This document shows, piece after piece, positions 1 to 64,000 of a stretch of DNA of 64,000 bases. Position 1 is the stretch's first letter. The number at the start of each line of letters is the position of its first letter. The stretch lies in contig NZ_CP141266.1 of the NCBI RefSeq assembly GCF_030540775.2, forward strand, positions 2,777,001-2,841,000. Direction: 5' to 3'. Origin of the DNA: Flavivirga abyssicola (GTDB lineage: Bacteria; Bacteroidota; Bacteroidia; Flavobacteriales; Flavobacteriaceae). Both the position numbers and the translations under genes were made by a program. The notes under the pieces are model-generated. The model did not search any database and was not told where the DNA came from. It saw nothing but the letters and a program-made list of their open reading frames with translations.

Positions 1-2
1 AA

Positions 3-281
3 ATTACATCACAAGCAGATATTATTATTTCAGCACTAGGAGTTCCTAATTTCTTAAAGGCAGAAATGGTTAAAGATGATGCTGTTATTATAGATGTAGG
101 TATTACAAGAGTTACAGACGAAACAAGACCAAGGGGCTATAGAATAGTTGGAGATGTAGATTTTGCAAATGTTAGTAAAAAAGCAAGCTATATTACACCA
201 GTTCCTGGTGGTGTTGGACCTATGACAATTGCTATGTTACTTAAAAATACATTACTTGCTAGAGAGAGGCATAATATATAA
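3..281 (+). CDS. folD: FolD, C-terminal part (cut by window edge)
   Basis: This is the C-terminal ~92 codons of the bifunctional methylenetetrahydrofolate dehydrogenase / methenyltetrahydrofolate cyclohydrolase, a cytosolic enzyme of one-carbon metabolism. The open frame runs in from the left edge with no start inside the window. The end carries the family signature [13 protein letters not shown], preceded by the NADP-domain stretch with ADIIISALG and VIIDVGI. The frame closes at a TAA and a strong hairpin follows, so it is the last gene of its transcript. Family assignment is secure; the N-terminal half is outside the window. Confidence 0.95.
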
Positions 282-304
282 ACAACAATATAATTAACTT
301 ATAT

Positions 305-346
305 AAATGCGTTATGAATTTTTTTAATTTGTAACGCATTTTTTGT
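305..346 (+). terminator. Intrinsic terminator after folD
   Basis: The inverted repeat AAATGCGTTA / TAACGCATTT (305-314 and 332-341) is followed by a run of T. It lies 24 bases after the folD stop and fits a rho-independent terminator. Confidence 0.8.
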
Positions 347-468
347 TAAATAGAAGTGTTATTATAAATATAAAAGTGATGCAGGTTAGTAGTATCATTT
401 TTTTAATTTTAATAGATAATATTAGTAACTAAATTTAGTTATTATATAGTTATCTGTAATTAAATGCT

Positions 469-612
469 ATGAGTAAAATAACAAACTTCTCTAAAGAAAG
501 TAAATGCGTATTTGAAGAAATTGATAGGCTACAAAGATTAAACGATCTTTTGGTTATGATTCTTATTTGTCTTTTTGTACTCCTATTAACAGTATTGTAT
601 TTTTATAAATAG
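469..612 (+). CDS. Small single-pass membrane protein candidate, 47 aa
   Basis: A 48-codon frame begins with ATG at 469 and ends with TAG at 610-612, four bases before the convergent VOC gene. The peptide has a polar, charged N-terminal half (MSKITNFSKESK, then EEIDRLQRLND) and a strongly hydrophobic C-terminal segment from about residue 28 to 46 (LLVMILICLFVLLLTVLYF), i.e. the layout of a tail-anchored small membrane protein. It fills an otherwise empty gap. There is no recognised family, and the frame is short enough to arise by chance, so confidence is modest. Conservation in related genomes would decide. Confidence 0.4.
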   Translation: MSKITNFSKESKCVFEEIDRLQRLNDLLVMILICLFVLLLTVLYFYK

Positions 613-616
613 ATTT

Positions 617-1045
617 TTATTTAGCAAACAATTGCCCTATATCCTTAAAAGATTTAAACTCCAAAGCATTACCCGAAGGATCTTTAAAAAACATGGTAGC
701 CTGTTCTCCAATTAAACCTTCAAAACGAATATAAGGTTCAATAATAAAATCAATGTTTTTATTGCTTAAATTTTCTGCAAAAGCATGAAAAATGTCCCAA
801 GGTAAGACAATCCCAAAGTGTGGTACAGGAACACTTTTTCCATCTACCGGATTAGTATGTAGATTAAGCTCTTCTTCTTTTGGTTTATAATGAATCACCA
901 ATTGATGACCGAAAAAGTTAAAATCTACCCAAGAATCGCTGCTTCGTCCTTCTTCGCAACCTAAAATATCTCTATAAAAAGCTCTGCATTCTGGGAGGTT
1001 ATAAACAGGTATCGCTAAATGAAAAGGAGCTATGGAACTGTTCAT
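617..1045 (-). CDS. VOC family protein (glyoxalase/bleomycin-resistance fold)
   Basis: A 142-residue single-domain protein of the vicinal oxygen chelate superfamily. It opens with [23 protein letters not shown], the usual first beta strand and helix, and closes with [16 protein letters not shown], the typical last strand with its metal-ligand Glu (LEFK). An internal [12 protein letters not shown] segment matches the second beta-alpha module. Members range from dioxygenases and lyases to resistance proteins, so the substrate cannot be named. It lies nine bases downstream of the rluF-like gene on the same strand and may be co-transcribed. Confidence 0.85.
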
Positions 1046-1054
1046 AATCGATAT

Positions 1055-1813
1055 TTATTTTTTTATCCTGCTAGGAGGTTTTTGATATTCTTTAGATGAA
1101 TTACTAATTAAAAGATTTAACTCGCTAAATTCTTCTTTTGTCAATTCTCTATAGTCGCCAATAGGCATATCCATTTTAATGTTCATAATCCTAACACGTT
1201 TAAGAGTTTGTACCTCATAATTTAGATACTCACACATACGTCGGATTTGCCTGTTTAAACCCTGTGTTAAGATGATTTTGAACTTATAAGTGCTTAGTTT
1301 TTCAACTTTACATTTTTTAGTCACCCTGTTTAATTCTGCTAAAGGAATGCCCCCCGACATACGTTCTATAAATGTTTGAGATATAGGTTTATCTACCGTT
1401 ACAATATATTCTTTTTCATGATTATTGCTGGCTCGTAGAATTTTGTTGACTATATCACCATCATCGGTTAACAGAATTAAACCTTCACTAGGCTTATCTA
1501 ACCTGCCAATAGGGAAAATACGTTTAGGGTAATTTATAAAGTCGATGATGTTGTCTTTTTCAATAGAAGTATCAGTCGTACAAACAATCCCAACAGGTTT
1601 GTTAAAAGCTATATAGACAAAGCTTTCTTTCGTGTTTTTAACTTCTTTGCCATCTACATGCACAATATCTCCAAGAGCTATTTTAGTGCCCATTTCTGGG
1701 ATAACTCCATTTATTGTAACACGTCCAGCTTCAATAAGTTTATCAGCTTCACGGCGCGAACAATATCCAACTTCACTTAAAAATTTATTAATACGCTTTA
1801 ACTGTATTTCCAT
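1055..1813 (-). CDS. rluF: 23S rRNA pseudouridine synthase, RluF type
   Basis: A 252-residue pseudouridine synthase of the RsuA/RluB/E/F branch, which isomerises a specific uridine in rRNA or tRNA. An N-terminal S4 RNA-binding domain (about residues 5-55, RINKFLSEVGYCSRREADKL) precedes the catalytic domain. The catalytic aspartate lies in FPIGRLDKPSEGLILLTDDGD, and the family motif LNRQIRRMCEYL follows. RluF (U2604 of 23S rRNA) is the closest type by overall layout and by the short basic tail KPPSRIKK; RluE or RluB types are less likely. The exact target base is inferred, not shown. Confidence 0.85.
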   Translation of the reverse strand: MEIQLKRINKFLSEVGYCSRREADKLIEAGRVTINGVIPEMGTKIALGDIVHVDGKEVKNTKESFVYIAFNKPVGIVCTTDTSIEKDNIIDFINYPKRIFPIGRLDKPSEGLILLTDDGDIVNKILRASNNHEKEYIVTVDKPISQTFIERMSGGIPLAELNRVTKKCKVEKLSTYKFKIILTQGLNRQIRRMCEYLNYEVQTLKRVRIMNIKMDMPIGDYRELTKEEFSELNLLISNSSKEYQKPPSRIKK

Positions 1814-1832
1814 GCTTCAAAAGTACAACATT

Positions 1833-2660
1833 TTATGCGTTTAAGAAGTCAACAATATAATTGTAAATAGTCTCGTTTTTTAAGCCGTGACCAAAACCTT
1901 TCGTATTAATAAATTGTACTTTTTCGTAATTCTTTTTGAATTTTAAACCTTCTATGTAAGGGATAATTCTATCTTTTTTGTCATGAATTGCTAATACTCT
2001 GGCATCTATTTCTTTTATGAAATCAGGAGCAGAATAGTATTCTGGTAAATGATTATATGCTTTTAATACATATTGTTCCATAGCCTTAGACACTCTATTA
2101 TTATATCCCATCATGGTTTCATAGCGTTTAAAAACATCAACAAAATCTGCTGGAGCACCTAATATGACTATTTTTTTAATAGATTCTAATTGGTAATTAT
2201 ATTGCGAAAAAATAGTTGATGTACCTCCAACAGAATGACCTATTAACGTGTGTACTTTGAATTTTTTTGCAACAGTATGAATACATTCAGAATAAAAAAG
2301 GGCATTAAACAGTTTTCCTCCAGAAGCACCATGAGCAGGAGCATCTAGTGCAATAATGGTGTAGTCTAAAGCTTTTAGAATTTCAATTAAACTTTTCCAT
2401 CTGTAAGTGTTACTCTCCCAACCGTGGGCTAATAAAATAGTTTCTTTTTTTCCTTTCCAAAGGTAGGTTTTTATCGAAATATTTTCGTGGATGACATCTT
2501 CTTGAACAGCCGTGTTTAGGTATTGAGTAGCTTCATCGTCAAGTCGTCCTTTCTGAGGCGTTGAAAATAATTTAATCGCTAATTTTGCAGCATATTTTGG
2601 CGAAAAGTAACTTATAAAGTTTATAAGAAACCCAATGAATTTTAAAAAACGTGTATTCAT
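1833..2660 (-). CDS. Alpha/beta hydrolase
   Basis: A 275-residue serine hydrolase of unknown substrate. The nucleophile elbow GHSVGG places the catalytic Ser at residue 143; the oxyanion region is LLAHGWESN near residues 77-84; the acid is probably in LAIHDKKDRIIP; the catalytic His is H258 in GFGHGLKNE. A hydrophobic N-terminal stretch (residues 6-20) may tether it to the membrane or pack on the core. Its ATG overlaps the stop of the upstream cupin gene by four bases (ATGA), implying translational coupling with that gene. Confidence 0.88.
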   Translation of the reverse strand: MNTRFLKFIGFLINFISYFSPKYAAKLAIKLFSTPQKGRLDDEATQYLNTAVQEDVIHENISIKTYLWKGKKETILLAHGWESNTYRWKSLIEILKALDYTIIALDAPAHGASGGKLFNALFYSECIHTVAKKFKVHTLIGHSVGGTSTIFSQYNYQLESIKKIVILGAPADFVDVFKRYETMMGYNNRVSKAMEQYVLKAYNHLPEYYSAPDFIKEIDARVLAIHDKKDRIIPYIEGLKFKKNYEKVQFINTKGFGHGLKNETIYNYIVDFLNA

Positions 2661-3028
2661 TCAGATTCTCTATTTACCAGATCAATAGAAAACGCAGGGG
2701 TGCAAATCGCTAGATATTCACATGTTTCGGTGAAAGGATTGGAATATTGAACTCTTGTATTCTTTTCAATTTTAATAGATTGACCAGCTTCTAGAACAAT
2801 AGTTTCATCTTCAATAATAAATTGTTTTTTGCCTTTTATTATAAAGGTAAATTCATCAAATTCTGGAGTTTGAAAAGGTTCACTCCATCCAGAAGGCGCC
2901 ACCATATGAGCTATGCTAATTTGCGAATTACCATCTGTGGCTATTCCAAAATGTTCTTTTATTATTTTTCCATCGTTTGTAGGAACAACGAACGGGTTAT
3001 TTTGAATTGTATATTTTTTTTGTGCCAT
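2657..3028 (-). CDS. Cupin domain protein
   Basis: A small single-domain cupin. The central strands read EPFQTPEFDEFTFIIKGKKQFIIEDE and VLEAGQSIKIEKNTRVQYSN, the two conserved cupin motifs with the usual Gly and turn positions. I chose the ATG at 3028 (MAQKKYTIQ, 123 aa); the frame stays open seven codons further to a TTG, but that extension is encoded by the heptamer repeat next door and is unlikely to be real. Metal ligands are only partly conserved, so it may be a binding rather than an enzymatic cupin. It overlaps the downstream hydrolase gene by four bases. Confidence 0.85.
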   Translation of the reverse strand: MAQKKYTIQNNPFVVPTNDGKIIKEHFGIATDGNSQISIAHMVAPSGWSEPFQTPEFDEFTFIIKGKKQFIIEDETIVLEAGQSIKIEKNTRVQYSNPFTETCEYLAICTPAFSIDLVNRESE

Positions 3029-3044
3029 GTCATACTTATTTTTC

Positions 3045-3072
3045 TTCAAACTTCAAACTTCAAACTTCAAAC
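3045..3072. repeat. Tandem 7-base repeat, 4 copies, abutting the yitT stop codon
   Basis: Four perfect copies of TTCAAAC on the plus strand (GTTTGAA in the direction of yitT transcription). The array starts on the last base of the yitT TAG stop and runs toward the cupin gene. It is one of several 7-base arrays in the window that sit directly after a stop codon. Confidence 0.95.
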
Positions 3073-4043
3073 TATTTCAAAGGTCTCTTCTTAATCATCC
3101 CTCCTTTTAAATCCTTAACAACTCCCATAATAATAAACGCATTTCTATCAATTTTATCAATTTCCGTTTGTAGTTTGGCAAGTTCCAGACGTGTTACAAC
3201 CGTATAAATAATATCTTTATCGTAGCTATAACCTTGCTTACCATAACCTCCTTTACCAGCATATATTGTACAGGCACGTCTTAGTTTTTCAGTGAGCATA
3301 ATTCTTAGCTCCTCATGGTTGTTTGAGATGATGGTTACTCCAACATATTCTTCTACACCATCTACCACAAAATCGACTGTTTTTGCTGCTGCCAAGTAAG
3401 TAAGCATGGCATAAAGCGCTGTTTCAATAGAAAGTGTATAGGCGCCTACTGCAAATATTATAACATTGATCAATAATAAAACATCCCCAATGGTTAACGA
3501 TAATTTTCTGCCTAAAAATATAGCCAAAACTTCAGTGCCATCTATAACACTTCCACCACGTATAGACATGCCAATTCCAAAGCCTAAAAAGAATCCACCA
3601 AAAACAGCGATTAATAATTTGTCTTCGGTAACAATAGGATAATTTACAAAGTGTACAACGATAGCTAAAAGTGTTATAGCTATGATACTTTTTATTGCAA
3701 ACCGGATACCAATAGTTCTAGAGGCAAGAATTAAAAAAGGGAGGTTAACCAAAACTAATAATAAACCTAAATTTAGTGATGTAACGTTTTCTAATAATAG
3801 GGAAATACCTGTAGCACCACCATCAATAAATTTATTTGGTAATAAAAAGCCTTTTAACCCAAAACCAGCAGAAAAAACACCAATTATAATAAAAAAGTAT
3901 TCTTTAATAGCATGCGATAATTCAACTTGAAACCGTCTTACCAGTGGAACTATTTGCTTTTTGCTAACAGGTTTGTCTACCTGTTTTTTTTCAAGTCTTT
4001 TTCGAGCTAAATCTATTAATAGTTTTGATAAGAATGGGTTCAT
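3072..4043 (-). CDS. YitT family membrane protein (DUF2179 C-terminus)
   Basis: A 323-residue integral membrane protein. After a basic N-terminus (residues 1-40) come about five to six hydrophobic segments from 48 to 210, including FSAGFGLKGFLLPNKFIDGG and GGFFLGFGIGMSIRGGSVIDG, the hallmark sequences of the YitT family. The cytosolic C-terminal part (about 220-315, ending GVVKDLKGGMIKKR) is the DUF2179 domain. Transport role is assumed from topology; the substrate is not known. It lies seven bases downstream of a lipoprotein gene on the same strand. Confidence 0.9.
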   Translation of the reverse strand: MNPFLSKLLIDLARKRLEKKQVDKPVSKKQIVPLVRRFQVELSHAIKEYFFIIIGVFSAGFGLKGFLLPNKFIDGGATGISLLLENVTSLNLGLLLVLVNLPFLILASRTIGIRFAIKSIIAITLLAIVVHFVNYPIVTEDKLLIAVFGGFFLGFGIGMSIRGGSVIDGTEVLAIFLGRKLSLTIGDVLLLINVIIFAVGAYTLSIETALYAMLTYLAAAKTVDFVVDGVEEYVGVTIISNNHEELRIMLTEKLRRACTIYAGKGGYGKQGYSYDKDIIYTVVTRLELAKLQTEIDKIDRNAFIIMGVVKDLKGGMIKKRPLK

Positions 4044-4050
4044 TTATTTG

Positions 4051-4611
4051 CTAATGCATATTCCAGTTTAAGAAAAAGTACTTTATTTTAGCGTTCTCAG
4101 GAATATGCATGGCTTCAATTTCTACATCCATATTAAACCTGAGATTGGCAGGAAGTTCTTCTTTATCTATGACAAAACTTGCGTTTAGTTCATTTACAGT
4201 AATAAGAACAGAGTTTATTAGATTATTTATTTTTGAAACTTTATAAGTCCCCGAAATATCTTTAAAAGTGCTTAGAGTTGTAATGCCTTTATCGGTTTTA
4301 TACCTGGGGTCAATGATTTGAATACTTTCAATAGTTGAAGTTGAATCTAAAGCTTGTTCTGGAGTTAGAACTAAAAGCTTTTTACCGCCTTTTTCAAATA
4401 TTTCTATATTGTTTTTACTTCCTGCAAATTCATCGCCACTAGTAAATTTGACTAAAGAATCATTGACAAAAACATTTTTAAGGTCTTTAACCTGAGTTGA
4501 ATCTGTTAATAGTCCTAAGTGGTGTTTGCCTACTTCAAAAGGATCTTGTTCTTTGTTACAGCTGGAAAATAAAAGACCAAGAATAATAAGACTTAAAAAT
4601 GTTTTATACAT
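4051..4611 (-). CDS. Putative lipoprotein, unknown function
   Basis: A 186-residue exported protein. Residues 1-17 form a signal peptide with the lipobox LFSSC, so Cys18 would be lipidated. The rest is a soluble, acidic domain without a motif I recognise (TPEQALDSTSTIESIQII, then GTYKVSKINNLINSVLITVNE). It ends in FFLNWNMH. It sits between the HerA-like ATPase gene and yitT on the same strand. Function cannot be assigned. Confidence 0.75.
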   Translation of the reverse strand: MYKTFLSLIILGLLFSSCNKEQDPFEVGKHHLGLLTDSTQVKDLKNVFVNDSLVKFTSGDEFAGSKNNIEIFEKGGKKLLVLTPEQALDSTSTIESIQIIDPRYKTDKGITTLSTFKDISGTYKVSKINNLINSVLITVNELNASFVIDKEELPANLRFNMDVEIEAMHIPENAKIKYFFLNWNMH

Positions 4612-4654
4612 TATTTAAAAATGATTTATGGGGTTGGTTAGTATTAATTTAGAC

Positions 4655-6199
4655 TTACTTTTTGAGTACTTTGGTTAAAATACCAAAAACACTTCTTATA
4701 AAAGTTGCACTTGTGAGTACTTTAACAATGGGATTCATTCTAGTACTTGCTCTTCTGGAACTTGTTGTTCTTCGTTTTTTGGATTCAGCCTTTTTAAGAG
4801 CTTCTTGTTCTTGTTTTGCTTTTTCTTTAGCTTCTTCTGCTTCAGCTAGTTTTATTTTTTCGTTGAGCATCTCATAAGCACTTTCCCGATCAATATCCTT
4901 ATTGTATTTTTTTACCAATTTTGATTTTGAAAGTAGTGTGCTTAATTCTACATCGGTTAAAACATCCATTCTACTCATGGGAGCGCGCATCATAGTGGCT
5001 GCTAATGGGGTAGGTCTCCCTTTTTCATCCAAAGCAGATACTAAAGCTTCACCAATACCTAAGGATGTTAAAACTTCGGTAGTATCGTAATACTCAGAGT
5101 CCGGATAATTTTCTGCGGTAAGTTTTATGGCTTTTCGATCTTTGGCTGTAAAAGCTCTAAGCGCATGTTGTACTTTTAAACCTAGCTGACCCAAAACAGC
5201 TTCAGGAACATCTGTAGGGTTTTGAGTTACAAAATATAAGCCTACACCTTTACTTCGTATTAGTTTAACAATACTCTCTATTTGATTTAATAATGCTTTT
5301 GATGCCTCATTAAAGATTAAATGAGCTTCGTCAATAAACAGGATTAATTCGGGTCTGTCGCTATCACCTTGCTCAGGAAATGTCGAGTAAATTTCGGCTA
5401 ATAAGCTCAGCATGAATGTTGAGAATAATTTAGGTCTATCTTGAATATCTGTTAACCTGATGATGTTAATATAACCGCGTCCATCTTCATCAATTCTTAA
5501 TAAATCTTGAGTGTCAAAAGAAGTTTCTCCAAAAAATAAATCGGCACCTTGCTGTTCTAACTCAACGACTTTACGTAAAATAGCACCTGTGGATGCTGTC
5601 GAAATTCTACCATAGGCTTCAGTGAATTCTTTTTTTCCTTCTTGAGTGGCGTACTGCAATATTTTTTTAAAATCTTTTATATCTAGAATAGGGAGCTTAT
5701 TATCATCGCAATATTGAAATATGACTGCCACAACTCCAGACTGTGTTTCAGATAAATCTAAAATCCTGGAGAGTAAAACAGGTCCAAATTCGGTAACGGT
5801 AGCTCTCAGGCGTACCCCGTCTTGTTCAGAAAGTGTTAATATCTCAACAGGGAAAGCCTTGGCATCAAATGGTAAGCCTATTTTTTCATGGCGTTCATCA
5901 ATTTTAGGATGTCCTGGGCTAGGTTGTGCTAAACCACTTAGGTCACCTTTTATATCCATAAGTAATACAGGAATTCCTTTATCACTCAAGTTTTCGGCTA
6001 ATACCTGTAAAGATTTTGTTTTCCCAGTACCAGTAGCACCAGCAATTAGACCATGGCGATTCATAGTCTTTAAAGGTATTTTTACATGCGCACCCGTAAC
6101 GGTTTCACCATCTAACATGGCCGCTCCAATGGGGATAAAATCTCCTTTGGTCGCGTTGCCTTCTGTTATATAATCAAAAAAAGTTTCCTTTGTCCCCAT
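4655..6199 (-). CDS. HerA/FtsK-like ATPase, DUF853 (YjgR) family
   Basis: A 514-residue P-loop ATPase of the helicase HerA-like DUF853 family. The Walker A motif GATGTGKT is at residues 54-61 and Walker B is in LILFIDEAHLIF; the sensor-like VTQNPTDVPE follows. The C-terminal 80 residues are charged (KLAEAEEAKEKAKQEQE, then a Lys/Arg/Ser-rich stretch) and end in a hydrophobic segment. I start it at the ATG giving MGTKETFF (6199); the frame is open 13 codons further upstream, but MFIFAVFLCKIMH is not family-like. Members are presumed DNA- or protein-translocating motors, but the cellular role is unknown. Confidence 0.88.
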   Translation of the reverse strand: MGTKETFFDYITEGNATKGDFIPIGAAMLDGETVTGAHVKIPLKTMNRHGLIAGATGTGKTKSLQVLAENLSDKGIPVLLMDIKGDLSGLAQPSPGHPKIDERHEKIGLPFDAKAFPVEILTLSEQDGVRLRATVTEFGPVLLSRILDLSETQSGVVAVIFQYCDDNKLPILDIKDFKKILQYATQEGKKEFTEAYGRISTASTGAILRKVVELEQQGADLFFGETSFDTQDLLRIDEDGRGYINIIRLTDIQDRPKLFSTFMLSLLAEIYSTFPEQGDSDRPELILFIDEAHLIFNEASKALLNQIESIVKLIRSKGVGLYFVTQNPTDVPEAVLGQLGLKVQHALRAFTAKDRKAIKLTAENYPDSEYYDTTEVLTSLGIGEALVSALDEKGRPTPLAATMMRAPMSRMDVLTDVELSTLLSKSKLVKKYNKDIDRESAYEMLNEKIKLAEAEEAKEKAKQEQEALKKAESKKRRTTSSRRASTRMNPIVKVLTSATFIRSVFGILTKVLKK

Positions 6200-6293
6200 G
6201 TGCATAATTTTGCATAAAAATACAGCAAAAATGAACAAGAAAAAAATAAGGTTTGGTTATTAAAAAATGGGACAATAAATTGCAGTAAATAAT

Positions 6294-6905
6294 CTATTGG
6301 CGCCATTTAACCCAAATAACCCCAACAGGATCATCAACATCACTTGCTCCGTTATTTCTTACTCTTAATTGGATGTGATCTCCAGCATTAAAATCGATAT
6401 TATAAGAAGTACGTGAGAAAGTTCCACTGGAAAGACTAACACGTCCGTCTAAAGTTGGATCTGTATTATTTCCTACATTTGAACCATTGATTCTAATGTC
6501 AAACGCTTTATTAGCTTGTCCGCCAGAAGAATTTATTGTCATATATACAATGGTACCATTAAAAGGCATAAGTGGACCTATATTGTCTACACCCCCTCCA
6601 CCATACCATAATGTCTGGTTTGAAGCTCCACCAAAAATAGAGAATTGTAAAGCGTAACTTTCTGAACTAAGCCATTTACCTCTGGTGGCGTCGTACATAA
6701 ATAATTTATCTCCTATAACCGCTAATTGTCCTGTTACTGAGCCAGTTGGTGTAGACTGCGGGTTTAGTTCTAAAGCAGGAATTCCTGTATTAGAGGTTTC
6801 TATTTCTAGTTCTGCGGTTGGAGATGTTGTGCCGATACCTACTTGGGCATGGACATAATAATGCATACAAAAAAGCAGCATTATAGAATAAGCTATTTTT
6901 TTCAT
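6294..6905 (-). CDS. Secreted protein with VGIGTTSP head
   Basis: A 203-residue exported protein. A signal peptide (residues 1-20, cleavage after YVHA) is followed at once by QVGIGTTSPTAELEIE, a sequence that opens many Bacteroidota surface and tail-fibre-like proteins. The body is rich in Gly, Asn, Ser and Thr (YGGGGVDNIGP, NGSNVGNNTD) and beta-strand-like, ending in GVIWVKWRQ. No enzymatic motif is visible. A shorter protein with a similar start is encoded just upstream. Confidence 0.72.
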   Translation of the reverse strand: MKKIAYSIMLLFCMHYYVHAQVGIGTTSPTAELEIETSNTGIPALELNPQSTPTGSVTGQLAVIGDKLFMYDATRGKWLSSESYALQFSIFGGASNQTLWYGGGGVDNIGPLMPFNGTIVYMTINSSGGQANKAFDIRINGSNVGNNTDPTLDGRVSLSSGTFSRTSYNIDFNAGDHIQLRVRNNGASDVDDPVGVIWVKWRQ

Positions 6906-7002
6906 TTTTGAGAGAGAGAGATTAAAAGCAATTTACTTTACTAATACTAATATATAAATAAAATACTTATGTTGTGCTATTATTTTTAATTCACTTGTTT
7001 AT

Positions 7003-7398
7003 TTAACAGAAATAGGAATGTAGGTTTGTACCTAATATAAGTTCCACAAAATAATTTCCAGCATTTTTGTAATACTGAAATTTTGTCTTGTGTTTATCAC
7101 GTGTCAATACAACACGATTATTAGCTGTTTTAAGCTGTGAATTACTTACAGGGTTTCTGTATTGTAACTCATGTTGATTCCTATCATCAAAAGAAGTTTT
7201 AATAATATCACTGTCGTTTCTTAAACTTAAGAGATATACTTCGGTTTCAGCATCAACACTAGTTTCATAATTAGAAAATCCAATTTTTGTGTTTGTTAAA
7301 TCAAGCTGATTCTGTGGGTTAGTGGTATCAATACCAACTAAGGAATAAGAATAATAGCTACTTAAAAGTAGTATTACAAGGTGTGTAGTTTTTTTCAT
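7003..7398 (-). CDS. Secreted protein with degenerate VGIGTT-like head
   Basis: A 131-residue exported protein starting at MKKTTHLVILLLSSYYSYS, a clear signal peptide; a 25-codon upstream extension lacks signal-peptide features and is left out. Right after the signal it reads LVGIDTTNPQNQLDL, a diverged copy of the VGIGTTSPTAELEI head of the neighbouring gene. The rest is short and has no motif. It may be a paralogue that has lost its C-terminal domain. Both genes are on the same strand, 97 bases apart. Confidence 0.55.
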   Translation of the reverse strand: MKKTTHLVILLLSSYYSYSLVGIDTTNPQNQLDLTNTKIGFSNYETSVDAETEVYLLSLRNDSDIIKTSFDDRNQHELQYRNPVSNSQLKTANNRVVLTRDKHKTKFQYYKNAGNYFVELILGTNLHSYFC

Positions 7399-7502
7399 AT
7401 AAGATAGATTTTTTGGGGGCTTACAAAATAAATCGATCGACAACAAATCTATGAAAACAGATTTGAAAATCAAAATATAATAATAAAAGTAATTGAATTA
7501 TG

Positions 7503-7510
7503 TATCTTTG
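7503..7510 (+). promoter_or_regulatory. Bacteroidota -7 promoter element of queE
   Basis: TATCTTTG fits the TAnnTTTG consensus and lies only six bases before the ATG at 7517. No TTG is found at the usual distance upstream. It implies a nearly leaderless queE mRNA and argues against the longer frame that starts at 7493. Confidence 0.55.
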
Positions 7511-7516
7511 CAAACT

Positions 7517-8146
7517 ATGAAAAAATCGGTTGAGTTGCAGGTAAACAAGGGTGAAATGCTGCCTTTAATGGAAGAATTTTATACCATACAAGGGGAGGGG
7601 TATCATAAAGGTACTGCTGCCTATTTTATTCGTATTGGTGGTTGTGATGTTGGATGCCATTGGTGCGATGTAAAGGAAAGTTGGAATGCTGATTTGCACC
7701 CTACTACCAAAACCGTTAAGATTGTTGAAAATGCTAAAAAATACAGTGATACAATTGTTGTCACTGGAGGAGAACCTTTAATGTGGGATATGACACTTTT
7801 AACAGATCAATTAAAAGAAAAAGGGCTTCAGGTACACATAGAAACATCTGGTGCTTATAAATTAACAGGTACCTGGGATTGGATTTGTTTATCTCCAAAA
7901 AAAATGAAATTACCGACCAAAGAGGTTTATGATAAAGCTAATGAACTTAAGGTAATTGTATATAATAAAGATGATTTTCGTTTTGCAGAAGAACAAGCTG
8001 CCAAGGTAAATAAAGATTGTATTTTGTATTTACAACCAGAATGGAGTAAGCGAGACAAAGTGGTACCGGAAATTGTGGATTATGTTATGGCTAACCCTAA
8101 ATGGAAAGTGTCACTTCAAACACATAAGTATTTGAATATTCCTTAG
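7517..8146 (+). CDS. queE: 7-carboxy-7-deazaguanine synthase QueE
   Basis: A 209-residue radical SAM enzyme that contracts 6-carboxytetrahydropterin to 7-carboxy-7-deazaguanine in the queuosine (preQ0) pathway. The substrate-binding opening MEEFYTIQGEGYHKGTAA is followed by the iron-sulfur motif CDVGCHWC, with cysteines 43, 47 and 50 ligating the cluster. VTGGEPLMWD is the SAM-binding GGEP motif. The spacing CX3CX2C is the radical SAM standard. The start at 7517 is preferred because a promoter -7 element overlaps the codons of the longer frame. It stands alone, followed by a strong terminator. Confidence 0.93.
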   Translation: MKKSVELQVNKGEMLPLMEEFYTIQGEGYHKGTAAYFIRIGGCDVGCHWCDVKESWNADLHPTTKTVKIVENAKKYSDTIVVTGGEPLMWDMTLLTDQLKEKGLQVHIETSGAYKLTGTWDWICLSPKKMKLPTKEVYDKANELKVIVYNKDDFRFAEEQAAKVNKDCILYLQPEWSKRDKVVPEIVDYVMANPKWKVSLQTHKYLNIP

Positions 8147-8243
8147 ATCTAAGAATGTTTAGACATTAATATTATAACTTTATTTTATTAGATGTTTTGC
8201 TGTAGTAAAAAAGACAAGAATCTTTTAAAATTAGATTACTAAG

Positions 8244-8279
8244 AAAAAAGGTCTTTCTTTTTATTGAAAGACCTTTTTT
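8244..8279. terminator. Bidirectional intrinsic terminator between queE and the DUF2911 gene
   Basis: Perfect stem GGTCTTTC / GAAAGACC (8250-8257, 8266-8273) flanked by six A and six T, so it can stop transcription from both convergent genes. Confidence 0.9.
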
Positions 8280-8342
8280 CTTTGACTGGATTATTTTGTT
8301 TTAACTTAAAATTCAGCCTCGCTGCTCAATAAGGAGCATAGA

Positions 8343-8885
8343 TTACTTTGTAAAAGGAACTGCAACTCTAGTAGTATCCCATCCTAAATGCATATTTATA
8401 GCTCCGTTTGCTTCATCAAATGTAATAGAGAATGCTTCTAAAGATTCACCAGATGTTACAGGTACCGATAAACGAGCCACATCATTTGCTTCTTTATAGA
8501 AATAAGATCCCCATACATTTAAATCCTTACTAATAATAGCTGTCCACTCTTTATCTCCTGGAATGGCATAAAACGTGTATGTTCCAGCTTTTATAGAAGT
8601 ATTTCCTAATTTCATGTCTGTGTAAAGAGTTAATTCTGCAGCTTCATTAGCTCCCAGTCTCCAAACCTTACCATTGGGAGCCAGTTTACTAAGCGCTCTT
8701 CCTTTAAGTTGTGGTCTGCTGTAAACAATCTTAATAAGTTTATTGGCATCCTTGTAGCTCGTTGGAAATGCTGCTGCATCCATCGGGCTTTTGTCAAGCT
8801 TAGAAAATTTTTGTGCACCTACATTTGCAGATAATAACATAATGAAAGCAAAAGCTATGGATGTAATAAATGTTGATTTTTTCAT
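8343..8885 (-). CDS. DUF2911 family secreted protein
   Basis: A 180-residue exported protein of the DUF2911 family. Signal peptide at residues 1-24 (cleavage near NVGAQ). The mature part has the family's conserved blocks IVYSRPQLKGR, GKVWRLGANEAAELTLY and GTYTFYAIPGDKEWTAIIS, and closes with HLGWDTTRVAVPF. The family is widespread in Bacteroidota and usually periplasmic or outer-membrane associated, with no established activity. It is monocistronic by position. Confidence 0.88.
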   Translation of the reverse strand: MKKSTFITSIAFAFIMLLSANVGAQKFSKLDKSPMDAAAFPTSYKDANKLIKIVYSRPQLKGRALSKLAPNGKVWRLGANEAAELTLYTDMKLGNTSIKAGTYTFYAIPGDKEWTAIISKDLNVWGSYFYKEANDVARLSVPVTSGESLEAFSITFDEANGAINMHLGWDTTRVAVPFTK

Positions 8886-8988
8886 AATGATTTTTTAAGA
8901 ATTTGATTAGGTTTAAAGATAAATGTAAATTGTGTTAAGGTTTTTGTAAAAGTCGTTAGTGGATGTTAAAGTTTACATTTTAAGGCAA

Positions 8989-9118
8989 AAAAAGGTCTGA
9001 AAAGCGTCATTCAGAACGTAGTGAAGAATCTCTTAAAATATAAACCTTTGTTTATTGTGTTTTTGAGATTTTTCGACTGCGCTCAAAATGACAGGTTTTA
9101 AGCTTTTCAGACCTTTTT
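8989..9118. repeat. Nested inverted repeat: dispersed palindrome inside a terminator stem
   Basis: The outer arms AAAAAGGTCTGAAAAGC (8989-9005) and its exact complement (9102-9118) form a 17-base-pair stem with terminal A and T runs, as in a bidirectional terminator for gatB/aspS. Inside are imperfect arms GTCATTCAGAACGTAGTGAA (from 9006) and TCGACTGCGCTCAAAATGAC (ending 9092), which belong to the dispersed GTCATT palindrome family seen elsewhere in the window. The simplest reading is that the mobile palindrome entered the terminator loop. Confidence 0.85.
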
Positions 9119-9142
9119 ATAGTATTTTAAAATGTGTAAAAA

Positions 9143-12100
9143 TTATTTTTTCATCACTTTTACATTCATTTCTTCAACTTTTTTATTTGATAATACAGAA
9201 GGTGCACCAAATAGTAAATCTTCACTGGTTCCTGTTTTTGGGAACGCCATAACCTCGCGAATGGATGCTTTTTTCTCTAATATCATCATCAATCTATCAA
9301 CACCCCAAGCTATTCCACCGTGTGGTGGTGCTCCATAATGGAAGGATTTATACATCGTACCAACACTTTTAAGCATCTCTTCTTTATTGTACCCCATATT
9401 TTTATAGGTAGCTTCCAGAATTTCAGGTTTGTGAGCACGAACAGAACCACCGCCAATCTCGTAACCATTTAAAATGAGGTCGTATTGCTGTGCAATAATG
9501 TTCCCAATGTCATCTTCTTTGCCATTCATATGCTTATCAATATCATAAATAGCGGGCATTGAGAATGGATTATGAGTGAATGTCCAACGGCCTTCATCTG
9601 TTTTTTCAAACATAGGGAAATCTACTACCCAAGCAGGTCTTAATTCCTTCGGATTGATTAAACGCAGCATACTGCCCAATTCTTGACGTACTGCATCCAA
9701 TGCTTTATTCGCTGTGGCATAGTCTGCAGCAGAGAAAAATACAATGTCACCAATCTGTGCATTGGTTGTTTTAATAATACCAGCTGCAATGTCTTCACCT
9801 AAAAATTTAATGATAGGTGATTGTAAATCGTTTTCGTTAACAATAATATATGCTAAACCACCTAAGCCATGTTGTTGGGCGATAGCTGTTAACTTTTCTA
9901 TTTGCCCTTTGGATAAGCGTTTCTTTCCTTGTTCTTCAGCAGATATTTTAATACACTTTACAATACCACCTTCTTCAATAGGTTTGCTAAATACCTGAAA
10001 GGTCGTGTCTTTTACAATGTCTGTAATATCCTGTAACTGCAAGCCAAAACGTAAATCGGGTCTGTCACAGCCGTATTTATCCATTGCCTCTTTATAGGTA
10101 ATGACTTCAAACGGATGCAAAATCCATTTTTTACCGTATATTTTCTTAACTATATCATTGAACATGTTCGTGTTCAAATCTATAATTTGCTGCATACTGG
10201 CATATGCCATTTCTATATCTAACTGCGTGAATTCTGGTTGACGATCGCCACGGGAATCTTCATCTCTAAAACAACGTGCGATTTGGAAATATTTTTCGTA
10301 ACCACTTACCATCAACATTTGTTTAAATTGTTGAGGTGCTTGTGGCAAGGTATAAAACGCTCCTGCCTGTTTGCGCGTAGGTACTATAAATTCTCTAGCA
10401 CCTTCGTCTGTTCCTGCACTTAAAATAGGTGTTTCAATTTCTAAGAAATCGTGTTCGTCTAAGATATCTCGCATCATTTTAATGACCTTATGACGGTTTA
10501 CAATAACTCTACGAACATCATCATTCCTGTGATCTAAATATTTATATTGAAAACGTGTGGTTTCATTTGTTTTAGTTGCTCTTTTTATTTCGAAAGGAAG
10601 TGTTTTAGAGAGGTTTAAAATCTCTAACTCGTAAGCTTCTAATTCTATTGTTCCAGTTCTTAAAGCCGCGTTGTAATCGTCTTCTTTACGTTGTACAAGT
10701 GTTCCTGTAACTGTTATAACCGATTCTGGTTTTAATTTTACTAGTTCGTCTAAATTAGCAAATGATTCTCTGCTTAAGCGTACTTGAAAAACTTCGTGAC
10801 TAGAATCTCTTAAATCGATAAAAATAAGTTCACCATGATCACGAACACTAGATACCCATCCAGAAAAAGTGACTTTCTCAGAAATATTATCTTCAGAAAT
10901 ATCAGAAACTAAATGTGTTCTGTATTCGTCTTTTATAACGATAGGAATTTCCGGTAATGTTTCTTCCTGTATGTTGGTTGGTTGTTGCTGGTTACTGGTT
11001 GTTGGTTGCTCGTTGGCTGTTTGAGAACTCTGGTTTTCTAACCCTGAGCCTTGCAATTGGTTAAGAATCTCTTCACGAATGACTTTTCCAGAGGCACCTT
11101 TTCCAATAATAGCAATGACTTTACCAACTAAAATACCTGCCTTTCCTTGGTTTCCTCCTTTAATATCGTTAGCAACAGCTTCGTTTTCAGAAATTACTTT
11201 TTTAATAGCCTCCTGAATTTGAGATTCAGAAATCGTATGGTCTTCAAAATATTTATTATAATCGAAATCTCTATCTTTTAGATACGATGTAATGGCATTT
11301 TGAACGAGCACAGACGTTATCTTTTCATCCCTAAACAGTTCGAAAATCTCAATAAGATGTTCAATTCTATGAATATCGGCGTAGTCATCTGCACCAATAT
11401 TATTAACTAATGTTTTTGCAACAAAAGAGGGGTCTTTGAGTTTGTTATTTATAGCGATAAAGGTTTCAGAGCGTAACGAATCCGCTGTAAAAAATTTAGC
11501 GTCTTGTGGTAATACGCCACCTTTAATCAGAATAGATTCAACAGCAAAAGGAAGTGCGCTGGTATCTACCTGAATACCGTCTACAACATCTTTAATCGAA
11601 ACAAAAGGTAAATCTGGTTCTGAAATAAAACGATAATCGGCTTCAAACTCTTTTTTACGCATCGTTTTGGTCTGCTTTAATTCGGCATCCCATAAAACAG
11701 TGGTTTGTTCTGGTCGAAATTCTTTGTGTTCTAAATAATAGTTGAATTGTTTTTCAACTTCTTCCTTTAAAGCTTCTACCATAAACTTAAACGAGTTTAA
11801 GTTTTTTATTTCGGTACGCGGGTTTAGATTATAGCTGTGTTTTTTACGAAGCGATACAGAAACATCCGATTTAAACTCGCCTTTTTCAAGGTTTGCTTCA
11901 GATATTTTTAAATTCTGAACAATACGTTGAATGTATTGTGCATAAGTTGAAGCATCTTCTATGTGACGAATACATGGCTCGGTTACAATTTCAATAAGCG
12001 GCACACCGGCTTTATTAAAATCGACTAACGATACTGTTTTTTCGTGCATTAATTTAGCTGCATCTTCCTCAATATGTACCTGCGTTAAGTTAACGGTAAA

Positions 12101-12481
12101 TTGAGACCCGTCATTTCGGAAACAAGAGACTTGTCCGTCTGGTATAATTGGATTATGAAATTGTGTAATCTGAATATTTTTCGGATTATCCGGATATTCA
12201 TAATGTTTCCTGTCCCAGGAAATGACTTCGTTTTCAAAAGATGATTTTACAGCCTTTCCAAAATAAATGGCTTTGTTGATAGCCTCTTTATTAATAGCAG
12301 GTAATACGCCCATTTGTCCTGTGCAAACAGAGCATATATTTTCGTTTGGTGTTTCTATGTCGCCGTTTGGACAAGCACAAAATAACTTGGTTTTAGTATT
12401 TAATCGAACATGTGTTTCCAGTCCGATAACCAATTCTAACTCGTGGGCTTTTAATGCCGCGTCTAATTGTTCCAGTTCCAT
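9143..12481 (-). CDS. gatB-aspS: GatB-AspRS fusion: amidotransferase subunit B joined to aspartyl-tRNA synthetase
   Basis: A 1112-residue fusion. Residues 1-476 are a full-length GatB: VIGLETHVRLNTKTKLFC, the cysteine pairs of the zinc site, HYEYPDNPKNIQITQ, then the helical tail domain ending at EEILNQL. Residues 477-516 are a Gln/Asn/Thr/Ser-rich linker. Residues 517-1112 are a bacterial-type AspRS with OB-fold anticodon domain, class II motif 1 (FLEIETPILSAGTDEGARE), motif 2 (FRDEDSRGDRQPEFTQLD), an inserted GAD domain and motif 3 (GIAWGVDRLMMIL). AspRS makes Asp-tRNA; GatCAB can amidate Asp on tRNA(Asn). Joining them is a covalent transamidosome-like design. gatA ends one base into this gene's ATG, and gatC lies upstream. 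No frameshift is seen at the joint. Confidence 0.95.
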   Translation of the reverse strand: MELEQLDAALKAHELELVIGLETHVRLNTKTKLFCACPNGDIETPNENICSVCTGQMGVLPAINKEAINKAIYFGKAVKSSFENEVISWDRKHYEYPDNPKNIQITQFHNPIIPDGQVSCFRNDGSQFTVNLTQVHIEEDAAKLMHEKTVSLVDFNKAGVPLIEIVTEPCIRHIEDASTYAQYIQRIVQNLKISEANLEKGEFKSDVSVSLRKKHSYNLNPRTEIKNLNSFKFMVEALKEEVEKQFNYYLEHKEFRPEQTTVLWDAELKQTKTMRKKEFEADYRFISEPDLPFVSIKDVVDGIQVDTSALPFAVESILIKGGVLPQDAKFFTADSLRSETFIAINNKLKDPSFVAKTLVNNIGADDYADIHRIEHLIEIFELFRDEKITSVLVQNAITSYLKDRDFDYNKYFEDHTISESQIQEAIKKVISENEAVANDIKGGNQGKAGILVGKVIAIIGKGASGKVIREEILNQLQGSGLENQSSQTANEQPTTSNQQQPTNIQEETLPEIPIVIKDEYRTHLVSDISEDNISEKVTFSGWVSSVRDHGELIFIDLRDSSHEVFQVRLSRESFANLDELVKLKPESVITVTGTLVQRKEDDYNAALRTGTIELEAYELEILNLSKTLPFEIKRATKTNETTRFQYKYLDHRNDDVRRVIVNRHKVIKMMRDILDEHDFLEIETPILSAGTDEGAREFIVPTRKQAGAFYTLPQAPQQFKQMLMVSGYEKYFQIARCFRDEDSRGDRQPEFTQLDIEMAYASMQQIIDLNTNMFNDIVKKIYGKKWILHPFEVITYKEAMDKYGCDRPDLRFGLQLQDITDIVKDTTFQVFSKPIEEGGIVKCIKISAEEQGKKRLSKGQIEKLTAIAQQHGLGGLAYIIVNENDLQSPIIKFLGEDIAAGIIKTTNAQIGDIVFFSAADYATANKALDAVRQELGSMLRLINPKELRPAWVVDFPMFEKTDEGRWTFTHNPFSMPAIYDIDKHMNGKEDDIGNIIAQQYDLILNGYEIGGGSVRAHKPEILEATYKNMGYNKEEMLKSVGTMYKSFHYGAPPHGGIAWGVDRLMMILEKKASIREVMAFPKTGTSEDLLFGAPSVLSNKKVEEMNVKVMKK
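10973..11014. repeat. 7-base-period array inside the GatB-AspRS linker
   Basis: Read on the coding strand the linker DNA holds six consecutive 7-base units: AACGAGC, AACCAAC, AACCAGT, AACCAGC, AACAACC, AACCAAC. It begins about 40 bases after the codon for the natural GatB C-terminus (residue 476) and encodes the Gln/Asn/Pro/Thr-rich linker. Other 7-base arrays in the window lie just after stop codons. Confidence 0.8.
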
Positions 12482-13881
12482 TATATCGTATCTTTTAAGA
12501 AGTTAGCAAACTTCAAAACGAGTTCGTCATTATTTTTTGCTGCAGTAACCTGTAGCCCTGTTTGGGTGCCTTGAGGTACTGTTAAGGTTGGTAGTTGCCC
12601 CAAGCTAAACCCTACGGTGTAAGCATCAGACAAATACATAGCCAATGGGTCTTTTAAGCTATCTCCAATTTTAGGTGGTGTGCTGGGGGTAACAGGAGAT
12701 AAGATAATATCCACCGCTTCAAAATCCTTTTCAAAATTCTCAGAAATAGCATCTCTTAAAGCTAGACCTTTTAAATAGATCTCATCAGAAAACCCTTGAG
12801 ATAATACTTGATTACCACCAACAATTCTGCGCTTGGTTTCTTCCGAGAATTTCTCAGATCGTGTTATGGCATAAGATTCCTTTAAATCTTTATCATCAAT
12901 ACGGTCACCATAATTAGTACCGTCTAAGCGAGATAAATTAGAAGCTGTTTCAGCCATAGCCAGGGTATAATAAGTAGAAACCAGAATATCAGATTTAAAA
13001 AAATCCAGTTCTTTTACTTGAATACCTTTTGCTTTTATTTTTTCAATCGATGCTAAAAAGTCTTCTTTAATTTGCGCATCAATTGCTTCACTTTCAATAA
13101 AGTTTTTAAAATAACCAACTGTTTTAATATCGTCTGTATTTAAAATACTTGATTCTTCAATAGTTTCAGACGTATAAGTTGTTTGGTCTTTCGTGTCTTT
13201 TCCACTCATTGCATTTAAAACAATACGAATATCTTCCACAGATTTTGCTAAAGGACCAACACAATCTGTTGATGATGCATAAGCCATTAAACCATAACGG
13301 GATATACGTCCGTAAGTTGGTTTTAAACCATATATATTATTATAACCTGCTGGTTGACGTACAGAACCGCCAGTATCCCCTCCAATAGAAAAAATAGTAT
13401 AGTCTTTAGCAACATTTACGGCAGAACCCCCGCTAGAACCACCTCCAACTAATTCTGGATTTACGGCGTTTTTAACCGCTCCAAAAATGGTATTTTCGCT
13501 AGACGATCCATGCCCAAAACTATCACAGTTTTCTTTTACTATAGGTATAGCACCTGCATTTAGTAATTTTTGAATGGCTGTGGCTGTATATGGCGATTTA
13601 TAATTTTTAAGTAGGTCTGAACTTGCAGTTGCATAAGTGCCTTGAAGCATGTACACATCTTTAACGCCAAACGGTATGCCTTCAAGTAAACCAATGGTTT
13701 CTCCATTGGCAATTTTGGCATCCACATTGGCAGCTTTCTCTAAGGCTAACTCAGATAATAAAGCGTTTACCGTATTATGGGTGTTCTCTTTAAGAGCGTT
13801 TAGTTTTTCTTGTATCAAACCGACACAAGATATCTTTTTATCAACCAATTGTTGATGAATTTGTTGTATTTGAGATTCCAT
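12481..13881 (-). CDS. gatA: Glutamyl/aspartyl-tRNA amidotransferase subunit A
   Basis: A 466-residue amidase-signature enzyme that releases ammonia from glutamine and passes it to GatB. The catalytic triad can be placed as K74 (GIPFGVKDVYML), S149 (GGGSSGGSAVNVA) and S173 (IGGDTGGSVRQPA), with the family's exact spacing of 75 and 99 residues from the lysine. The C-terminal part contains DIILSPVTPSTPP. It is second in the operon: three bases separate it from the gatC stop, and its stop TAA overlaps the ATG of gatB/aspS by one base, so subunit synthesis is tightly coupled. Confidence 0.95.
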   Translation of the reverse strand: MESQIQQIHQQLVDKKISCVGLIQEKLNALKENTHNTVNALLSELALEKAANVDAKIANGETIGLLEGIPFGVKDVYMLQGTYATASSDLLKNYKSPYTATAIQKLLNAGAIPIVKENCDSFGHGSSSENTIFGAVKNAVNPELVGGGSSGGSAVNVAKDYTIFSIGGDTGGSVRQPAGYNNIYGLKPTYGRISRYGLMAYASSTDCVGPLAKSVEDIRIVLNAMSGKDTKDQTTYTSETIEESSILNTDDIKTVGYFKNFIESEAIDAQIKEDFLASIEKIKAKGIQVKELDFFKSDILVSTYYTLAMAETASNLSRLDGTNYGDRIDDKDLKESYAITRSEKFSEETKRRIVGGNQVLSQGFSDEIYLKGLALRDAISENFEKDFEAVDIILSPVTPSTPPKIGDSLKDPLAMYLSDAYTVGFSLGQLPTLTVPQGTQTGLQVTAAKNNDELVLKFANFLKDTI

Positions 13882-13884
13882 AAC

Positions 13885-14154
13885 TTATGCATCTATAACT
13901 TTAGAAACTACTAAATATCCAGCTTTCTCTTTAGGGAAATTGTCTTTGATGATTTGTTTTTCCAAAGTGGAACTTTCAACCACGACATCATCCCGTAAAT
14001 TATTTAAAGACACACAATTATTATGATTATTATTAAAGGGATTATTATTTGTAGTTTGTGCATTTTTAATTACGTCAAATAATCTGCTCACGGCCTTAGA
14101 AGGTTGAGCTCCTTTAATACTCGACAATACGTCGACTGTCATAATTTTACTCAT
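13885..14154 (-). CDS. gatC: GatC-like amidotransferase subunit with Asn-rich segment
   Basis: An 89-residue protein. The C-terminal half (NNLRDDVVVESSTLEKQIIK, then NFPKEKAGYLVVSKVI) lines up with the GatC pattern of LREDEV, a short helix and a final VVPKVIE-like strand, which fits its place before gatA. The N-terminal half does not show the usual first helices of GatC. Instead it reads MSKIMTVDVLSSIKGAQPSK, and residues 31-52 hold eleven asparagines in 22 positions (NNNPFNNNHNN). It may be a strongly diverged or rebuilt GatC. The Asn run could slow ribosomes when Asn-tRNA is short, echoing the leader peptide upstream. Family call from context plus C-terminus. Confidence 0.68.
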   Translation of the reverse strand: MSKIMTVDVLSSIKGAQPSKAVSRLFDVIKNAQTTNNNPFNNNHNNCVSLNNLRDDVVVESSTLEKQIIKDNFPKEKAGYLVVSKVIDA

Positions 14155-14174
14155 GGTATAATTTTTAGATTAAT

Positions 14175-14204
14175 AAAAAAGCCTTCCAAATTTGGAAGGC
14201 TTTA
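14175..14204 (-). terminator. Attenuator terminator of the gatCAB/aspS operon
   Basis: On the minus strand the 20-base palindrome GCCTTCCAAATTTGGAAGGC (14200-14181) is followed by six T, 20 bases before the gatC ATG. Its 5' arm CCTTCCAA (14199-14192) is exactly complementary to TTGGAAGG (14230-14223), which directly follows the leader-peptide stop. That gives mutually exclusive terminator and antiterminator folds. Confidence 0.88.
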
Positions 14205-14232
14205 TATATTTTTAAACAATAACCTTCCAATC

Positions 14233-14280
14233 CTAAAAATTAGGATTATTGAAATTATTATTGTTGTTATTTTTTGTCAT
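14233..14280 (-). CDS. Asn-rich leader peptide upstream of gatCAB/aspS
   Basis: A 15-codon frame, ATG at 14280, TAG at 14235-14233, encoding MTKNNNNNNFNNPNF: nine asparagine codons, six in a row. It starts about 17 bases after a promoter -7 element and ends inside a hairpin (AATCCTAA 14247-14240 with TTAGGATT 14236-14229) that competes with the antiterminator TTGGAAGG. A ribosome stalled on Asn codons would cover the first arm, free the second and let it pair with the terminator arm, giving read-through; a ribosome reaching the stop would cover the second arm and allow termination. This is ribosome-mediated attenuation sensing Asn-tRNA(Asn). Inference from sequence; not tested. Confidence 0.85.
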   Translation of the reverse strand: MTKNNNNNNFNNPNF

Positions 14281-14296
14281 AATACTTTTCTGTTGT

Positions 14297-14304
14297 CAAA
14301 TATA
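14297..14304 (-). promoter_or_regulatory. -7 promoter element for the gat leader
   Basis: TATATTTG on the minus strand matches TAnnTTTG and lies 16 bases before the leader ATG. No clear TTG is present at the -33 distance (the best is TTT). The short leader matches that of the trp operon. Confidence 0.55.
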
Positions 14305-14776
14305 TATAGAATAAATTTACTAAACATCATTTTTTCCTTATCTAATATTTTTATTGTCAAATTAATAAAAAACTTAAAATTAATTTATTAGTTCTACAAT
14401 GATTATTCGTTTAGGGCTCATTCTTTACAGAATGCTTTTTTGTTTGTTCTATTGTTTAGACTATCGCTCCGTGAAAATTGTAATAGTTTTTTAAGATAAA
14501 CCTAAATTTGAGCTGTTTAATTGATTGCTTACGTTTCAACAGTTGTTTTTATTACAAATAGGTATTGGAAATTAATATAACTTTTTTTTGAGTAAAGTCG
14601 AAATTTATCCTCTAAGCGATTTTAATGTTTTTTGATTTTGCCGATCGTATAAAAAACAGTTGAAATCTATTTTAAGATACTTTTTAGGCGATTTAAGGCG
14701 TTTTTAAGAAATTAACAATTGTTGATAATTATTGGATAAAGTCTATGAAATGCTTTTTAAAGGTAAGTTGATTTCG
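14305..14776. other. Gene-free AT-rich region between the gat leader and gyrB
   Basis: About 470 bases without a credible frame on either strand. A terminator-like hairpin CATTCT / AGAATG with six T lies at 14419-14441 (plus sense) with no gene before it. TTATCCTCT (14608-14616) and TTTATCCAATAATTATCA-like sequence on the minus strand near 14725-14742 are only weak DnaA-box matches. I see nothing else. Confidence 0.5.
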
Positions 14777-14784
14777 TATATTTG
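14777..14784 (+). promoter_or_regulatory. -7 promoter element upstream of gyrB
   Basis: TATATTTG fits TAnnTTTG, 68 bases before the gyrB start and ten bases before a terminator-like hairpin. No well-spaced TTG is seen. Confidence 0.45.
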
Positions 14785-14793
14785 TTAGAACTC

Positions 14794-14822
14794 AAAAATG
14801 ATGCATTAGCGTCATTTTTTTT
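14794..14822 (+). terminator. Terminator-like hairpin in the gyrB 5' leader
   Basis: AAAAATGATGC, loop ATTA, GCGTCATTTTT (11 pairs, one T-G wobble), with eight T in the tail. It lies between the putative promoter and the gyrB ATG, so it may attenuate gyrB. The 5' arm contains a three-codon frame ATGATGCAT then TAG. It could also be the end of a lost upstream gene. Confidence 0.65.
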
Positions 14823-14843
14823 GTAATATAAGACAACATTTAA

Positions 14844-16802
<1,959 letters not shown>

Positions 16803-16827
16803 ATAAACTGAAATAACAATCGTTTAA

Positions 16828-16862
16828 AAACCCTGATATGATTAATGTCAGGGTTTCTTTTT
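16828..16862 (+). terminator. Intrinsic terminator after gyrB
   Basis: AAACCCTGA (16828-16836) pairs with TCAGGGTTT (16849-16857); a short T-rich tail follows. Confidence 0.8.
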
Positions 16863-16904
16863 GAATAAAAATATCGTTGAAATGCATTTTTTTACGATAA
16901 AAAG

Positions 16905-16934
16905 TTGTTTTGTATGGTTTTTTTTATACTTTTG
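16905..16934 (+). promoter_or_regulatory. Full Bacteroidota promoter of the DUF6588 gene
   Basis: TTG (16905-16907), 19 bases, then TACTTTTG (16927-16934), the complete TTG-N17-23-TAnnTTTG pattern. It overlaps the codons of a longer open frame and so supports the downstream ATG at 16957. Confidence 0.72.
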
Positions 16935-16956
16935 TTTCAATCAAATTGACAAAAGA

Positions 16957-17958
16957 ATGAAAAAGTTAACCTTATTAACGTTGTTGTGCTTAGCAACAAT
17001 TACTTCAAAAGCTCAAGAACTAGAAAGTATTTTGCTCGCAGCTAGAGGTGATGCAAACAAATTGACAGAAGCCTACATCAACCCTGCTATGAAAGGATTA
17101 GTTTATGGTATGAATAGTGGATGGTATCATACTGCTAAAGTTCATAAAAAATTAGGATTCGATATTACAATTGGTTTGAATGCTTCAATGGTGCCATCAA
17201 AAGACGAATTCTTCGATATTGCAAATTTAGGGCTAACCAGTATAACAGCTCCAGGGTCTACAATAACTCCAACAGTAGCTGGTACAGGAGATGGTATCAT
17301 GTTAGATGTAAATGGAACTGTTGAAGGGCAGACAGTAACAGCTTCTTTTGAAATGCCTTCTGGTATAAATGATGATTTACCTTTAGGGGCAGTACCGACA
17401 CCGACATTACAAGTGGGTGTAGGATTACCTTATAAATTTGATGTGATGTTACGTGTCGTTCCTGAAGTAGGGAGTGACGATGTAAAGGGTAAGCTATTTG
17501 GAGTTGGACTTAAAAAAGAAATAACAAGTATTTTTGGACCTGTAGATAAATTACCATTACATGTTTCCTTATTAGCAGCATATACAACTATGGATGTAAA
17601 TTATGGTATTGATGGAGACGTTATATCTGGTCAGAATCAAAAAGCTGAATTTAAATTAAACTCATTCACAGCTCAAGCAATAGCATCTTTAAATTTTCCA
17701 ATTATAAACGTTTATGGAGGCATTGGTTATAGCGGGGGTAGTTCAAATTTAAAAATGTTAGGTACTTATAATTTACAGTATGATAACATCCCAGGTACTA
17801 TACCTGTTACAGATCCTATAGATTTAGATTTTGATGCTAGTGGTTTAAGAACGACACTTGGAATTAGGTTAAGTCTTGGCTTCTTTAAGCTTTTTGGAGA
17901 TTATACCTTACAGGAGTATAATACATTATCTGCAGGAATGGCGTTTAGTTTTAGATAA
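16957..17958 (+). CDS. DUF6588 family outer-membrane-like protein
   Basis: A 333-residue exported protein. Residues 1-18 (MKKLTLLTLLCLATITSKAQ) are a signal peptide. The mature part consists of alternating hydrophobic stretches with Gly and aromatic residues (GVGLPYKFDVMLRVVPEVG, PIINVYGGIGYSGGSSNLK) and ends LSAGMAFSFR, with a terminal aromatic-Arg as in outer-membrane beta barrels. It resembles the DUF6588 family of Bacteroidota; no activity is known. The start at 16957 is chosen because a promoter lies inside the longer frame. Terminator hairpin downstream. Confidence 0.75.
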   Translation: MKKLTLLTLLCLATITSKAQELESILLAARGDANKLTEAYINPAMKGLVYGMNSGWYHTAKVHKKLGFDITIGLNASMVPSKDEFFDIANLGLTSITAPGSTITPTVAGTGDGIMLDVNGTVEGQTVTASFEMPSGINDDLPLGAVPTPTLQVGVGLPYKFDVMLRVVPEVGSDDVKGKLFGVGLKKEITSIFGPVDKLPLHVSLLAAYTTMDVNYGIDGDVISGQNQKAEFKLNSFTAQAIASLNFPIINVYGGIGYSGGSSNLKMLGTYNLQYDNIPGTIPVTDPIDLDFDASGLRTTLGIRLSLGFFKLFGDYTLQEYNTLSAGMAFSFR

Positions 17959-18014
17959 AAATTAAAAAAAAGACATTTAGTTTAGTTAGTTTATATTTTC
18001 GTTAATTAGTTTTT

Positions 18015-18046
18015 AAAAGTACAAGATTTAATCTTGTACTTTTTTT
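18015..18046 (+). terminator. Intrinsic terminator after the DUF6588 gene
   Basis: AAAAGTACAAGAT / ATCTTGTACTTTT, 13 perfect pairs, three-base loop, T tail. One of the strongest in the window. Confidence 0.9.
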
Positions 18047-18188
18047 ATTTAGAGTATATTAATTTGTAATTTAGCATGATTAAAATCATATAATTTAGGC
18101 TTTTAAATTATGAGATTTGTGTTAGTAAAATTTCGTCAAAAAGAAATAATTAAAAAGTTACAAAATAACAATAAAAAATAATAAATAC

Positions 18189-19115
18189 ATGAAAGTTACA
18201 GTTGTAGGAGCAGGAGCAGTAGGTGCAAGTTGTGCAGAGTATATCGCTATTAAAGATTTTGCTTCAGAAGTCGTTTTATTAGACATTAAAGAAGGTTATG
18301 CAGAAGGAAAAGCTATGGATTTAATGCAAACCGCATCATTGAATGGTTTTGATACTAAAATAACTGGTATTACAAACGATTACAGTAAAACAGCAAATAG
18401 TGATATTTGTGTAATAACCTCAGGAATTCCTCGTAAACCAGGAATGACACGTGAAGAATTAATAGGAATTAATGCTGGTATTGTAAAAGCAGTATCATCA
18501 AGTTTAATAGAGCATTCTCCAAATACGATTCTTATAGTGGTTAGTAATCCAATGGATACCATGACGTATTTAGCACATAAATCAACTAACTTACCTAAAA
18601 ATAGAATCATTGGTATGGGTGGTGCTTTAGATTCTGCTAGATTTAAGTATAGATTAGCAGAAGCTTTAGGGGCTCCTATTAGTGATGTTGATGGTATGGT
18701 AATTGGAGGGCATAGCGATACAGGTATGGTGCCATTAACAAGTCATGCAACTAGAAACAGTATCAAAGTATCTGAGTTTTTAAGTGATGATAGATTAAAT
18801 CAAGTAAAAGAAGATACTAAAGTTGGTGGAGCTACACTTACTAAATTATTAGGAACTTCTGCTTGGTATGCACCTGGCGCTGCAGTAAGTGCTTTGGTAC
18901 AAGCTATAGCTTGTGATCAGAAAAAAATGTTCCCATGTTCTACGTTTTTAGAAGGAGAATATGGTTTAAATGATATCTGTATTGGAGTGCCTGTTATTTT
19001 AGGGAGAAATGGTATTGAAAGTATTGTTGATATACCACTAAGCGATGCAGAAAAAGCACATATGCAATCTAGTGCAGAAGGTGTTAGAAAAACAAATGGT
19101 TTATTAGAATTATAA
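18189..19115 (+). CDS. mdh: Malate dehydrogenase
   Basis: A 308-residue NAD-dependent dehydrogenase of the citric-acid cycle (malate to oxaloacetate), LDH-like type. The Rossmann start VVGAGAVGASCAEYIA (GxGxxG at residues 7-12), the adenine-binding Asp in VVLLDIKEG, the active-site loop PRKPGMTREELI with its substrate-binding arginines, MGGALDSARF and the catalytic His175 in GGHSDTGMVP are all present. Arg at the loop position (PRKPGM) indicates malate rather than lactate specificity. Monocistronic; a terminator follows. Confidence 0.94.
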   Translation: MKVTVVGAGAVGASCAEYIAIKDFASEVVLLDIKEGYAEGKAMDLMQTASLNGFDTKITGITNDYSKTANSDICVITSGIPRKPGMTREELIGINAGIVKAVSSSLIEHSPNTILIVVSNPMDTMTYLAHKSTNLPKNRIIGMGGALDSARFKYRLAEALGAPISDVDGMVIGGHSDTGMVPLTSHATRNSIKVSEFLSDDRLNQVKEDTKVGGATLTKLLGTSAWYAPGAAVSALVQAIACDQKKMFPCSTFLEGEYGLNDICIGVPVILGRNGIESIVDIPLSDAEKAHMQSSAEGVRKTNGLLEL

Positions 19116-19187
19116 AAGTTTATTCTTTTAGAGACCAAAAATCAAGAAATAATATAACAATCAATACGTTATAATGGATATTTATAT

Positions 19188-19220
19188 AAAGACTGTAGAA
19201 ATACAGTCTTTATTTTTTTA
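19188..19220 (+). terminator. Intrinsic terminator after mdh
   Basis: AAAGACTGTA / TACAGTCTTT (19188-19197, 19202-19211), GAAA loop, T-rich tail. The tail runs into TATATTTG (19219-19226), a possible -7 element for the next gene. Confidence 0.88.
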
Positions 19221-19316
19221 TATTTGGAACCAGAAACATCTAAGACAAGATCTCCGCAATTAGAGAAAAGTTTTTTAGGTGCTACATGTAACAATTAAAA
19301 CAGTAGATAAACACGC

Positions 19317-19928
19317 ATGAAAGCGAAATGGTACTTTAGTACTTTAGTCATTGCCCTCACTTTATTAGGTGTTTGCCAAAAGCAAATTTCTGTACCAAAC
19401 CAGGAAATTGTTATGGAGTTTGTCTATGATGAGGTGACATCAGACGAAGTCCAGGATGCCATTGCAGTTGTAAAGAAGCAATTGCAAACTTTAGGAATAG
19501 ATAATATACAGGTAGGAGAAAAAGAAGATGGGAGATTAAAAATCACGTATTACAGTGATGTTAATGTAGCCAGTATAAAAAAGATGCTTTCTAAAGAGAA
19601 AAAGTTAGCACTTGATTATACATCATACAATCATGAAGAAGAGGATTCTAAACATCCTTCTAGTGAAGATAAAAACAGTTATAATTTAGACGTATATGAA
19701 ATCCAAAAGGGTGTAGATGGCGAATCTGACTTAAATGGAACACATGTTGTTGAATTAAAACACGAATACGATCGATTTTCTAACCCTAATTTCTACATAG
19801 GTAAAATAGATCTTAGTGAAGAAGATAGGATTGTTAAAATAGCCTATAAAGTTCGTAGACATATTGCAATCGTAATAGATGATATGTCTCATAATGTTCC
19901 TGATGTTAGGGCAGGGCCAGTTCTTTAG
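19317..19928 (+). CDS. Exported SecD-head-like protein ending in RAGP: candidate arrest peptide controlling secDF
   Basis: A 203-residue protein encoded directly upstream of secDF. Residues 5-20 (WYFSTLVIALTLLGVC) are an export signal, possibly a lipobox with Cys20. Residues 28-95 (EIVMEFVYDEVTSDEVQDAI, VVKKQLQTLGIDNIQV) resemble the ferredoxin-like periplasmic head of SecD. Residues 98-125 are an acidic, low-complexity linker. The C-terminus is DVRAGPVL: R198-A199-G200-P201, two residues before the stop. RAGP is the core of the SecM stalling motif (ending GIRAGP), and RAPP/RAGP-type peptides upstream of sec genes in other phyla stall ribosomes until the chain is pulled by export. Signal plus C-terminal RAGP plus position before secDF strongly suggest a monitor of secretion. 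The stalling itself is inferred. Confidence 0.75.
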   Translation: MKAKWYFSTLVIALTLLGVCQKQISVPNQEIVMEFVYDEVTSDEVQDAIAVVKKQLQTLGIDNIQVGEKEDGRLKITYYSDVNVASIKKMLSKEKKLALDYTSYNHEEEDSKHPSSEDKNSYNLDVYEIQKGVDGESDLNGTHVVELKHEYDRFSNPNFYIGKIDLSEEDRIVKIAYKVRRHIAIVIDDMSHNVPDVRAGPVL

Positions 19929-20038
19929 GGAATTCTTAATTTCAAACAATGCTTTTTTACTTTTTCAGATATGGGCACATGTCTTTAGAAAAGAACCACA
20001 TAATTTTAAAAGCATTTCCCAAAAAACAAAAACATATT

Positions 20039-20089
20039 ATAAGACTTTGGCTTTTTTTACACATTGGAAAAAGCAACAAAAGGTCTTAT
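20039..20089 (+). promoter_or_regulatory. Imperfect stem-loop in the secDF leader
   Basis: Outer arms ATAAGAC / GTCTTAT (20039-20045, 20083-20089) and inner arms GCTTTTT / AAAAAGC (20050-20056, 20068-20074) can fold together between the RAGP gene and secDF. The inner AAAAAGC can instead pair with GCTTTTT at 19951-19957, and AATGCTTTT (19948-19956) with AAAAGCATT (20008-20016), so alternative folds exist. There is no T tail, so it is not a normal terminator. Confidence 0.5.
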
Positions 20090-20176
20090 GAGAATCACAA
20101 AAAATAATTGTCGAATTATAGAACAAACTATGTTGTTGTTTGTTTTAGAAAATTTGACCGAAAAAATAATAGAAGA

Positions 20177-23164
20177 ATGCAAAATAAAGGATTAGTAAAA
20201 CTATTTGCTATTTTATTCGGATTGGTAAGTATTTATCAATTATCGTTTACATTTAAAGCAAGTCAAATAGAAAATAATGCAGAGGAGATCGCAATTAATA
20301 AAATTCCCGAAACGGAAGATGATTATCGTGCTAAGAGAAGTTTAGAAGAAGTTAATTATTTAGAGTCTATTGCGACTGATACCGTTTTTAACTTAGGTAT
20401 TGGTAAGTTCACTTACAATGAAGTAAAAGAAAAAGCAATGCCTTTAGGTCTAGATCTTAAAGGAGGGGTTAGTGTGACATTACAAATCTCTGTAAGAGAT
20501 ATTTTAGAAGGCTTAGCAAATAATAGTAAAGACCCAGCATTTAATAAAGCGTTAGATGATGCAGAAGAGCTTCAAAAAGATGCACAAGAATCTTATTTGG
20601 AATCTTTTTACAGAGCTTTTGATCGTATTAAAGGAGATACAAAATTAGCATCACCAGATATTTTTTATACAAAAGATTTAGATGGCGAAATTAATAGTAA
20701 TATGTCTGATGATGAAGCTAAACAAGTTATAGAAAGAAAAGTAGATGAATCTATCGTTTCAGCTTTTGAAGTATTACGTAAACGTATTGATGAGTTTGGG
20801 GTAACACAACCAACTATTCAACGTCTTGGTAATTCAGGTCGTATTTTAGTTGAGTTACCTGGTGTTAAAGATAAAGAGCGTGCTATTAAGTTACTACAAA
20901 ACACGGCACAATTAGAGTTTTGGGATGCTTATAAAGGAGAGCAATTCTTTGGTTTTTTAGCACAAGCTAACGAACTTTTAAAAGAATCTGTTGAGGCTGA
21001 AGTAGCAAAAGAAGAAGAACCTCAAGATGGGGAGACAGCTGAAGATGACACTATTGATGATCTTTTAGGAGATGCAACAACGGATTCTACAGAGGTAGCA
21101 TCTGAAAACAATCCTATTTTAGATTTATTCAGAGGTCAAGGTTATCAAGGAGGTCCAGTAATTGGAAGATTCGAACTTAAAGATAAAGCAATACTTCTTG
21201 ATTATTTAAACAGACCAGAAGTAAGAGCGTTATTGCCAGCAGAACAGCGTTATGCTAAATTCGTTTTTGGAAAACCAGAAAAGGATAGTGAAATAGTTGA
21301 TTTATATGCTTTAGTAGGTAATAGAGATAATACACCGCCATTAAGTGGAGCTGTTATTGTAGATGCTCGTAATCAATTTGACGCTTCAAACAGATCTGAA
21401 GTTTCTATGCAAATGAATGCAAAAGGAGCTAAGATATGGGAAGATATGACTGGTAAAGCATATGCACAACAAAGTCAAATAGCCATTGTTTTAGATGATA
21501 TTGTATATTCTGCACCAGGTGTTACAACTGGACCTATTGCAGGAGGGAATTCCTCAATTTCTGGAAATTTCACATTAAATGAAGCTGTCGATTTAGCAAA
21601 CGTTTTACGTGCAGGTAAATTACCAGCATCTGCTGATATTATTCAAAGTGAAGTTGTTGGCCCATCGCTTGGTCAAGAGGCAATTGATAGTGGTACAATG
21701 TCATTCTTAATAGCATTGGCATTAGTATTGGTATGGATGGTATTTTATTATGGTAAAGCTGGTGGATTTGCAGATGCAGCGATGTTGTTAAATATCTTGT
21801 TAATCTTTGGTATTTTATCAGGACTAGGAGCTGTGTTAACATTACCAGGTATTGCAGGTATTGTATTAACAATTGGTATGTCTGTGGATGCAAACGTGCT
21901 TATCTTCGAGCGTATCCGAGAAGAGCTTACGAAAGGAAAAGGTCAAAAAGAAGCTATTAAAGATGGTTTTAGTAATGCATTGTCTTCTATTTTAGATGCG
22001 AACATTACTACTGGTTTAACAGCGTTAATATTATTCATATTTGGTTCAGGGCCAATTAAAGGATTTGCTACTACTTTATTAATAGGTATAGGTACTTCTT
22101 TATTTACGGCTATATTTATTACTAGATTGTTAATAGACTGGTACGCAAATAAGAATGGTAAATTAGATTTTTCTACAGCAGTAACAAAAAATCTTTTCAG
22201 AAATATAAGTATTGAATTCTTACAGAAACGTAAAATAGCTTATATCATTTCCGGAGCTTTTATTTTATTGAGTTTAGGGTCCTTGTTTACAAATAGTTTA
22301 GATCAAGGTGTTGATTTTGTTGGGGGTAGAACATACCAAGTGCGTTTTGCACAAGATGTTAGCGCTTCAGAAATTACAAATGCCTTATCGCAACCAGATG
22401 TTTTTGGTAGTGCTGATGCTAAAACTTTTGGTGATGCCAATCAGTTAAAAATTACAACGAAATATAAAGTAAATGAAACTGGTGCTGAGGTTGATGAAGC
22501 TATTAGAAAATCATTATTTGAAGCCTTACAATCTCATTTAGAAGGCTTGTCTTATGAAGATTTTATTAGTGATTCTGATTCTAAGACCGTTGGTTTAATG
22601 AAGTACTATAAAGTAAGCCCAACCATTGCAGATGATATTAAACAAGCGTCATTCTGGGCAATCTTAGGGTCTTTAATAGTAGTGTTCCTTTATATATTAA
22701 TTCGTTTTAAAAGATGGCAATTCTCTTTAGGAGCAGTTGCAGCAGTATTCCATGATGTATTAATTGTATTAGGAATATTTTCTTTAACATATAAGTTTAT
22801 GCCATTCAATATGGAAATAGACCAAGCGTTTATTGCAGCTATATTAACAGTTATTGGTTACTCATTAAATGATACCGTGGTTGTGTTTGATAGAATTCGT
22901 GAATTCTTTAATGATCATGCTAATTGGGAGTTTAACCGTGTTGTAAATGTATCGCTTAGTAGCACATTAAGTAGAACATTAAATACGTCGTTAACAACGT
23001 TAGTGGTATTATTGGCCATCTTTATTTTTGGTGGAGATTCAATTAGAGGTTTTATGTTTGCCTTAATAGTTGGTGTAATAGTAGGAACGTATTCGTCTTT
23101 ATTTATTGCAACACCAATCATGTTTGATTCAGTTCAAAAACTAGAAGATAAGAAGAAGAAATAA
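20177..23164 (+). CDS. secDF: Protein translocase SecDF (fused SecD-SecF)
   Basis: A 995-residue fused translocase motor subunit that uses the proton gradient to pull proteins through SecYEG. SecD part: first membrane segment LVKLFAILFGLVSIYQL, the D1 motif MPLGLDLKGGVSVTLQI, RKRIDEFGVTQPTIQRLG, a long acidic insert near residues 285-325, then six membrane segments with IVLTIGMSVDANVLIFERIREEL. SecF part begins near residue 690 with GVDFVGGRTYQV and has TVIGYSLNDTVVVFDRIRE. The ATG at 20177 (MQNKGLVKLF) is preferred; the frame stays open to a TTG at 20108 without an initiation signal. Likely controlled by the upstream RAGP protein. Confidence 0.94.
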   Translation: MQNKGLVKLFAILFGLVSIYQLSFTFKASQIENNAEEIAINKIPETEDDYRAKRSLEEVNYLESIATDTVFNLGIGKFTYNEVKEKAMPLGLDLKGGVSVTLQISVRDILEGLANNSKDPAFNKALDDAEELQKDAQESYLESFYRAFDRIKGDTKLASPDIFYTKDLDGEINSNMSDDEAKQVIERKVDESIVSAFEVLRKRIDEFGVTQPTIQRLGNSGRILVELPGVKDKERAIKLLQNTAQLEFWDAYKGEQFFGFLAQANELLKESVEAEVAKEEEPQDGETAEDDTIDDLLGDATTDSTEVASENNPILDLFRGQGYQGGPVIGRFELKDKAILLDYLNRPEVRALLPAEQRYAKFVFGKPEKDSEIVDLYALVGNRDNTPPLSGAVIVDARNQFDASNRSEVSMQMNAKGAKIWEDMTGKAYAQQSQIAIVLDDIVYSAPGVTTGPIAGGNSSISGNFTLNEAVDLANVLRAGKLPASADIIQSEVVGPSLGQEAIDSGTMSFLIALALVLVWMVFYYGKAGGFADAAMLLNILLIFGILSGLGAVLTLPGIAGIVLTIGMSVDANVLIFERIREELTKGKGQKEAIKDGFSNALSSILDANITTGLTALILFIFGSGPIKGFATTLLIGIGTSLFTAIFITRLLIDWYANKNGKLDFSTAVTKNLFRNISIEFLQKRKIAYIISGAFILLSLGSLFTNSLDQGVDFVGGRTYQVRFAQDVSASEITNALSQPDVFGSADAKTFGDANQLKITTKYKVNETGAEVDEAIRKSLFEALQSHLEGLSYEDFISDSDSKTVGLMKYYKVSPTIADDIKQASFWAILGSLIVVFLYILIRFKRWQFSLGAVAAVFHDVLIVLGIFSLTYKFMPFNMEIDQAFIAAILTVIGYSLNDTVVVFDRIREFFNDHANWEFNRVVNVSLSSTLSRTLNTSLTTLVVLLAIFIFGGDSIRGFMFALIVGVIVGTYSSLFIATPIMFDSVQKLEDKKKK

Positions 23165-23193
23165 ACTAACTCAAACTATTTTTCTTCGTAATG

Positions 23194-23230
23194 AAAGCCT
23201 GTCAACATTTTGTTGATGGGCTTTTTGTTT
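23194..23230 (+). terminator. Intrinsic terminator after secDF
   Basis: AAAGCC..TCAACA pairs with TGTTGA..GGCTTT with two mismatched positions, followed by TTTTTG. It lies 30 bases after the secDF stop. Confidence 0.7.
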
Positions 23231-23381
23231 TAATGGGTTTAGGTTTGGTATTGACGAAATTCCAAAGTTGAGCAATCAAAATTACCTTATTTTAATCTGA
23301 TTTCAATTTAAAACAATCTTATCTTAACTTGAGTAAACTTTATTAAACACATCTTATATAATCCAATGAAATACAGCTGTT

Positions 23382-23462
23382 TGTCATGTCGACGGAGCGA
23401 AGCATGAGTGACGAGACATCTCATCATGATGAGATTCCTCCTCGTTCCTCGTCGGAATGACA
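23382..23462. repeat. Dispersed GTCATT palindrome (intergenic)
   Basis: TGTCATGTCGACG at the left and CGTCGGAATGACA at the right are imperfect inverse copies; the centre ATCTCATCATGATGAGAT is a perfect palindrome. The whole can fold as one long hairpin. It lies in the 23165-23701 gap; between it and 23701 I see only AT-rich sequence with a fragment reading TTCGACTGAACTCCTAAC, a likely decayed repeat. Confidence 0.85.
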
Positions 23463-23701
23463 TGATTTCTTCTTTAAAACCTTTTAAGTGTCTGATTATC
23501 AATTTATAATATGTCGAACTGACGTTATCTTAAGGAGAAGCTCATTAAAATTAAAACTTCGACTGAACTCCTAACATTGCAACATAACATGTTTATTGTC
23601 TAATAAATATACTTGCTATTAAATAAAACTCAAGTTATTTTACTTGTTGTTCCTAAGAAGGATATTTCTTTTTGAACGAATAGGGGGTATGATGTGCTAA
23701 T

Positions 23702-23968
23702 TTATTCTCTATATAAAAAATAGTTGTTCACTAATTCTATATACATGCGTTTTGCTTCATCCTCACTAATGTTTTTAGCTTGAAAGAGTGCATTAGTTTT
23801 GAAAGCATTAATGATAGGTTTCTTGCTTTTTGGTCTACCGTAGTCGTTAGTAGCTTTTTTATAGTAGGCATAAAGCTTTAAAAGCGTATCTGCAGGAAAA
23901 GGTTCTGTATGCGCATTTACTCTATTAACGGCATTTTGAAATTCTATGTCTAAATCTTTATCGGTCAT
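23702..23968 (-). CDS. Acyl-CoA-binding protein
   Basis: An 88-residue single-domain protein of the ACBP family, four helices binding long-chain acyl-CoA in the cytosol. Conserved parts are FQNAVNRVNAHTEPFPADTL, LKLYAYYKKATNDYG (the YKQAT motif as YKKAT) and AFKTNALFQAKNISEDEAKR, then the YIELVNNYF last helix. Its ATG shares one base with the psd stop, so it forms the end of a cdsA-psd-ACBP lipid operon, which suits a role in acyl-chain handling. Confidence 0.88.
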   Translation of the reverse strand: MTDKDLDIEFQNAVNRVNAHTEPFPADTLLKLYAYYKKATNDYGRPKSKKPIINAFKTNALFQAKNISEDEAKRMYIELVNNYFLYRE

Positions 23969-24618
23969 TAAACTTCAGCGATAACACTTTCACCACCTCG
24001 AACTTTTTGATTAAGTTGCACTTTAATATTAGTATCTAAAGGTAAATATAAATCCACTCTGGAACCAAATTTTATAAAGCCTGAGTCTTCCCCTTGTAAC
24101 GCTTTATCATTTAGCTTAGCATAGTTTACAATACGCTTAGCTAAAGCGCCCGCGATTTGTCTGTATAGGACTTTACCGTAAGTCTCATTTTCAACAACAA
24201 CTGTAGTACGTTCGTTTTCTTCACTTGCTTTAGGATGCCATGCCACTAAATATTTACCTGGATGATATTTACTAAAAATAACATTACCACTAATAGGATA
24301 ACGGGTTACATGGACGTTTATTGGAGACATAAACACACTTACTTGCAAACGTTTTTCTTTGAAATACTCCTTTTCAAACACTTCTTCAATAACAACAACT
24401 TTTCCATCAACAGGAGAAACTACTTGTTTACTATTTAAAGAAGTATGGCGTTTAGGGTTTCTAAAAAACTGAAGGATGAGTATTAAAAACGCTAGAAGAG
24501 CAACTAAAATAAGTATTCTTAGCCATTCAATTTCAATAAAATTGTCAACCAATAAAAAGGATGCAATAATAAAGATAAAAGTTATAAGTATAATTTTATG
24601 GCCTTCCTTATGAAACAT
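23968..24618 (-). CDS. psd: Phosphatidylserine decarboxylase proenzyme
   Basis: A 216-residue short-type (PSD-A-like) decarboxylase that makes phosphatidylethanolamine. Two hydrophobic segments near residues 10-50 anchor it in the inner membrane. The family blocks SPVDGKVVVIEEV, SVFMSPINVHVTRYPISG and YHPGKYLVAWHPKASEENER are present. The self-cleavage site that creates the pyruvoyl group is the Gly-Ser in GFIKFGSRVDLYLP. It overlaps cdsA by 11 bases, so both membrane-lipid enzymes are translationally coupled. Confidence 0.92.
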   Translation of the reverse strand: MFHKEGHKIILITFIFIIASFLLVDNFIEIEWLRILILVALLAFLILILQFFRNPKRHTSLNSKQVVSPVDGKVVVIEEVFEKEYFKEKRLQVSVFMSPINVHVTRYPISGNVIFSKYHPGKYLVAWHPKASEENERTTVVVENETYGKVLYRQIAGALAKRIVNYAKLNDKALQGEDSGFIKFGSRVDLYLPLDTNIKVQLNQKVRGGESVIAEV

Positions 24619-25429
24619 ATTGTAAAATTCTTAAAAATAAATATATAAATGGAGCTGCAAAAATGATACTGTCTAGTCGATCCAATAATCCACCATGCCC
24701 AGGCATAATTACACCGCTATCTTTAACGTTAGCTTGTCTTTTAAATTTAGACTCTATTAAGTCTCCTAAAGTTCCAAATACACTAATAATAATACTTAAA
24801 ATTAGCCAATTTGTAAATCCCAATATTTCTGTAAAGGTAGCAATAAAATAGCTTGCCACGCACGAAAAAAATAAACCACCAAGAAAACCCTCTACTGTTT
24901 TTTTGGGAGAAATCTTTTCAAAAAGTTTTTGCCTTCCAAAGTTTTTACCAACTAAAAAAGCGAATGTATCATTCACCCAAACTAAAATAAAGGATCCTAA
25001 TAATATATTTGGATTATAGTTTTCATGGTAATTTGCAATTAATATTAAGAATACAAATGCACTTGATAAATAGAACGTTGTAAGAATAAATCGCTTTGAA
25101 GCAAAAAGAGGAATTGTTTTTTCTGAAAACAGATCTTTTATTAAAAATAACTCAACGAAAATGGTAACCACCATAAGTATTTGAGTAGCTTCATCTAATC
25201 CAGTATCGGTATTTAATACGGATTGCCAATAACCGAAAATGGCATAAAGTATAATGAAAATAATGTAAGGAATGTAGCTTTTAAGTTGAATAAGTCTTTT
25301 AAACTCTCCCATGCAGACTAAACCGAAAATAAAAAATACGGCGATTAACGACTGTTCATAATTCAAGGATAGAATTAATAACAAGACATAGAGTAGCCCA
25401 GAAAATGACCGAATAAGAATTTCTTTCAT
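24608..25429 (-). CDS. cdsA: Phosphatidate cytidylyltransferase
   Basis: A 273-residue integral membrane enzyme that makes CDP-diacylglycerol from phosphatidate and CTP. Seven to eight hydrophobic segments precede the conserved cytosolic loop KISPKKTVEGFLGGLFFS and the C-terminal signature (GDLIESKFKRQANVKDSG, then MPGHGGLLDRLDS), which holds the metal-binding aspartates. First gene of the cdsA-psd-ACBP group; one base separates it from the LUD gene upstream, so the LUD gene may be in the same transcript. Confidence 0.93.
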   Translation of the reverse strand: MKEILIRSFSGLLYVLLLILSLNYEQSLIAVFFIFGLVCMGEFKRLIQLKSYIPYIIFIILYAIFGYWQSVLNTDTGLDEATQILMVVTIFVELFLIKDLFSEKTIPLFASKRFILTTFYLSSAFVFLILIANYHENYNPNILLGSFILVWVNDTFAFLVGKNFGRQKLFEKISPKKTVEGFLGGLFFSCVASYFIATFTEILGFTNWLILSIIISVFGTLGDLIESKFKRQANVKDSGVIMPGHGGLLDRLDSIIFAAPFIYLFLRILQYVS

Positions 25430-25430
25430 T

Positions 25431-26039
25431 CTATAAATCTTCTAAAAGTAGTAGGTATAGATTTTTTGCACTGCTACCATAACTTAGAAAATCTTTTTCA
25501 TCACCAGATTTAAAATGTTTTATGGTTGTAATATTAGTTGGTATTTTTTGCCTGTTTTTAGATTTTATCCCGCGTAAACCTTCTCCAATATTTTCAACAA
25601 TTTGACTTGTAGTGGCAAACACAATAAAGTTTACAGATAACTCAGGAAGTTTCTTTTCGAAAATTTGTTTTGAAGTGATGAGTAATGATCCATCATTAGC
25701 AATAAGATTTTCGCATGTTGTTAAAAAAAAAGTGGATTCACTTATCTTGTTTGTTTCTTTGAGATTAGAGTTTTTGAATTTACTTTTTAAATTCTCATCA
25801 AACAATAGAACCTTTTTTTCTTTCCAGTTATTTTCTTCAAGAATATGGTCCAAGTTAAAAAACACTTCGTTTAAATTTTCACAATACAAGAACTTACCGC
25901 CATTAGCTTTAAAGTTTATAGTAAACCTTTCGTCTATTGGTAGTTTTATTTCCGGCATGTATTTACCTCTATCGTCAGATTTTAATTCTTCACCTGACCG
26001 TTCAGATTTTGAACGAAAAATTTTTCTAAAAAGACTCAT
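25431..26039 (-). CDS. LUD domain protein (LutC/YkgG-like)
   Basis: A 202-residue protein of the LUD fold. The C-terminal signature VENIGEGLRGIKSKNRQKIP resembles the nucleotide- or ligand-binding end of LutC-type proteins, and TCENLIANDGSLLITSKQIF is the conserved middle block. Family members take part in lactate oxidation in other bacteria, but no lutA or lutB is next to this gene; many Bacteroidota carry a lone copy between ftsH and cdsA, as here. Function therefore uncertain. A strong terminator separates it from ftsH. Confidence 0.82.
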   Translation of the reverse strand: MSLFRKIFRSKSERSGEELKSDDRGKYMPEIKLPIDERFTINFKANGGKFLYCENLNEVFFNLDHILEENNWKEKKVLLFDENLKSKFKNSNLKETNKISESTFFLTTCENLIANDGSLLITSKQIFEKKLPELSVNFIVFATTSQIVENIGEGLRGIKSKNRQKIPTNITTIKHFKSGDEKDFLSYGSSAKNLYLLLLEDL

Positions 26040-26086
26040 TTAAGTGATTGCTATTAACAGAATTCTTTTTGAGGTTTATCAAATAT

Positions 26087-26127
26087 AAAAAATCTTAAAT
26101 TAACCATACGATTAATTTAAGATTTTT
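26087..26127 (-). terminator. Intrinsic terminator after ftsH
   Basis: Sixteen perfect pairs: AAAAATCTTAAATTAA (26088-26103) with TTAATTTAAGATTTTT (26112-26127), eight-base loop. A/T-rich ends allow action in both senses. Confidence 0.88.
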
Positions 26128-26160
26128 ACTAAAAGCTTAACAAAATTATATGCTAATAAG

Positions 26161-28101
26161 CTATTTGTCTAAGTTTTCACGTTCTTCTTTTTCAAAAGCG
26201 CGTTCTCCAAATATTTTTTCAAGATTATCTTTAAAGATAACTTCTTTTTCAAGAAGAACTTCGGCAAGCTCTGTTAATTTATCTTTATTATCTTCAAGTA
26301 ATTTGATAGCTCGTTGGTATTGTTTTTCAATGATATCTGAAATTTCTTTGTCAATCAATTCTGCTGTCTGTTCACTATAAGGTTTTGTGAAACCATATTC
26401 ACTTTGTCCAGAATCATAATAAGTTAGGTTACCTATTTTATCGCTTAACCCATATATGGTAACCATGGCTCTGGCTTGTTTAGTTACTTTTTCTAAATCA
26501 CTAAGCGCCCCAGTAGATATTTTATCGAAAATTACTTTTTCAGCAGCACGACCTCCAAGAGCAGCACACATTTCATCTAGCATTTGTTCTGGTCTAACAA
26601 TTAAACGTTCTTCTGGTAAATACCATGCAGCACCTAATGAACGCCCACGAGGAACGATTGTTACTTTTACCAAAGGAGCAGCATGTTCTAACATCCAGCT
26701 TACAGTAGCATGACCAGCCTCATGATAAGCAACTGCCTTTTTCTCGCTTGGTGTAATAATTTTATTTTTCTTTTCTAATCCTCCAATAATTCTATCTACA
26801 GCATCAAGAAAATCTTGTTTATCAACTGCTTTCTTGCCGTTTCTGGCAGCAATTAGAGCCGCTTCGTTACAAACATTTGCAATATCTGCCCCAGAGAACC
26901 CTGGAGTTTGTTTTGAAAGGAAATCAGTGTCTAAATCTTTAGCTTTTTTTAGAGGTCTTAAATGGACTTCAAAAATTTCTTTACGTTCACGGATATCTGG
27001 CAAATCAACAAAAATTTGTCTGTCAAAACGTCCAGCACGCATTAATGCTTTATCTAAAATATCAGCTCTATTGGTAGCGGCGATTACGATAACGTTCGTG
27101 TTTGTACCAAAACCGTCCATTTCTGTTAATAATTGATTTAGTGTATTTTCACGTTCATCATTACTACCAGACATAGCATTTTTACCTCTGGCACGACCAA
27201 TAGCATCTATTTCATCTATAAAAATAATAGAAGGTGATTTTTCTTTGGCCTGTTTAAACAAATCTCGAACACGAGAAGCACCAACACCAACAAACATTTC
27301 AACAAAATCTGAACCTGATAATGAAAAGAAAGGCACTTTGGCTTCACCTGCAACGGCTCTGGCTAATAAAGTCTTTCCTGTTCCCGGAGGTCCTACAAGT
27401 AAAGCCCCTTTTGGAATTTTACCACCGAGTGTTGTATATTTTTCTGGGAATTTAAGGAAATCTACAATCTCTTGAACTTCTTCTTTAGCACCTTCTAAAC
27501 CGGCAACATCTTTGAATGTTGTTTTTACTTCTGTATTCTGGTCAAAGAGTTTTGCTTTAGATTTTCCGATATTAAAAATCTGTCCGCCTGCACCACCACC
27601 AGCTCCACCAGACATACGTCTCATGATAAAAATCCAAACACCAATAAGTAAAATAAAAGGCAGTATACCCATTAAAAGGTTGCCCCAATCGTTGGTTTCG
27701 GTATCAAAGGTTACGACAGGTTTAACCGCTAAATCTTTTGTAAGTTCGTTTAAACGATTCTCGAAATTTTGAAGATCACCAAATTCAAACTTATAGTTTG
27801 GTAGTTTTGTAGCAGAAGGGATAAGTGTTGTTGGCTTCGAGTTTTTATGAACTTCTTTAGCCTCAGCATCTTTAGTTAAATAAACTCTAGCTACACGTGT
27901 ATTCTTTACAATATCAACTTTTTCAACATCGCCATCTTCTAAAAACCTAAAAAAGTCTGAAGGCGTAGTCATATTGCCATCTTGATAGCTTCCATTGCTA
28001 AATAATTGAAAGCCTAAGAAAACAGCTATTAATATTCCATAAATCCAGTATGGACTAAATTTTGGTTTTTTATCTTTTAAATTTTTTTTATCGTTTGCCA
28101 T
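26161..28101 (-). CDS. ftsH: ATP-dependent zinc metalloprotease FtsH
   Basis: A 646-residue membrane-bound AAA protease for membrane and regulatory proteins. Two membrane segments (about 18-33 and 141-160) flank a periplasmic domain. Walker A GPPGTGKT is at 237-244, Walker B FIDEID at 294-299, the second region of homology with Arg finger RAGRFDR at 355-361, and the zinc site HEAGH at 460-464. The C-terminus is charged. Nine bases separate it from rsfS upstream, so the two are probably co-transcribed. Confidence 0.96.
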
Positions 28102-28110
28102 CTGATTTTT

Positions 28111-28482
28111 TTAGTAGCTGGTTTCTATAACTGTTGTTTTTGCATCTCCCCAAAGGCTTTCAATATCGTAATACTCTCTAATGTGCTTTTGAAACACATG
28201 CACTACCACATTTACATAATCTATTAATACCCACTCGGCATTATCGACCCCTTCGGTATGCCAAGGATTGTCTTTAAGCTCTTTGCTTACTTTTTTTTGT
28301 ATTGAATTGACTATGGCATTTACTTGTGTATTTGAAGTACCTTCACAAATTATAAAGTAATCACAAACCGTATTTTCAATCTTTCTTAAATCTAGGATAT
28401 TTATTTTATTACCTTTAACATCTTCAATGCCATTTATTATTACAGATATTAATTGGTCTGCGCTTATATTTTCTTTCGCCAT
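28111..28482 (-). CDS. rsfS: Ribosomal silencing factor RsfS
   Basis: A 123-residue protein that binds uL14 and blocks joining of ribosomal subunits under starvation. The family blocks KINILDLRKIENTVCDYFII, CEGTSNTQVNAI and the end EGVDNAEWVLIDYVNVVVHVF (the conserved W-DYGDVVVH-like motif) are all present. Divergent from birA. A -7 element TAACTTTG on the minus strand at 28509-28502 lies about 20 bases before the ATG and could drive rsfS-ftsH. Confidence 0.94.
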   Translation of the reverse strand: MAKENISADQLISVIINGIEDVKGNKINILDLRKIENTVCDYFIICEGTSNTQVNAIVNSIQKKVSKELKDNPWHTEGVDNAEWVLIDYVNVVVHVFQKHIREYYDIESLWGDAKTTVIETSY

Positions 28483-28575
28483 TAATTTTATTTAATTTAT
28501 GCAAAGTTATTATTTTTTTAGTTCTTTATACTTTAAAATAATCATAAGATTTTTTAGTGTCATAATAACCTCTAT

Positions 28576-29307
28576 ATGCTTATAGTCAAACTTAATGCCA
28601 TCGATTCCACAAATAGCTATTTACGAAAGCTTAGCGCAGAGGAAACTATAGATGATTATACGACTGTTATAGCAAAAAAACAAACACAGGGACGCGGACA
28701 AATGGGGACGGTTTGGGATTCGCAAGCGTCTAAAAACCTAACGTTTAGCGTTTTTAAAAATGTATCTCAGCTATGTTTAGAGCATCCTTTTTATATAAGT
28801 GTTGTTACCTCTTTAGCGTTGTTGAAGACGTTACAATTTTTTTCAATTCCCCGATTAAGTGTAAAATGGCCAAACGACATTTTGTCAGAAAACAAAAAAA
28901 TTTGTGGCATTTTAATTGAAAATGTCATAAAACAAAATAGTATTAAAGCCTCAGTAATTGGTATTGGTCTAAATGTAAATCAAACTAAATTTGATAATTT
29001 ACCCAAGGCCTCTTCTTTAAAAATTATATCTGGAAAAGTTTTTGACTTAGATGAAATAGTTCATGAAGTTTTAAAAAACTTAAAACATTATTTTCTTCTT
29101 TTAGAAAAAGGAAATTATGATCTTTTAAAAAATGACTATGAAGTTTATTTGTTTAGAAAAAATAAACCCTCAACATTTAAAGATGAAGAAGGTATTGTGT
29201 TTTCTGGTTTTATAAAAGGGATTTCCAAGTCTGGAAATCTTCAGGTTTTGCTAGAAGACGATATTATAAAAGCGTTTGATTTAAAAACGATTACCCTTTT
29301 ATACTAA
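28576..29307 (+). CDS. birA: Biotin-[acetyl-CoA-carboxylase] ligase
   Basis: A 243-residue biotin protein ligase. The catalytic signature TQGRGQMGTVWDS binds biotinyl-AMP, and LSVKWPNDILSENKKICGIL holds the catalytic lysine region. GIGLNVNQTKF follows. There is no N-terminal helix-turn-helix, so it is a monofunctional ligase and not a repressor. The C-terminal domain (about 190-243) is the small SH3-like cap. Convergent with the SRPBCC gene, whose stop overlaps by four bases. Confidence 0.92.
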   Translation: MLIVKLNAIDSTNSYLRKLSAEETIDDYTTVIAKKQTQGRGQMGTVWDSQASKNLTFSVFKNVSQLCLEHPFYISVVTSLALLKTLQFFSIPRLSVKWPNDILSENKKICGILIENVIKQNSIKASVIGIGLNVNQTKFDNLPKASSLKIISGKVFDLDEIVHEVLKNLKHYFLLLEKGNYDLLKNDYEVYLFRKNKPSTFKDEEGIVFSGFIKGISKSGNLQVLLEDDIIKAFDLKTITLLY

Positions 29308-29699
29308 ATGGCATTGGGAATACTGGTAGCAAGTGTTTCAATAAATTTGCTAATAGGACTTTTTATCATCATTGCCATCATTGGATTAAATTCTCCAGTA
29401 AATTCTAATTGAACTTCGCTGGAAGTTTCGTCTATTTCAGTAATATTTCCAATAAGAGAAAAATCTAATTTTCCACCAGCAGCTCCTAAAACTATTTTAT
29501 TCGGTGCTATAGCTTCTTTCTTTTCAAGAACAATTTCTGGCATACCTTTTAAAGCAAATAAAAATTTGTCTTTTTCTAAAACTTCAAACTTACTAATATT
29601 TTCGGGCATTAAAGCTTCGAAATTTTTAACATCAGATAAAAAATCAAATACTTCTTGAGGGGATTTACCAACGTTAATTTTTGGAGATTCTAAATTCAT
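29304..29699 (-). CDS. SRPBCC (START-like) family protein
   Basis: A 131-residue helix-grip protein. It begins LESPKINVGKSPQEVFDFLS, the typical first strand and helix, and ends FNPMMAMMIKSPISKFIETL, the long C-terminal helix that closes the hydrophobic pocket. Ligand unknown. It lies 24 bases downstream of pyrE on the same strand and is probably co-transcribed, but the pairing gives no functional clue. Confidence 0.8.
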   Translation of the reverse strand: MNLESPKINVGKSPQEVFDFLSDVKNFEALMPENISKFEVLEKDKFLFALKGMPEIVLEKKEAIAPNKIVLGAAGGKLDFSLIGNITEIDETSSEVQLEFTGEFNPMMAMMIKSPISKFIETLATSIPNAI

Positions 29700-29723
29700 T
29701 ATTTTTATTTTAGTAAGGGTATA

Positions 29724-30368
29724 TCAATTAGCGTTCCATTCTGCAGGGTTGCTATTCCATTCAGATAGTGTTTTTAATTCTTTTTCTGAAATATAATTTG
29801 TGTCTAAAGCTTGTTCCAATAAGCTTTCATAATTGCTAAGTGTTTGTAATTCAATTTGCTCCTTCTCAAAATTTTCGGTAGCAACATCAAAACCGTAAGT
29901 AAAAATGGCAATCATCCCCTTTACATTTATCTTAGCATCTTTTAAAGCCTTTACAGCATTTAAACTACTTTTTCCTGTGCTTATTAAGTCTTCAACAACA
30001 ACAACATTTTGTCCACCTTCAATAAAACCTTCTATTTGATTTTTTCTGCCATGTCCTTTAGCATCAGGTCTTACATATATAAAAGGCAAACCTAAATAAT
30101 CTGCAACTAGCATGCCTATTCCTATGGCTCCAGTTGCAACACCAGCAATGGCATCTGGTTTACCGTATTTATTTTCAATAAACTTACTCATCGTTTCACT
30201 AATATAATTTCGAATTAGTGGAAATGATAATACAATACGGTTATCACAATAAATTGGCGATTTCCATCCAGAAGCCCAAGTAAATGGCTCTTTTGGACTA
30301 AGTTTTATAGCATTAATCTGTAATAAAACTTCAGCAGTTTTTTTGGCGGTGTCTTTATTAAAAATCAT
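29724..30368 (-). CDS. pyrE: Orotate phosphoribosyltransferase
   Basis: A 214-residue enzyme of pyrimidine synthesis that adds PRPP ribose to orotate. FTWASGWKSPIYCDNRIVL is the orotate-binding start, GVATGAIGIGMLVADYLGLP follows, RPDAKGHGRKNQIEG is the catalytic flexible loop and VVVVEDLISTGKSSLNAV the PRPP motif. I start it at the ATG at 30368 (MIFNKDTAKK). The frame is open 24 codons further, but the promoter element TAATTTTG lies inside that extension. Confidence 0.93.
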   Translation of the reverse strand: MIFNKDTAKKTAEVLLQINAIKLSPKEPFTWASGWKSPIYCDNRIVLSFPLIRNYISETMSKFIENKYGKPDAIAGVATGAIGIGMLVADYLGLPFIYVRPDAKGHGRKNQIEGFIEGGQNVVVVEDLISTGKSSLNAVKALKDAKINVKGMIAIFTYGFDVATENFEKEQIELQTLSNYESLLEQALDTNYISEKELKTLSEWNSNPAEWNAN

Positions 30369-30373
30369 GTTGG

Positions 30374-30381
30374 CAAAATTA
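30374..30381 (-). promoter_or_regulatory. -7 promoter element of pyrE
   Basis: TAATTTTG on the minus strand ends five bases before the ATG at 30368, implying an mRNA with almost no leader. No TTG at the usual spacing. Confidence 0.5.
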
Positions 30382-30499
30382 CATATAAATTTAGATTTAG
30401 CTATGAGTTGCTTCACGAATAAAAATATTTTTTTCAACAATGACTAGATTGTAACTAAAAATAATACTTTTACCATATTCTAATTGTTAGTTGTAAAGT

Positions 30500-31081
30500 A
30501 TGTATAAAGTTTTTGTGGGGGATAAACCTATAATATTAACAACTAAAGTTGAACAAGAAATCAACTTTAAAAACTATTTAATCGATACAGTAAATATTGG
30601 GAAAGTTATTAAGGAGCTTAATACAACTTCATTAAATGAAGTTCGGCTTATTCATAAAAATGAAGATAAACTTCTAAAAAAATTCTTAAAAAAATTACCT
30701 AATGTAATAGCTGGTGGAGGCAAAGTATATAACAAGAATAATGAGATCTTATTTATATTCAGAAATGATAAATGGGATTTGCCTAAAGGAAAGGTAGAAG
30801 GTAATGAAACTATTGAAAAAACAGCAATTCGGGAAGTGTCTGAAGAAACTGGAGTTGGTGGATTAGAGATAACAAAACCTTTAGAAACTACCTACCATAT
30901 TTTTAAACGTAATGGCAGACATAAGATAAAAATCACTTATTGGTTTGAAATGAAAACTAATTTCAATGGTAATTTATATGGTCAAGAAGAAGAAGGCATT
31001 ACAAAGGTTGAATGGTTAAACCAAAATCAAGCAAAAGAAGCTCTTGTAAATTCTTATGCTAATATTAAGTTGTTGATTTAG
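30500..31081 (+). CDS. Nudix hydrolase
   Basis: A 193-residue protein. The first 65 residues form a separate N-terminal module with no match I know. The Nudix box occupies residues 97-119 (GKVEGNETIEKTAIREVSEE, then TGV) and satisfies GX5EX7REUXEEXGU fully, so it should be an active pyrophosphohydrolase for a nucleoside diphosphate-linked substrate. Residues KWDLPKGK before the box are typical of MutT/Ap4A-like members. Divergently arranged from pyrE, but no functional link is evident. Confidence 0.88.
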   Translation: MYKVFVGDKPIILTTKVEQEINFKNYLIDTVNIGKVIKELNTTSLNEVRLIHKNEDKLLKKFLKKLPNVIAGGGKVYNKNNEILFIFRNDKWDLPKGKVEGNETIEKTAIREVSEETGVGGLEITKPLETTYHIFKRNGRHKIKITYWFEMKTNFNGNLYGQEEEGITKVEWLNQNQAKEALVNSYANIKLLI

Positions 31082-31105
31082 AAATCATTAAATACTATAA
31101 CTTAT

Positions 31106-33517
31106 TTATTGAAACTTAAAATTGTAAGTTAACGAAAACAATGGGCTATTAAACGCTGAAAGGCTATATGAACCTAATGGGCTATCTAAAAAAACAGAAG
31201 TATCTCGTGTACTATTACGTTGCGCATAATAAATATTAAACGGATTTTTACGGGCATATAAATTATAAACTGTAAATGTCCAATCATTTAGCCAACGTTT
31301 ATTTCTTTTGTATTTATTAAAATTTATATTCCAGGAAAAATCTAATCTATGGTAAAGAGGAAGGCGGGCATTATTACGTTCCAAAAATATTGGGATTTCG
31401 ATTTCTTCGATTTCAATAACGTTATTAGCCACACTATAAGGTCTTCCTGATTGCGCTGTAAAATTAAAACTAAATGTATGCTGTTTATTACCTTCAAAAT
31501 TAATAGTACCATTAAATACATGAGGCCGATCAAAGTCTGAAGGATACCATTCATTTTGATTTATTCTATCGCTTAATTTTTCATTAAAAGACTTTAGCTG
31601 ACTTCGGGACCATGTATAATTGAACCATCCGTTTATTTTTCCTTTGGTTTTTTTTAAACTAAGCTCAATTCCATAAGATTTCCCTTTACCTTGAATAACA
31701 TCCTGTTCTAAAAATTCTTCAAGAAAAAAATCTGCCCCTGGTTTATAAGCAAGAACATTATTCGTTTCTCTATAATAACTTTCTATACTCATTTCGATAT
31801 TATTGTTGTTGAAGTTTTTGTAAAAACCTAAGCCATATGTGTTTCCTGTTTGAGGTTTAATATTTCTATCTGCGGTTTTCCATCTGGAGGTAGGTAAAGG
31901 TGTTGTCGTATTATAAACATTTTGAAGGTACTGATTCAATTTGGCATAACTAGCTTTTACAGAGGTGTTTTTATTTATTTTGTAAGAGAGTCCTAATCTG
32001 GGTTCCAAGCTATTATAAGATTTAACTTTTTTACCTTTTTCAAAGAATTCAGTTTCAATTATTTCGCCTACTTCATTATATTTCGCCAGGTTATATGGAC
32101 CAACAAATAAAGAATGATTGTATCGCAGTCCTGTTGATATTGATAAAGAATTATTAGGTTTCCAGTTTGTATTAAAATAACTGGACATTTCATAATTCGT
32201 TTCGGTACGTAAGGATACAGGTCTGATGTTAGTCGAGCTCCCTGGGTTTAAATCGCCAGGTTCAATTTTGTAGCGATTTACCTGAATACCTGCGTAATAA
32301 TCAAAATTGTCTTTAACTTTTTTAGAAAATTCTGAAATAAGACTTAAATAGTTAATTCTGGACTGGTATTCAATCTTATTATCACTTTCAAATTCAGGAA
32401 AAATAATTTTCGGAGTATATTTACTGCTGACTAATACTGTTTTAAGGTTTGTATTTTCATTAAATGAATGGATCCAGTTGAGAGTTCCATTTAAAATCCC
32501 AAAATCATACTGGTTACTTTCTGCGTTGACATTTTCAACTTTTGATACAAGGTCTAACTGATAAAAATCTTTACTAAAAAAACCTGTAAAAGAGATTTGG
32601 TCTTTTTCTGTAGGGAGGTATAATAGTTTTAAGGTCGCATCCCCGAATTTAGCCTTCGTGTTTTTAAGTCGTTTAGAGACAATAGGTAATAAAAAATCAG
32701 TAAGACCAGCTCTGGCACCAGCAATAACCATTAGTTTGTCTTTTATAATGGGTGTTTCAACTAATAACCTGCTAGATACCAAGCCTAACCCTCCACTTAG
32801 TTTAAATTTATTGGTAAAAGGGTTTTTAGATTTTATGTCAAGTACAGAGGCTACTCTACCTCCATATCTGGAAGGAATATTAGCTCTATATAAATTTAAG
32901 GAAGAGATGGCGTCTGGTGTGAAAACGGAAAATAGACCAAAAAGATGTGTAGGATTAAAAACTGGAGCATGGTCGTAAAGTATTAGATTTTGATCGAGTG
33001 AGCCCCCTCTTACAGAAAGTCCATTACTAATATCTCCTGCATTACTAACGCCAGCCAACAAGGTCATCCCTTTAAGCACATCAATTTCTCCAAGGGCCGT
33101 TGGTAATTTTTTTAATTCTTGTGAACTCAATTGTAAGACCCCCATTTGTGGTGACTCTATATTGTCATTTGCTTTTTTAGCTAAAACCAGAATTTGTGAT
33201 AGCTTTTCTTCGTTTGCAGAAAGTGTAATTTTAAGAAAACTATTTTTATCTAATACAATTTGCTCAGTGTATTCTTTGTATCCTATATATGAGAATGTAA
33301 TTGAATACGTATTCTTTGGCAATTCTATAGAAAATATACCATTATTATCAGTAATACCTCCACAATTACAGGGTGTTATGGAAATTTGTGTATTTTCAAG
33401 GGGCTTACCGGTATTTCTATCTAAAACCTTATAAGTTAAGTTATATTTAGAAATTTGTCCGTTTGCTGATGACATGAACAGTAAAAAATATAAAAAAAGA
33501 GCGCATACATTCTTCAT
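31106..33517 (-). CDS. TonB-dependent receptor with carboxypeptidase-like N-terminal domain
   Basis: An 803-residue outer-membrane receptor. Signal peptide 1-20; a CarboxypepD-regulatory-like domain at about 25-105 (NLTYKVLDRNTGKPLENTQI); plug domain about 115-230 with ALGEIDVLKGMTLLAGVSNAG and GLSVRGGSLDQNLILYD; then the 22-strand barrel ending SLTYNFKFQ. There is no SusD homologue; instead a DUF4249 lipoprotein gene lies 22 bases upstream, a common Bacteroidota pairing. Cargo (metal chelate, peptide or other) cannot be told from the sequence. Confidence 0.9.
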   Translation of the reverse strand: MKNVCALFLYFLLFMSSANGQISKYNLTYKVLDRNTGKPLENTQISITPCNCGGITDNNGIFSIELPKNTYSITFSYIGYKEYTEQIVLDKNSFLKITLSANEEKLSQILVLAKKANDNIESPQMGVLQLSSQELKKLPTALGEIDVLKGMTLLAGVSNAGDISNGLSVRGGSLDQNLILYDHAPVFNPTHLFGLFSVFTPDAISSLNLYRANIPSRYGGRVASVLDIKSKNPFTNKFKLSGGLGLVSSRLLVETPIIKDKLMVIAGARAGLTDFLLPIVSKRLKNTKAKFGDATLKLLYLPTEKDQISFTGFFSKDFYQLDLVSKVENVNAESNQYDFGILNGTLNWIHSFNENTNLKTVLVSSKYTPKIIFPEFESDNKIEYQSRINYLSLISEFSKKVKDNFDYYAGIQVNRYKIEPGDLNPGSSTNIRPVSLRTETNYEMSSYFNTNWKPNNSLSISTGLRYNHSLFVGPYNLAKYNEVGEIIETEFFEKGKKVKSYNSLEPRLGLSYKINKNTSVKASYAKLNQYLQNVYNTTTPLPTSRWKTADRNIKPQTGNTYGLGFYKNFNNNNIEMSIESYYRETNNVLAYKPGADFFLEEFLEQDVIQGKGKSYGIELSLKKTKGKINGWFNYTWSRSQLKSFNEKLSDRINQNEWYPSDFDRPHVFNGTINFEGNKQHTFSFNFTAQSGRPYSVANNVIEIEEIEIPIFLERNNARLPLYHRLDFSWNINFNKYKRNKRWLNDWTFTVYNLYARKNPFNIYYAQRNSTRDTSVFLDSPLGSYSLSAFNSPLFSLTYNFKFQ

Positions 33518-33539
33518 TATAAACTATTTAATGTTATTA

Positions 33540-34583
33540 CTATTGCCACCCCTCAGGCTCAATTGAGGTTCTAAATCGATTTTCTGTACAGGGAGTTGTT
33601 TCTAAAATCGGGAATCGAACAATGGGTAAAGGTCCTATTGGAGTTTCAGTAATATCCGAACGGTCAATAAAAATGTGTTTAGTTGAAGTGGAAGCTGCTG
33701 TAAACCTTCCTAGAACAAATTCATCATCATCATTTGGATTAAATAAGTTTCCTGATAAGGCAACTGGAGGAGGTGCATTAATTCCACTATTATTATCTAT
33801 AAGATCTTTTATAACTTTAAAATAATTGTATGCAGATTCAGATAGAGAATATTGATGAATTTTTACCAGAATATCACCTCTGTCATAATACGGAATATCA
33901 GCTATAGGCACCGCATTTATTGTTTCAGCATTATTAAATTCATCAGAAAAGAGTTTTATATTTTCATAGAATCTTATTTTCCAACAATCTGTCTCGCAAA
34001 TTAAGTAACTACCTCCAGCCTTTGGTGGGCAAAGCCTAATCTCTTCAAAAAGCTTATAAGTCCAGAAGTAAAAATTTTTTTCATTGGTTGGGTTATTGAT
34101 ATCCGCAGATATAGAATGACCGGGTATAAAACTGTTAAAGCCTTCTCTAAAAAGTAACTCGGAGCTATAATTGGCTTTTAAATTTGAGAAACCTACAGGT
34201 TGAATGATATTTTCAGGTAATGATTGATAATTTCTTCCGTCTGGAAGTGTTATTAATAACTCCCAAGTATCTCCTACAGAAGCATGAAAACCTTCCAGAG
34301 GTAAATAAATACCGTCTTCTTCGGTAAGTTGGATGATAACATTTGTTTCTGTATTCTTAAATCTGACATCTACATTTGGAAGAAAATCATTTACAAATTT
34401 ATTGAACTTAAAACCCGATTCTGAAATTTTTACATAAGACTCTTCTGGTGAAGTAGAGACAAATGCATCTATATATATAAGACCTTCTTTAAAATTGAAT
34501 TCTGGAGTTTCAGGTTCTATGCATCCTAAAAGAAAGATTACTGTAAGCCAATACAAATGATTTTTTGAAAAAAAAACGTTCAT
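33540..34583 (-). CDS. DUF4249 domain lipoprotein
   Basis: A 347-residue exported protein of the DUF4249 family. The signal ends in the lipobox LLGC, with Cys21 as the lipidation site, followed by IEPETPEF. The conserved family start GLIYIDAFVSTSPEESYVKI is present, and the C-terminal third contains Cys-containing segments (RLCPPKAGGSYLICETDCWK, TTPCTENRFRT) that may form disulfides. It is the first gene of a two-gene operon with the TonB receptor and probably forms its extracellular partner. Confidence 0.88.
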   Translation of the reverse strand: MNVFFSKNHLYWLTVIFLLGCIEPETPEFNFKEGLIYIDAFVSTSPEESYVKISESGFKFNKFVNDFLPNVDVRFKNTETNVIIQLTEEDGIYLPLEGFHASVGDTWELLITLPDGRNYQSLPENIIQPVGFSNLKANYSSELLFREGFNSFIPGHSISADINNPTNEKNFYFWTYKLFEEIRLCPPKAGGSYLICETDCWKIRFYENIKLFSDEFNNAETINAVPIADIPYYDRGDILVKIHQYSLSESAYNYFKVIKDLIDNNSGINAPPPVALSGNLFNPNDDDEFVLGRFTAASTSTKHIFIDRSDITETPIGPLPIVRFPILETTPCTENRFRTSIEPEGWQ

Positions 34584-34920
34584 TTCAAATATATTATGTG
34601 ATGATTTTATTCGTTTAAATATTCGTAAATTAAGGATTTAAGTTAGGTAAATAATCTGAAGGAAGTTGTACCTATAGTTTGAGCTAAATCTTTGATTTAA
34701 AATATAATCTTTTGATTTATAGTTATTTAAAACATTTTTTATTGACCATTTGAGATATCTTTTGTTAAATTTGTTGTAGGGTTTTATATTTTCAGGAAGT
34801 TGATTTGAAAAACGAAAGGTGTGAATCGCCTGTTTTAAGCTTAATAAACAAACAAAAGGCAGGACTGAAATTTATGAGAAGATATTAGGAGATAGTTCGT
34901 GGTGCTTTTTGCCTAATTAG
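34584..34920. other. Intergenic region upstream of the DUF4249/TonB operon
   Basis: Apart from general AT richness I see no frame, hairpin or full promoter here. It should hold the operon promoter on the minus strand and the end of the M14 peptidase transcript. Confidence 0.4.
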
Positions 34921-36663
34921 TTATTTATTTACTCTGTACACTGGATATTGCATATGGGTATTTTCATAATGTTCACTTTGCTTATGTATCCAATCTAATT
35001 GTTGATACCAATTATTGTTGAATTCCTTGATGTCTTTTTTGCGAAGCTCAAAAGCTTCTCTTAGTTTAGGATTGTTGTTTAGCAATTCTAAAGCTTTATC
35101 CTCCCATACGTAAGGTGAGAATCCTTCTTTTTGCTGTAAAATAGAGTCAAAGAAGTTCCAGTTAAAAAAAGAATCTGGTGCTTGTGGTTCTAGGGTTTCT
35201 AATAAATACCTAAGTGCATTCTGGTGTGTATAAATAATAAAATCACCTTTTGTAAAATGGACCTCTTTCTCGGTTTTAATAAGTTTAGTATTATAATGCT
35301 GATAGTGGCCTTCATAAGGTGTTTTTCGAGTGTCATAATTACTAATTTTATACGATTCAACTGCAATTATTGAATCTTTTTTAAGAGTAGTCATCTCTAC
35401 TTCATTCAGTTTTAAAAGCTCAATAATTTTATGCCAGCTTTGAGGTATTATATAAGCGCGAGGAACTTTAACTTCTAAACTAGGTTTGAAATAGTTTTGA
35501 TAATTAACTTTTTTGGTGAATGGCTTATTTCTGTTATATTTTAATCGGTTAGTTCCTGTTATTTTACTTGTAATTAGTTCGCCTTCAAAACCTTTAAAAT
35601 TTAAAACTGTAGTTTTTGTTGTGTCGATTTCCCAGAGAAGCGGGTAGGTTTTTGTATGGTTATCAAAATGTTCTTTTAAATGAAGTCGTTTCTGTTGTAT
35701 TTCAATATGATCCTCTTCTATGAGTTCAATCATACTTTTCATAAGTTCATAAGTACCCTCAACACGCTGTTTGTATGGTTTAAGCATGTGGGTTTCTACC
35801 ATCATGCCAAGTGTATTGAACAATGTCGTGTAGCCTGTTGAATATCTAGGAGAATCCATGAATTGAGAAAAACCTTTTTCTGGAACGTCATTAAAAACAT
35901 TAACGTAAGGTGTCATATCCCATTTTTTTAATGCCAGTTTTTGTTCAAGTTTAGGCATCATACGATTATGGATGTATTCACCCAGATCACCTCCTAATTT
36001 ATTGTGTTGTGTAAATAAATGCGTAAGAGTGTATTGATAATCTGCACCATTACTCACATGGTTGTCAATAAAAACATCTGGTTTTACCAAATGAAAAATT
36101 TGAGTAAATGTTTTTGCATTTTTAGTATCACATTTAATGAAATCACGATTTAGATCATAGTTTCTTGCATTTCCTCTAAAACCATATTCTTTTGGTCCGT
36201 TTTGATTGGTTCGAGTAGTTGAATTTCTATTAAGGCTACCACCAACATTGTAAATAGGAATAGTTACCAATACGGTTTCTTTTGGGGTTTTAATTTTGTT
36301 TTGAACAATATCTCTGAAAAGTATCATCGTTGCATCAATACCATCACTTTCTCCAGGATGAATACCGTTATTTATCAACAGTATATTTTTTTTATTCTTA
36401 CGAATTTTCGGAAAATCGAATTCTTTATTTGGGTTAAGAGTTACTATGTGTAAAGGTTTACCTGAATCTGTTTCTCCTATAGTTTGTATAGAAATTTCTG
36501 AATACGCTTCTGCCAAACGTGTATAAAATGCTATAGTTTGTTGATACGTTCCAGTCTCTAATCCTTTCGATTTTTCGAAATGTGTTTCAAAATTATATGT
36601 TGGTTTTTTATTTGAATGCGTACAAGAAATGCAAAAAATTAGGGAGATAAGTATTAACCTCAT
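34921..36663 (-). CDS. M14 family zinc carboxypeptidase-like lipoprotein
   Basis: A 580-residue exported peptidase. Lipobox CISC puts the lipid anchor on Cys14. Zinc ligands can be placed at H102 and E105 (GIHPGESDG) and H202 (FIDNHVSNGAD); NARNYDLNRDFIKCD, with the substrate-binding Asn-Arg, is the usual M14 block. The C-terminal 250 residues form an extra domain without a match I recognise. The length is typical of Bacteroidota periplasmic M14 members. Substrate unknown; the anchor suggests degradation of peptides at the cell surface or in the periplasm. Confidence 0.86.
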   Translation of the reverse strand: MRLILISLIFCISCTHSNKKPTYNFETHFEKSKGLETGTYQQTIAFYTRLAEAYSEISIQTIGETDSGKPLHIVTLNPNKEFDFPKIRKNKKNILLINNGIHPGESDGIDATMILFRDIVQNKIKTPKETVLVTIPIYNVGGSLNRNSTTRTNQNGPKEYGFRGNARNYDLNRDFIKCDTKNAKTFTQIFHLVKPDVFIDNHVSNGADYQYTLTHLFTQHNKLGGDLGEYIHNRMMPKLEQKLALKKWDMTPYVNVFNDVPEKGFSQFMDSPRYSTGYTTLFNTLGMMVETHMLKPYKQRVEGTYELMKSMIELIEEDHIEIQQKRLHLKEHFDNHTKTYPLLWEIDTTKTTVLNFKGFEGELITSKITGTNRLKYNRNKPFTKKVNYQNYFKPSLEVKVPRAYIIPQSWHKIIELLKLNEVEMTTLKKDSIIAVESYKISNYDTRKTPYEGHYQHYNTKLIKTEKEVHFTKGDFIIYTHQNALRYLLETLEPQAPDSFFNWNFFDSILQQKEGFSPYVWEDKALELLNNNPKLREAFELRKKDIKEFNNNWYQQLDWIHKQSEHYENTHMQYPVYRVNK

Positions 36664-36829
36664 GTTTTAATAAATCAAGAATTATTCTATAAAGATATTT
36701 TTAAAAAACTTAAAATTAGAAAAAAATAACTATATTTAAAATGTAAGTATTACCCTTCGTGATTATTAAAAAGGTGATTTTTTGAAGTTTTTTTGTATTT
36801 TTATTAATCTCTCAAAAATGATTTTTATT

Positions 36830-37195
36830 ATGGGAAATTATAAGTTATCTTTTGGTACTATTTTTATCATAAGAAACAATTTAGCAGAAATAATTGCAAA
36901 TGAGGGGATTTTAATGGACGAAATAAAAGTTGTTGAACTTCACGATTTTTTATTAAATAATTTAGAAGCTCCGTTTTCACTATTAGTCAATAAAAAACAC
37001 TCCTATAGCTATACATTTCAAGCCCAAAGAAAGATTGCGCATTTAAAAGGAATAAAAGCATTAGCAATCGTTATTGGTACTAGTGGTGCATTAATGTCTA
37101 CTAAAACATTATTAAGTATTAATGGAAATACCGATAAGAATGTTAAGTTGTTTCAAGATAGGGAAGAAGCTTTAATGTGGATTAATGAAAATTAA
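36830..37195 (+). CDS. Small SpoIIAA/STAS-like protein candidate
   Basis: A 121-residue protein from the ATG at 36830 (MGNYKLSFGT); a longer frame begins 16 codons upstream with an unlikely MKFFCIFINLSKMIF extension. It has alternating short strands and helices (FGTIFIIRNNLAEIIANEGI, IKALAIVIGTSGALMSTKTL, LFQDREEALMWINEN), and the last element resembles the end of SpoIIAA-like proteins of Flavobacteriia. It lies just before the SulP gene, whose product has its own STAS domain. Fold call tentative. Confidence 0.5.
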   Translation: MGNYKLSFGTIFIIRNNLAEIIANEGILMDEIKVVELHDFLLNNLEAPFSLLVNKKHSYSYTFQAQRKIAHLKGIKALAIVIGTSGALMSTKTLLSINGNTDKNVKLFQDREEALMWINEN

Positions 37196-37262
37196 TTTAT
37201 TGACTTACAGTATTTTATGTGGTATTTTTATCGTTATTCTCTATCAAAATAAAGATTACTCA

Positions 37263-37292
37263 TTGCTTCTCTGTATTTTAAGTGTAAATTTG
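37263..37292 (+). promoter_or_regulatory. Full Bacteroidota promoter of sulP
   Basis: TTG (37263-37265), 19 bases, then TAAATTTG (37285-37292); start codon follows 19 bases later. Confidence 0.75.
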
Positions 37293-37311
37293 CACCTTGA
37301 AAAAATAAACC

Positions 37312-38925
37312 ATGACAGAATTTATTAGAAAGCGTACAGCGAATGCTAAAAACGATATTTTAAGTGGAATAACAGTAGCTTTAGCTTTAGTACCGGAAGC
37401 TGTAGCTTTTGCTTTTGTAGCTGGAGTAGACCCATTAGTTGGTTTATATGCTGCTTTTATGATAGGTTTAATTACGGCTATTTTTGGTGGTCGCCCAGGT
37501 ATGATTAGTGGCGCGACAGGGGCTTTGGCCGTGGTCATGGTAAGTTTAGTTGCAGAAGGAAATGCTTTTGGGACAGAAGGAGAAAACCTTGGTCTGTATT
37601 ACTTATTTGCTACGGTTATTTTAATGGGATTTATACAAATGCTTGCAGGTATTTTAAAACTTGGAAAATTTGTAAGATTGATTCCTCATCCAGTTATGAT
37701 GGGATTTGTTAATGGATTAGCTATCGTGATTTTTTTAGCACAACTAAAAATGTTCAAGGATGTTAATGGTGATTGGTTTAGCGGATCACAAATGTGGACT
37801 ATGTTAGCTCTTGTCGTTTTAACTATGGGAATTATGTTTGGTTTACCTAAAATAACTAAAAAATTACCAGAAGCCTTAGTTGCTATTTTAGTAGTCTCTG
37901 CTATTGCCATTTTTGGTAATTTCGATGTAGCAACAGTGGGTAGTTTTATTCGCGATGGTGGTGGTGAAGGTTTAAAAGGAGGCTTACCACAATTCCAAAC
38001 AGAGATCTTTAGTAAAGTGCCATTTAATTGGCAAACGATAAGATTTATTGGGCCTTATGCTTTGATATTAGCGGCTATTGGTTTAATCGAATCTTTAATG
38101 ACATTAAACCTTGTTGACGAATTAACAGATACGCGAGGAAATACTAATAGAGAATGTATGGCGCAAGGAGGCGCAAATATTATTACTGGATTATTTGGTG
38201 GTATGGGAGGTTGTGCTATGATTGGGCAATCACTTATTAATATAAAAGGAGGTGGACGTGGTAGATTGTCCGGTATTGTTGCAGCACTAGCTTTATTAGC
38301 TTTTATTCTATTTGCATCTGGTCTTATAGAACAAGTACCAATTGCTGCTTTAGTAGGCGTTATGTTTATGGTGGTAATAGGTACATTTGCTTGGAGTAGT
38401 TTTAGGATTTTAAATAAAATTCCGGTGACAGATGTTATTGTTTTAATAGCGGTATCTTCATTGACAGTTATTTTTGATTTAGCAGTTGCAGTAATAGCTG
38501 GTGTTATTATAAGCGCTTTAGTATTTTCTTGGGAAAATGCGAAACGTATTAGAGCCAGAAAACGTATGCGTGAGGACGGTACTAAAATATACGAAATTTG
38601 GGGACCTTTGTTTTTTGGATCTATAATCGCTTTTAATGAAAAATTTGATGTAAAAAATGATCCACAACAAGTAGAGGTAGATTTTGTAGAGTCTAGGATA
38701 AGTGATCATTCTGCTATAGAAGCTATTTTTAATTTAGTTAATAAGTACGAAGCAGAAGGGAAAACGATAAAGCTAAAACACTTAAGTGAAGATTGTAAAA
38801 TCTTATTATATAAATCTAGTCCAAAATTTAGAGAAGTTATAGTAGAAGATATTGACGATCCGCGTTATCATTTAGCCGAAAACCCTGAGGCATTCACCAA
38901 AGGGCTTTCAGAGTATAAGTTGTAG
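37312..38925 (+). CDS. SulP family anion permease with STAS domain
   Basis: A 537-residue inner-membrane transporter of the SLC26/SulP family. The N-terminal ~400 residues contain the gate and core segments, with SGITVALALVPEAVAFAFVAG and FGGRPGMISGATGALAVVMV as the family signature and FGGMGGCAMIGQSLINIKGG in the second repeat. The cytosolic STAS domain spans about 420-530 (IYEIWGPLFFGSIIAFNEKF, SRISDHSAIEAIFNL). Substrate may be sulfate or bicarbonate; nearby genes do not tell. A six-copy heptamer array begins five bases after the stop. Confidence 0.92.
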   Translation: MTEFIRKRTANAKNDILSGITVALALVPEAVAFAFVAGVDPLVGLYAAFMIGLITAIFGGRPGMISGATGALAVVMVSLVAEGNAFGTEGENLGLYYLFATVILMGFIQMLAGILKLGKFVRLIPHPVMMGFVNGLAIVIFLAQLKMFKDVNGDWFSGSQMWTMLALVVLTMGIMFGLPKITKKLPEALVAILVVSAIAIFGNFDVATVGSFIRDGGGEGLKGGLPQFQTEIFSKVPFNWQTIRFIGPYALILAAIGLIESLMTLNLVDELTDTRGNTNRECMAQGGANIITGLFGGMGGCAMIGQSLINIKGGGRGRLSGIVAALALLAFILFASGLIEQVPIAALVGVMFMVVIGTFAWSSFRILNKIPVTDVIVLIAVSSLTVIFDLAVAVIAGVIISALVFSWENAKRIRARKRMREDGTKIYEIWGPLFFGSIIAFNEKFDVKNDPQQVEVDFVESRISDHSAIEAIFNLVNKYEAEGKTIKLKHLSEDCKILLYKSSPKFREVIVEDIDDPRYHLAENPEAFTKGLSEYKL

Positions 38926-38930
38926 TATTG

Positions 38931-38972
38931 TTAGGAGTTAGGAGTTAGGAGTTAGGAGTTAGGAGTTAGGAG
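38931..38972. repeat. Tandem TTAGGAG array, 6 copies, after the sulP stop
   Basis: Six perfect copies of TTAGGAG, starting five bases after the sulP TAG and ending in TTTTT. The same heptamer, in the same orientation relative to transcription, occurs twelve times after trpE. Each unit carries a Shine-Dalgarno-like AGGAG. Confidence 0.97.
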
Positions 38973-38979
38973 TTTTTCA

Positions 38980-39426
38980 CTATCTCATAGGTCTTTTTAA
39001 TTGTTCTTTTACACGATCAAAAGACTTTTTACTGGCACGCTCCCATCTGTAAATTTTATATTTTTTCCCTTTACTAGCTTCAAGTTTAGCGTCTTTTTCG
39101 CGCTTGTCTTTTACCCAATCGAATCTTTTTTTAATAATAGTTGTTCCTAATTTATCATCAGAACCAATACTTTCAAGCGCATTTAAGGCTGCAATAGATA
39201 CATTATGCACATTGTCATTAATAGTTCTCAAAAGTATTGGAATTGAAGATGCGTAACCTGTTTTACCAAGAGCTTCAGCTGCTAATTTTCTAGTTTTGTA
39301 ATTACCATGTTCTAGTACATACTCTATTCTTTTAACCTTTTTTGTCGATATCCATGTTTGAATATCTCTTTCAGAAGGCTGAAAAAGTTTTAACTTAATA
39401 AGTATGTATTTAATTCCTTGTAGCAT
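38980..39426 (-). CDS. HEAT-repeat protein
   Basis: A 148-residue helical-repeat protein. Residues 30-100 hold two HEAT-like repeats (YKTRKLAAEALGKTGYASSI and VHNVSIAALNALESIG). The C-terminal third is strongly basic and charged (KDKREKDAKLEASKGKKYKI, ERASKKSFDRVKEQLKR), which could bind nucleic acid or acidic protein. No catalytic motif. It is monocistronic. Partner unknown. Confidence 0.8.
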   Translation of the reverse strand: MLQGIKYILIKLKLFQPSERDIQTWISTKKVKRIEYVLEHGNYKTRKLAAEALGKTGYASSIPILLRTINDNVHNVSIAALNALESIGSDDKLGTTIIKKRFDWVKDKREKDAKLEASKGKKYKIYRWERASKKSFDRVKEQLKRPMR

Positions 39427-39601
39427 GAATTGTTAGAAGTCATTGTTTACTTATTAGTATAGAATAACTAAAATTTGTTACTAAAAAACGACTACATTAG
39501 TCTTTTACGTATTATAGAAATTAATCGCTGCTAAATAATAAAAATGACAAATAAAGGAATAAAATGATGATTTAAGGGAAAATAAAAATGAGCTCAATCA
39601 A

Positions 39602-40072
39602 CTATAAGATTCTAGACTGACCATTTAAGAACTTCCATCCACCTTTACGTTTAATTAATGTTCCAGATTCAATTATTTTAAACGTTACAGGATTAAGGTC
39701 TTTATCAACTTGCACACATTTTATAATGCCTGAATAGTTTGCTATTTCATTTGTTAAGGGAACTATTTTTATACTTTCCCAAGTGAACTCAATAAAATTT
39801 ACAACTTTAGAATTTTCAATTAGTATGTTTTTTATAGCATCATAGTCTAAAGTCTCTTTGTATCCAGGTGGGACCCAGAAAAAATCTGAAGAATCATCTA
39901 AATATTTAAACTCACTTTCTAAACCATTTTCAGTAATGTCTTTATGAAAGCTGTCAAACATTTGCTTAATTTCGAGAGAGATAGTGGCTTTGTTCTCATC
40001 ATTTAAGTTTTTTTGACTGTAGCTATTGAAAATAACTATAATAAATAAACTAGCTGTCCAGATTAGTTTCAT
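39602..40072 (-). CDS. Exported NTF2-like (DUF4440/SnoaL type) protein
   Basis: A 156-residue protein with a signal peptide (residues 1-19, ending NSYSQ). The mature part has a cone-shaped NTF2-like pattern: a first helix EIKQMFDSFHKDITENGLES, then strands FFWVPPGYKETLDYDAIKN and IIESGTLIKRKGGWKFLNG. The last block, ending in a Trp-Lys strand, is typical of DUF4440/SnoaL-like proteins. No enzymatic residue can be fixed. It overlaps coaD by four bases (ATGA). Confidence 0.65.
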   Translation of the reverse strand: MKLIWTASLFIIVIFNSYSQKNLNDENKATISLEIKQMFDSFHKDITENGLESEFKYLDDSSDFFWVPPGYKETLDYDAIKNILIENSKVVNFIEFTWESIKIVPLTNEIANYSGIIKCVQVDKDLNPVTFKIIESGTLIKRKGGWKFLNGQSRIL

Positions 40073-40524
40073 TTAATTCTTACGCTTTTAGGTACAAGTT
40101 TTGTATAATCTCCATTATTTCTTATAACGTCTCTAACAATAGAAGAAGCTATATAGGATGTATCTGCCGATGTTAAAAGGAATACAGTTTCAATAGGTGC
40201 TAAGTCACGGTTAGTATGAGCTATTGCCTTTTCAAATTCAAAATCTGCTGGATTACGAAGTCCACGTAAAATAAATTCTACATTAATTTCTTTACAAAAA
40301 TCTACTGTTAACCCCTTATAGGTAACCACTTTGATTTTTGGTTCATCAGCAAAAGTCTCTTCAATAAATTTTTTGCGTTCCTCTAATGAGAACATATATT
40401 TTTTATCAGCATTGATGCCTATGGCCACAATCACTTCGTCAAAAAGAGTCACACCACGTTTTATAATATCATAATGTCCCAATGTGATAGGATCAAAAGA
40501 TCCAGGGAATATGGCTCGTTTCAT
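40069..40524 (-). CDS. coaD: Phosphopantetheine adenylyltransferase
   Basis: A 151-residue enzyme of coenzyme A synthesis (4'-phosphopantetheine plus ATP to dephospho-CoA). IFPGSFDPITLGHYDIIKRG contains the nucleotidyltransferase (T/H)xGH motif; ILRGLRNPADFEFEKAIAHT and FLLTSADTSYIASSIVRDV are the other conserved blocks. Length normal. Lies downstream of ddl on the same strand, 85 bases apart, and is translationally coupled to the NTF2-like gene by a four-base overlap. Confidence 0.95.
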   Translation of the reverse strand: MKRAIFPGSFDPITLGHYDIIKRGVTLFDEVIVAIGINADKKYMFSLEERKKFIEETFADEPKIKVVTYKGLTVDFCKEINVEFILRGLRNPADFEFEKAIAHTNRDLAPIETVFLLTSADTSYIASSIVRDVIRNNGDYTKLVPKSVRIK

Positions 40525-40609
40525 ATTTTTAAAGTTACAAATTTTATTTAATCTTCAAAACTTATTATTTTTTTAATCTAATGAAGTTAAGTCGTCATCT
40601 TTTTGAATG

Positions 40610-41596
40610 TTATGCTTGTTTTAAAGCTTCTTCTATAGCATTGTCAAATAATTCAGCTAACGAAATACCAGCAGCAGCAGCTTGTTGTGGTAAAATGCTT
40701 TCTTTTGTTAGCCCAGGTATTGTATTCATTTCTAGCAAATGAGGTTCACCATCTTTAAAAATAAATTCAGTACGTGAGAAGCCTTTCATTTTTAGGACTT
40801 CATAAACTTCTTTTGCAAGAAAAGTAACTTTGTCTTCTTCCTCTTTACTTAACCTTGCAGGTGTTATCTCCTGAGATTTTCCTAAATACTTGGCTTCATA
40901 ATCAAAAAAATCATTTTCGCTTACAATTTCAGTAATAGGTAATACTTTAGTCTCTCCTTTATAGGTAATAACCCCAACCGAGACTTCGGTACCATCTAAA
41001 AATGATTCAATGATAATTTCGTCATCTTCTTTAAAAGCTATATCTATAGCATTTAATATATCTTCCTTTTTATTTACTTTGCTTATTCCAAAACTACTTC
41101 CTGCTTTATTAGCTTTAACGAAACAAGGTAACCCCACTTTATTAATTATATCATCTTCGTTAATGGTGTCTCCTAGATTTAGATAAAAAGAAGTTGCTGT
41201 TTTAATACCGTAAGGTTTTAAAACACTCAGGCAATCACGTTTGTTAAATGTCAAAGCGGCTTGATACATATCACAACTAGTATGAGGCATATTAAGTAAC
41301 TCGAAATACCCTTGTATAAACCCATCTTCACCAGGAGAACCATGAATAGCATTAAAAACACAATCGAAAGTAATAACACGATTGGCAACCCGAACAGAGA
41401 AATTGTCTTTATTTACAGGGAATTCAGCGTTATTAGCATCTACATAAACCCATTTATCTTTAAAGATATGAATACGATACGTATTATATTTTGTAGTATC
41501 TAATGTTTCGTAAACAACGTTCCCGCTCTTTAAAGAGATTTTATATTCACTTGAAAAGCCACCCATAATAATGGCAATGTTTTTTTTTGTAGGCAT
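40610..41596 (-). CDS. ddl: D-alanine--D-alanine ligase
   Basis: A 328-residue ATP-grasp ligase that makes the D-Ala-D-Ala dipeptide of peptidoglycan. GGFSSEYKISLKSG is the N-terminal substrate block, HGSPGEDGFIQGYFELLNMP follows, LPCFVKANKAGSSFGISKV binds ATP, and EFIFKDGEPHLLEMNTIPGL contains the magnesium ligands (ExN). Divergent from the PASTA gene. The pairing of ddl with the cell-wall-related PASTA protein and coaD is often seen in Bacteroidota. Confidence 0.95.
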   Translation of the reverse strand: MPTKKNIAIIMGGFSSEYKISLKSGNVVYETLDTTKYNTYRIHIFKDKWVYVDANNAEFPVNKDNFSVRVANRVITFDCVFNAIHGSPGEDGFIQGYFELLNMPHTSCDMYQAALTFNKRDCLSVLKPYGIKTATSFYLNLGDTINEDDIINKVGLPCFVKANKAGSSFGISKVNKKEDILNAIDIAFKEDDEIIIESFLDGTEVSVGVITYKGETKVLPITEIVSENDFFDYEAKYLGKSQEITPARLSKEEEDKVTFLAKEVYEVLKMKGFSRTEFIFKDGEPHLLEMNTIPGLTKESILPQQAAAAGISLAELFDNAIEEALKQA

Positions 41597-41744
41597 ATTT
41601 CTTTTATTTCCGCAACAGCGAAAAGCATTTTAATTGTGATTAAATCCGTCTAAAAATAGATAATAAAACGTATCTATTGTAAGATAATATCTGCTAAGCT
41701 AAAATATCATATATATTGCAAAAGAAAAAACAGTTCTGTTTTTA

Positions 41745-41752
41745 TATATTTG
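41745..41752 (+). promoter_or_regulatory. -7 promoter element of the PASTA gene
   Basis: TATATTTG, 20 bases before the ATG at 41773. The nearest upstream TTG (41716-41718) is 26 bases away, slightly beyond the usual range. Confidence 0.5.
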
Positions 41753-41772
41753 CCTTATCGAAAAATTTATAA

Positions 41773-42327
41773 ATGAGTCTATTTAAATTCCTTACCAGTA
41801 AAACATTTTTAAAACAAATTTTATTAGCGCTAGTAGCTGTATTTGTATTATGTTTTATAATGCTTCAATGGTTGAAATCTTCAACAAATCATGGTGATTT
41901 TGAAACGGTTCCAAATTTAACAGGTAAATCTATAAGTGTTGCAAATATTGAATTAAAAGAGAATAATTTGGTGATGCAAATTCAGGACTCAGCAAATTTT
42001 AATCCAGATTACCCTAAGTTTTCGGTTATCGAGCAGGAACCACCAGCAGGAACAAAAGTTAAAGAGAATAGAAAAATATACTTAACCCTGAACCCATCAG
42101 GATACAGAAAAATACAAGTTCCAAACTTAAAAGAACGTACCTTTAGACAGGCGAAACCTATGCTAGAAGCCCTAGGGTTTCATGTAGGTAAAATTACTTA
42201 CGAAAATAATATTGGTAAAGACCTCGTATTAAAGATGAGTTATAAGGGAAAATCTATTAAAGAGGGCGATAAATTGGCAAAAACCTCAAAAATAGATTTA
42301 GTTTTAGGGAATGGCAAACGACCTTGA
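41773..42327 (+). CDS. Membrane-anchored PASTA-domain protein
   Basis: A 184-residue protein with a single membrane segment (about 14-32, KQILLALVAVFVLCFIMLQW) and two PASTA domains outside: about 41-112 (FETVPNLTGKSISVANIELK) and 113-184 (KIQVPNLKERTFRQAKPMLE). PASTA domains bind muropeptides or peptidoglycan and usually sit on Ser/Thr kinases or penicillin-binding proteins; here there is no catalytic domain. It stands next to ddl and overlaps the open frame of rluD, with which it is probably co-transcribed. Confidence 0.9.
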   Translation: MSLFKFLTSKTFLKQILLALVAVFVLCFIMLQWLKSSTNHGDFETVPNLTGKSISVANIELKENNLVMQIQDSANFNPDYPKFSVIEQEPPAGTKVKENRKIYLTLNPSGYRKIQVPNLKERTFRQAKPMLEALGFHVGKITYENNIGKDLVLKMSYKGKSIKEGDKLAKTSKIDLVLGNGKRP

Positions 42328-42362
42328 AATTAAGCGGTCTATTAATATCTAATTTTACTAAA

Positions 42363-43400
42363 ATGGACGATTATACACCGCAATTACCAGACGAAGATAG
42401 TCTTTATGAACATTATGCTTTTACAGTTGATAAAGGGCAAACACCTTTACGTATAGACAAATATTTGATGAATTTTGTTGAAAACGCTACCAGAAACAAA
42501 ATTCAGGCAGCAGCAAAAAACGGAAGCATTTTTGTTAATGATGAAACTGTTAAATCTAGTTATAAAGTAAAACCTTTAGACAACATTAGAGTGTTGTTTA
42601 CGCACCCACCACACGAAAACTTATTAGTTGGAGAAGATATTCCTATTGATGTGATTTATGAAGATGATGAACTTCTAGTTGTTAATAAGCCCGCAGGAAT
42701 GGTAGTGCATCCTGGACATGGTAATTATTCAGGAACACTTATAAATGCCTTAATTTATAGGTTTGATAATTTACCTAATAACTCTAGTGAACGTCCAGGG
42801 TTGGTACATAGAATAGATAAAGATACTAGTGGACTTTTGGTCGTTGCTAAAACTGAAAATGCTATGGCACATTTGTCGTTACAGTTTGCTAAAAAAACCA
42901 GTGAGCGTGAGTACGTCGCTATTGTTTGGGGGAATGTTGAAGAAGATGAAGGGACTATTGAAGGTAACATTGGTCGTCATCCCAAAAACCGATTACAAAA
43001 CACTGTTTTTCTAGGAGATGAAGCCGATAAAGGCAAACCAGCTGTAACCCATTATAAAGTTTTAGAACGTTTAGGATATGTTACTTTAGTATCTTGTAAG
43101 CTAGAAACAGGGCGTACACATCAAATACGTGTGCATATGAAGCATATTGGGCATACGCTTTTTAATGACGAACGCTATGGTGGTGAAAAAATATTAAAAG
43201 GTACCACTTTTACTAAATACAAACAGTTTGTAGAGAATTGTTTTAAAGTATTGCCAAGGCAGGCATTACATGCCAAAACTTTAGGGTTTACACATCCTAA
43301 AACAGGAGAATTCATGCAGTTTGATACCCCAATTCCTGACGATATGCAGCAATGTATTGAAAAATGGAAAACCTATTCAAAACATCAGGAATTAGAGTGA
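42363..43400 (+). CDS. rluD: RluD-family pseudouridine synthase
   Basis: A 345-residue enzyme modifying uridines of 23S rRNA (RluA/RluD branch). An N-terminal S4 domain (TPLRIDKYLMNFVENATRNK) precedes the catalytic domain with LVHRIDKDTSGLLVVAKTE, which holds the catalytic Asp, and GRTHQIRVHMKHIGHTL. I start at ATG 42363 (MDDYTPQLPD); the frame is open 13 codons further to a TTG that overlaps the PASTA stop. The exact target uridines are assumed from the family. Confidence 0.92.
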   Translation: MDDYTPQLPDEDSLYEHYAFTVDKGQTPLRIDKYLMNFVENATRNKIQAAAKNGSIFVNDETVKSSYKVKPLDNIRVLFTHPPHENLLVGEDIPIDVIYEDDELLVVNKPAGMVVHPGHGNYSGTLINALIYRFDNLPNNSSERPGLVHRIDKDTSGLLVVAKTENAMAHLSLQFAKKTSEREYVAIVWGNVEEDEGTIEGNIGRHPKNRLQNTVFLGDEADKGKPAVTHYKVLERLGYVTLVSCKLETGRTHQIRVHMKHIGHTLFNDERYGGEKILKGTTFTKYKQFVENCFKVLPRQALHAKTLGFTHPKTGEFMQFDTPIPDDMQQCIEKWKTYSKHQELE

Positions 43401-43496
43401 TGTTTTACTTTCAAGAATAATTTTTAAAATAAATACATCTTATTCAGATATAAATTTTATCATTTTAAATCGTAAAAATGATATGATTTTCTAGTT

Positions 43497-43504
43497 TATA
43501 TTTG
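43497..43504 (+). promoter_or_regulatory. -7 promoter element just before the VOC gene
   Basis: TATATTTG ends four bases before the ATG at 43509, implying a leaderless mRNA. Confidence 0.5.
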
Positions 43505-43508
43505 AAGT

Positions 43509-44165
43509 ATGAAGATTCAAGAAATTATTCTTTTTACAGCAAACATTCAGGAGCAAAAGCAATTTTATGAAACTGTTTTAGAATTTGAATTAATTTTTGA
43601 TTCTGAAGAAAAAATCTCATTTAAAACAGGAGCAAGTGTTTTGTCTTTTGCGTATGATGAAACAGCTTTTAGTTCATCACATTTTGCTTTCAATATACCT
43701 TCAAACCAAGAACAAGAGGCTTTGCAATGGTTGAAAGAGCGTGTACAAATATTGCCTGATGGTGATGATTTAATTTCAGATTTTAAAGATTGGAATGCTA
43801 AAGCCATTTATTTTTATGATGCCGATAAAAATATTGTAGAGTTTATCGCAAGGAAAAATTTAAATCTTAATAGTTGCAATTCATTTTCCTCCAAAAACAT
43901 TTTATCACTAAGTGAAATAGGAATCGTGGCAACCAATTTAGAAACTGTTTATAATTCAATAAATAGCATTAAAAATATTTCTGTTTTTAGTGGCAATCTG
44001 GCACGTTTTTGTGCTTTAGGAAATGAAGAGGGTTTATTTATTTTAATAAATAAAACTATAAAAAAATGGCACCCTACTCAAGAGGACGCTTTTACTTCAA
44101 ACTTTATTGTTAAAGGCGATTATAACTTTAGTTATGAGAATGGAGAAATAAAAGAATTATTGTAA
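43509..44165 (+). CDS. VOC family protein, two modules
   Basis: A 218-residue protein with two VOC-like modules. The first (about 1-115) opens IQEIILFTANIQEQKQFYET and closes AIYFYDADKNIVEFIARKNL, with the Glu ligand in VEFIAR. The second (about 130-218) is less complete (LSLSEIGIVATNLETVYNSI). No substrate can be inferred. The 25-base spacing to yaaA on the same strand suggests co-transcription. Confidence 0.78.
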   Translation: MKIQEIILFTANIQEQKQFYETVLEFELIFDSEEKISFKTGASVLSFAYDETAFSSSHFAFNIPSNQEQEALQWLKERVQILPDGDDLISDFKDWNAKAIYFYDADKNIVEFIARKNLNLNSCNSFSSKNILSLSEIGIVATNLETVYNSINSIKNISVFSGNLARFCALGNEEGLFILINKTIKKWHPTQEDAFTSNFIVKGDYNFSYENGEIKELL

Positions 44166-44190
44166 TTTAGTTATTTAAAAAATAGTTTTA

Positions 44191-44949
44191 ATGAAATTAG
44201 TACTATCACCAGCCAAATCCCTTAATTTTGAAAGTCAATTACCAACGACAATACATACAGAAGCACAGTTTCTAACTCAGTCTGAGCGCTTAAATAAATT
44301 GCTTAAGAAGAAATCTGCTAAAAGTTTATCAAAACTCATGCGTATTTCTGATGCTTTGGGGCAGTTAAATTATCAACGCAATCAAGATTGGCAATTACCT
44401 TTTTCAGCAGATAATGCACGACCAGCAGTTTATGCTTTTAGTGGTGATGTGTATCGAGGTTTAGATGCTTATAATATTCCTGAAGGCAAAATAGATGTTT
44501 TACAGGATACCATTAGAATTATTTCTGGTTTATATGGGATATTAAAACCAACCGATTTAATTCAACCTTACCGTTTGGAAATGGGAACTAAATTTCCCGT
44601 AGGAAAAAATAAAAACCTTTATGAGTTTTGGAAAAAACAAATTACAAATGCTTTGAACGAAGAATTAGAAGATGGTGAATTATTTTTAAACCTTGCCAGT
44701 AACGAGTATTTTAAAGCTATAGACACTAAAGCATTAAAAGTGCCTGTAATTACAGCTAATTTTAAAGACTTTAAAAACGGTGAATATAAAACCATTATGA
44801 CTTTTGCTAAGCTGGCTCGTGGTTATATGGCGCGTTATGTTATTGATACTAATGCAGAAACTCTTGATGATATCAAAGGTTTTAATTATGAAGGCTATAA
44901 TTTCAGTGAACCTATGTCTACAGAAACCGAGTTAGTTTTTATTAGATGA
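44191..44949 (+). CDS. yaaA: Peroxide stress protein YaaA
   Basis: A 252-residue protein of the YaaA/DUF328 family, which in E. coli limits intracellular iron and DNA damage during peroxide stress. The opening MKLVLSPAKSLNFES, the middle ALYTF-like block RPAVYAFSGDVYRGLDAYNI, ISGLYGILKPTDLIQPYRLE and LYEFWKKQITNALNE are all hallmark segments. The end TETELVFIR is normal. A dispersed palindrome fragment follows the stop. Confidence 0.93.
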   Translation: MKLVLSPAKSLNFESQLPTTIHTEAQFLTQSERLNKLLKKKSAKSLSKLMRISDALGQLNYQRNQDWQLPFSADNARPAVYAFSGDVYRGLDAYNIPEGKIDVLQDTIRIISGLYGILKPTDLIQPYRLEMGTKFPVGKNKNLYEFWKKQITNALNEELEDGELFLNLASNEYFKAIDTKALKVPVITANFKDFKNGEYKTIMTFAKLARGYMARYVIDTNAETLDDIKGFNYEGYNFSEPMSTETELVFIR

Positions 44950-44954
44950 TTCAA

Positions 44955-44982
44955 CGTCATTCCGAAGGAACGACAGAGGAAT
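44955..44982. repeat. Dispersed GTCATT repeat, partial copy
   Basis: CGTCATTCCGAAGGAACGAC then AGAGGAAT resembles one arm of the palindrome family found at 8989, 23382, 48466 and 54902. The second arm is missing. Confidence 0.65.
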
Positions 44983-45017
44983 TTGTCTAATCGTAACCTA
45001 AATTTCACCAATCATAA

Positions 45018-45740
45018 ATGTATTTTTACTTAATAATCGCTCTTCAAGCCTTTTGCTTATATCATCTTTATAAAAACAGAAACCCCTATTATTGGGCCTT
45101 TTTAATATTTTTTATTCCGGTACTAGGCTGTATCATTTATTTAATCACTCAAGTATATAACAAACGAGATGCTGAAAAAATCACAAATGAAATCACCCAT
45201 ATTATAAACCCCACCAAAAAAGTAAGGGATTTAGAAAAACAACTTCAATTTTCTGAATCATATCAAAATAGAGTGAATTTAGCAGATGCCTATTTAGAAA
45301 TAAAAGATTATAATAATGCCATTCCTCATTACCTAGAAGCTTTAGAAGATAGTTCGCAAAGTGACTTTTATGTCACCAAACAATTAATTGAAGCGTATTT
45401 TAATATTGAAGATTGCGAAAGCGTTATTTTATATGTAGAAAAAATAAAAGAACACCCGGAATTTAAAAAATCCAGAACACAGTTTTTATACGGACTCGCT
45501 TTAGAGCGAGTTGGTAAATTAGAAGAAGCGGAAGAACACTTAAAACAAATAGATATTCGCTATTCCTTTTATGATGAGCGTTTAATATATGCTAAGTTTT
45601 TATTAAGCCGAGGTAAAAAAGAACAGGCTAAAGCTGTGTTAGAAGATGTGCATACGGAATCTCAACATATGACTAAGCCTAATAAACGTATTTACAGAGG
45701 AACTATATTAGAAGTAGAAAAGCTTTTAGCTGATTTTTAA
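45018..45740 (+). CDS. Membrane-anchored TPR protein
   Basis: A 240-residue protein. Residues 1-45 carry two short hydrophobic segments with the PLDc_N-like pattern YWAFLIFFIPVLGCIIYLIT. The rest is a run of tetratricopeptide-like repeats (RVNLADAYLEIKDYNNAIPH, KSRTQFLYGLALERVGKLEE, KFLLSRGKKEQAKAVLEDV) that would scaffold partners on the cytosolic face. Partner unknown. Monocistronic by spacing. Confidence 0.82.
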   Translation: MYFYLIIALQAFCLYHLYKNRNPYYWAFLIFFIPVLGCIIYLITQVYNKRDAEKITNEITHIINPTKKVRDLEKQLQFSESYQNRVNLADAYLEIKDYNNAIPHYLEALEDSSQSDFYVTKQLIEAYFNIEDCESVILYVEKIKEHPEFKKSRTQFLYGLALERVGKLEEAEEHLKQIDIRYSFYDERLIYAKFLLSRGKKEQAKAVLEDVHTESQHMTKPNKRIYRGTILEVEKLLADF

Positions 45741-45915
45741 ATCCGAAAGTTTATGAGAGGTAAGAGTTTTATGCCTTTTTAGTATAAATTATGAGTTAAA
45801 AAATAAAGTATATATTTATAGAGATAAAAATCAAAAATCATTAAACAAAATATAAGACGATACATAAATATAATCTCTTAAGTTTTCAATATTTATCCCT
45901 CAAAAAAACGTTCTC

Positions 45916-47673
45916 ATGAGTATTAGATCTCTAACATCCTTCTCATTCCTTTTAACACTAATATTCGTAAATCAATCAATATGTCAGACAACAAGTATAC
46001 CGTCATCTTATGAGTTGAATTTGACAACTTTTGCTTCTCATACTGAATTTGAGGCAGGAGGTGGTAGTAATCCTCAAGGAACATTATCTGGTTTTGGCCC
46101 GATTAAAATTACTGCGCCACGCGATGGGTCTGGTAGAGTATTTGTATCCTCCCAGACAGGTAAGATTTTAGTTTTTGACGCAGATGGAACTTCCTTAGGA
46201 ACATTTTTAGATTTAAACACAATTTCATCGGCTACTGGTTATACGCTTGGAGGGCCTGGCTCTTTTCGTGGATTAATGTACTTTGACTTCCATCCAGATT
46301 ATAATCTTATAGGAGCACCTGGTTACAAAAAACTATATGTGGGGTATCGGGTTAGTACTTCTTATGGAAATAGTGGAGCAAATGCGAACTATCGTATACA
46401 AGATTATCATAGTCGTTCAGGATCTAATCAATATGCCATTGCTGAATTTACTGTTAGTGTATCCGATGCTAATAAGGTAGATCATAGTACTTTTAGAGAA
46501 GTATTTAGAATCCAAACAGAAGGGTCCAATCCACATGGTCTTGGTGAAATTGCATTTAACCCAAATTCTGTTTCTGGTGATTCAGATTATGGATTGTTAT
46601 ATGCGGCGATAGGAGATGGAAGTGCATTAGGTAATGGTGCTCCTGCTACAGGATATTTGCAAAAACTAGAAAACCCATTTGGAAAGATTATTTGTATCAA
46701 CCCACTTCAAAATGGAGCTGATGCGTATTCGATTCCTACTACAAATCCTTATTATGGACAAATAGGAGTAGCTCAAGAAATTTATGCGATCGGGTTTAGA
46801 GACCCTCAGACATTTAGTTTTGCTCACGATACCGAAGGAAATGATATTTTAATTACGTTTGATATTGGAGCAGCACAAAGAGAAGAAATTATCATTGTTA
46901 GGCCTGGAGGAAATTATGGATGGGAAAGGTATGAAGGGACTCGTTTAAATAATTCTAATGTTTCATTAGTCCAAGGTACTGTTCATTCTCCACCTGTGGT
47001 TGAATACGATCATACAACAGGGGGCTTTGCCATTGTAGGCGGCTTTGTGGTGAGTGATCCTCAAGATGTGAATTTTAAAGACAAAGTTATTTTTACTGAT
47101 TTACCTACTGGTAAAGTTTTTTTTGCCGACTTTAATGAAATGTTACAAGCTGAAAAAGATGGAAATCAGGCATCTTTTTATGAAATTAACAATTTTAAAT
47201 TAGATGGTGTAGAGATAACAGAAAATATAGGTGGAGGCGGAACTAACCCAGGAGTTACATTTGAAGATGTAATTCGTTATCAAAGGGGAGATTTACGATT
47301 TGGACATGATGAGCAAGGGAATGTTTATTTTGTAACAAAACAATCTGGAACCATATTCAAAACAGAATTAGTTTATAAACGAACTGATGGTAATACGGTT
47401 TCTGTTGAAGATATCGCTAATCATAACGACGTTATTTTTTATCAAAATCCTTCGGATGACTTATTATTTGTTAAGATGTCTTCTAATAAAAATAATATGC
47501 CTTACAATTTAATGATGTACAATAGCTTGGGGAGCGAGATATTGAATAGAAAAGGAAATGGCGATTCATCATCAATAAGTCCTATTGATGTATCAGGTTT
47601 TATGGCGGGTATTTATTTTGTTAAATTCACTCTTGATAAAGTTACTCATTATAAAAAAATCATTATTCAGTAA
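45916..47673 (+). CDS. PQQ-dependent sugar dehydrogenase-like protein with T9SS sorting domain
   Basis: A 585-residue exported protein. Signal peptide 1-23 (ending SICQ). The main domain (about 40-480) is a glucose/sorbosone dehydrogenase beta propeller, with GSFRGLMYFDFHPDYN, NPHGLGEIAFNPNS, ENPFGKIICINP and YAIGFRDPQTFSFAHDTEG. The C-terminal ~80 residues (from DVIFYQNPSDDLLFVKM to HYKKIIIQ) are a type A T9SS sorting domain, so the protein is secreted by the gliding/T9SS machinery and attached or released at the surface. Cofactor and sugar are assumed from the fold. Confidence 0.88.
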   Translation: MSIRSLTSFSFLLTLIFVNQSICQTTSIPSSYELNLTTFASHTEFEAGGGSNPQGTLSGFGPIKITAPRDGSGRVFVSSQTGKILVFDADGTSLGTFLDLNTISSATGYTLGGPGSFRGLMYFDFHPDYNLIGAPGYKKLYVGYRVSTSYGNSGANANYRIQDYHSRSGSNQYAIAEFTVSVSDANKVDHSTFREVFRIQTEGSNPHGLGEIAFNPNSVSGDSDYGLLYAAIGDGSALGNGAPATGYLQKLENPFGKIICINPLQNGADAYSIPTTNPYYGQIGVAQEIYAIGFRDPQTFSFAHDTEGNDILITFDIGAAQREEIIIVRPGGNYGWERYEGTRLNNSNVSLVQGTVHSPPVVEYDHTTGGFAIVGGFVVSDPQDVNFKDKVIFTDLPTGKVFFADFNEMLQAEKDGNQASFYEINNFKLDGVEITENIGGGGTNPGVTFEDVIRYQRGDLRFGHDEQGNVYFVTKQSGTIFKTELVYKRTDGNTVSVEDIANHNDVIFYQNPSDDLLFVKMSSNKNNMPYNLMMYNSLGSEILNRKGNGDSSSISPIDVSGFMAGIYFVKFTLDKVTHYKKIIIQ

Positions 47674-47725
47674 TTTTTATTTCTTATTTAAGTTATGAAA
47701 TGATTTTACTTCGCTGGAATAATCT

Positions 47726-48430
47726 ATGTTTAAACACAAGCATCCATACAAACCATTTATACAAAACGATACTAAAAAGTTAATCGTTGGAACATTACCA
47801 CCGCCTCGGTTTTCAACAGGAGAACTATTAGAAAAAGATGTGAATTTTTGTTATGGAAGCTATTACAATTCACTATGGTTATTTATTGATAAAATTCACA
47901 ATTTAAACTTACGTTATGATAATTCGCAAGAAGCCATTGCCCAACGCAAACAATTTTTGATTAAAAATAAAATAGGGGTTTGCGATATTGTTGAAAGTGC
48001 CGAACGTGAAAAAATTGACGCATCCGATTTAGGGATGCAAAACATAAAACTTCGGGATATTATTGGTTATTTAAAACAATATCCAAATATCGATACGTTG
48101 TTGTTTACTGGGGGAAACAGCAAAAATGGACCGGAATATTTTTTTAGAAAACATATACGAGATTATAATATCAAGTTAGAATTGGTTTCAAACGAAATCC
48201 CCCGAATTCATCAATTTAAATTACCCGCCAAATTGAGTACTTCGACTCTGCTCAGTACAGGTGTTGTGGACAGCTCATCAAGAATCATCAAAACAGTGTC
48301 TTTAACTTCTGGGTCTGGTGCTGCTAATATTTCAATAAGTAGAATTCCTTTATACAAACAATTAAAAGCGAAAAACCCTAAATTCAACACTTTTGATTTT
48401 AGGGTCATGCAGTACCGTGAGTTTTTTTGA
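47726..48430 (+). CDS. Uracil-DNA-glycosylase-fold protein with repeat-derived insert
   Basis: A 234-residue protein of the uracil-DNA glycosylase superfamily. KLIVGTLPPPRF is the GTxPS-like active-site loop, NFCYGSYYNSLWLFIDKI the Y-G-N-FW-like block, and LTSGSGAANISIS the C-terminal S/T-rich catalytic-side loop. Between KLPAK (about 172) and TVSLTSGSGAA lies an insert coding LSTSTLLSTGVVDSSSRIIK whose DNA contains GAGTACTTCGACTCTGCTCA, a dispersed-repeat sequence. The insert keeps the frame. Activity against uracil or hypoxanthine is not established. Confidence 0.72.
   Translation: MFKHKHPYKPFIQNDTKKLIVGTLPPPRFSTGELLEKDVNFCYGSYYNSLWLFIDKIHNLNLRYDNSQEAIAQRKQFLIKNKIGVCDIVESAEREKIDASDLGMQNIKLRDIIGYLKQYPNIDTLLFTGGNSKNGPEYFFRKHIRDYNIKLELVSNEIPRIHQFKLPAKLSTSTLLSTGVVDSSSRIIKTVSLTSGSGAANISISRIPLYKQLKAKNPKFNTFDFRVMQYREFF
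48233..48261. repeat. Dispersed repeat fragment inside the glycosylase gene
   Basis: TTGAGTACTTCGACTCTGCT continuing CAGTACAGG; GTACT and AGTAC (48237-48241, 48253-48257) are inverse. The TTCGACT-GCTCA core also occurs at 9065-9092 and 56246-56286. It is read through in frame. Confidence 0.6.
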
Positions 48431-48458
48431 AGGCTATTTTTTTATAAAGCCTATTTTT
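48431..48458 (+). terminator. Weak intrinsic terminator after the glycosylase gene
   Basis: AGGCT / AGCCT with an A/T loop and TTTTT tail, directly after the stop. Confidence 0.5.
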
Positions 48459-48465
48459 AGTTAGT

Positions 48466-48558
48466 TGTCATATCGAGTGAGGTACGATTGAGACATCACA
48501 CATGATGCGATTTTATGTTATAATGATTAAGAGATGTCTCACTGCGTTCGACATGACA
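48466..48558. repeat. Dispersed GTCATT palindrome between convergent genes
   Basis: Arms TGTCATATCGAGTGAGGTAC (from 48466) and GATGTCTCACTGCGTTCGAC then ATGACA (to 48558) are imperfect inverse copies around a 30-base loop. Confidence 0.85.
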
Positions 48559-48579
48559 TTTTGATTTTAAACATTAATC

Positions 48580-50427
48580 CTACTTATACCCCAGCAAATC
48601 ATCAATAGTATTAGCTGTTACAGAATGATAATTTGATCTTGCTTTGTTATAAATAGCTAAAGCAACATCTGTTTTATCATTTCTTTTAAAGGCTTTATAA
48701 ATGGTGGAAACATACCAACGTCTGCCAACTTTTATTAAAAAATCTTCAATTTTAGTATCGACATTATTTCCATGGTAGTTGTGATTAATAGCTTGTTCAT
48801 ACCAAACCATAGCGATATACGAATTATTAGAGTTGGTTAAATTGAAAGCTTCGTCAATCATGGTCAAATGTTCCGTTTTAATATCATTAGGGAAGTTCCG
48901 AACAAAGTGAACCCATTCTTGAGTTGTCCAATCTTTAGTAAGTGTTTTGTCTACTGTATTGTTTTTAACAAACTGCTGAATTGTTTTTTCAACCGTTTCG
49001 AATTTATTGGAAGTAATGATAGCTTGATTATCAGGAATGCCTGCCTTGTAAATCCATTCCTCTGTATTAAATACTATATCCTGTTTTTCTAATAAGTTCT
49101 TATTTAAAAACCTAACGAATTTTTCTGTATTGATTGTTGAAAAAGCATGTTTTTGGAAATAGTTTTTTAAGAAACTATCAAATTTTTCACGACCAGCAGT
49201 CTCTTCCAATGTTCTTAAAAAAAGATATCCTTTATCGTAAGCAATACTATTCATGCCATCATCGGGATTACGCCCTTTTAAGTTTAGTTTTAGCTTTGTA
49301 TCGTCTGGGTTATCTTTGAAACCTTCTATCTCTTCTTCTAAATCTTGTCTTCCAATACGAGCCAACATATTAGCTCTATCTTTTCCGTAAAGGGCTTCCA
49401 TAATACGCATTTCAAAATACACTGTAAAGCCTTCGTTAAGCCAAAAATCATCCCAAGTGGCATTGGTTACCAAGTTTCCAGACCAAGAATGCGCTAATTC
49501 ATGAGCTATCAGAGATGTTAAGCTTTTATCACCAGCAATTACTGTAGGTGTAGCAAACGTTAATCGTGGATTTTCCATACCCCCAAACGGAAAGCTAGGA
49601 GGAAGCACGATGACATCAAATTGTTCCCATGCATATTTTCCGTACAATGCCTCGGCAGAGGCTACCATGTTTTCCATGTCCGAAAACTCATAATGTGCTT
49701 TTTCCACCATAGATTTTTCGGCATAAATTCCTGTTCGGTTACTAACGGCTTTATACTCAATATCACCAATAGCAAGTGCAATTAAATAAGGAGAAATAGG
49801 CTGTGCCATTTTAAAAGAGTAATGACCATCTGGTGTTTTTACTTTAGGATTTTCAGCACTCATAACAGCCATTAAATCACTTGGCACCTGTACTTTTGCA
49901 TTATAAGTAATTCTAATTTGTGGGCTGTCTTGAATAGGTATCCAAGTTCGTGTTAAAATAGCTTGGCCTTGTGTGAATAAAAAAGGATGTGTTTTATCTG
50001 CAGTTTGTTGAGGTTTTAACCATTGTAAAGCTTCTGTTTCTTGAGTGGTCTTATAAAAAACAGTGATACGTTTTGTATCCTTATGAATATCTATTTTTAA
50101 AGCATTTCCTAGTTGTTCATCAAAATCATCTAAAGAAAATGTGGTGTCTTTACCATCTGCTTGCACACTTTCTATAGCTAAGAATTTTGAATCAAGGATA
50201 ATTTGTGATGCCTTATTATTTTTAATTAAATAAGATGCTTTACCTTGTATTATTTCTTTATCAAAATCCACATTAATATCTAAATCCAGATGTGTTATGA
50301 CAGCTTCATTGGGTTTAGAAAAAGAATGTGGTTCTTCAATATAGCCAGGTGTTGTTGTATTTTGCTTGTTAGAACAGCTTGATATTAAGAGTACTAAACA
50401 CCCTAATTGTAATGCAATTTTTTTCAT
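48580..50427 (-). CDS. M1 family aminopeptidase lipoprotein
   Basis: A 615-residue zinc aminopeptidase of the leukotriene-A4-hydrolase/ColAP type. The lipobox ISSC makes Cys18 the anchor. Substrate recognition is GGMENPRLTF; zinc ligands are H309, H313 and E332 (HELAHSWSGN, WLNEGFTVYFE). The C-terminal helical domain (about 480-615, GNNVDTKIEDFLIKVGRRWY) is the LTA4H-type armadillo-like domain. It probably trims peptides in the periplasm or at the surface. Confidence 0.93.
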   Translation of the reverse strand: MKKIALQLGCLVLLISSCSNKQNTTTPGYIEEPHSFSKPNEAVITHLDLDINVDFDKEIIQGKASYLIKNNKASQIILDSKFLAIESVQADGKDTTFSLDDFDEQLGNALKIDIHKDTKRITVFYKTTQETEALQWLKPQQTADKTHPFLFTQGQAILTRTWIPIQDSPQIRITYNAKVQVPSDLMAVMSAENPKVKTPDGHYSFKMAQPISPYLIALAIGDIEYKAVSNRTGIYAEKSMVEKAHYEFSDMENMVASAEALYGKYAWEQFDVIVLPPSFPFGGMENPRLTFATPTVIAGDKSLTSLIAHELAHSWSGNLVTNATWDDFWLNEGFTVYFEMRIMEALYGKDRANMLARIGRQDLEEEIEGFKDNPDDTKLKLNLKGRNPDDGMNSIAYDKGYLFLRTLEETAGREKFDSFLKNYFQKHAFSTINTEKFVRFLNKNLLEKQDIVFNTEEWIYKAGIPDNQAIITSNKFETVEKTIQQFVKNNTVDKTLTKDWTTQEWVHFVRNFPNDIKTEHLTMIDEAFNLTNSNNSYIAMVWYEQAINHNYHGNNVDTKIEDFLIKVGRRWYVSTIYKAFKRNDKTDVALAIYNKARSNYHSVTANTIDDLLGYK

Positions 50428-50515
50428 ACTAAATTTTAGTGTTTTTAAACGATGGACGAAGTTAGTTGTTTTCTTTTAAAATGAATAATTAAAAGGTCGT
50501 GGAGAAAATTAGCTG

Positions 50516-50523
50516 TACATTTG
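50516..50523 (+). promoter_or_regulatory. Possible -7 promoter element of rhlE
   Basis: TACATTTG fits the TAnnTTTG consensus, 81 bases before the ATG. No TTG at the right spacing. Confidence 0.35.
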
Positions 50524-50604
50524 CGCCTTAACCAAAGAGGTGGTGTTTAATTTGTAAATTGTCATCTCATTTTCCCAGTAAAAAGGGCTTACCAAACAAT
50601 TTAT

Positions 50605-51891
50605 ATGTCATTTAACTCATTAGGCTTATCTCAGGCCTTACTAAAAGCTGTTAGCAAAAAAGGATACACAACACCATCGCCTATACAACAAAAAGCAATT
50701 CCACCTATTTTAGAAGGGAAGGATGTTTTAGCATCTGCACAAACCGGTACAGGGAAAACAGCTGGTTTTACGTTGCCACTTTTGCATTTTCTTTCTGAAA
50801 ATCCTAAAGAAAAGTATAGACCAATACGTGCCTTAATATTAACACCAACTAGAGAGTTAGCAGCGCAGGTATATGATAACGTAAAGGAGTACAGCGAGTT
50901 TTTAAATCTAAGAAGTGCTGTTATATTTGGAGGGGTAAATCAGAAACCACAAGTAGCAAGGATTCGTCAGGGTATCGATATTTTAGTAGCTACACCTGGA
51001 CGTTTATTAGATTTAGAAAACCAAGGACTATTATCTCTAAAAAGAATTGAAATGTTTGTTTTAGATGAAGCGGACCGCATGTTAGATATGGGGTTTTTAC
51101 GCGATATTGAACGGGTGATAAAAATGATGCCAACCAGAAGGCAAAATTTGATGTTCTCGGCAACATTTTCAAAAGACATAAAGAAATTAGCACATGGTAT
51201 TTTGCATAACCCGGTGCAGGTTGAAGCTACGCCAGAAAATACAACCGTTGAAGCCATAAGTCAGAAGGTTTATCGCGTTGCAAAAGGTTTAAAAACGGGT
51301 TTAATTATTAAATTGATTTCTGATGGCAACTGGAAACAAGTGCTTGTTTTTACGCGTACTAAACACGGTGCCAATAAGCTTTGTAAAAAGATGATAAGTT
51401 CTAATATTAGTGCAGCTGCTATACATGGTAACAAGAGTCAAGGTGCTAGAACAAAAGCTTTGGCAGGTTTTAAAAATGGAAGCATTCGTGTTTTAGTGGC
51501 CACGGATATTGCAGCCAGAGGTTTGGATATTCCTTTATTACCACATGTTATAAATTTTGAATTGCCTAATATTTCTGAAGATTATGTGCATAGAATAGGC
51601 AGAACGGGAAGAGCAGGAGCTAAAGGAGAAGCCTTATCTTTGGTTAGTGCAGATGAGACAACATATTTGAGAGACATAGAAAAGTTGATAGCGATGAAGC
51701 TTCCTGTAGAAATTATTGAGGGTTTTGAGCCTGATCCCAATGCTTCCACTGTTCCTGCAAAACAACAGCGTGGTGGTAGGAATAGGAATAAAGCTAGAAG
51801 TCATTCTAATTCTGGAAATTCAAAAGCAAGAGGACAAAGAAGTAATAATTCCAGTCGTCGCCCTAAGAAAAATAATGATAGAAGACGTTAA
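50605..51891 (+). CDS. rhlE: DEAD-box RNA helicase, RhlE type
   Basis: A 428-residue ATP-dependent RNA helicase. It has the Q motif [17 protein letters not shown], motif I AQTGTGKT, motif Ib TPGR, motif II LDEAD, motif III SAT, motif IV-V ([13 protein letters not shown]) and motif [12 protein letters not shown]. The C-terminal ~55 residues are rich in Arg, Asn, Ser and Lys ([20 protein letters not shown]), a basic RNA-binding tail. Roles in ribosome assembly or RNA decay are usual for the family. Two small genes follow closely and may share the transcript. Confidence 0.93.
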
Positions 51892-51896
51892 ATATT

Positions 51897-52106
51897 ATGC
51901 AGAACATTTTAAAGGATAAGATTATTGAGGTTTGTAATAAAAAAATAAAAAATAAGGGTACCAATGTAGGGGTCTCTTTTTATGCTTTTTTTGCAAATAA
52001 AAATGATAATCCGGAGCTGCTTATGGAAGCGGCAACTTGGTGGATTATGGAGCATAAGCTAGATCATTTTGAGAAAGCTGTGAAAATTAAAAGTTTAGTA
52101 GAGTAA
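51897..52106 (+). CDS. DUF6500 family small protein
   Basis: A 69-residue protein starting five bases after the rhlE stop. The sequence [20 protein letters not shown] followed by [18 protein letters not shown] is highly characteristic of the DUF6500 family as I recall it. No known activity. Tight spacing with rhlE and the next gene suggests one transcript. Confidence 0.8.
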
Positions 52107-52111
52107 ATGTT

Positions 52112-52342
52112 ATGGAAACACAGCCTAATAATCCATTACATGGTGTGAAATTAGAACAAATCATTAATGATTTGGTAGCACACTATGGTTGGGAATATAT
52201 GGGATATACTATTAAGATTAGGTGTTTCACAGATAACCCTTCTGTAAAATCGAGTTTAAAGTTTTTACGTCGTACCCCTTGGGCACGAACTAAAGTAGAA
52301 GCTATGTATTTAAATATGTTGAAGCAGCGAAAGAAATCTTAA
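52112..52342 (+). CDS. VF530-like DNA-binding small protein
   Basis: A 76-residue protein of the VF530 family (COG4628). [40 protein letters not shown] and [14 protein letters not shown] are the conserved blocks. The fold is a helical DNA-binding domain by structural description of the family; the cellular role is not known. Follows the DUF6500 gene after five bases. Confidence 0.87.
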
Positions 52343-52438
52343 GTGAATTTTATATTAACGTTAGATATAACAATGAATATATTTAACTAAAAACCAACCA
52401 TGCCAACACCAATAATGTATTAATAGATTTCCATGTAA

Positions 52439-52918
52439 TTAGTGACTACTCTCTAATTTTTCTATTAATTCTTTAATTTCATGAATAGGCATTTTCGTTA
52501 CGCATTCAATAAATGAGTCCTCGGCTCCGATAATTAAAGTCCCTTTTTTATCTTCCTCGTAACCAACTTGTTTTATTGAAAACTCAAGCGAACTTATTTC
52601 TTTAGTTTTTTTTCCATCCTTGAACCAACCGTAATTGGTTTCATAAGTTATTTTTTGTTCATTAAAATGAATTGTTTCATAACCATAAGTGTTCCACAAG
52701 GAAATTCGTAACATGTAAAAACCAATAAGACCAAATAGTCCTATCCAAATTAAAAAACCAATATGAAATCGATATCCTGTTGATATAAATGAAGCTATTC
52801 CTATTAATGGAGAAAAAAAGAAAAGAAAAGTAAACAAGAACATTATTGATCTTACAAAAACAGGTGATCTTTTAACTCTTAAAATCAATTGATTATTGCT
52901 TATTTCGTACGATTTCAT
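52439..52918 (-). CDS. Hypothetical membrane protein
   Basis: A 159-residue protein with two membrane segments (about 22-42, MFLFTFLFFFSPLIGIASFI, and 52-72, GFLIWIGLFGLIGFYML) followed by a cytosolic or periplasmic beta-rich domain (HFNEQKITYETNYGWFKDGK). Resembles PH-like membrane proteins of Bacteroidota in layout, but I do not recognise a named family. Lies 12 bases downstream of trmL on the same strand. Confidence 0.65.
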   Translation of the reverse strand: MKSYEISNNQLILRVKRSPVFVRSIMFLFTFLFFFSPLIGIASFISTGYRFHIGFLIWIGLFGLIGFYMLRISLWNTYGYETIHFNEQKITYETNYGWFKDGKKTKEISSLEFSIKQVGYEEDKKGTLIIGAEDSFIECVTKMPIHEIKELIEKLESSH

Positions 52919-52930
52919 TTTTCTTAAAAA

Positions 52931-53395
52931 TTAAAGTTTTAATTCCCGCAATTGTTTCAATCCTTCATAAACGACAATACTTACTGCATTTGCAATATTT
53001 AAACTTCTAACATGTTCACTATATAAAGGTATTTTAAAAAGTTTATTTTGATTGGCTTGAATGAGAGGTTTTGACAAACCTACGGACTCTTTCCCGAAGA
53101 TTAAAAACAGGTTATCTTCAAAAGGAATGTCCCAATGATTTTTATTTCCGTGACTAGAGAGAAAAACCATTTTTTGATTTTCATTTCTAAGGAAAAAATC
53201 ATCAATATTATCATAGTATGTCACTGATAGATGCTGCCAATAGTCTAGACCAGCTCGTTTTAATCGTGTATCATCAATCTCGAAACCAAAGGGTTTTACT
53301 AAGTGTAAGTGAGAGCCGGAAGCCAAAGCTAAACGGCCAATATTACCAGTGTTATTAGGGATTTCGGGTTCTATTAAAACAATATTTAACGCCAT
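52931..53395 (-). CDS. trmL: tRNA (cytidine(34)-2'-O)-methyltransferase TrmL
   Basis: A 154-residue SPOUT methyltransferase that 2'-O-methylates the wobble base of some leucine tRNAs. EPEIPNNTGNIGRLALASGS is the SpoU motif 1, LIFGKESVGLS motif 2, and IPLYSEHVRSLNIANAVSIV motif 3 with the knot-forming Asn residues. Length matches the minimal family. Near the end of the trp region strand; three bases from the DUF805 gene upstream. Confidence 0.93.
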   Translation of the reverse strand: MALNIVLIEPEIPNNTGNIGRLALASGSHLHLVKPFGFEIDDTRLKRAGLDYWQHLSVTYYDNIDDFFLRNENQKMVFLSSHGNKNHWDIPFEDNLFLIFGKESVGLSKPLIQANQNKLFKIPLYSEHVRSLNIANAVSIVVYEGLKQLRELKL

Positions 53396-53398
53396 GAT

Positions 53399-53812
53399 TT
53401 AGTTGTCTGATAGAGGTTTTCCAATGTCGTCAATCTCATCAAAATTTGGAGATTTTGGATCTGGACCATATTGATTTGGACCTTTATCACCTTCTGTTGC
53501 CATTAAAATTAAAAACCAAATACCGCCAATAAACGGGATGAAATAGACAAATATATACCCTCCGCTTTTCCCAGAATCATGAAGTCTTCTTACGGCTAAC
53601 GCTATGTAGGGGATAAGGATTCCAAGGAAATATATACCTAAAATAATGGGGAGAATCTCGTTATCAATGAAGTCAGAAATAAGACCAAGTAAAAATGATA
53701 GTCCAAATATGATGATTAAGTTAAATAAAAAGAACATCCAAAACTCTTTACGTCTGGCTCTACCACTAAATGTTGCATAATTATTTATTAGGACTTTTAA
53801 ATACCACTTCAT
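53399..53812 (-). CDS. DUF805 family membrane protein
   Basis: A 137-residue inner-membrane protein. YATFSGRARRKEFWMFFLFN is the DUF805 start, followed by two to three membrane segments and the signature AVRRLHDSGKSGGYIFVYFI. The tail GDKGPNQYGPDPKSPNFDEI is the common family ending. No function is known. Located 12 bases downstream of trpA, so possibly on the trp transcript. Confidence 0.88.
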   Translation of the reverse strand: MKWYLKVLINNYATFSGRARRKEFWMFFLFNLIIIFGLSFLLGLISDFIDNEILPIILGIYFLGILIPYIALAVRRLHDSGKSGGYIFVYFIPFIGGIWFLILMATEGDKGPNQYGPDPKSPNFDEIDDIGKPLSDN

Positions 53813-53824
53813 AAAATTTTATTT

Positions 53825-54589
53825 CTAATTTAATACGGATTTCACGAATTTGTCAAGACTATTTACGCCTTCATTGGTGACATGTTTTACAAATGCACTG
53901 CCAATAATAGCTCCTTTGGCATATTGAGTTGCCTGTGTAAAAGTTTGATTGTTACTAATACCAAATCCAACAATTTGAGGATTATTAAGGTTCATATTAT
54001 CTATGCGCTCAAAGTATTGGGTTTGTTCTTCTCCAAAACCAACTTTGGCTCCTGTTGTACTGGCACTACTAACCATATAAATAAAGCCACTTGAAATGGA
54101 GTCTATATAACGAATTCGTTCATCACTGGTTTGTGGTGTTATTAAAAATACATTTATTAAACCATATTTTTCGAAAATGGCTTGGTATTTTTCATGGTAT
54201 ACATCTACTGGTAGATCGGGTATTATTAAGCCGTCAATACCTATTTCCTGACATTTTTTGCAAAAGGCTTCAACGCCATATTGAAACATTGGGTTGAAAT
54301 AGCCCATAATGATTAAAGGAATATTAACTGATTTTCTAATGTCTTTTAATTGATCAAAAAGCACTTCGGTAGTCATGCCATTTTTTAAAGCTTGTGTAGA
54401 ACTTGCTTGAATGGTTGGTCCATCTGCTAAAGGATCACTAAAAGGTAGTCCTATTTCGATCATGTCAACACCATTTTTTTCTAAATCTTGAATGATGGAA
54501 ACAGTATCGTTAATGCTTGGGTAACCTGCTGTGAAGTATATAGAAAGTAATTTCTTGTCTTCTTGTAGTTTTTGGTTTATTCTGTTCAT
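53825..54589 (-). CDS. trpA: Tryptophan synthase alpha subunit
   Basis: A 254-residue TIM-barrel enzyme that cleaves indole-3-glycerol phosphate to indole, passed to TrpB. Catalytic residues E45 and D56 lie in DMIEIGLPFSDPLADGPTIQ with the usual 11-residue spacing. I start at 54589 (MNRINQKLQE). The frame stays open 11 codons further, but that stretch (MDSCLRRNDKK) is encoded by a palindromic repeat. Last trp gene of the operon. Confidence 0.93.
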   Translation of the reverse strand: MNRINQKLQEDKKLLSIYFTAGYPSINDTVSIIQDLEKNGVDMIEIGLPFSDPLADGPTIQASSTQALKNGMTTEVLFDQLKDIRKSVNIPLIIMGYFNPMFQYGVEAFCKKCQEIGIDGLIIPDLPVDVYHEKYQAIFEKYGLINVFLITPQTSDERIRYIDSISSGFIYMVSSASTTGAKVGFGEEQTQYFERIDNMNLNNPQIVGFGISNNQTFTQATQYAKGAIIGSAFVKHVTNEGVNSLDKFVKSVLN

Positions 54590-54596
54590 TTTTTTG

Positions 54597-54620
54597 TCAT
54601 TCCTGCGAAGGCAGGAATCC
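54597..54620. repeat. Short palindrome before trpA
   Basis: GTCATTCCTGCGAAGGCAGG then AATC: arms ATTCCTGC / GCAGGAAT (54599-54606, 54611-54618). A near copy lies before trpG at 59751-59774. Confidence 0.88.
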
Positions 54621-54639
54621 ATTTTTTAGTTATGTTTTT

Positions 54640-54870
54640 CTCTCTATTCATTTTTTTGCTTGTCCAAAAACGAACCAAAAAAAGACATCCAAGTCAAGGA
54701 ATTTTTCAGTTTTGCAAACTGAAAACCAATTTGAAAACTCCGCGTCGAATTGCATTCTCCTGTTTTCGGAGCTTTTCTTCATTTATTCTTCGCCTTGGCA
54801 GATCAATTCTGTGAATTGATTTGGGACTTTACCATTTGAATGTTCCATTTTTAATTTCAAGTTCAAGCAT
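54640..54870. repeat. Diverged long repeat in the trpB-trpA spacer
   Basis: Contains TTGTCCAAAAACGAACCAAA, TGCATTCTCCTGTTTTCGGA and TTCTTCATTTATTCTTCGCC, which resemble parts of the ~140-base repeat at 58921-59100 and 59796-59935. Two small hairpins (TTTTCAGTTTTGCAAACTGAAAA-like and TCAATTCTGTGAATTGA) are inside. No frame is credible. Confidence 0.55.
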
Positions 54871-54901
54871 ATTTTGAATTAGGTTTATATGTATGTTATT
54901 T

Positions 54902-54970
54902 TGTCATTGCGAAGAACAAAGTGACGTGGCAATCTGCTTAATGAGATTCTTCACTTCGTTCTGAATGACA
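54902..54970. repeat. Dispersed GTCATT palindrome after the trpB stop
   Basis: Arms TGTCATTGCGAAGAACAAAG (from 54902) and CTTCACTTCGTTCTGAATGA then CA (to 54970) are inverse copies. It begins eight bases after the trpB stop in transcription sense. Confidence 0.85.
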
Positions 54971-54977
54971 CTATATA

Positions 54978-56159
54978 TTATATTTTAAAATATTCAATAT
55001 AGTTTTCTAAATCCTTATCACCCCGACCAGACAAACTCACAACCACCACATCATCAGGTTTAAATGTTTTCTGTTCAAAAATGGCTAATGCATGCGAACT
55101 TTCTATGGCTGGAATGATTCCTTCTAATTTGCATAATTCTAATCCTGATTTCATGGCTTCATCGTCTGTGATTGCCATAAACTCAGCACGTCCAGTTTTG
55201 CATAAATGTGCATGCATAGGACCAACACCAGGATAATCTAAACCTGCCGAAATAGAGTAGGGCTCTGTTATTTGACCATCGTTTGTTTGCATCAACAAAG
55301 TTTTGCAGCCATGTATAATACCTGCTTTCCCTAGAACTGATGTTGCAGCACTTTCTCCAGAATCAACTCCTAAACCAGCAGCTTCAACAGCAATAATATT
55401 AACATCGTCTTCATGTAAATAGTGATAATAGGTACCAGCAGCATTACTGCCACCTCCAATACAGGCAACTATGTAGTCAGGATTTTCTCTTCCTTCTTGT
55501 TCTTTTAATTGCCATTTAATCTCTTCAGAAATGACCGATTGAAATTTGGTAACCATATCCGGATAAGGATGAGGGCCGATTGCAGATCCTATAATATAAT
55601 GTGTATTTACTGGATTGTTGATCCAATCTCTAATGGCTTCGTTGGTAGCATCCTTCAAAGTTCGACTTCCTGAAAGTGCAGGGACAACGGTGGCTCCCAA
55701 CATTTTCATTCTGGCAACATTTGGAGCTTGTCTTTTAATGTCAATTTCTCCCATGTATACAATACATTCCAACCCCATTAAAGCGCAAACGGTTGCAGTA
55801 GCAACACCGTGTTGTCCTGCTCCAGTTTCTGCGATAATACGATGTTTACCCAGACGTTTAGCCATGAGTATTTGACCAATAGTATTGTTTATTTTGTGTG
55901 CTCCGGTATGGTTAAGGTCTTCTCGTTTTAAATAAATTTTGGTATTATATTTTTCTGAAAGACGTTTCGCAAAATAGAGTGGGGAAGGACGCCCTACATA
56001 ATCTTTTAAAAGTTGATCAAATTCTTTTTGAAACTCAGGTTCTGCCATCACTTTTAGATAGTTTTGGCGCAACTCTTCTACATTAGGATATAGCATTTCT
56101 GGAATATATGCGCCTCCAAATTCACCATAATACCCTTTTTCGTTTACGTTATAATTCAT
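54978..56159 (-). CDS. trpB: Tryptophan synthase beta subunit
   Basis: A 393-residue PLP enzyme joining indole and serine. [14 protein letters not shown] is the standard start; K89 in HTGAHKINN carries [11 protein letters not shown] binds the phosphate, and [11 protein letters not shown] and SLSGRGDKD are further blocks. I start at 56159 ([10 protein letters not shown]). A 28-codon upstream extension exists in frame, but it is encoded by a dispersed repeat ([14 protein letters not shown]) and is not family-like. Confidence 0.95.
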
Positions 56160-56173
56160 ATTATCTTCTTTTT

Positions 56174-56216
56174 CGTCATTGCGAATTACGCTTTCGGGCG
56201 TAATGTGGCAATCTGT
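56174..56216. repeat. Dispersed GTCATT repeat just before trpB
   Basis: CGTCATTGCGAATTACG, then an internal palindrome ATTACG / CGTAAT with CTTTCGGG loop, ending GTGGCAATCTG. In frame with trpB it would encode [14 protein letters not shown]. Confidence 0.82.
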
Positions 56217-56245
56217 TTGTTTTATAGAAATTACTTTGGTCATTT

Positions 56246-56286
56246 GTCTTCGACTGTGCTCAGACGGACACTCTACATAATGACGT
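56246..56286. repeat. Dispersed repeat overlapping the trpF 3' end
   Basis: GTCTTCGACTGTGCTCAGAC at 56246-56265 carries the TTCGACT-GCTCA core, and AATGACG at its far end supplies the last trpF codons (NVIM). The repeat thus supplies the end of the TrpF protein. Confidence 0.6.
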
Positions 56287-56938
56287 TATTTCTAAATTCT
56301 TTTAATTTCTCAATACTTTTTAATCCTGGCTCTATTTCAAATTTGCTGTTTACATCTAAAGCGTAGCAATATTTTGAAGCTTTACTTTGTTTGAATTTTT
56401 TAATGTCTTCAATTTGCTCTAATCCAATACCACCACTTAAAAAGAAAGGTTTTGTTGATGGGTACTGATTTAACACATCCCAATCGAATGTATAACCATT
56501 GCCTCCTGGTAATTTTCCTTTTGTATCAAATAAAAAATAATCACAAACATCTTCATAAGGTTTTATAACCTCAAAATTGAATTCGTCTTTGATAGAAAAT
56601 ACTTTGATTATCTCAACCAGAACTTGTTTCGGGTTCTTTTTGTGAGATGCTGAAACTAGTTCAGCATGATGGCGCAAAGCGTCACAGTATTCTGGTGTTT
56701 CTTTTCCGTGTAATTGCACTGCCTGAAGTTGATGTGTATTTATTTGTTCAATGACATCTTCCAAACTTTCATTAACAAAAACCCCTACTTTTTTAATAGA
56801 TTCGGGCAATTCTGGAATATTACTGTTAAAATGTCTTGTAGATTTTTTATAAAATATAAACCCAAGATAGTCGGGTTGCAGATTTGCAACTTGAATTATA
56901 TTGTCTTCATATTTCATTCCACAAACTTTCAGTTTCAT
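56273..56938 (-). CDS. trpF: Phosphoribosylanthranilate isomerase
   Basis: A 221-residue TIM-barrel isomerase, third step of the tryptophan branch. [20 protein letters not shown] is the family start with the catalytic Cys (C5 after the chosen Met); [15 protein letters not shown] and [11 protein letters not shown] follow; [17 protein letters not shown] has the catalytic Asp and phosphate loop; [13 protein letters not shown] closes. I start at 56938; the frame is open 22 codons further (to 57004), with KAPSPSK encoded by a purine-rich repeat. Not fused to TrpC. Confidence 0.9.
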
Positions 56939-57017
56939 CTCAGTTATCTTCGAAGGAGAGGGGGCTTTGTTTGTTTGTGATATTTTTTTTATTTCTTTTT
57001 TCATAAGAGTAAGTGTT

Positions 57018-57034
57018 CTCCTCCTTTGGAGGAG
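57018..57034 (-). promoter_or_regulatory. Hairpin holding a Shine-Dalgarno sequence between trpC and trpF
   Basis: On the minus strand CTCCTCC, AAA, GGAGGAG: seven perfect pairs, starting at the base after the trpC TAA. GGAGGAG is a perfect Shine-Dalgarno match but lies 13 bases before the ATG at 57004 and would be hidden in the stem. Confidence 0.6.
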
Positions 57035-57817
57035 TTAGAGGAGGCTCTTTATAAATTGTTTGGCGCTTTCACCAGCATTATCTGTTTTCATAAAGTTTTC
57101 TCCTATTAAAAAGCCTTGATAACCAAAAGGTTTTAATTCTTTAATAGCTTCAATATTACTAATGCCACTTTCTGAAACTTTTACAAAATCGTTTGGAATA
57201 AGCTCACTTAATGTTTTGCTGGTTTCTAAACTAACGTCGAACGTTTTTAAGTTTCTATTATTCACACCTAGCATATCTAATGAAGGCATTACAGATTTAT
57301 GAAGTTCTTCTTCGTTATGAACTTCTAATAAAACATCCAAATTCAGGCTTTTTGCAAATTCTGAAAATTGTTTGATTTCTTCTCGGGTTAAAATAGCTGC
57401 TATTAACAAAATAACATCTGCTCCATATGCTTTGGCTTCCAGCAATTGGTATTCGTCTATAATAAACTCTTTGCGAAGTAATGGTAAATTACAACTTGCT
57501 CTGGCAAGCAATAGGTCGTCTAATGATCCTCCAAAATATTTTCCATCAGTTAAAACAGACATCCCACAAACACCGGCATCTTCATAGCCTTTTGCTACAT
57601 CTTGAACGTTTAAGCTTTGATTTATTACTGATTTTGATGGTGAACGCCTTTTGTGTTCAGCAATAATACCCGATTCACTTTGTCGTAAGCTATTTGCGAG
57701 AGAAACGGTTTTTCTTTCAAACAAAACAGATTGTTCTAATTGCGTTACTGGAATTAGGTTTTTACGAAGAGCAACTTCCTCGTGTTTATCTTTTACTATT
57801 TTATCTAGTATGGTCAT
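57035..57817 (-). CDS. trpC: Indole-3-glycerol phosphate synthase
   Basis: A 260-residue TIM-barrel enzyme that closes the indole ring. The start MTILDKIVKDKHEEVALRK, the catalytic-loop block GIIAEHKRRSPSKSVINQ with the key Lys residues, VLTDGKYFGGSLDDL, RKEFIIDEYQLLEAKAYGAD, LLEVHNEEEL, GVNNRNLKTF and KVSESGIS are all present. Single-domain, not fused to TrpF. Transcription comes from the trpE promoter through trpD; the spacer with trpD is a degenerate heptamer array. Confidence 0.94.
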   Translation of the reverse strand: MTILDKIVKDKHEEVALRKNLIPVTQLEQSVLFERKTVSLANSLRQSESGIIAEHKRRSPSKSVINQSLNVQDVAKGYEDAGVCGMSVLTDGKYFGGSLDDLLLARASCNLPLLRKEFIIDEYQLLEAKAYGADVILLIAAILTREEIKQFSEFAKSLNLDVLLEVHNEEELHKSVMPSLDMLGVNNRNLKTFDVSLETSKTLSELIPNDFVKVSESGISNIEAIKELKPFGYQGFLIGENFMKTDNAGESAKQFIKSLL

Positions 57818-57823
57818 TTTTTA

Positions 57824-57911
57824 GTGTTCAGTGTTCAGTGTTCAATGTTCAGTTGGCAATATTCAGTATTTAGTGGGCAGACTGCTTACTGCCACTGCAT
57901 ACTGTTAACTA
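57824..57911. repeat. Degenerate 7-base-period array after the trpD stop
   Basis: In transcription sense the whole 88-base spacer after the trpD TGA is built of 7-base-like units: AGTTAAC, AGTATGC, AGTGGC, AGTAAGC, AGTCTGC, and closer to trpC CACTGAA, CACTGAA, CATTGAA. The first part is nearly identical to the sequence after the trpG stop. Confidence 0.75.
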
Positions 57912-58904
57912 TCATTTACTCATTTTTATTAATGTATCTAAACTTGCTTTTGCTTTTCCAGAAAGTAACGATTCTTTTGCTTGCTCGAACCCTTCCTTGT
58001 GACTAATTTGTTTTGTGGTTGCTATAGCTAAACCAGCATTGGCACAGACCACATTATTTTGGGATTCGGTACCTTTTCCTTGGATTACATTCATAAATAT
58101 TTTAGCTGCATCTTCTACCGTATTTCCTCCAAAAATAGATTCTTGAGAAATAGCTGAAATTCCTAAATCTTCTGGAGAAAACATAGTTTCAGAATTATTA
58201 GAGATAACCTTTGTATTTCCAGTTAGGGAAATCTCATCATAACCATCTAGAGCATGAACAATACTATAATTTTTGTCTGTATTTTGATATAAATAGCCAT
58301 ATAAACGTAAGAGTTCTAAATTGAACACTCCTACCATTTGATTTTTAGGAAAAGAAGGATTTACCATTGGTCCCAACATGTTAAAAAATGTTTTTACACC
58401 TAATTCACGACGAATAGGTGCTACATTTTTCATTGCAGGGTGGAATAATGGCGCATGTAAAACACAAATACCAGCCTTATCAATGGATCGTTTTAAGAAA
58501 TCTTCATCATTAGAAAATGTAATACCTAAATACTCCATAACGTTTGAAGATCCACAAGCAGAAGACACTCCATAGTTACCGTGTTTGGCGACTTTAATAC
58601 CGGCTCCAGCTGATACGAAAGACGATAGGGTAGAGATATTAAAGGTGTCTTTTCCGTCTCCACCAGTTCCACATAAATCAATGGCATTAAAATCTTTTAA
58701 GTCTATGGCAATACATAATTCTAAAAGAGCATCTCTAAAACCGCGCAATTCTTCCAGTGTAATGCTGCGCATCATAAAAACTGTAAGAAAAGAAGCGATC
58801 TGACTTTGGTTATACATACCATTGGATATGTTTACCAATACTTGTTTTGCTTCTTCACTTGAGATACTTTCGTGATTTATAAGTCTGTTTAATAAATTCT
58901 TCAT
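57912..58904 (-). CDS. trpD: Anthranilate phosphoribosyltransferase
   Basis: A 330-residue enzyme that joins anthranilate and PRPP. It begins MKNLLNRLINHESISSEEAK. The PRPP site CGTGGDGKDTFNISTLSSF, the KHGNYGVSSACGSSNVMEYL block and FFNMLGPMVNPSFPKNQMVG are family signatures; metal-binding DGYDEIS is also seen. Not fused with TrpG. Length normal. Confidence 0.95.
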   Translation of the reverse strand: MKNLLNRLINHESISSEEAKQVLVNISNGMYNQSQIASFLTVFMMRSITLEELRGFRDALLELCIAIDLKDFNAIDLCGTGGDGKDTFNISTLSSFVSAGAGIKVAKHGNYGVSSACGSSNVMEYLGITFSNDEDFLKRSIDKAGICVLHAPLFHPAMKNVAPIRRELGVKTFFNMLGPMVNPSFPKNQMVGVFNLELLRLYGYLYQNTDKNYSIVHALDGYDEISLTGNTKVISNNSETMFSPEDLGISAISQESIFGGNTVEDAAKIFMNVIQGKGTESQNNVVCANAGLAIATTKQISHKEGFEQAKESLLSGKAKASLDTLIKMSK

Positions 58905-58920
58905 TTTTTTCTCTTTTTTA

Positions 58921-59100
58921 TTTGTTCATTTTGTCTTGATACAAAATGAACCAAAAAATCATATCAAAATTAGGAAATTGCTAAAGCACCATTCACTTTC
59001 GGAATTACGTGCTTGAAGCTTTGCTTCGCATCTCCATTCCTTCGTTCATTATTTCTGAATTTTGATGATTCCGACTGCGTCGGAAATCCAAGTTCAATTC
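58921..59100. repeat. Long spacer repeat, copy 1 (trpG-trpD)
   Basis: Begins with the inverted repeat TTCATTTTGT / ACAAAATGAA (58925-58934, 58941-58950), then TCAAAATTAGGAAATTGCTA, AAGCTTTGCTTCGCA, TTCATTATTTCTGAATTTTG and the palindrome TTCCGACTGCGTCGGAA (59069-59085). Copy 2 at 59796-59935 matches it over about 120 bases. Confidence 0.8.
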
Positions 59101-59148
59101 AAATTTTATTGTTCAATTTTTAATTATAGTTTTTTCAATCGAGTAAGC

Positions 59149-59176
59149 ACTGCTTACTGCTACTGTTTACTGTCAA
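59149..59176. repeat. 7-base-period array after the trpG stop
   Basis: In transcription sense, starting at the base after the trpG TAG: TTGACAG, TAAACAG, TAGCAG, TAAGCAG. Closely matches the start of the trpD array. Confidence 0.75.
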
Positions 59177-59743
59177 CTAGCTATTAAGCCAGTTTTCTAA
59201 TATTTTTTTGCCATTTGGTGTTAATACAGATTCTGGATGATATTGTACGCCTTTTACATCGTAAACTTTATGACGTAGAGACATGACTTGTCCGTTTTCA
59301 TCAAATGACGTGGCTTCCAAACTATCAGGTAAATCAGGATTCACAACCCAAGAATGGTACCTGCCAACTTCTATGTCTTTTTCTAAACCTTTAAAGATAG
59401 GTTCGTCATCGACACTAATAGTTACATTTGTTGAAACACCATGATAAACATCGTCTAAATTAATGAGTGATCCACCAAATACTTCACCAATAGCTTGTTG
59501 CCCTAAACAAACTCCTAAAATACTTTTAGTAGGGGCAAACCTTTCAATAATAGGTTTTAATAAACCTGCTTCATCTGGAATACCAGGTCCTGGTGATAAT
59601 ACGATCTTATCGAATGGTTCTACATCATCTAAAACCAATTTATCATTTCTAACAACAGTGACATCACAATTTAAGTCTTCTAAATAGTGAACTAAATTAT
59701 ATGTAAAACTGTCGTAATTATCTATAACTAATACTTTTATCAT
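59177..59743 (-). CDS. trpG: Anthranilate synthase glutamine amidotransferase subunit
   Basis: A 188-residue class I glutamine amidotransferase feeding ammonia to TrpE. The nucleophile C79 is in ILGVCLGQQAIGEVFGG; the H169-E171 pair is in YHPESVLT; SPGPGIPDEAG forms the oxyanion region. I start at 59743 (MIKVLVIDNYDSF); four extra in-frame codons upstream come from the border of a palindromic repeat. PabA-type dual use in folate synthesis is possible. Confidence 0.94.
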   Translation of the reverse strand: MIKVLVIDNYDSFTYNLVHYLEDLNCDVTVVRNDKLVLDDVEPFDKIVLSPGPGIPDEAGLLKPIIERFAPTKSILGVCLGQQAIGEVFGGSLINLDDVYHGVSTNVTISVDDEPIFKGLEKDIEVGRYHSWVVNPDLPDSLEATSFDENGQVMSLRHKVYDVKGVQYHPESVLTPNGKKILENWLNS

Positions 59744-59750
59744 CTTTTTT

Positions 59751-59774
59751 GTCATTCCTTTGAAAGCAGGAATC
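59751..59774. repeat. Short palindrome before trpG
   Basis: GTCATTCCTTTGAAAGCAGG then AATC: same family as 54597-54620, with one arm altered (CCTTT against GCAGG). Confidence 0.8.
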
Positions 59775-59795
59775 TATTTTCTAGTTTAACTTTTT

Positions 59796-59935
59796 TCTTT
59801 GTTCATGTCAAAATAAGGAAATTGCTAAAGCCCCATTTGTTTTCGGAATGATGTGTTTAAAGCTTTGCTTTGCACCTCTATTCCCTCACTCATTATTTCT
59901 TGATTTTGACTTTTCCGACTATGTCAGAATTTTAT
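59796..59935. repeat. Long spacer repeat, copy 2 (trpE-trpG)
   Basis: Contains TCAAAATAAGGAAATTGCTA, TTTTCGGAATGATGTG, AAAGCTTTGCTTTGCA, CTCATTATTTCTTGATTTTG and TTCCGACTATGTCAGAA, each matching copy 1 at 58921-59100 with scattered changes and a deletion of its first inverted repeat. Confidence 0.8.
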
Positions 59936-59948
59936 ATTATTTAATTTA

Positions 59949-60036
59949 CTCCTAACTCCTAACTCCTAACTCCTAACTCCTAACTCCTAACTCCTAACTC
60001 CTAACTCCTAACTCCTAACTCCTAACTCCTAACTCC
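59949..60036. repeat. Tandem CTCCTAA array, 12 copies, after the trpE stop
   Basis: Twelve perfect copies of CTCCTAA on the plus strand (59949-60032), then CTCC, meeting the trpE TGA at 60039-60037. In transcription sense this reads TTAGGAG repeated, identical to the sulP array, with twelve AGGAG Shine-Dalgarno-like cores in a row. Confidence 0.97.
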
Positions 60037-61440
60037 TCATATTTCTTCAGCCAATTCAATAGCTTTTGTTAATGCACCTAACTTATTGTACACTTCTTGT
60101 AATTCGTTTTCTGAATTAGATTTTGAAACTAATCCTGCTCCCGCTTGCCAATGTAGTTTATGGTTTTTGCTTAAAAAGGTTCTAATCATAATGGCATGAT
60201 TAAAATTGCCTTCAAAGTCCATAAAACCAATAGCCCCACCGTAAAAAGAACGACTCGTTTTTTCGTATTGTTCAATAAGCTGCATGGCTCTGTGCTTAGG
60301 TGCACCACTTAATGTACCTGCAGGAAATGTATCTGCAACCACTTGCATAGTCGATGTGTTTTTGTGTTTTTGACCTGTAACTTTGCTTACTAAATGAATA
60401 ACGTGTGAGAAAAACTGAACTTCTCTATAAGTATCGACACTAACATGACTTCCATGTCTACTTAAATCATTTCTAGCTAAATCCACCAGCATAACATGTT
60501 CCGCATTTTCTTTATCGTCTTTTACCAGTTTTTTAGCTAATTCGGCATCTTGAGAATCATTTCCTGTGCGCTTAAATGTTCCTGCAATAGGGTGAATCTC
60601 AGCTTTACCTTCACTTACAATAAGTTGAGCTTCTGGCGAACTCCCAAAAATCTTAAAGTTTCCGTAATCAAAATAAAATAGATAAGGAGAAGGGTTTATA
60701 CTTCGTAAAGCACGGTATACATTAAACTCGTCACCTTTAAATTCCTGTGCAAAGCTTTTTGATAAGACCAATTGAAATACATCACCTCGAGCACAGTGTT
60801 TTTTTGCTAATTCTACATGTGTTTTATACTCATCATCTGTTAAATTAGATGTGATATCTCCTTTTGAATGAAAGTCATATGATGCAAAGTTTTTGACCTT
60901 AATTAGGTGGTCTATCTCATCAATATTGTTTTCAGTATTATGACAATGTGCAAAAATATAGGCCTCGTTTTTATGATGATTTATAGCAATAATGTTTTGA
61001 TAAACAGCATAATAAACATCAGGGATATGTGTTGAATTATCTTTTTTCGAAATGTCAACATCTTCAAAATAACGAACAGCATCATAAGCTATGTAACCAA
61101 AAATACCATTGTTTATAAATTTAAACTCGGTATCTGAATTAACATCAAATCGTTTTGTGAATTGATGAATTTCTTCTGAAACATCAATACTATCAGTTAT
61201 TGTTTTCTCTAATGAACTTCCATCGGGAAACGTTTGATTAATCATTTCATTTTCAACCTTAATAGAAGCTATTGGGTTAAAGCAGATATAAGAAAAACTA
61301 TTATCGTTTGCATGGTAATCGCTACTTTCAAGCAAAATACTATTAGGATATTTATCTCTAATTTTTAAGTAGATGCTTACTGGTGTAATCGTATCTGCTA
61401 GAATTTTTTTGTAATGTGTGTATAAATTATATGTTGTCAT
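60037..61440 (-). CDS. trpE: Anthranilate synthase component I
   Basis: A 467-residue chorismate-using enzyme, first committed step of tryptophan synthesis. The regulatory motif LLES at residues 36-39 (SILLESSDYH) is the tryptophan-binding site for feedback inhibition. The catalytic domain has GDVFQLVLSKSF, SPEAQLIVSEG, HPIAGTFKR, DLARNDLSRHG, TFPAGTLSGAPKHRAMQLI and GGAIGFMDFEGNFNHAIMIR. First gene after the trpL attenuator, so it is under both attenuation and feedback control. Confidence 0.96.
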   Translation of the reverse strand: MTTYNLYTHYKKILADTITPVSIYLKIRDKYPNSILLESSDYHANDNSFSYICFNPIASIKVENEMINQTFPDGSSLEKTITDSIDVSEEIHQFTKRFDVNSDTEFKFINNGIFGYIAYDAVRYFEDVDISKKDNSTHIPDVYYAVYQNIIAINHHKNEAYIFAHCHNTENNIDEIDHLIKVKNFASYDFHSKGDITSNLTDDEYKTHVELAKKHCARGDVFQLVLSKSFAQEFKGDEFNVYRALRSINPSPYLFYFDYGNFKIFGSSPEAQLIVSEGKAEIHPIAGTFKRTGNDSQDAELAKKLVKDDKENAEHVMLVDLARNDLSRHGSHVSVDTYREVQFFSHVIHLVSKVTGQKHKNTSTMQVVADTFPAGTLSGAPKHRAMQLIEQYEKTSRSFYGGAIGFMDFEGNFNHAIMIRTFLSKNHKLHWQAGAGLVSKSNSENELQEVYNKLGALTKAIELAEEI

Positions 61441-61472
61441 TATGCTGAATTTATTTCAGTAATTTTTTAATT

Positions 61473-61507
61473 AAAAAAAGGCTTGTCGTGAATGACAAGC
61501 CTTTTTT
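61473..61507 (-). terminator. trp operon attenuator
   Basis: Stem GGCTTGTC / GACAAGCC with six-base loop ATTCAC, seven T on the minus strand, 33 bases before the trpE ATG. TTCACGA (61492-61486, loop plus 3' arm) is complementary to TCGTGAA (61546-61540) at the leader-peptide stop, giving an alternative pairing that breaks the terminator. Confidence 0.88.
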
Positions 61508-61540
61508 GATATTTTGAGTTTTAAATATACTAGGTTTCCT

Positions 61541-61597
61541 TCACGAACGTAAGTTTCTGAAGCTCCACCACCAAGTATTATTTAAAATTGTATTCAT
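61541..61597 (-). CDS. trpL: trp leader peptide with three Trp codons
   Basis: An 18-codon frame encoding MNTILNNTWWWSFRNLRS, TGA stop at 61543-61541. Three consecutive tryptophan codons precede CTTCA (61562-61558), which can pair with TGAAG (61543-61539). A ribosome stalled at the Trp codons covers CTTCA and frees the TCGTGAAG region to pair with TTCACGA in the attenuator, so transcription continues into trpE; with ample Trp-tRNA the ribosome reaches the stop and the terminator forms. Two Asn codons are also present before the Trp run but do not define the sensor. Mechanism inferred from base pairing. Confidence 0.9.
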   Translation of the reverse strand: MNTILNNTWWWSFRNLRS

Positions 61598-61615
61598 TTT
61601 TATTTTTTGTTGGTT

Positions 61616-61646
61616 CAAATATAGAAATGAAAATATAAATACACAA
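61616..61646 (-). promoter_or_regulatory. Promoter of the trp operon
   Basis: On the minus strand TTG (61646-61644), 20 bases, TATATTTG (61623-61616): the full Bacteroidota pattern. The leader ATG follows 18 bases later. Confidence 0.8.
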
Positions 61647-61722
61647 TAGTTTAAAACATTTTTTATATAAAAGTTTGTTAAACTATAATATAGACACTGA
61701 AGTATTAATTAAATTTAAGCCT

Positions 61723-62268
61723 ATGAAATTAAAACTATTAATCATTGCAATATTGATAATAACAAATTGCAAACATGAAAATAAAACTACTGACAAAAGC
61801 GTAGTTGTTGCTAAGAAAGAAATCAGTAATAATATTAATTCAAATGATATTGAATTAGAAGTTTATGATTATAATGGTTTTGAAAAATTCTTAAATAAGA
61901 AAGATGATAAGATATATGTTATCAACTTTTGGGCTACTTGGTGTGCCCCTTGTGTAAAAGAATTACCATATTTTGAAAAACTAAATTCGCAATATCGTAA
62001 TAAAAATGTTGAAGTTATTTTGGTGAGTTTAGATTTTCCTCATTTATATGAGTCTAAGCTTAAGCCGTTTATTAAAGAAAGAAAATTGGAATCTAAAGTG
62101 GTTGCTTTAGATGATCCGGATATGGACACCTGGATCCCAAAAGTAAGTAAAGATTGGTCTGGTGCCATACCAGCAACAATTATATACAGAAATGATGATC
62201 GTAAATTTTTTGAAGGATCATTTACTTATGAGGAATTAGAAACAGAAGTTAAATATTTTTTAAATTAA
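61723..62268 (+). CDS. TlpA-like thioredoxin-fold lipoprotein
   Basis: A 181-residue exported thiol-disulfide oxidoreductase. It starts at MKLKLLIIAILIITNC, with Cys16 as lipidation site; a longer frame of 16 codons upstream lacks signal-peptide logic. The thioredoxin domain has FWATWCAPCVKELPYFEKL with redox cysteines C74 and C77, and a cis-Pro in AIPATIIYRND. Typical role: reduction of periplasmic disulfides, for example in cytochrome c maturation. Followed after 17 bases by another thioredoxin-fold gene. Confidence 0.88.
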   Translation: MKLKLLIIAILIITNCKHENKTTDKSVVVAKKEISNNINSNDIELEVYDYNGFEKFLNKKDDKIYVINFWATWCAPCVKELPYFEKLNSQYRNKNVEVILVSLDFPHLYESKLKPFIKERKLESKVVALDDPDMDTWIPKVSKDWSGAIPATIIYRNDDRKFFEGSFTYEELETEVKYFLN

Positions 62269-62285
62269 TTATAAACTTTAAAGAG

Positions 62286-62909
62286 ATGAAAAAAACAATT
62301 CAAATAATTTCAGGTGCACTTGTTGTACTTTTTATTAGTGCATTTGTAACGAATGAAACTAGTACTACGGGGAATGGGTACAAAATAGGTGATACAGCTG
62401 AAGATTTTTCACTTAAAAATGTGGATGGTAATATGGTATCATTATCAGATTATAAAGACGCTAAAGGTTTCATTGTAACATTTACTTGCAATACGTGCCC
62501 GTATGCTGTTATGTATGAAGATAGACTCATTGCTTTAAATGACAAATATGCTTCAAGAGGATATCCTGTCATTGCCATTATGCCCAATAATACGGATGTA
62601 AAACCAGGAGATAATCTGGAAGCTATGAAAGCTCGTGCAAAGAGTAAAGGATTTACTTTTCCATATTTAATTGATGAGGGGCAAAAAGTTTATCCTAAGT
62701 ATGGAGCTACTAAAACACCTCATGTGTTTTTATTGCAAAAAACAGATGGCGGTAATGTTGTAAAATACATTGGAGCTATAGATGATAATTATAAAGATGC
62801 CTCGGCAGTAAAGACAAAATATGTGGAGAACGCAGTTGATGCCCTTTTAGAAGGAAAGGAAGTTAAACAGACAGAAACCAAAGCTATAGGTTGTTCTATT
62901 AAAGTCTAG
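62286..62909 (+). CDS. Exported thioredoxin-family (AhpC/TSA-like) protein
   Basis: A 207-residue protein with signal peptide (1-21, ALVVLFISAFVTN). The domain begins KIGDTAEDFSLKNVDGNMVS and has the CXXC site C68-C71 in TFTCNTCPYAVMYEDRLI, which marks the family of redoxins with CNTCPYA rather than WCxxC. KTPHVFLLQ holds the cis-Pro. Operon partner of the TlpA-like gene. Substrate not known. Confidence 0.88.
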   Translation: MKKTIQIISGALVVLFISAFVTNETSTTGNGYKIGDTAEDFSLKNVDGNMVSLSDYKDAKGFIVTFTCNTCPYAVMYEDRLIALNDKYASRGYPVIAIMPNNTDVKPGDNLEAMKARAKSKGFTFPYLIDEGQKVYPKYGATKTPHVFLLQKTDGGNVVKYIGAIDDNYKDASAVKTKYVENAVDALLEGKEVKQTETKAIGCSIKV

Positions 62910-62986
62910 AAATTTACCTAATGATTGTTTTTTTAGAAGTTATCAACCTTGTTAAAATGATAATTTAGGTATAACTAAATATTAAC

Positions 62987-63020
62987 AAAAATCTGGAGTG
63001 TAATACTTCGGATTTTTTTT
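62987..63020 (+). terminator. Intrinsic terminator after the thioredoxin pair
   Basis: AAAAATCTGGAGT / ACTTCGGATTTTT (13 pairs with two wobbles), five-base loop and eight T. Confidence 0.85.
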
Positions 63021-63041
63021 CGTCTATAATTTTAGATGTAC

Positions 63042-63049
63042 TAATTTTG
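63042..63049 (+). promoter_or_regulatory. -7 promoter element of the rhodanese genes
   Basis: TAATTTTG fits TAnnTTTG, 26 bases before the ATG at 63076, just after a terminator. No TTG at the usual spacing. Confidence 0.45.
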
Positions 63050-63075
63050 CACACATAATATTATATTAAACAAAA

Positions 63076-63393
63076 ATGGAAGATTTAACACAAGAAGAAT
63101 GGGCATCACAACTTGCTGATGACGATAACGCAATTGTATTAGATGTTAGAACGGATGCTGAAGTTGCTGATGGAATTATACCTAATGCTATACACATAGA
63201 TATATATAAAGGGCAAGAGTTTATTTCAGAAATCGAAGATTTAGATAAGAGCAAGAATTATTATGTATATTGTCGTTCTGGTAACAGAAGTGGTCAAGCT
63301 TGTAACATCATGGAAGAATTAGGTTTTGAAAATGCTTATAATCTTGAAGGTGGTATTTTAGAATGGACAGGTGATTTGGTTGATTTAGATTGA
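63076..63393 (+). CDS. Rhodanese-like domain protein (cytosolic)
   Basis: A 105-residue single-domain rhodanese. The active loop VYCRSGNRSGQA places the catalytic Cys at residue 66; LDVRTDAEVADGIIPNAIHI is the N-terminal family block, and NLEGGILEWTGDL the end. No signal peptide, so it works in the cytosol, probably in sulfur transfer. The next gene, eight bases away, encodes an exported homologue. Confidence 0.9.
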   Translation: MEDLTQEEWASQLADDDNAIVLDVRTDAEVADGIIPNAIHIDIYKGQEFISEIEDLDKSKNYYVYCRSGNRSGQACNIMEELGFENAYNLEGGILEWTGDLVDLD

Positions 63394-63401
63394 TTGCTTA
63401 A

Positions 63402-63797
63402 ATGAGGCGGTTATTAATATTTTTATGCAGCTTATTTAGTGTATTTGCGACTAGTTGTAAAGAGTCATCGTCTAAAGGGATAGTAAAGGTTGTTTCTCCA
63501 AAAGTAGTGCGAACACTTTTAGCTGAAAATGCCATCCAACTTGTAGATGTTAGAACCCCAAAAGAATTTAATGAAGGGCATATAGAAGGGGCAAAAAATA
63601 TAGATTTCTTATCAGATACTTTTGATTCGGAGATCAAAAAATTTGATAAGACAAAACCTATCATTTTGTACTGTAAATCTGGATATCGCAGTGCAAAAAG
63701 TGGTGAAAAATTACATCATGCTGGTTTTACAGAAATTTACGATTTAAAAGGCGGAATTGCCAAGTGGAAGAAAGAAGGCTTTGAAATCAAATTGTAA
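63402..63797 (+). CDS. Rhodanese-like lipoprotein
   Basis: A 131-residue exported rhodanese. The signal ends in ATSC, so Cys19 is lipidated. The domain has LVDVRTPKEFNEGHIEGAKN and the active loop ILYCKSGYRSAKS with C91. It forms a tandem with the preceding cytosolic rhodanese, so the same fold is placed on both sides of the inner membrane. Sulfur donor unknown. Confidence 0.88.
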   Translation: MRRLLIFLCSLFSVFATSCKESSSKGIVKVVSPKVVRTLLAENAIQLVDVRTPKEFNEGHIEGAKNIDFLSDTFDSEIKKFDKTKPIILYCKSGYRSAKSGEKLHHAGFTEIYDLKGGIAKWKKEGFEIKL

Positions 63798-64000
63798 GTA
63801 AGGACTATTGAATTTACAATAATACATATTCTGTTTTTTTTAATCAATTAGCTCTTTCAACTACTTTTTGAGTATTTCACCTTTTTTCTTTTTAAATGAG
63901 AACTGGTTTTTTCTATCTTTATATAAAAGTTCGCTGTTTTAACAGTTAAACGGCTTCTTTTTAAGCTTTTAACTTCTAAATATTTATTTTAAAAAAGATG

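Follow-up and report, generated by a model that had tools for sequence, protein, structure and literature searches.

A probable asparagine-codon attenuator in front of the gatC-gatA-gatB::aspS operon of Flavivirga abyssicola

Background

The stretch of Flavivirga abyssicola DNA analysed here (64,000 nucleotides, hereafter the window) carries on its minus strand a short, Asn-rich reading frame directly upstream of genes for the amidotransferase GatCAB and an aspartyl-tRNA synthetase (AspRS). This arrangement raises the question of whether the frame is the leader peptide of a ribosome-mediated attenuator with Asn as its regulatory amino acid and, if so, what the operon under its control is for. 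In trp, his and phe attenuators, such as those of enterobacteria, a short leader frame rich in codons for the product amino acid and a terminator before the first gene are combined with a mutually exclusive antiterminator, and the stop codon is sited such that a ribosome finishing translation covers an antiterminator arm. All of these features recur at the present locus, which differs from the classical systems in its Asn codons and in having a transamidation operon as its target.

Results and discussion

The leader upstream of gatC

Every element that an earlier note had described at this locus, from the -7 element to gatC, could be confirmed on the minus strand. The predicted promoter carries the -7 element TATATTTG (14297..14304), a match to TAnnTTTG, which we take to be the Bacteroidota -7 motif; in the alignment of related leaders, T4 and T7 of this element are invariant and T6, T8 and G9 are present in at least 90% of sequences. 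The leader peptide frame MTKNNNNNNFNNPNF (14233..14280; ATG at 14280, TAG at 14235-14233) has 15 codons, nine of them for Asn. Arm 1 (AACAATAAT, 14257..14265) lies within the Asn codons and has GTTATTGTT (14223-14215) as its pairing partner, and a hairpin formed by AATCCTAA TTT TTAGGATT (14229..14247) encloses the stop codon. Arm 2, the antiterminator 5' arm (TTGGAAGG, 14223..14230), is an exact eight-base complement of the 5' arm of an intrinsic terminator, AAAGCCTTCCAAATTTGGAAGGCTTT followed by T (arms 3 and 4; 14178..14203), in which three of the six T of the run pair with the AAA of the stem.

The 141-nucleotide leader stretch folds with a z-score of -5.6, and none of 200 dinucleotide shuffles is equally stable. 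The 24 nucleotides 3' of the stop codon form ten pairs, G-U included, with the terminator 5' arm, which is matched by none of 200 mononucleotide shuffles; over 49 leaders the longest run of this pairing ranges from 6 to 12 (median 8), and the shuffle fraction has its median at 0.01 and is 0.19 at most. MTKNNNNNNFNNPNF is the sole ATG frame of 7-40 codons on both strands of the window with at least eight Asn and an Asn content of at least 50%, and frames equally rich in Asn were absent from 40 windows simulated with a dinucleotide chain. An Asn-codon leader frame, whose translation is predicted, is thus present together with a terminator placed between it and gatC, and the combination exceeds chance expectation.

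Conservation among relatives

The earlier note had made its proposal depend on conservation of the Asn run and the arms in related bacteria. Of 80 further loci fetched by their GatB, 50 have the leader, 24 do not and six could not be assessed; conservation of the Asn run and arms therefore stands for 50 of the 74 assessable relatives, but not for the remaining 24, and covariation of the arms is weak, as detailed below. The leader-bearing loci come from 11 named genera (Flavivirga, Flaviramulus, Yeosuana, Mariniflexile, Gaetbulibacter, Algibacter, Aestuariibaculum, Hyunsoonleella, Seonamhaeicola, Polaribacter and Snuella). In the family sample the leader is found in the Flavivirga window and 12 of 21 fetched relatives, and with genome G124 the count becomes 14 of 23 assessable operon genomes, the one other operon genome of the 24 (G140) being not assessable for the leader. 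G124 had been considered as a case of a leader without GatB, which we reject, as it carries the same operon on a contig that ends after gatC.

The covariance model R1, run against 149 family genomes, recovers 14 sites at 90-117 bits, which are the 13 known gatC leaders and that of G124. Among the matches listed for these genomes, under stricter filters, none lies between 57 and 90 bits, and the next best, G114 (57 bits, E = 1.7e-7) and G109 (47 bits, E = 1.6e-5), are both plain terminators; the E-values of R1 are hence unreliable for lone hairpins, and a wider regulon is rejected on the same matches. In the fetched loci R1 finds L108, L123, L131 and L139, which with L093 score 84-117 bits. These four finds are absent from every alignment. 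Of the 50 distinct leaders, 49 entered alignment A2 and the fold model, L093 being left out as its gatC start is called early and its terminator cut; the energy table covers 48, omitting L093 and L067 as pattern misses.

When mapped on a quick tree of 83 fusion proteins, presence of the leader requires 15 changes (at least nine, judged by starred branches), compared with a mean of 24.2 for shuffles, none of 500 of which is as low as 15. The gene gyrB is found in 49 loci with the leader and in 24 without it (counts that include duplicates; L125 and L128, among the 24, are not assessable), and a gyrB neighbour is often common to both kinds of locus. We therefore reject loss of the leader through relocation. 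The pattern suggests that the leader was lost repeatedly in place; the tree by itself, though, cannot separate gain from loss. Since 24 of the 74 relatives keep the same operon without a leader, the proposed control is dispensable. In nine leaderless loci (L040, L041, L046, L050, L053, L054, L056, L057 and L058) we note a common stretch resembling AACTTTYGTAATTTT just before gatC, which is probably another promoter.

Pairing of the arms

Conservation of the leader extends to individual codons. In A2 the TAG stop codon is invariant (49 of 49 leaders), and AAT is found in all 49 at three positions, namely three codons before the Phe codon, directly before it and directly after it. The other Asn positions tolerate AAC, Arg, Ser, Ile, Thr or Lys, while the Phe codon itself is TTC or TTT, and the Pro codon CCT, in 48 of 49 leaders each. 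The structure composed of the arm 1:arm 2 helix, the stop-codon hairpin and the terminator is paired in 96.3% of alignment cells, and its covariation (0.094 as against 0.082 in shuffles) lies above all 500 shuffles, mostly on account of terminator pairs. The arm 1 helix is paired in 98.4% of cells with no pair changed on both sides, and the stop-codon hairpin in 94.6%, L116 alone showing a C-G to U-A replacement. As this replacement changes Pro to Ser, it is the RNA pairing and not the peptide that is kept in this leader.

For the antiterminator structure, 89.8% of cells are paired, a value reached by 10 of 500 shuffles, and its covariation score is attained by 69 of 500. The outermost two pairs are broken in 25 and 33 of the 49 leaders, and each pair of the eight-pair core is present in at least 46. 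Such near-invariance of the core is expected, because GGAAGG must fit two partners, and for this reason covariation neither proves nor refutes the antiterminator. In all 48 leaders scored, the terminator (mean -16.5 kcal/mol) has a competing antiterminator (mean -14.3 kcal/mol).

Fold model and proposed mechanism

To follow the competition between the two structures, we modelled a ribosome with an assumed footprint from 15 nucleotides before to 14 nucleotides after the start of the A-site codon, and folded the nascent RNA as far as the loop of the terminator. With the ribosome stalled at any of the first eight Asn positions, the predicted antiterminator probability averages 0.93-0.94 and exceeds 0.5 in 46 of 49 leaders; it falls to 0.37 at the ninth Asn and to 0.00 with the ribosome on the stop codon. 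In the model, this dependence on stall position is the geometry of an attenuator. Without a ribosome the antiterminator probability is 0.89, although arm 1 pairing is possible in the leaders scored; a protector role of arm 1, or basal termination through a 1:2 hairpin, is therefore not supported by the model. The full-length RNA at equilibrium favours the terminator (mean 0.89-1.00), so switching would have to be kinetic.

Taking these observations together, we consider it probable that a ribosome-mediated attenuator of the trp/his type, with Asn as its regulatory amino acid, controls an operon for tRNA-dependent asparagine biosynthesis. The earlier note's proposal of an Asn attenuator is thereby strengthened by the conserved leader, terminator and competing arm. 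The leader, arms, terminator, conservation, gene fusion and gene inventory on which this reading is based are all read from sequence, and stalling of the ribosome, switching between the structures, non-discriminating charging by the AspRS and the absence of any other route to asparagine are what we infer from them. RNA polymerase would initiate just upstream of the 15-codon leader. With ample Asn-tRNA(Asn), the ribosome would reach TAG and mask GGAAGG, allowing the terminator to form before gatC. With Asn-tRNA(Asn) scarce, the ribosome would pause on one of the first eight Asn codons, whereupon GGAAGG could pair with the terminator 5' arm and transcription would read through into gatC-gatA-gatB::aspS. 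The fused AspRS would then load Asp onto tRNA(Asn) for amidation by GatCAB to Asn-tRNA(Asn), transamidation being the cell's presumed route to asparagine besides the asparaginyl-tRNA synthetase (AsnRS).

The operon and the GatB-AspRS fusion

The operon opens with gatC (13885..14154, minus strand; 89 residues), a borderline assignment (PF02686 at 22.1 bits, under the cut-off of 23) made with the help of its position before gatA. It continues with gatA, the amidase subunit (12481..13881, minus strand; 466 residues; PF01425, 374 bits), and ends with a single 1112-residue frame (9143..12481, minus strand) that carries GatB_N, GatB_Yqey, an OB fold, a class II core and a GAD domain. The gene order gatC-gatA-gatB/aspS proposed earlier thus holds, but gatB and aspS are not separate genes, GatB and AspRS forming one protein. 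The fusion is found in 23 of the 149 family genomes, in addition to G124 with its leader and gatC at the contig end, and unfused GatB is absent among the matches listed for these 149. In an order-level sample of 395 genomes, the ten matches at E <= 1e-100 are all from Flavobacteriaceae and all fused (frames of 1116-1136). In a phylum-level sample of 395 genomes, 314 have a GatB match; among the matches listed, three are fused (the Flavivirga genome, G297 and G344, all Flavobacteriaceae) and the others are frames of 476-621 residues with about 31-43% identity. We note that, among the matches listed for the samples searched, the GatB-AspRS fusion is restricted to Flavobacteriaceae. It may represent a covalent transamidosome.

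The fused AspRS scores about 447 bits in each of two alignments, one with the Pseudomonas aeruginosa tRNA(Asp/Asn) enzyme (PDB identifier 4wj3), the other with that of Thermus (1efw). The x of its RDxG motif (RDHG) is His in all 101 full-length loci, counted from 103 loci that include some genomes fetched twice; this residue is His in 4wj3, Leu in 1efw and Lys in the standalone AspRS that the Flavivirga genome has as its second AspRS. We take His31 and Gly82 to be the marks of the P. aeruginosa Asp/Asn enzyme, and at the Gly82 position the fused AspRS has Asp. The His suggests non-discriminating charging by the fused enzyme, and the Asp counts against it.

The operon as a probable route to asparagine

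A search of the genome for asnS, which the earlier note had proposed, retrieved an AsnRS at 600.6 bits, above the curated cut-off, along with GlnRS at 711.8 bits, and both enzymes are above their cut-offs in all 24 operon genomes. AsnRS being present, the cell has a source of Asn-tRNA other than the operon, contrary to what that note had implied, and we reject this role. GlnRS in all 24 genomes lends support to its other suggestion, that this GatCAB serves tRNA(Asn). AsnA is found neither in the Flavivirga genome nor in any of the 24 operon genomes. PF00733 and TIGR01536 profile searches of the Flavivirga genome found no convincing AsnB, returning, respectively, a single partial match of 21.3 bits (cut-off 21) in a 406-codon frame and a best score of 60 bits (cut-off 267). 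As AsnA is absent and AsnB unconvincing, the operon is better read as one for asparagine biosynthesis, probably by conversion of Asp-tRNA(Asn) to Asn-tRNA(Asn).

TIGR01536 is absent above its cut-off from 14 of the 23 operon genomes searched (G124 lay outside this search), and in the nine with a match the proteins are of 572-642 residues, the 560-residue split-match type of the comparison genome G101 being found in none of the nine. PF00733 at E < 1e-40, tallied by hand from match lists, occurs in 10 of 24 operon genomes as against 115 of 125 others (Fisher p = 1.1e-7), a scarcity that speaks for the operon as the asparagine route. The AsnB-like genes of these ten genomes count against the operon being the only route to asparagine, as it would be in Flavivirga. 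We considered them as asparagine suppliers and reject this, as all eight neighbours scanned, in four of the ten genomes, are polysaccharide or sugar genes.

The tRNA(Asn) and tRNA(Asp) genes agree with a role of GatCAB in asparagine synthesis. Of 36 tRNA matches, 30 were fetched: both tRNA(Asn) genes found, read by eye, have U1-A72, and tRNA(Asp) has G1-C72. Bacterial GatCAB requires U1-A72, according to PMC4206432. The U1-A72 pair is also present in tRNA(Gln), which counts against this argument. With somewhat less confidence than for the attenuator itself, we favour the view that these bacteria make asparagine with a covalent transamidosome, GatB joined to a non-discriminating AspRS, and that this enzyme is placed under an attenuator sensing the charging of tRNA(Asn). 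The tRNA(Asn) would then be both substrate and product carrier of the fused enzyme, and the enzyme would be induced by the uncharged (possibly also misacylated Asp-) tRNA(Asn) that it uses up, with AsnRS competing for this tRNA.

Alternative explanations

The peptide rather than its codons might be the sensor, with nascent FNNPN causing a stall that depends on free asparagine, or on some other small molecule, instead of on Asn-tRNA charging. Such arrest peptides exist, TnaC responding to tryptophan, and FNNP is conserved through the near-invariant Phe and CCT codons. The same bases also serve pairing, though (TTTC with GGAA, CCTAA with TTAGG), and L116, by its Pro to Ser change, and L115, with Phe changed to Ser, alter the peptide and keep most of the pairing. 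An arrest peptide is very unlikely given, furthermore, that the Asn stretch accepts Arg, Ser, Ile and Thr and that a run of Asn codons is what a charging sensor is expected to have. No greater probability is assigned to an absence of regulation, in which a conserved terminator and a low-complexity frame happen to precede gatC: the region is AT-rich, 24 of the 74 relatives do without the leader, and the best two model matches examined below 84 bits are plain terminators. Against this, the frame is conserved at base level down to its stop codon, promoter, frame, arm and terminator are retained jointly in the 11 genera, and a terminator directly before the first gene of an operon makes sense only with control of read-through.

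The remaining two alternatives keep the regulation and alter either what the operon supplies or how the leader senses. If the same attenuator controlled the route to Asn-tRNA(Asn) of a cell devoid of AsnRS, the sequence evidence for the attenuator would be identical, but AsnRS is above cut-off here and in all 24 operon genomes, which makes this version highly improbable. A leader RNA that senses tRNA directly in the manner of a T-box, or an attenuator that binds a protein, could be imagined by analogy with Clostridium acetobutylicum, where the equivalent pathway is reported to be under T-box control. There is, however, no Rfam T-box match in the window, nor at the site with a permissive threshold, and a leader of about 100 nucleotides, most of it the short frame, leaves little room for such a structure. 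We regard this last alternative as extremely improbable. No Rfam family exceeds its gathering score at the site, the best being Phe_leader (RF01859; 35.5 bits against 55), and a T-box or other known Rfam leader is accordingly rejected there.

Comparison with known systems

The translated Asn attenuator that we favour would make use of a device already present in this group of bacteria, as transcriptome data are reported to show leader-peptide attenuation in front of amino acid operons in Flavobacterium psychrophilum (PMC9723704) and as a Bacteroid-trp leader is found in the window. The latter (RF01692, 62 bits against a gathering score of 49) is at 61494-61617 on the minus strand; it is the sole match to this family in the window, the gatC leader giving none.

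The closest functional analogue is clostridial. Work by Saad in 2012 and 2013 is said to have described T-box control of transamidation in C. acetobutylicum, where routes to Asn are redundant. In both cases the supply of Asn-tRNA would control the genes for AspRS and GatCAB, though the T-box leader RNA binds tRNA directly, whereas here a translated frame of Asn codons would act as the sensor.

The pathway itself has counterparts in Deinococcus, Thermus and Bdellovibrio, for which tRNA-dependent asparagine biosynthesis is described beside AsnRS and GlnRS and in the lack of an Asn synthetase; the available part of that account (PMC4206432) also refers to some members of the Bacteroidetes and mentions neither fusion nor attenuator. 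The Flavivirga route has GatCAB, AsnRS, GlnRS, a U1-A72 tRNA(Asn) and no recognised Asn synthetase in common with these bacteria, and a second AspRS in common with Deinococcus and Thermus. In the latter two the second AspRS is archaeal-type, in contrast to the bacterial-type enzyme with a GAD domain that is covalently fused to GatB here. In transamidosomes of known structure (Thermus, PDB identifier 3kfu; P. aeruginosa, 4wj3 and 4wj4), AspRS and GatCAB cooperate on tRNA(Asn), as we predict for the present enzymes, and the fused AspRS and chain M of 4wj3 can be aligned over their full length (447 bits). The transamidosomes differ in that AspRS and GatB are one polypeptide here.

Neither an Asn attenuator nor a GatB-AspRS fusion was found in the literature searched, subscription papers lying mostly outside it. 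Three things not seen together in that literature would thus meet at this locus, namely a translated attenuator specific for Asn, the GatB-AspRS fusion, and the lack of a standard Asn synthetase beside AsnRS. If correct, the proposal would make this the first ribosome-mediated attenuator specific for asparagine. It would be a counterpart to the T-box solution of Clostridia, with Bacteroidota and Clostridia using distinct RNA devices for one control problem. Transamidation beside AsnRS, an odd redundancy in Flavobacteriaceae, would then be the pathway of asparagine supply.

Further observations in the window

Within GatC (13885-14154, minus strand) we observe an Asn-rich stretch, NNNPFNNNHNN, that resembles the leader peptide. 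Over 91 loci, leaderless ones included, GatC has a median of 12 Asn among its 89 residues (range 7-15). The stretch may serve as a second sensor or a flexible linker, or it may be the source of the leader. On the opposite strand, a terminator-like hairpin with a T run (14794-14819, plus strand) precedes the gyrB start (14853) by about 34 bases; it is possibly an attenuator or the end of a short transcript.
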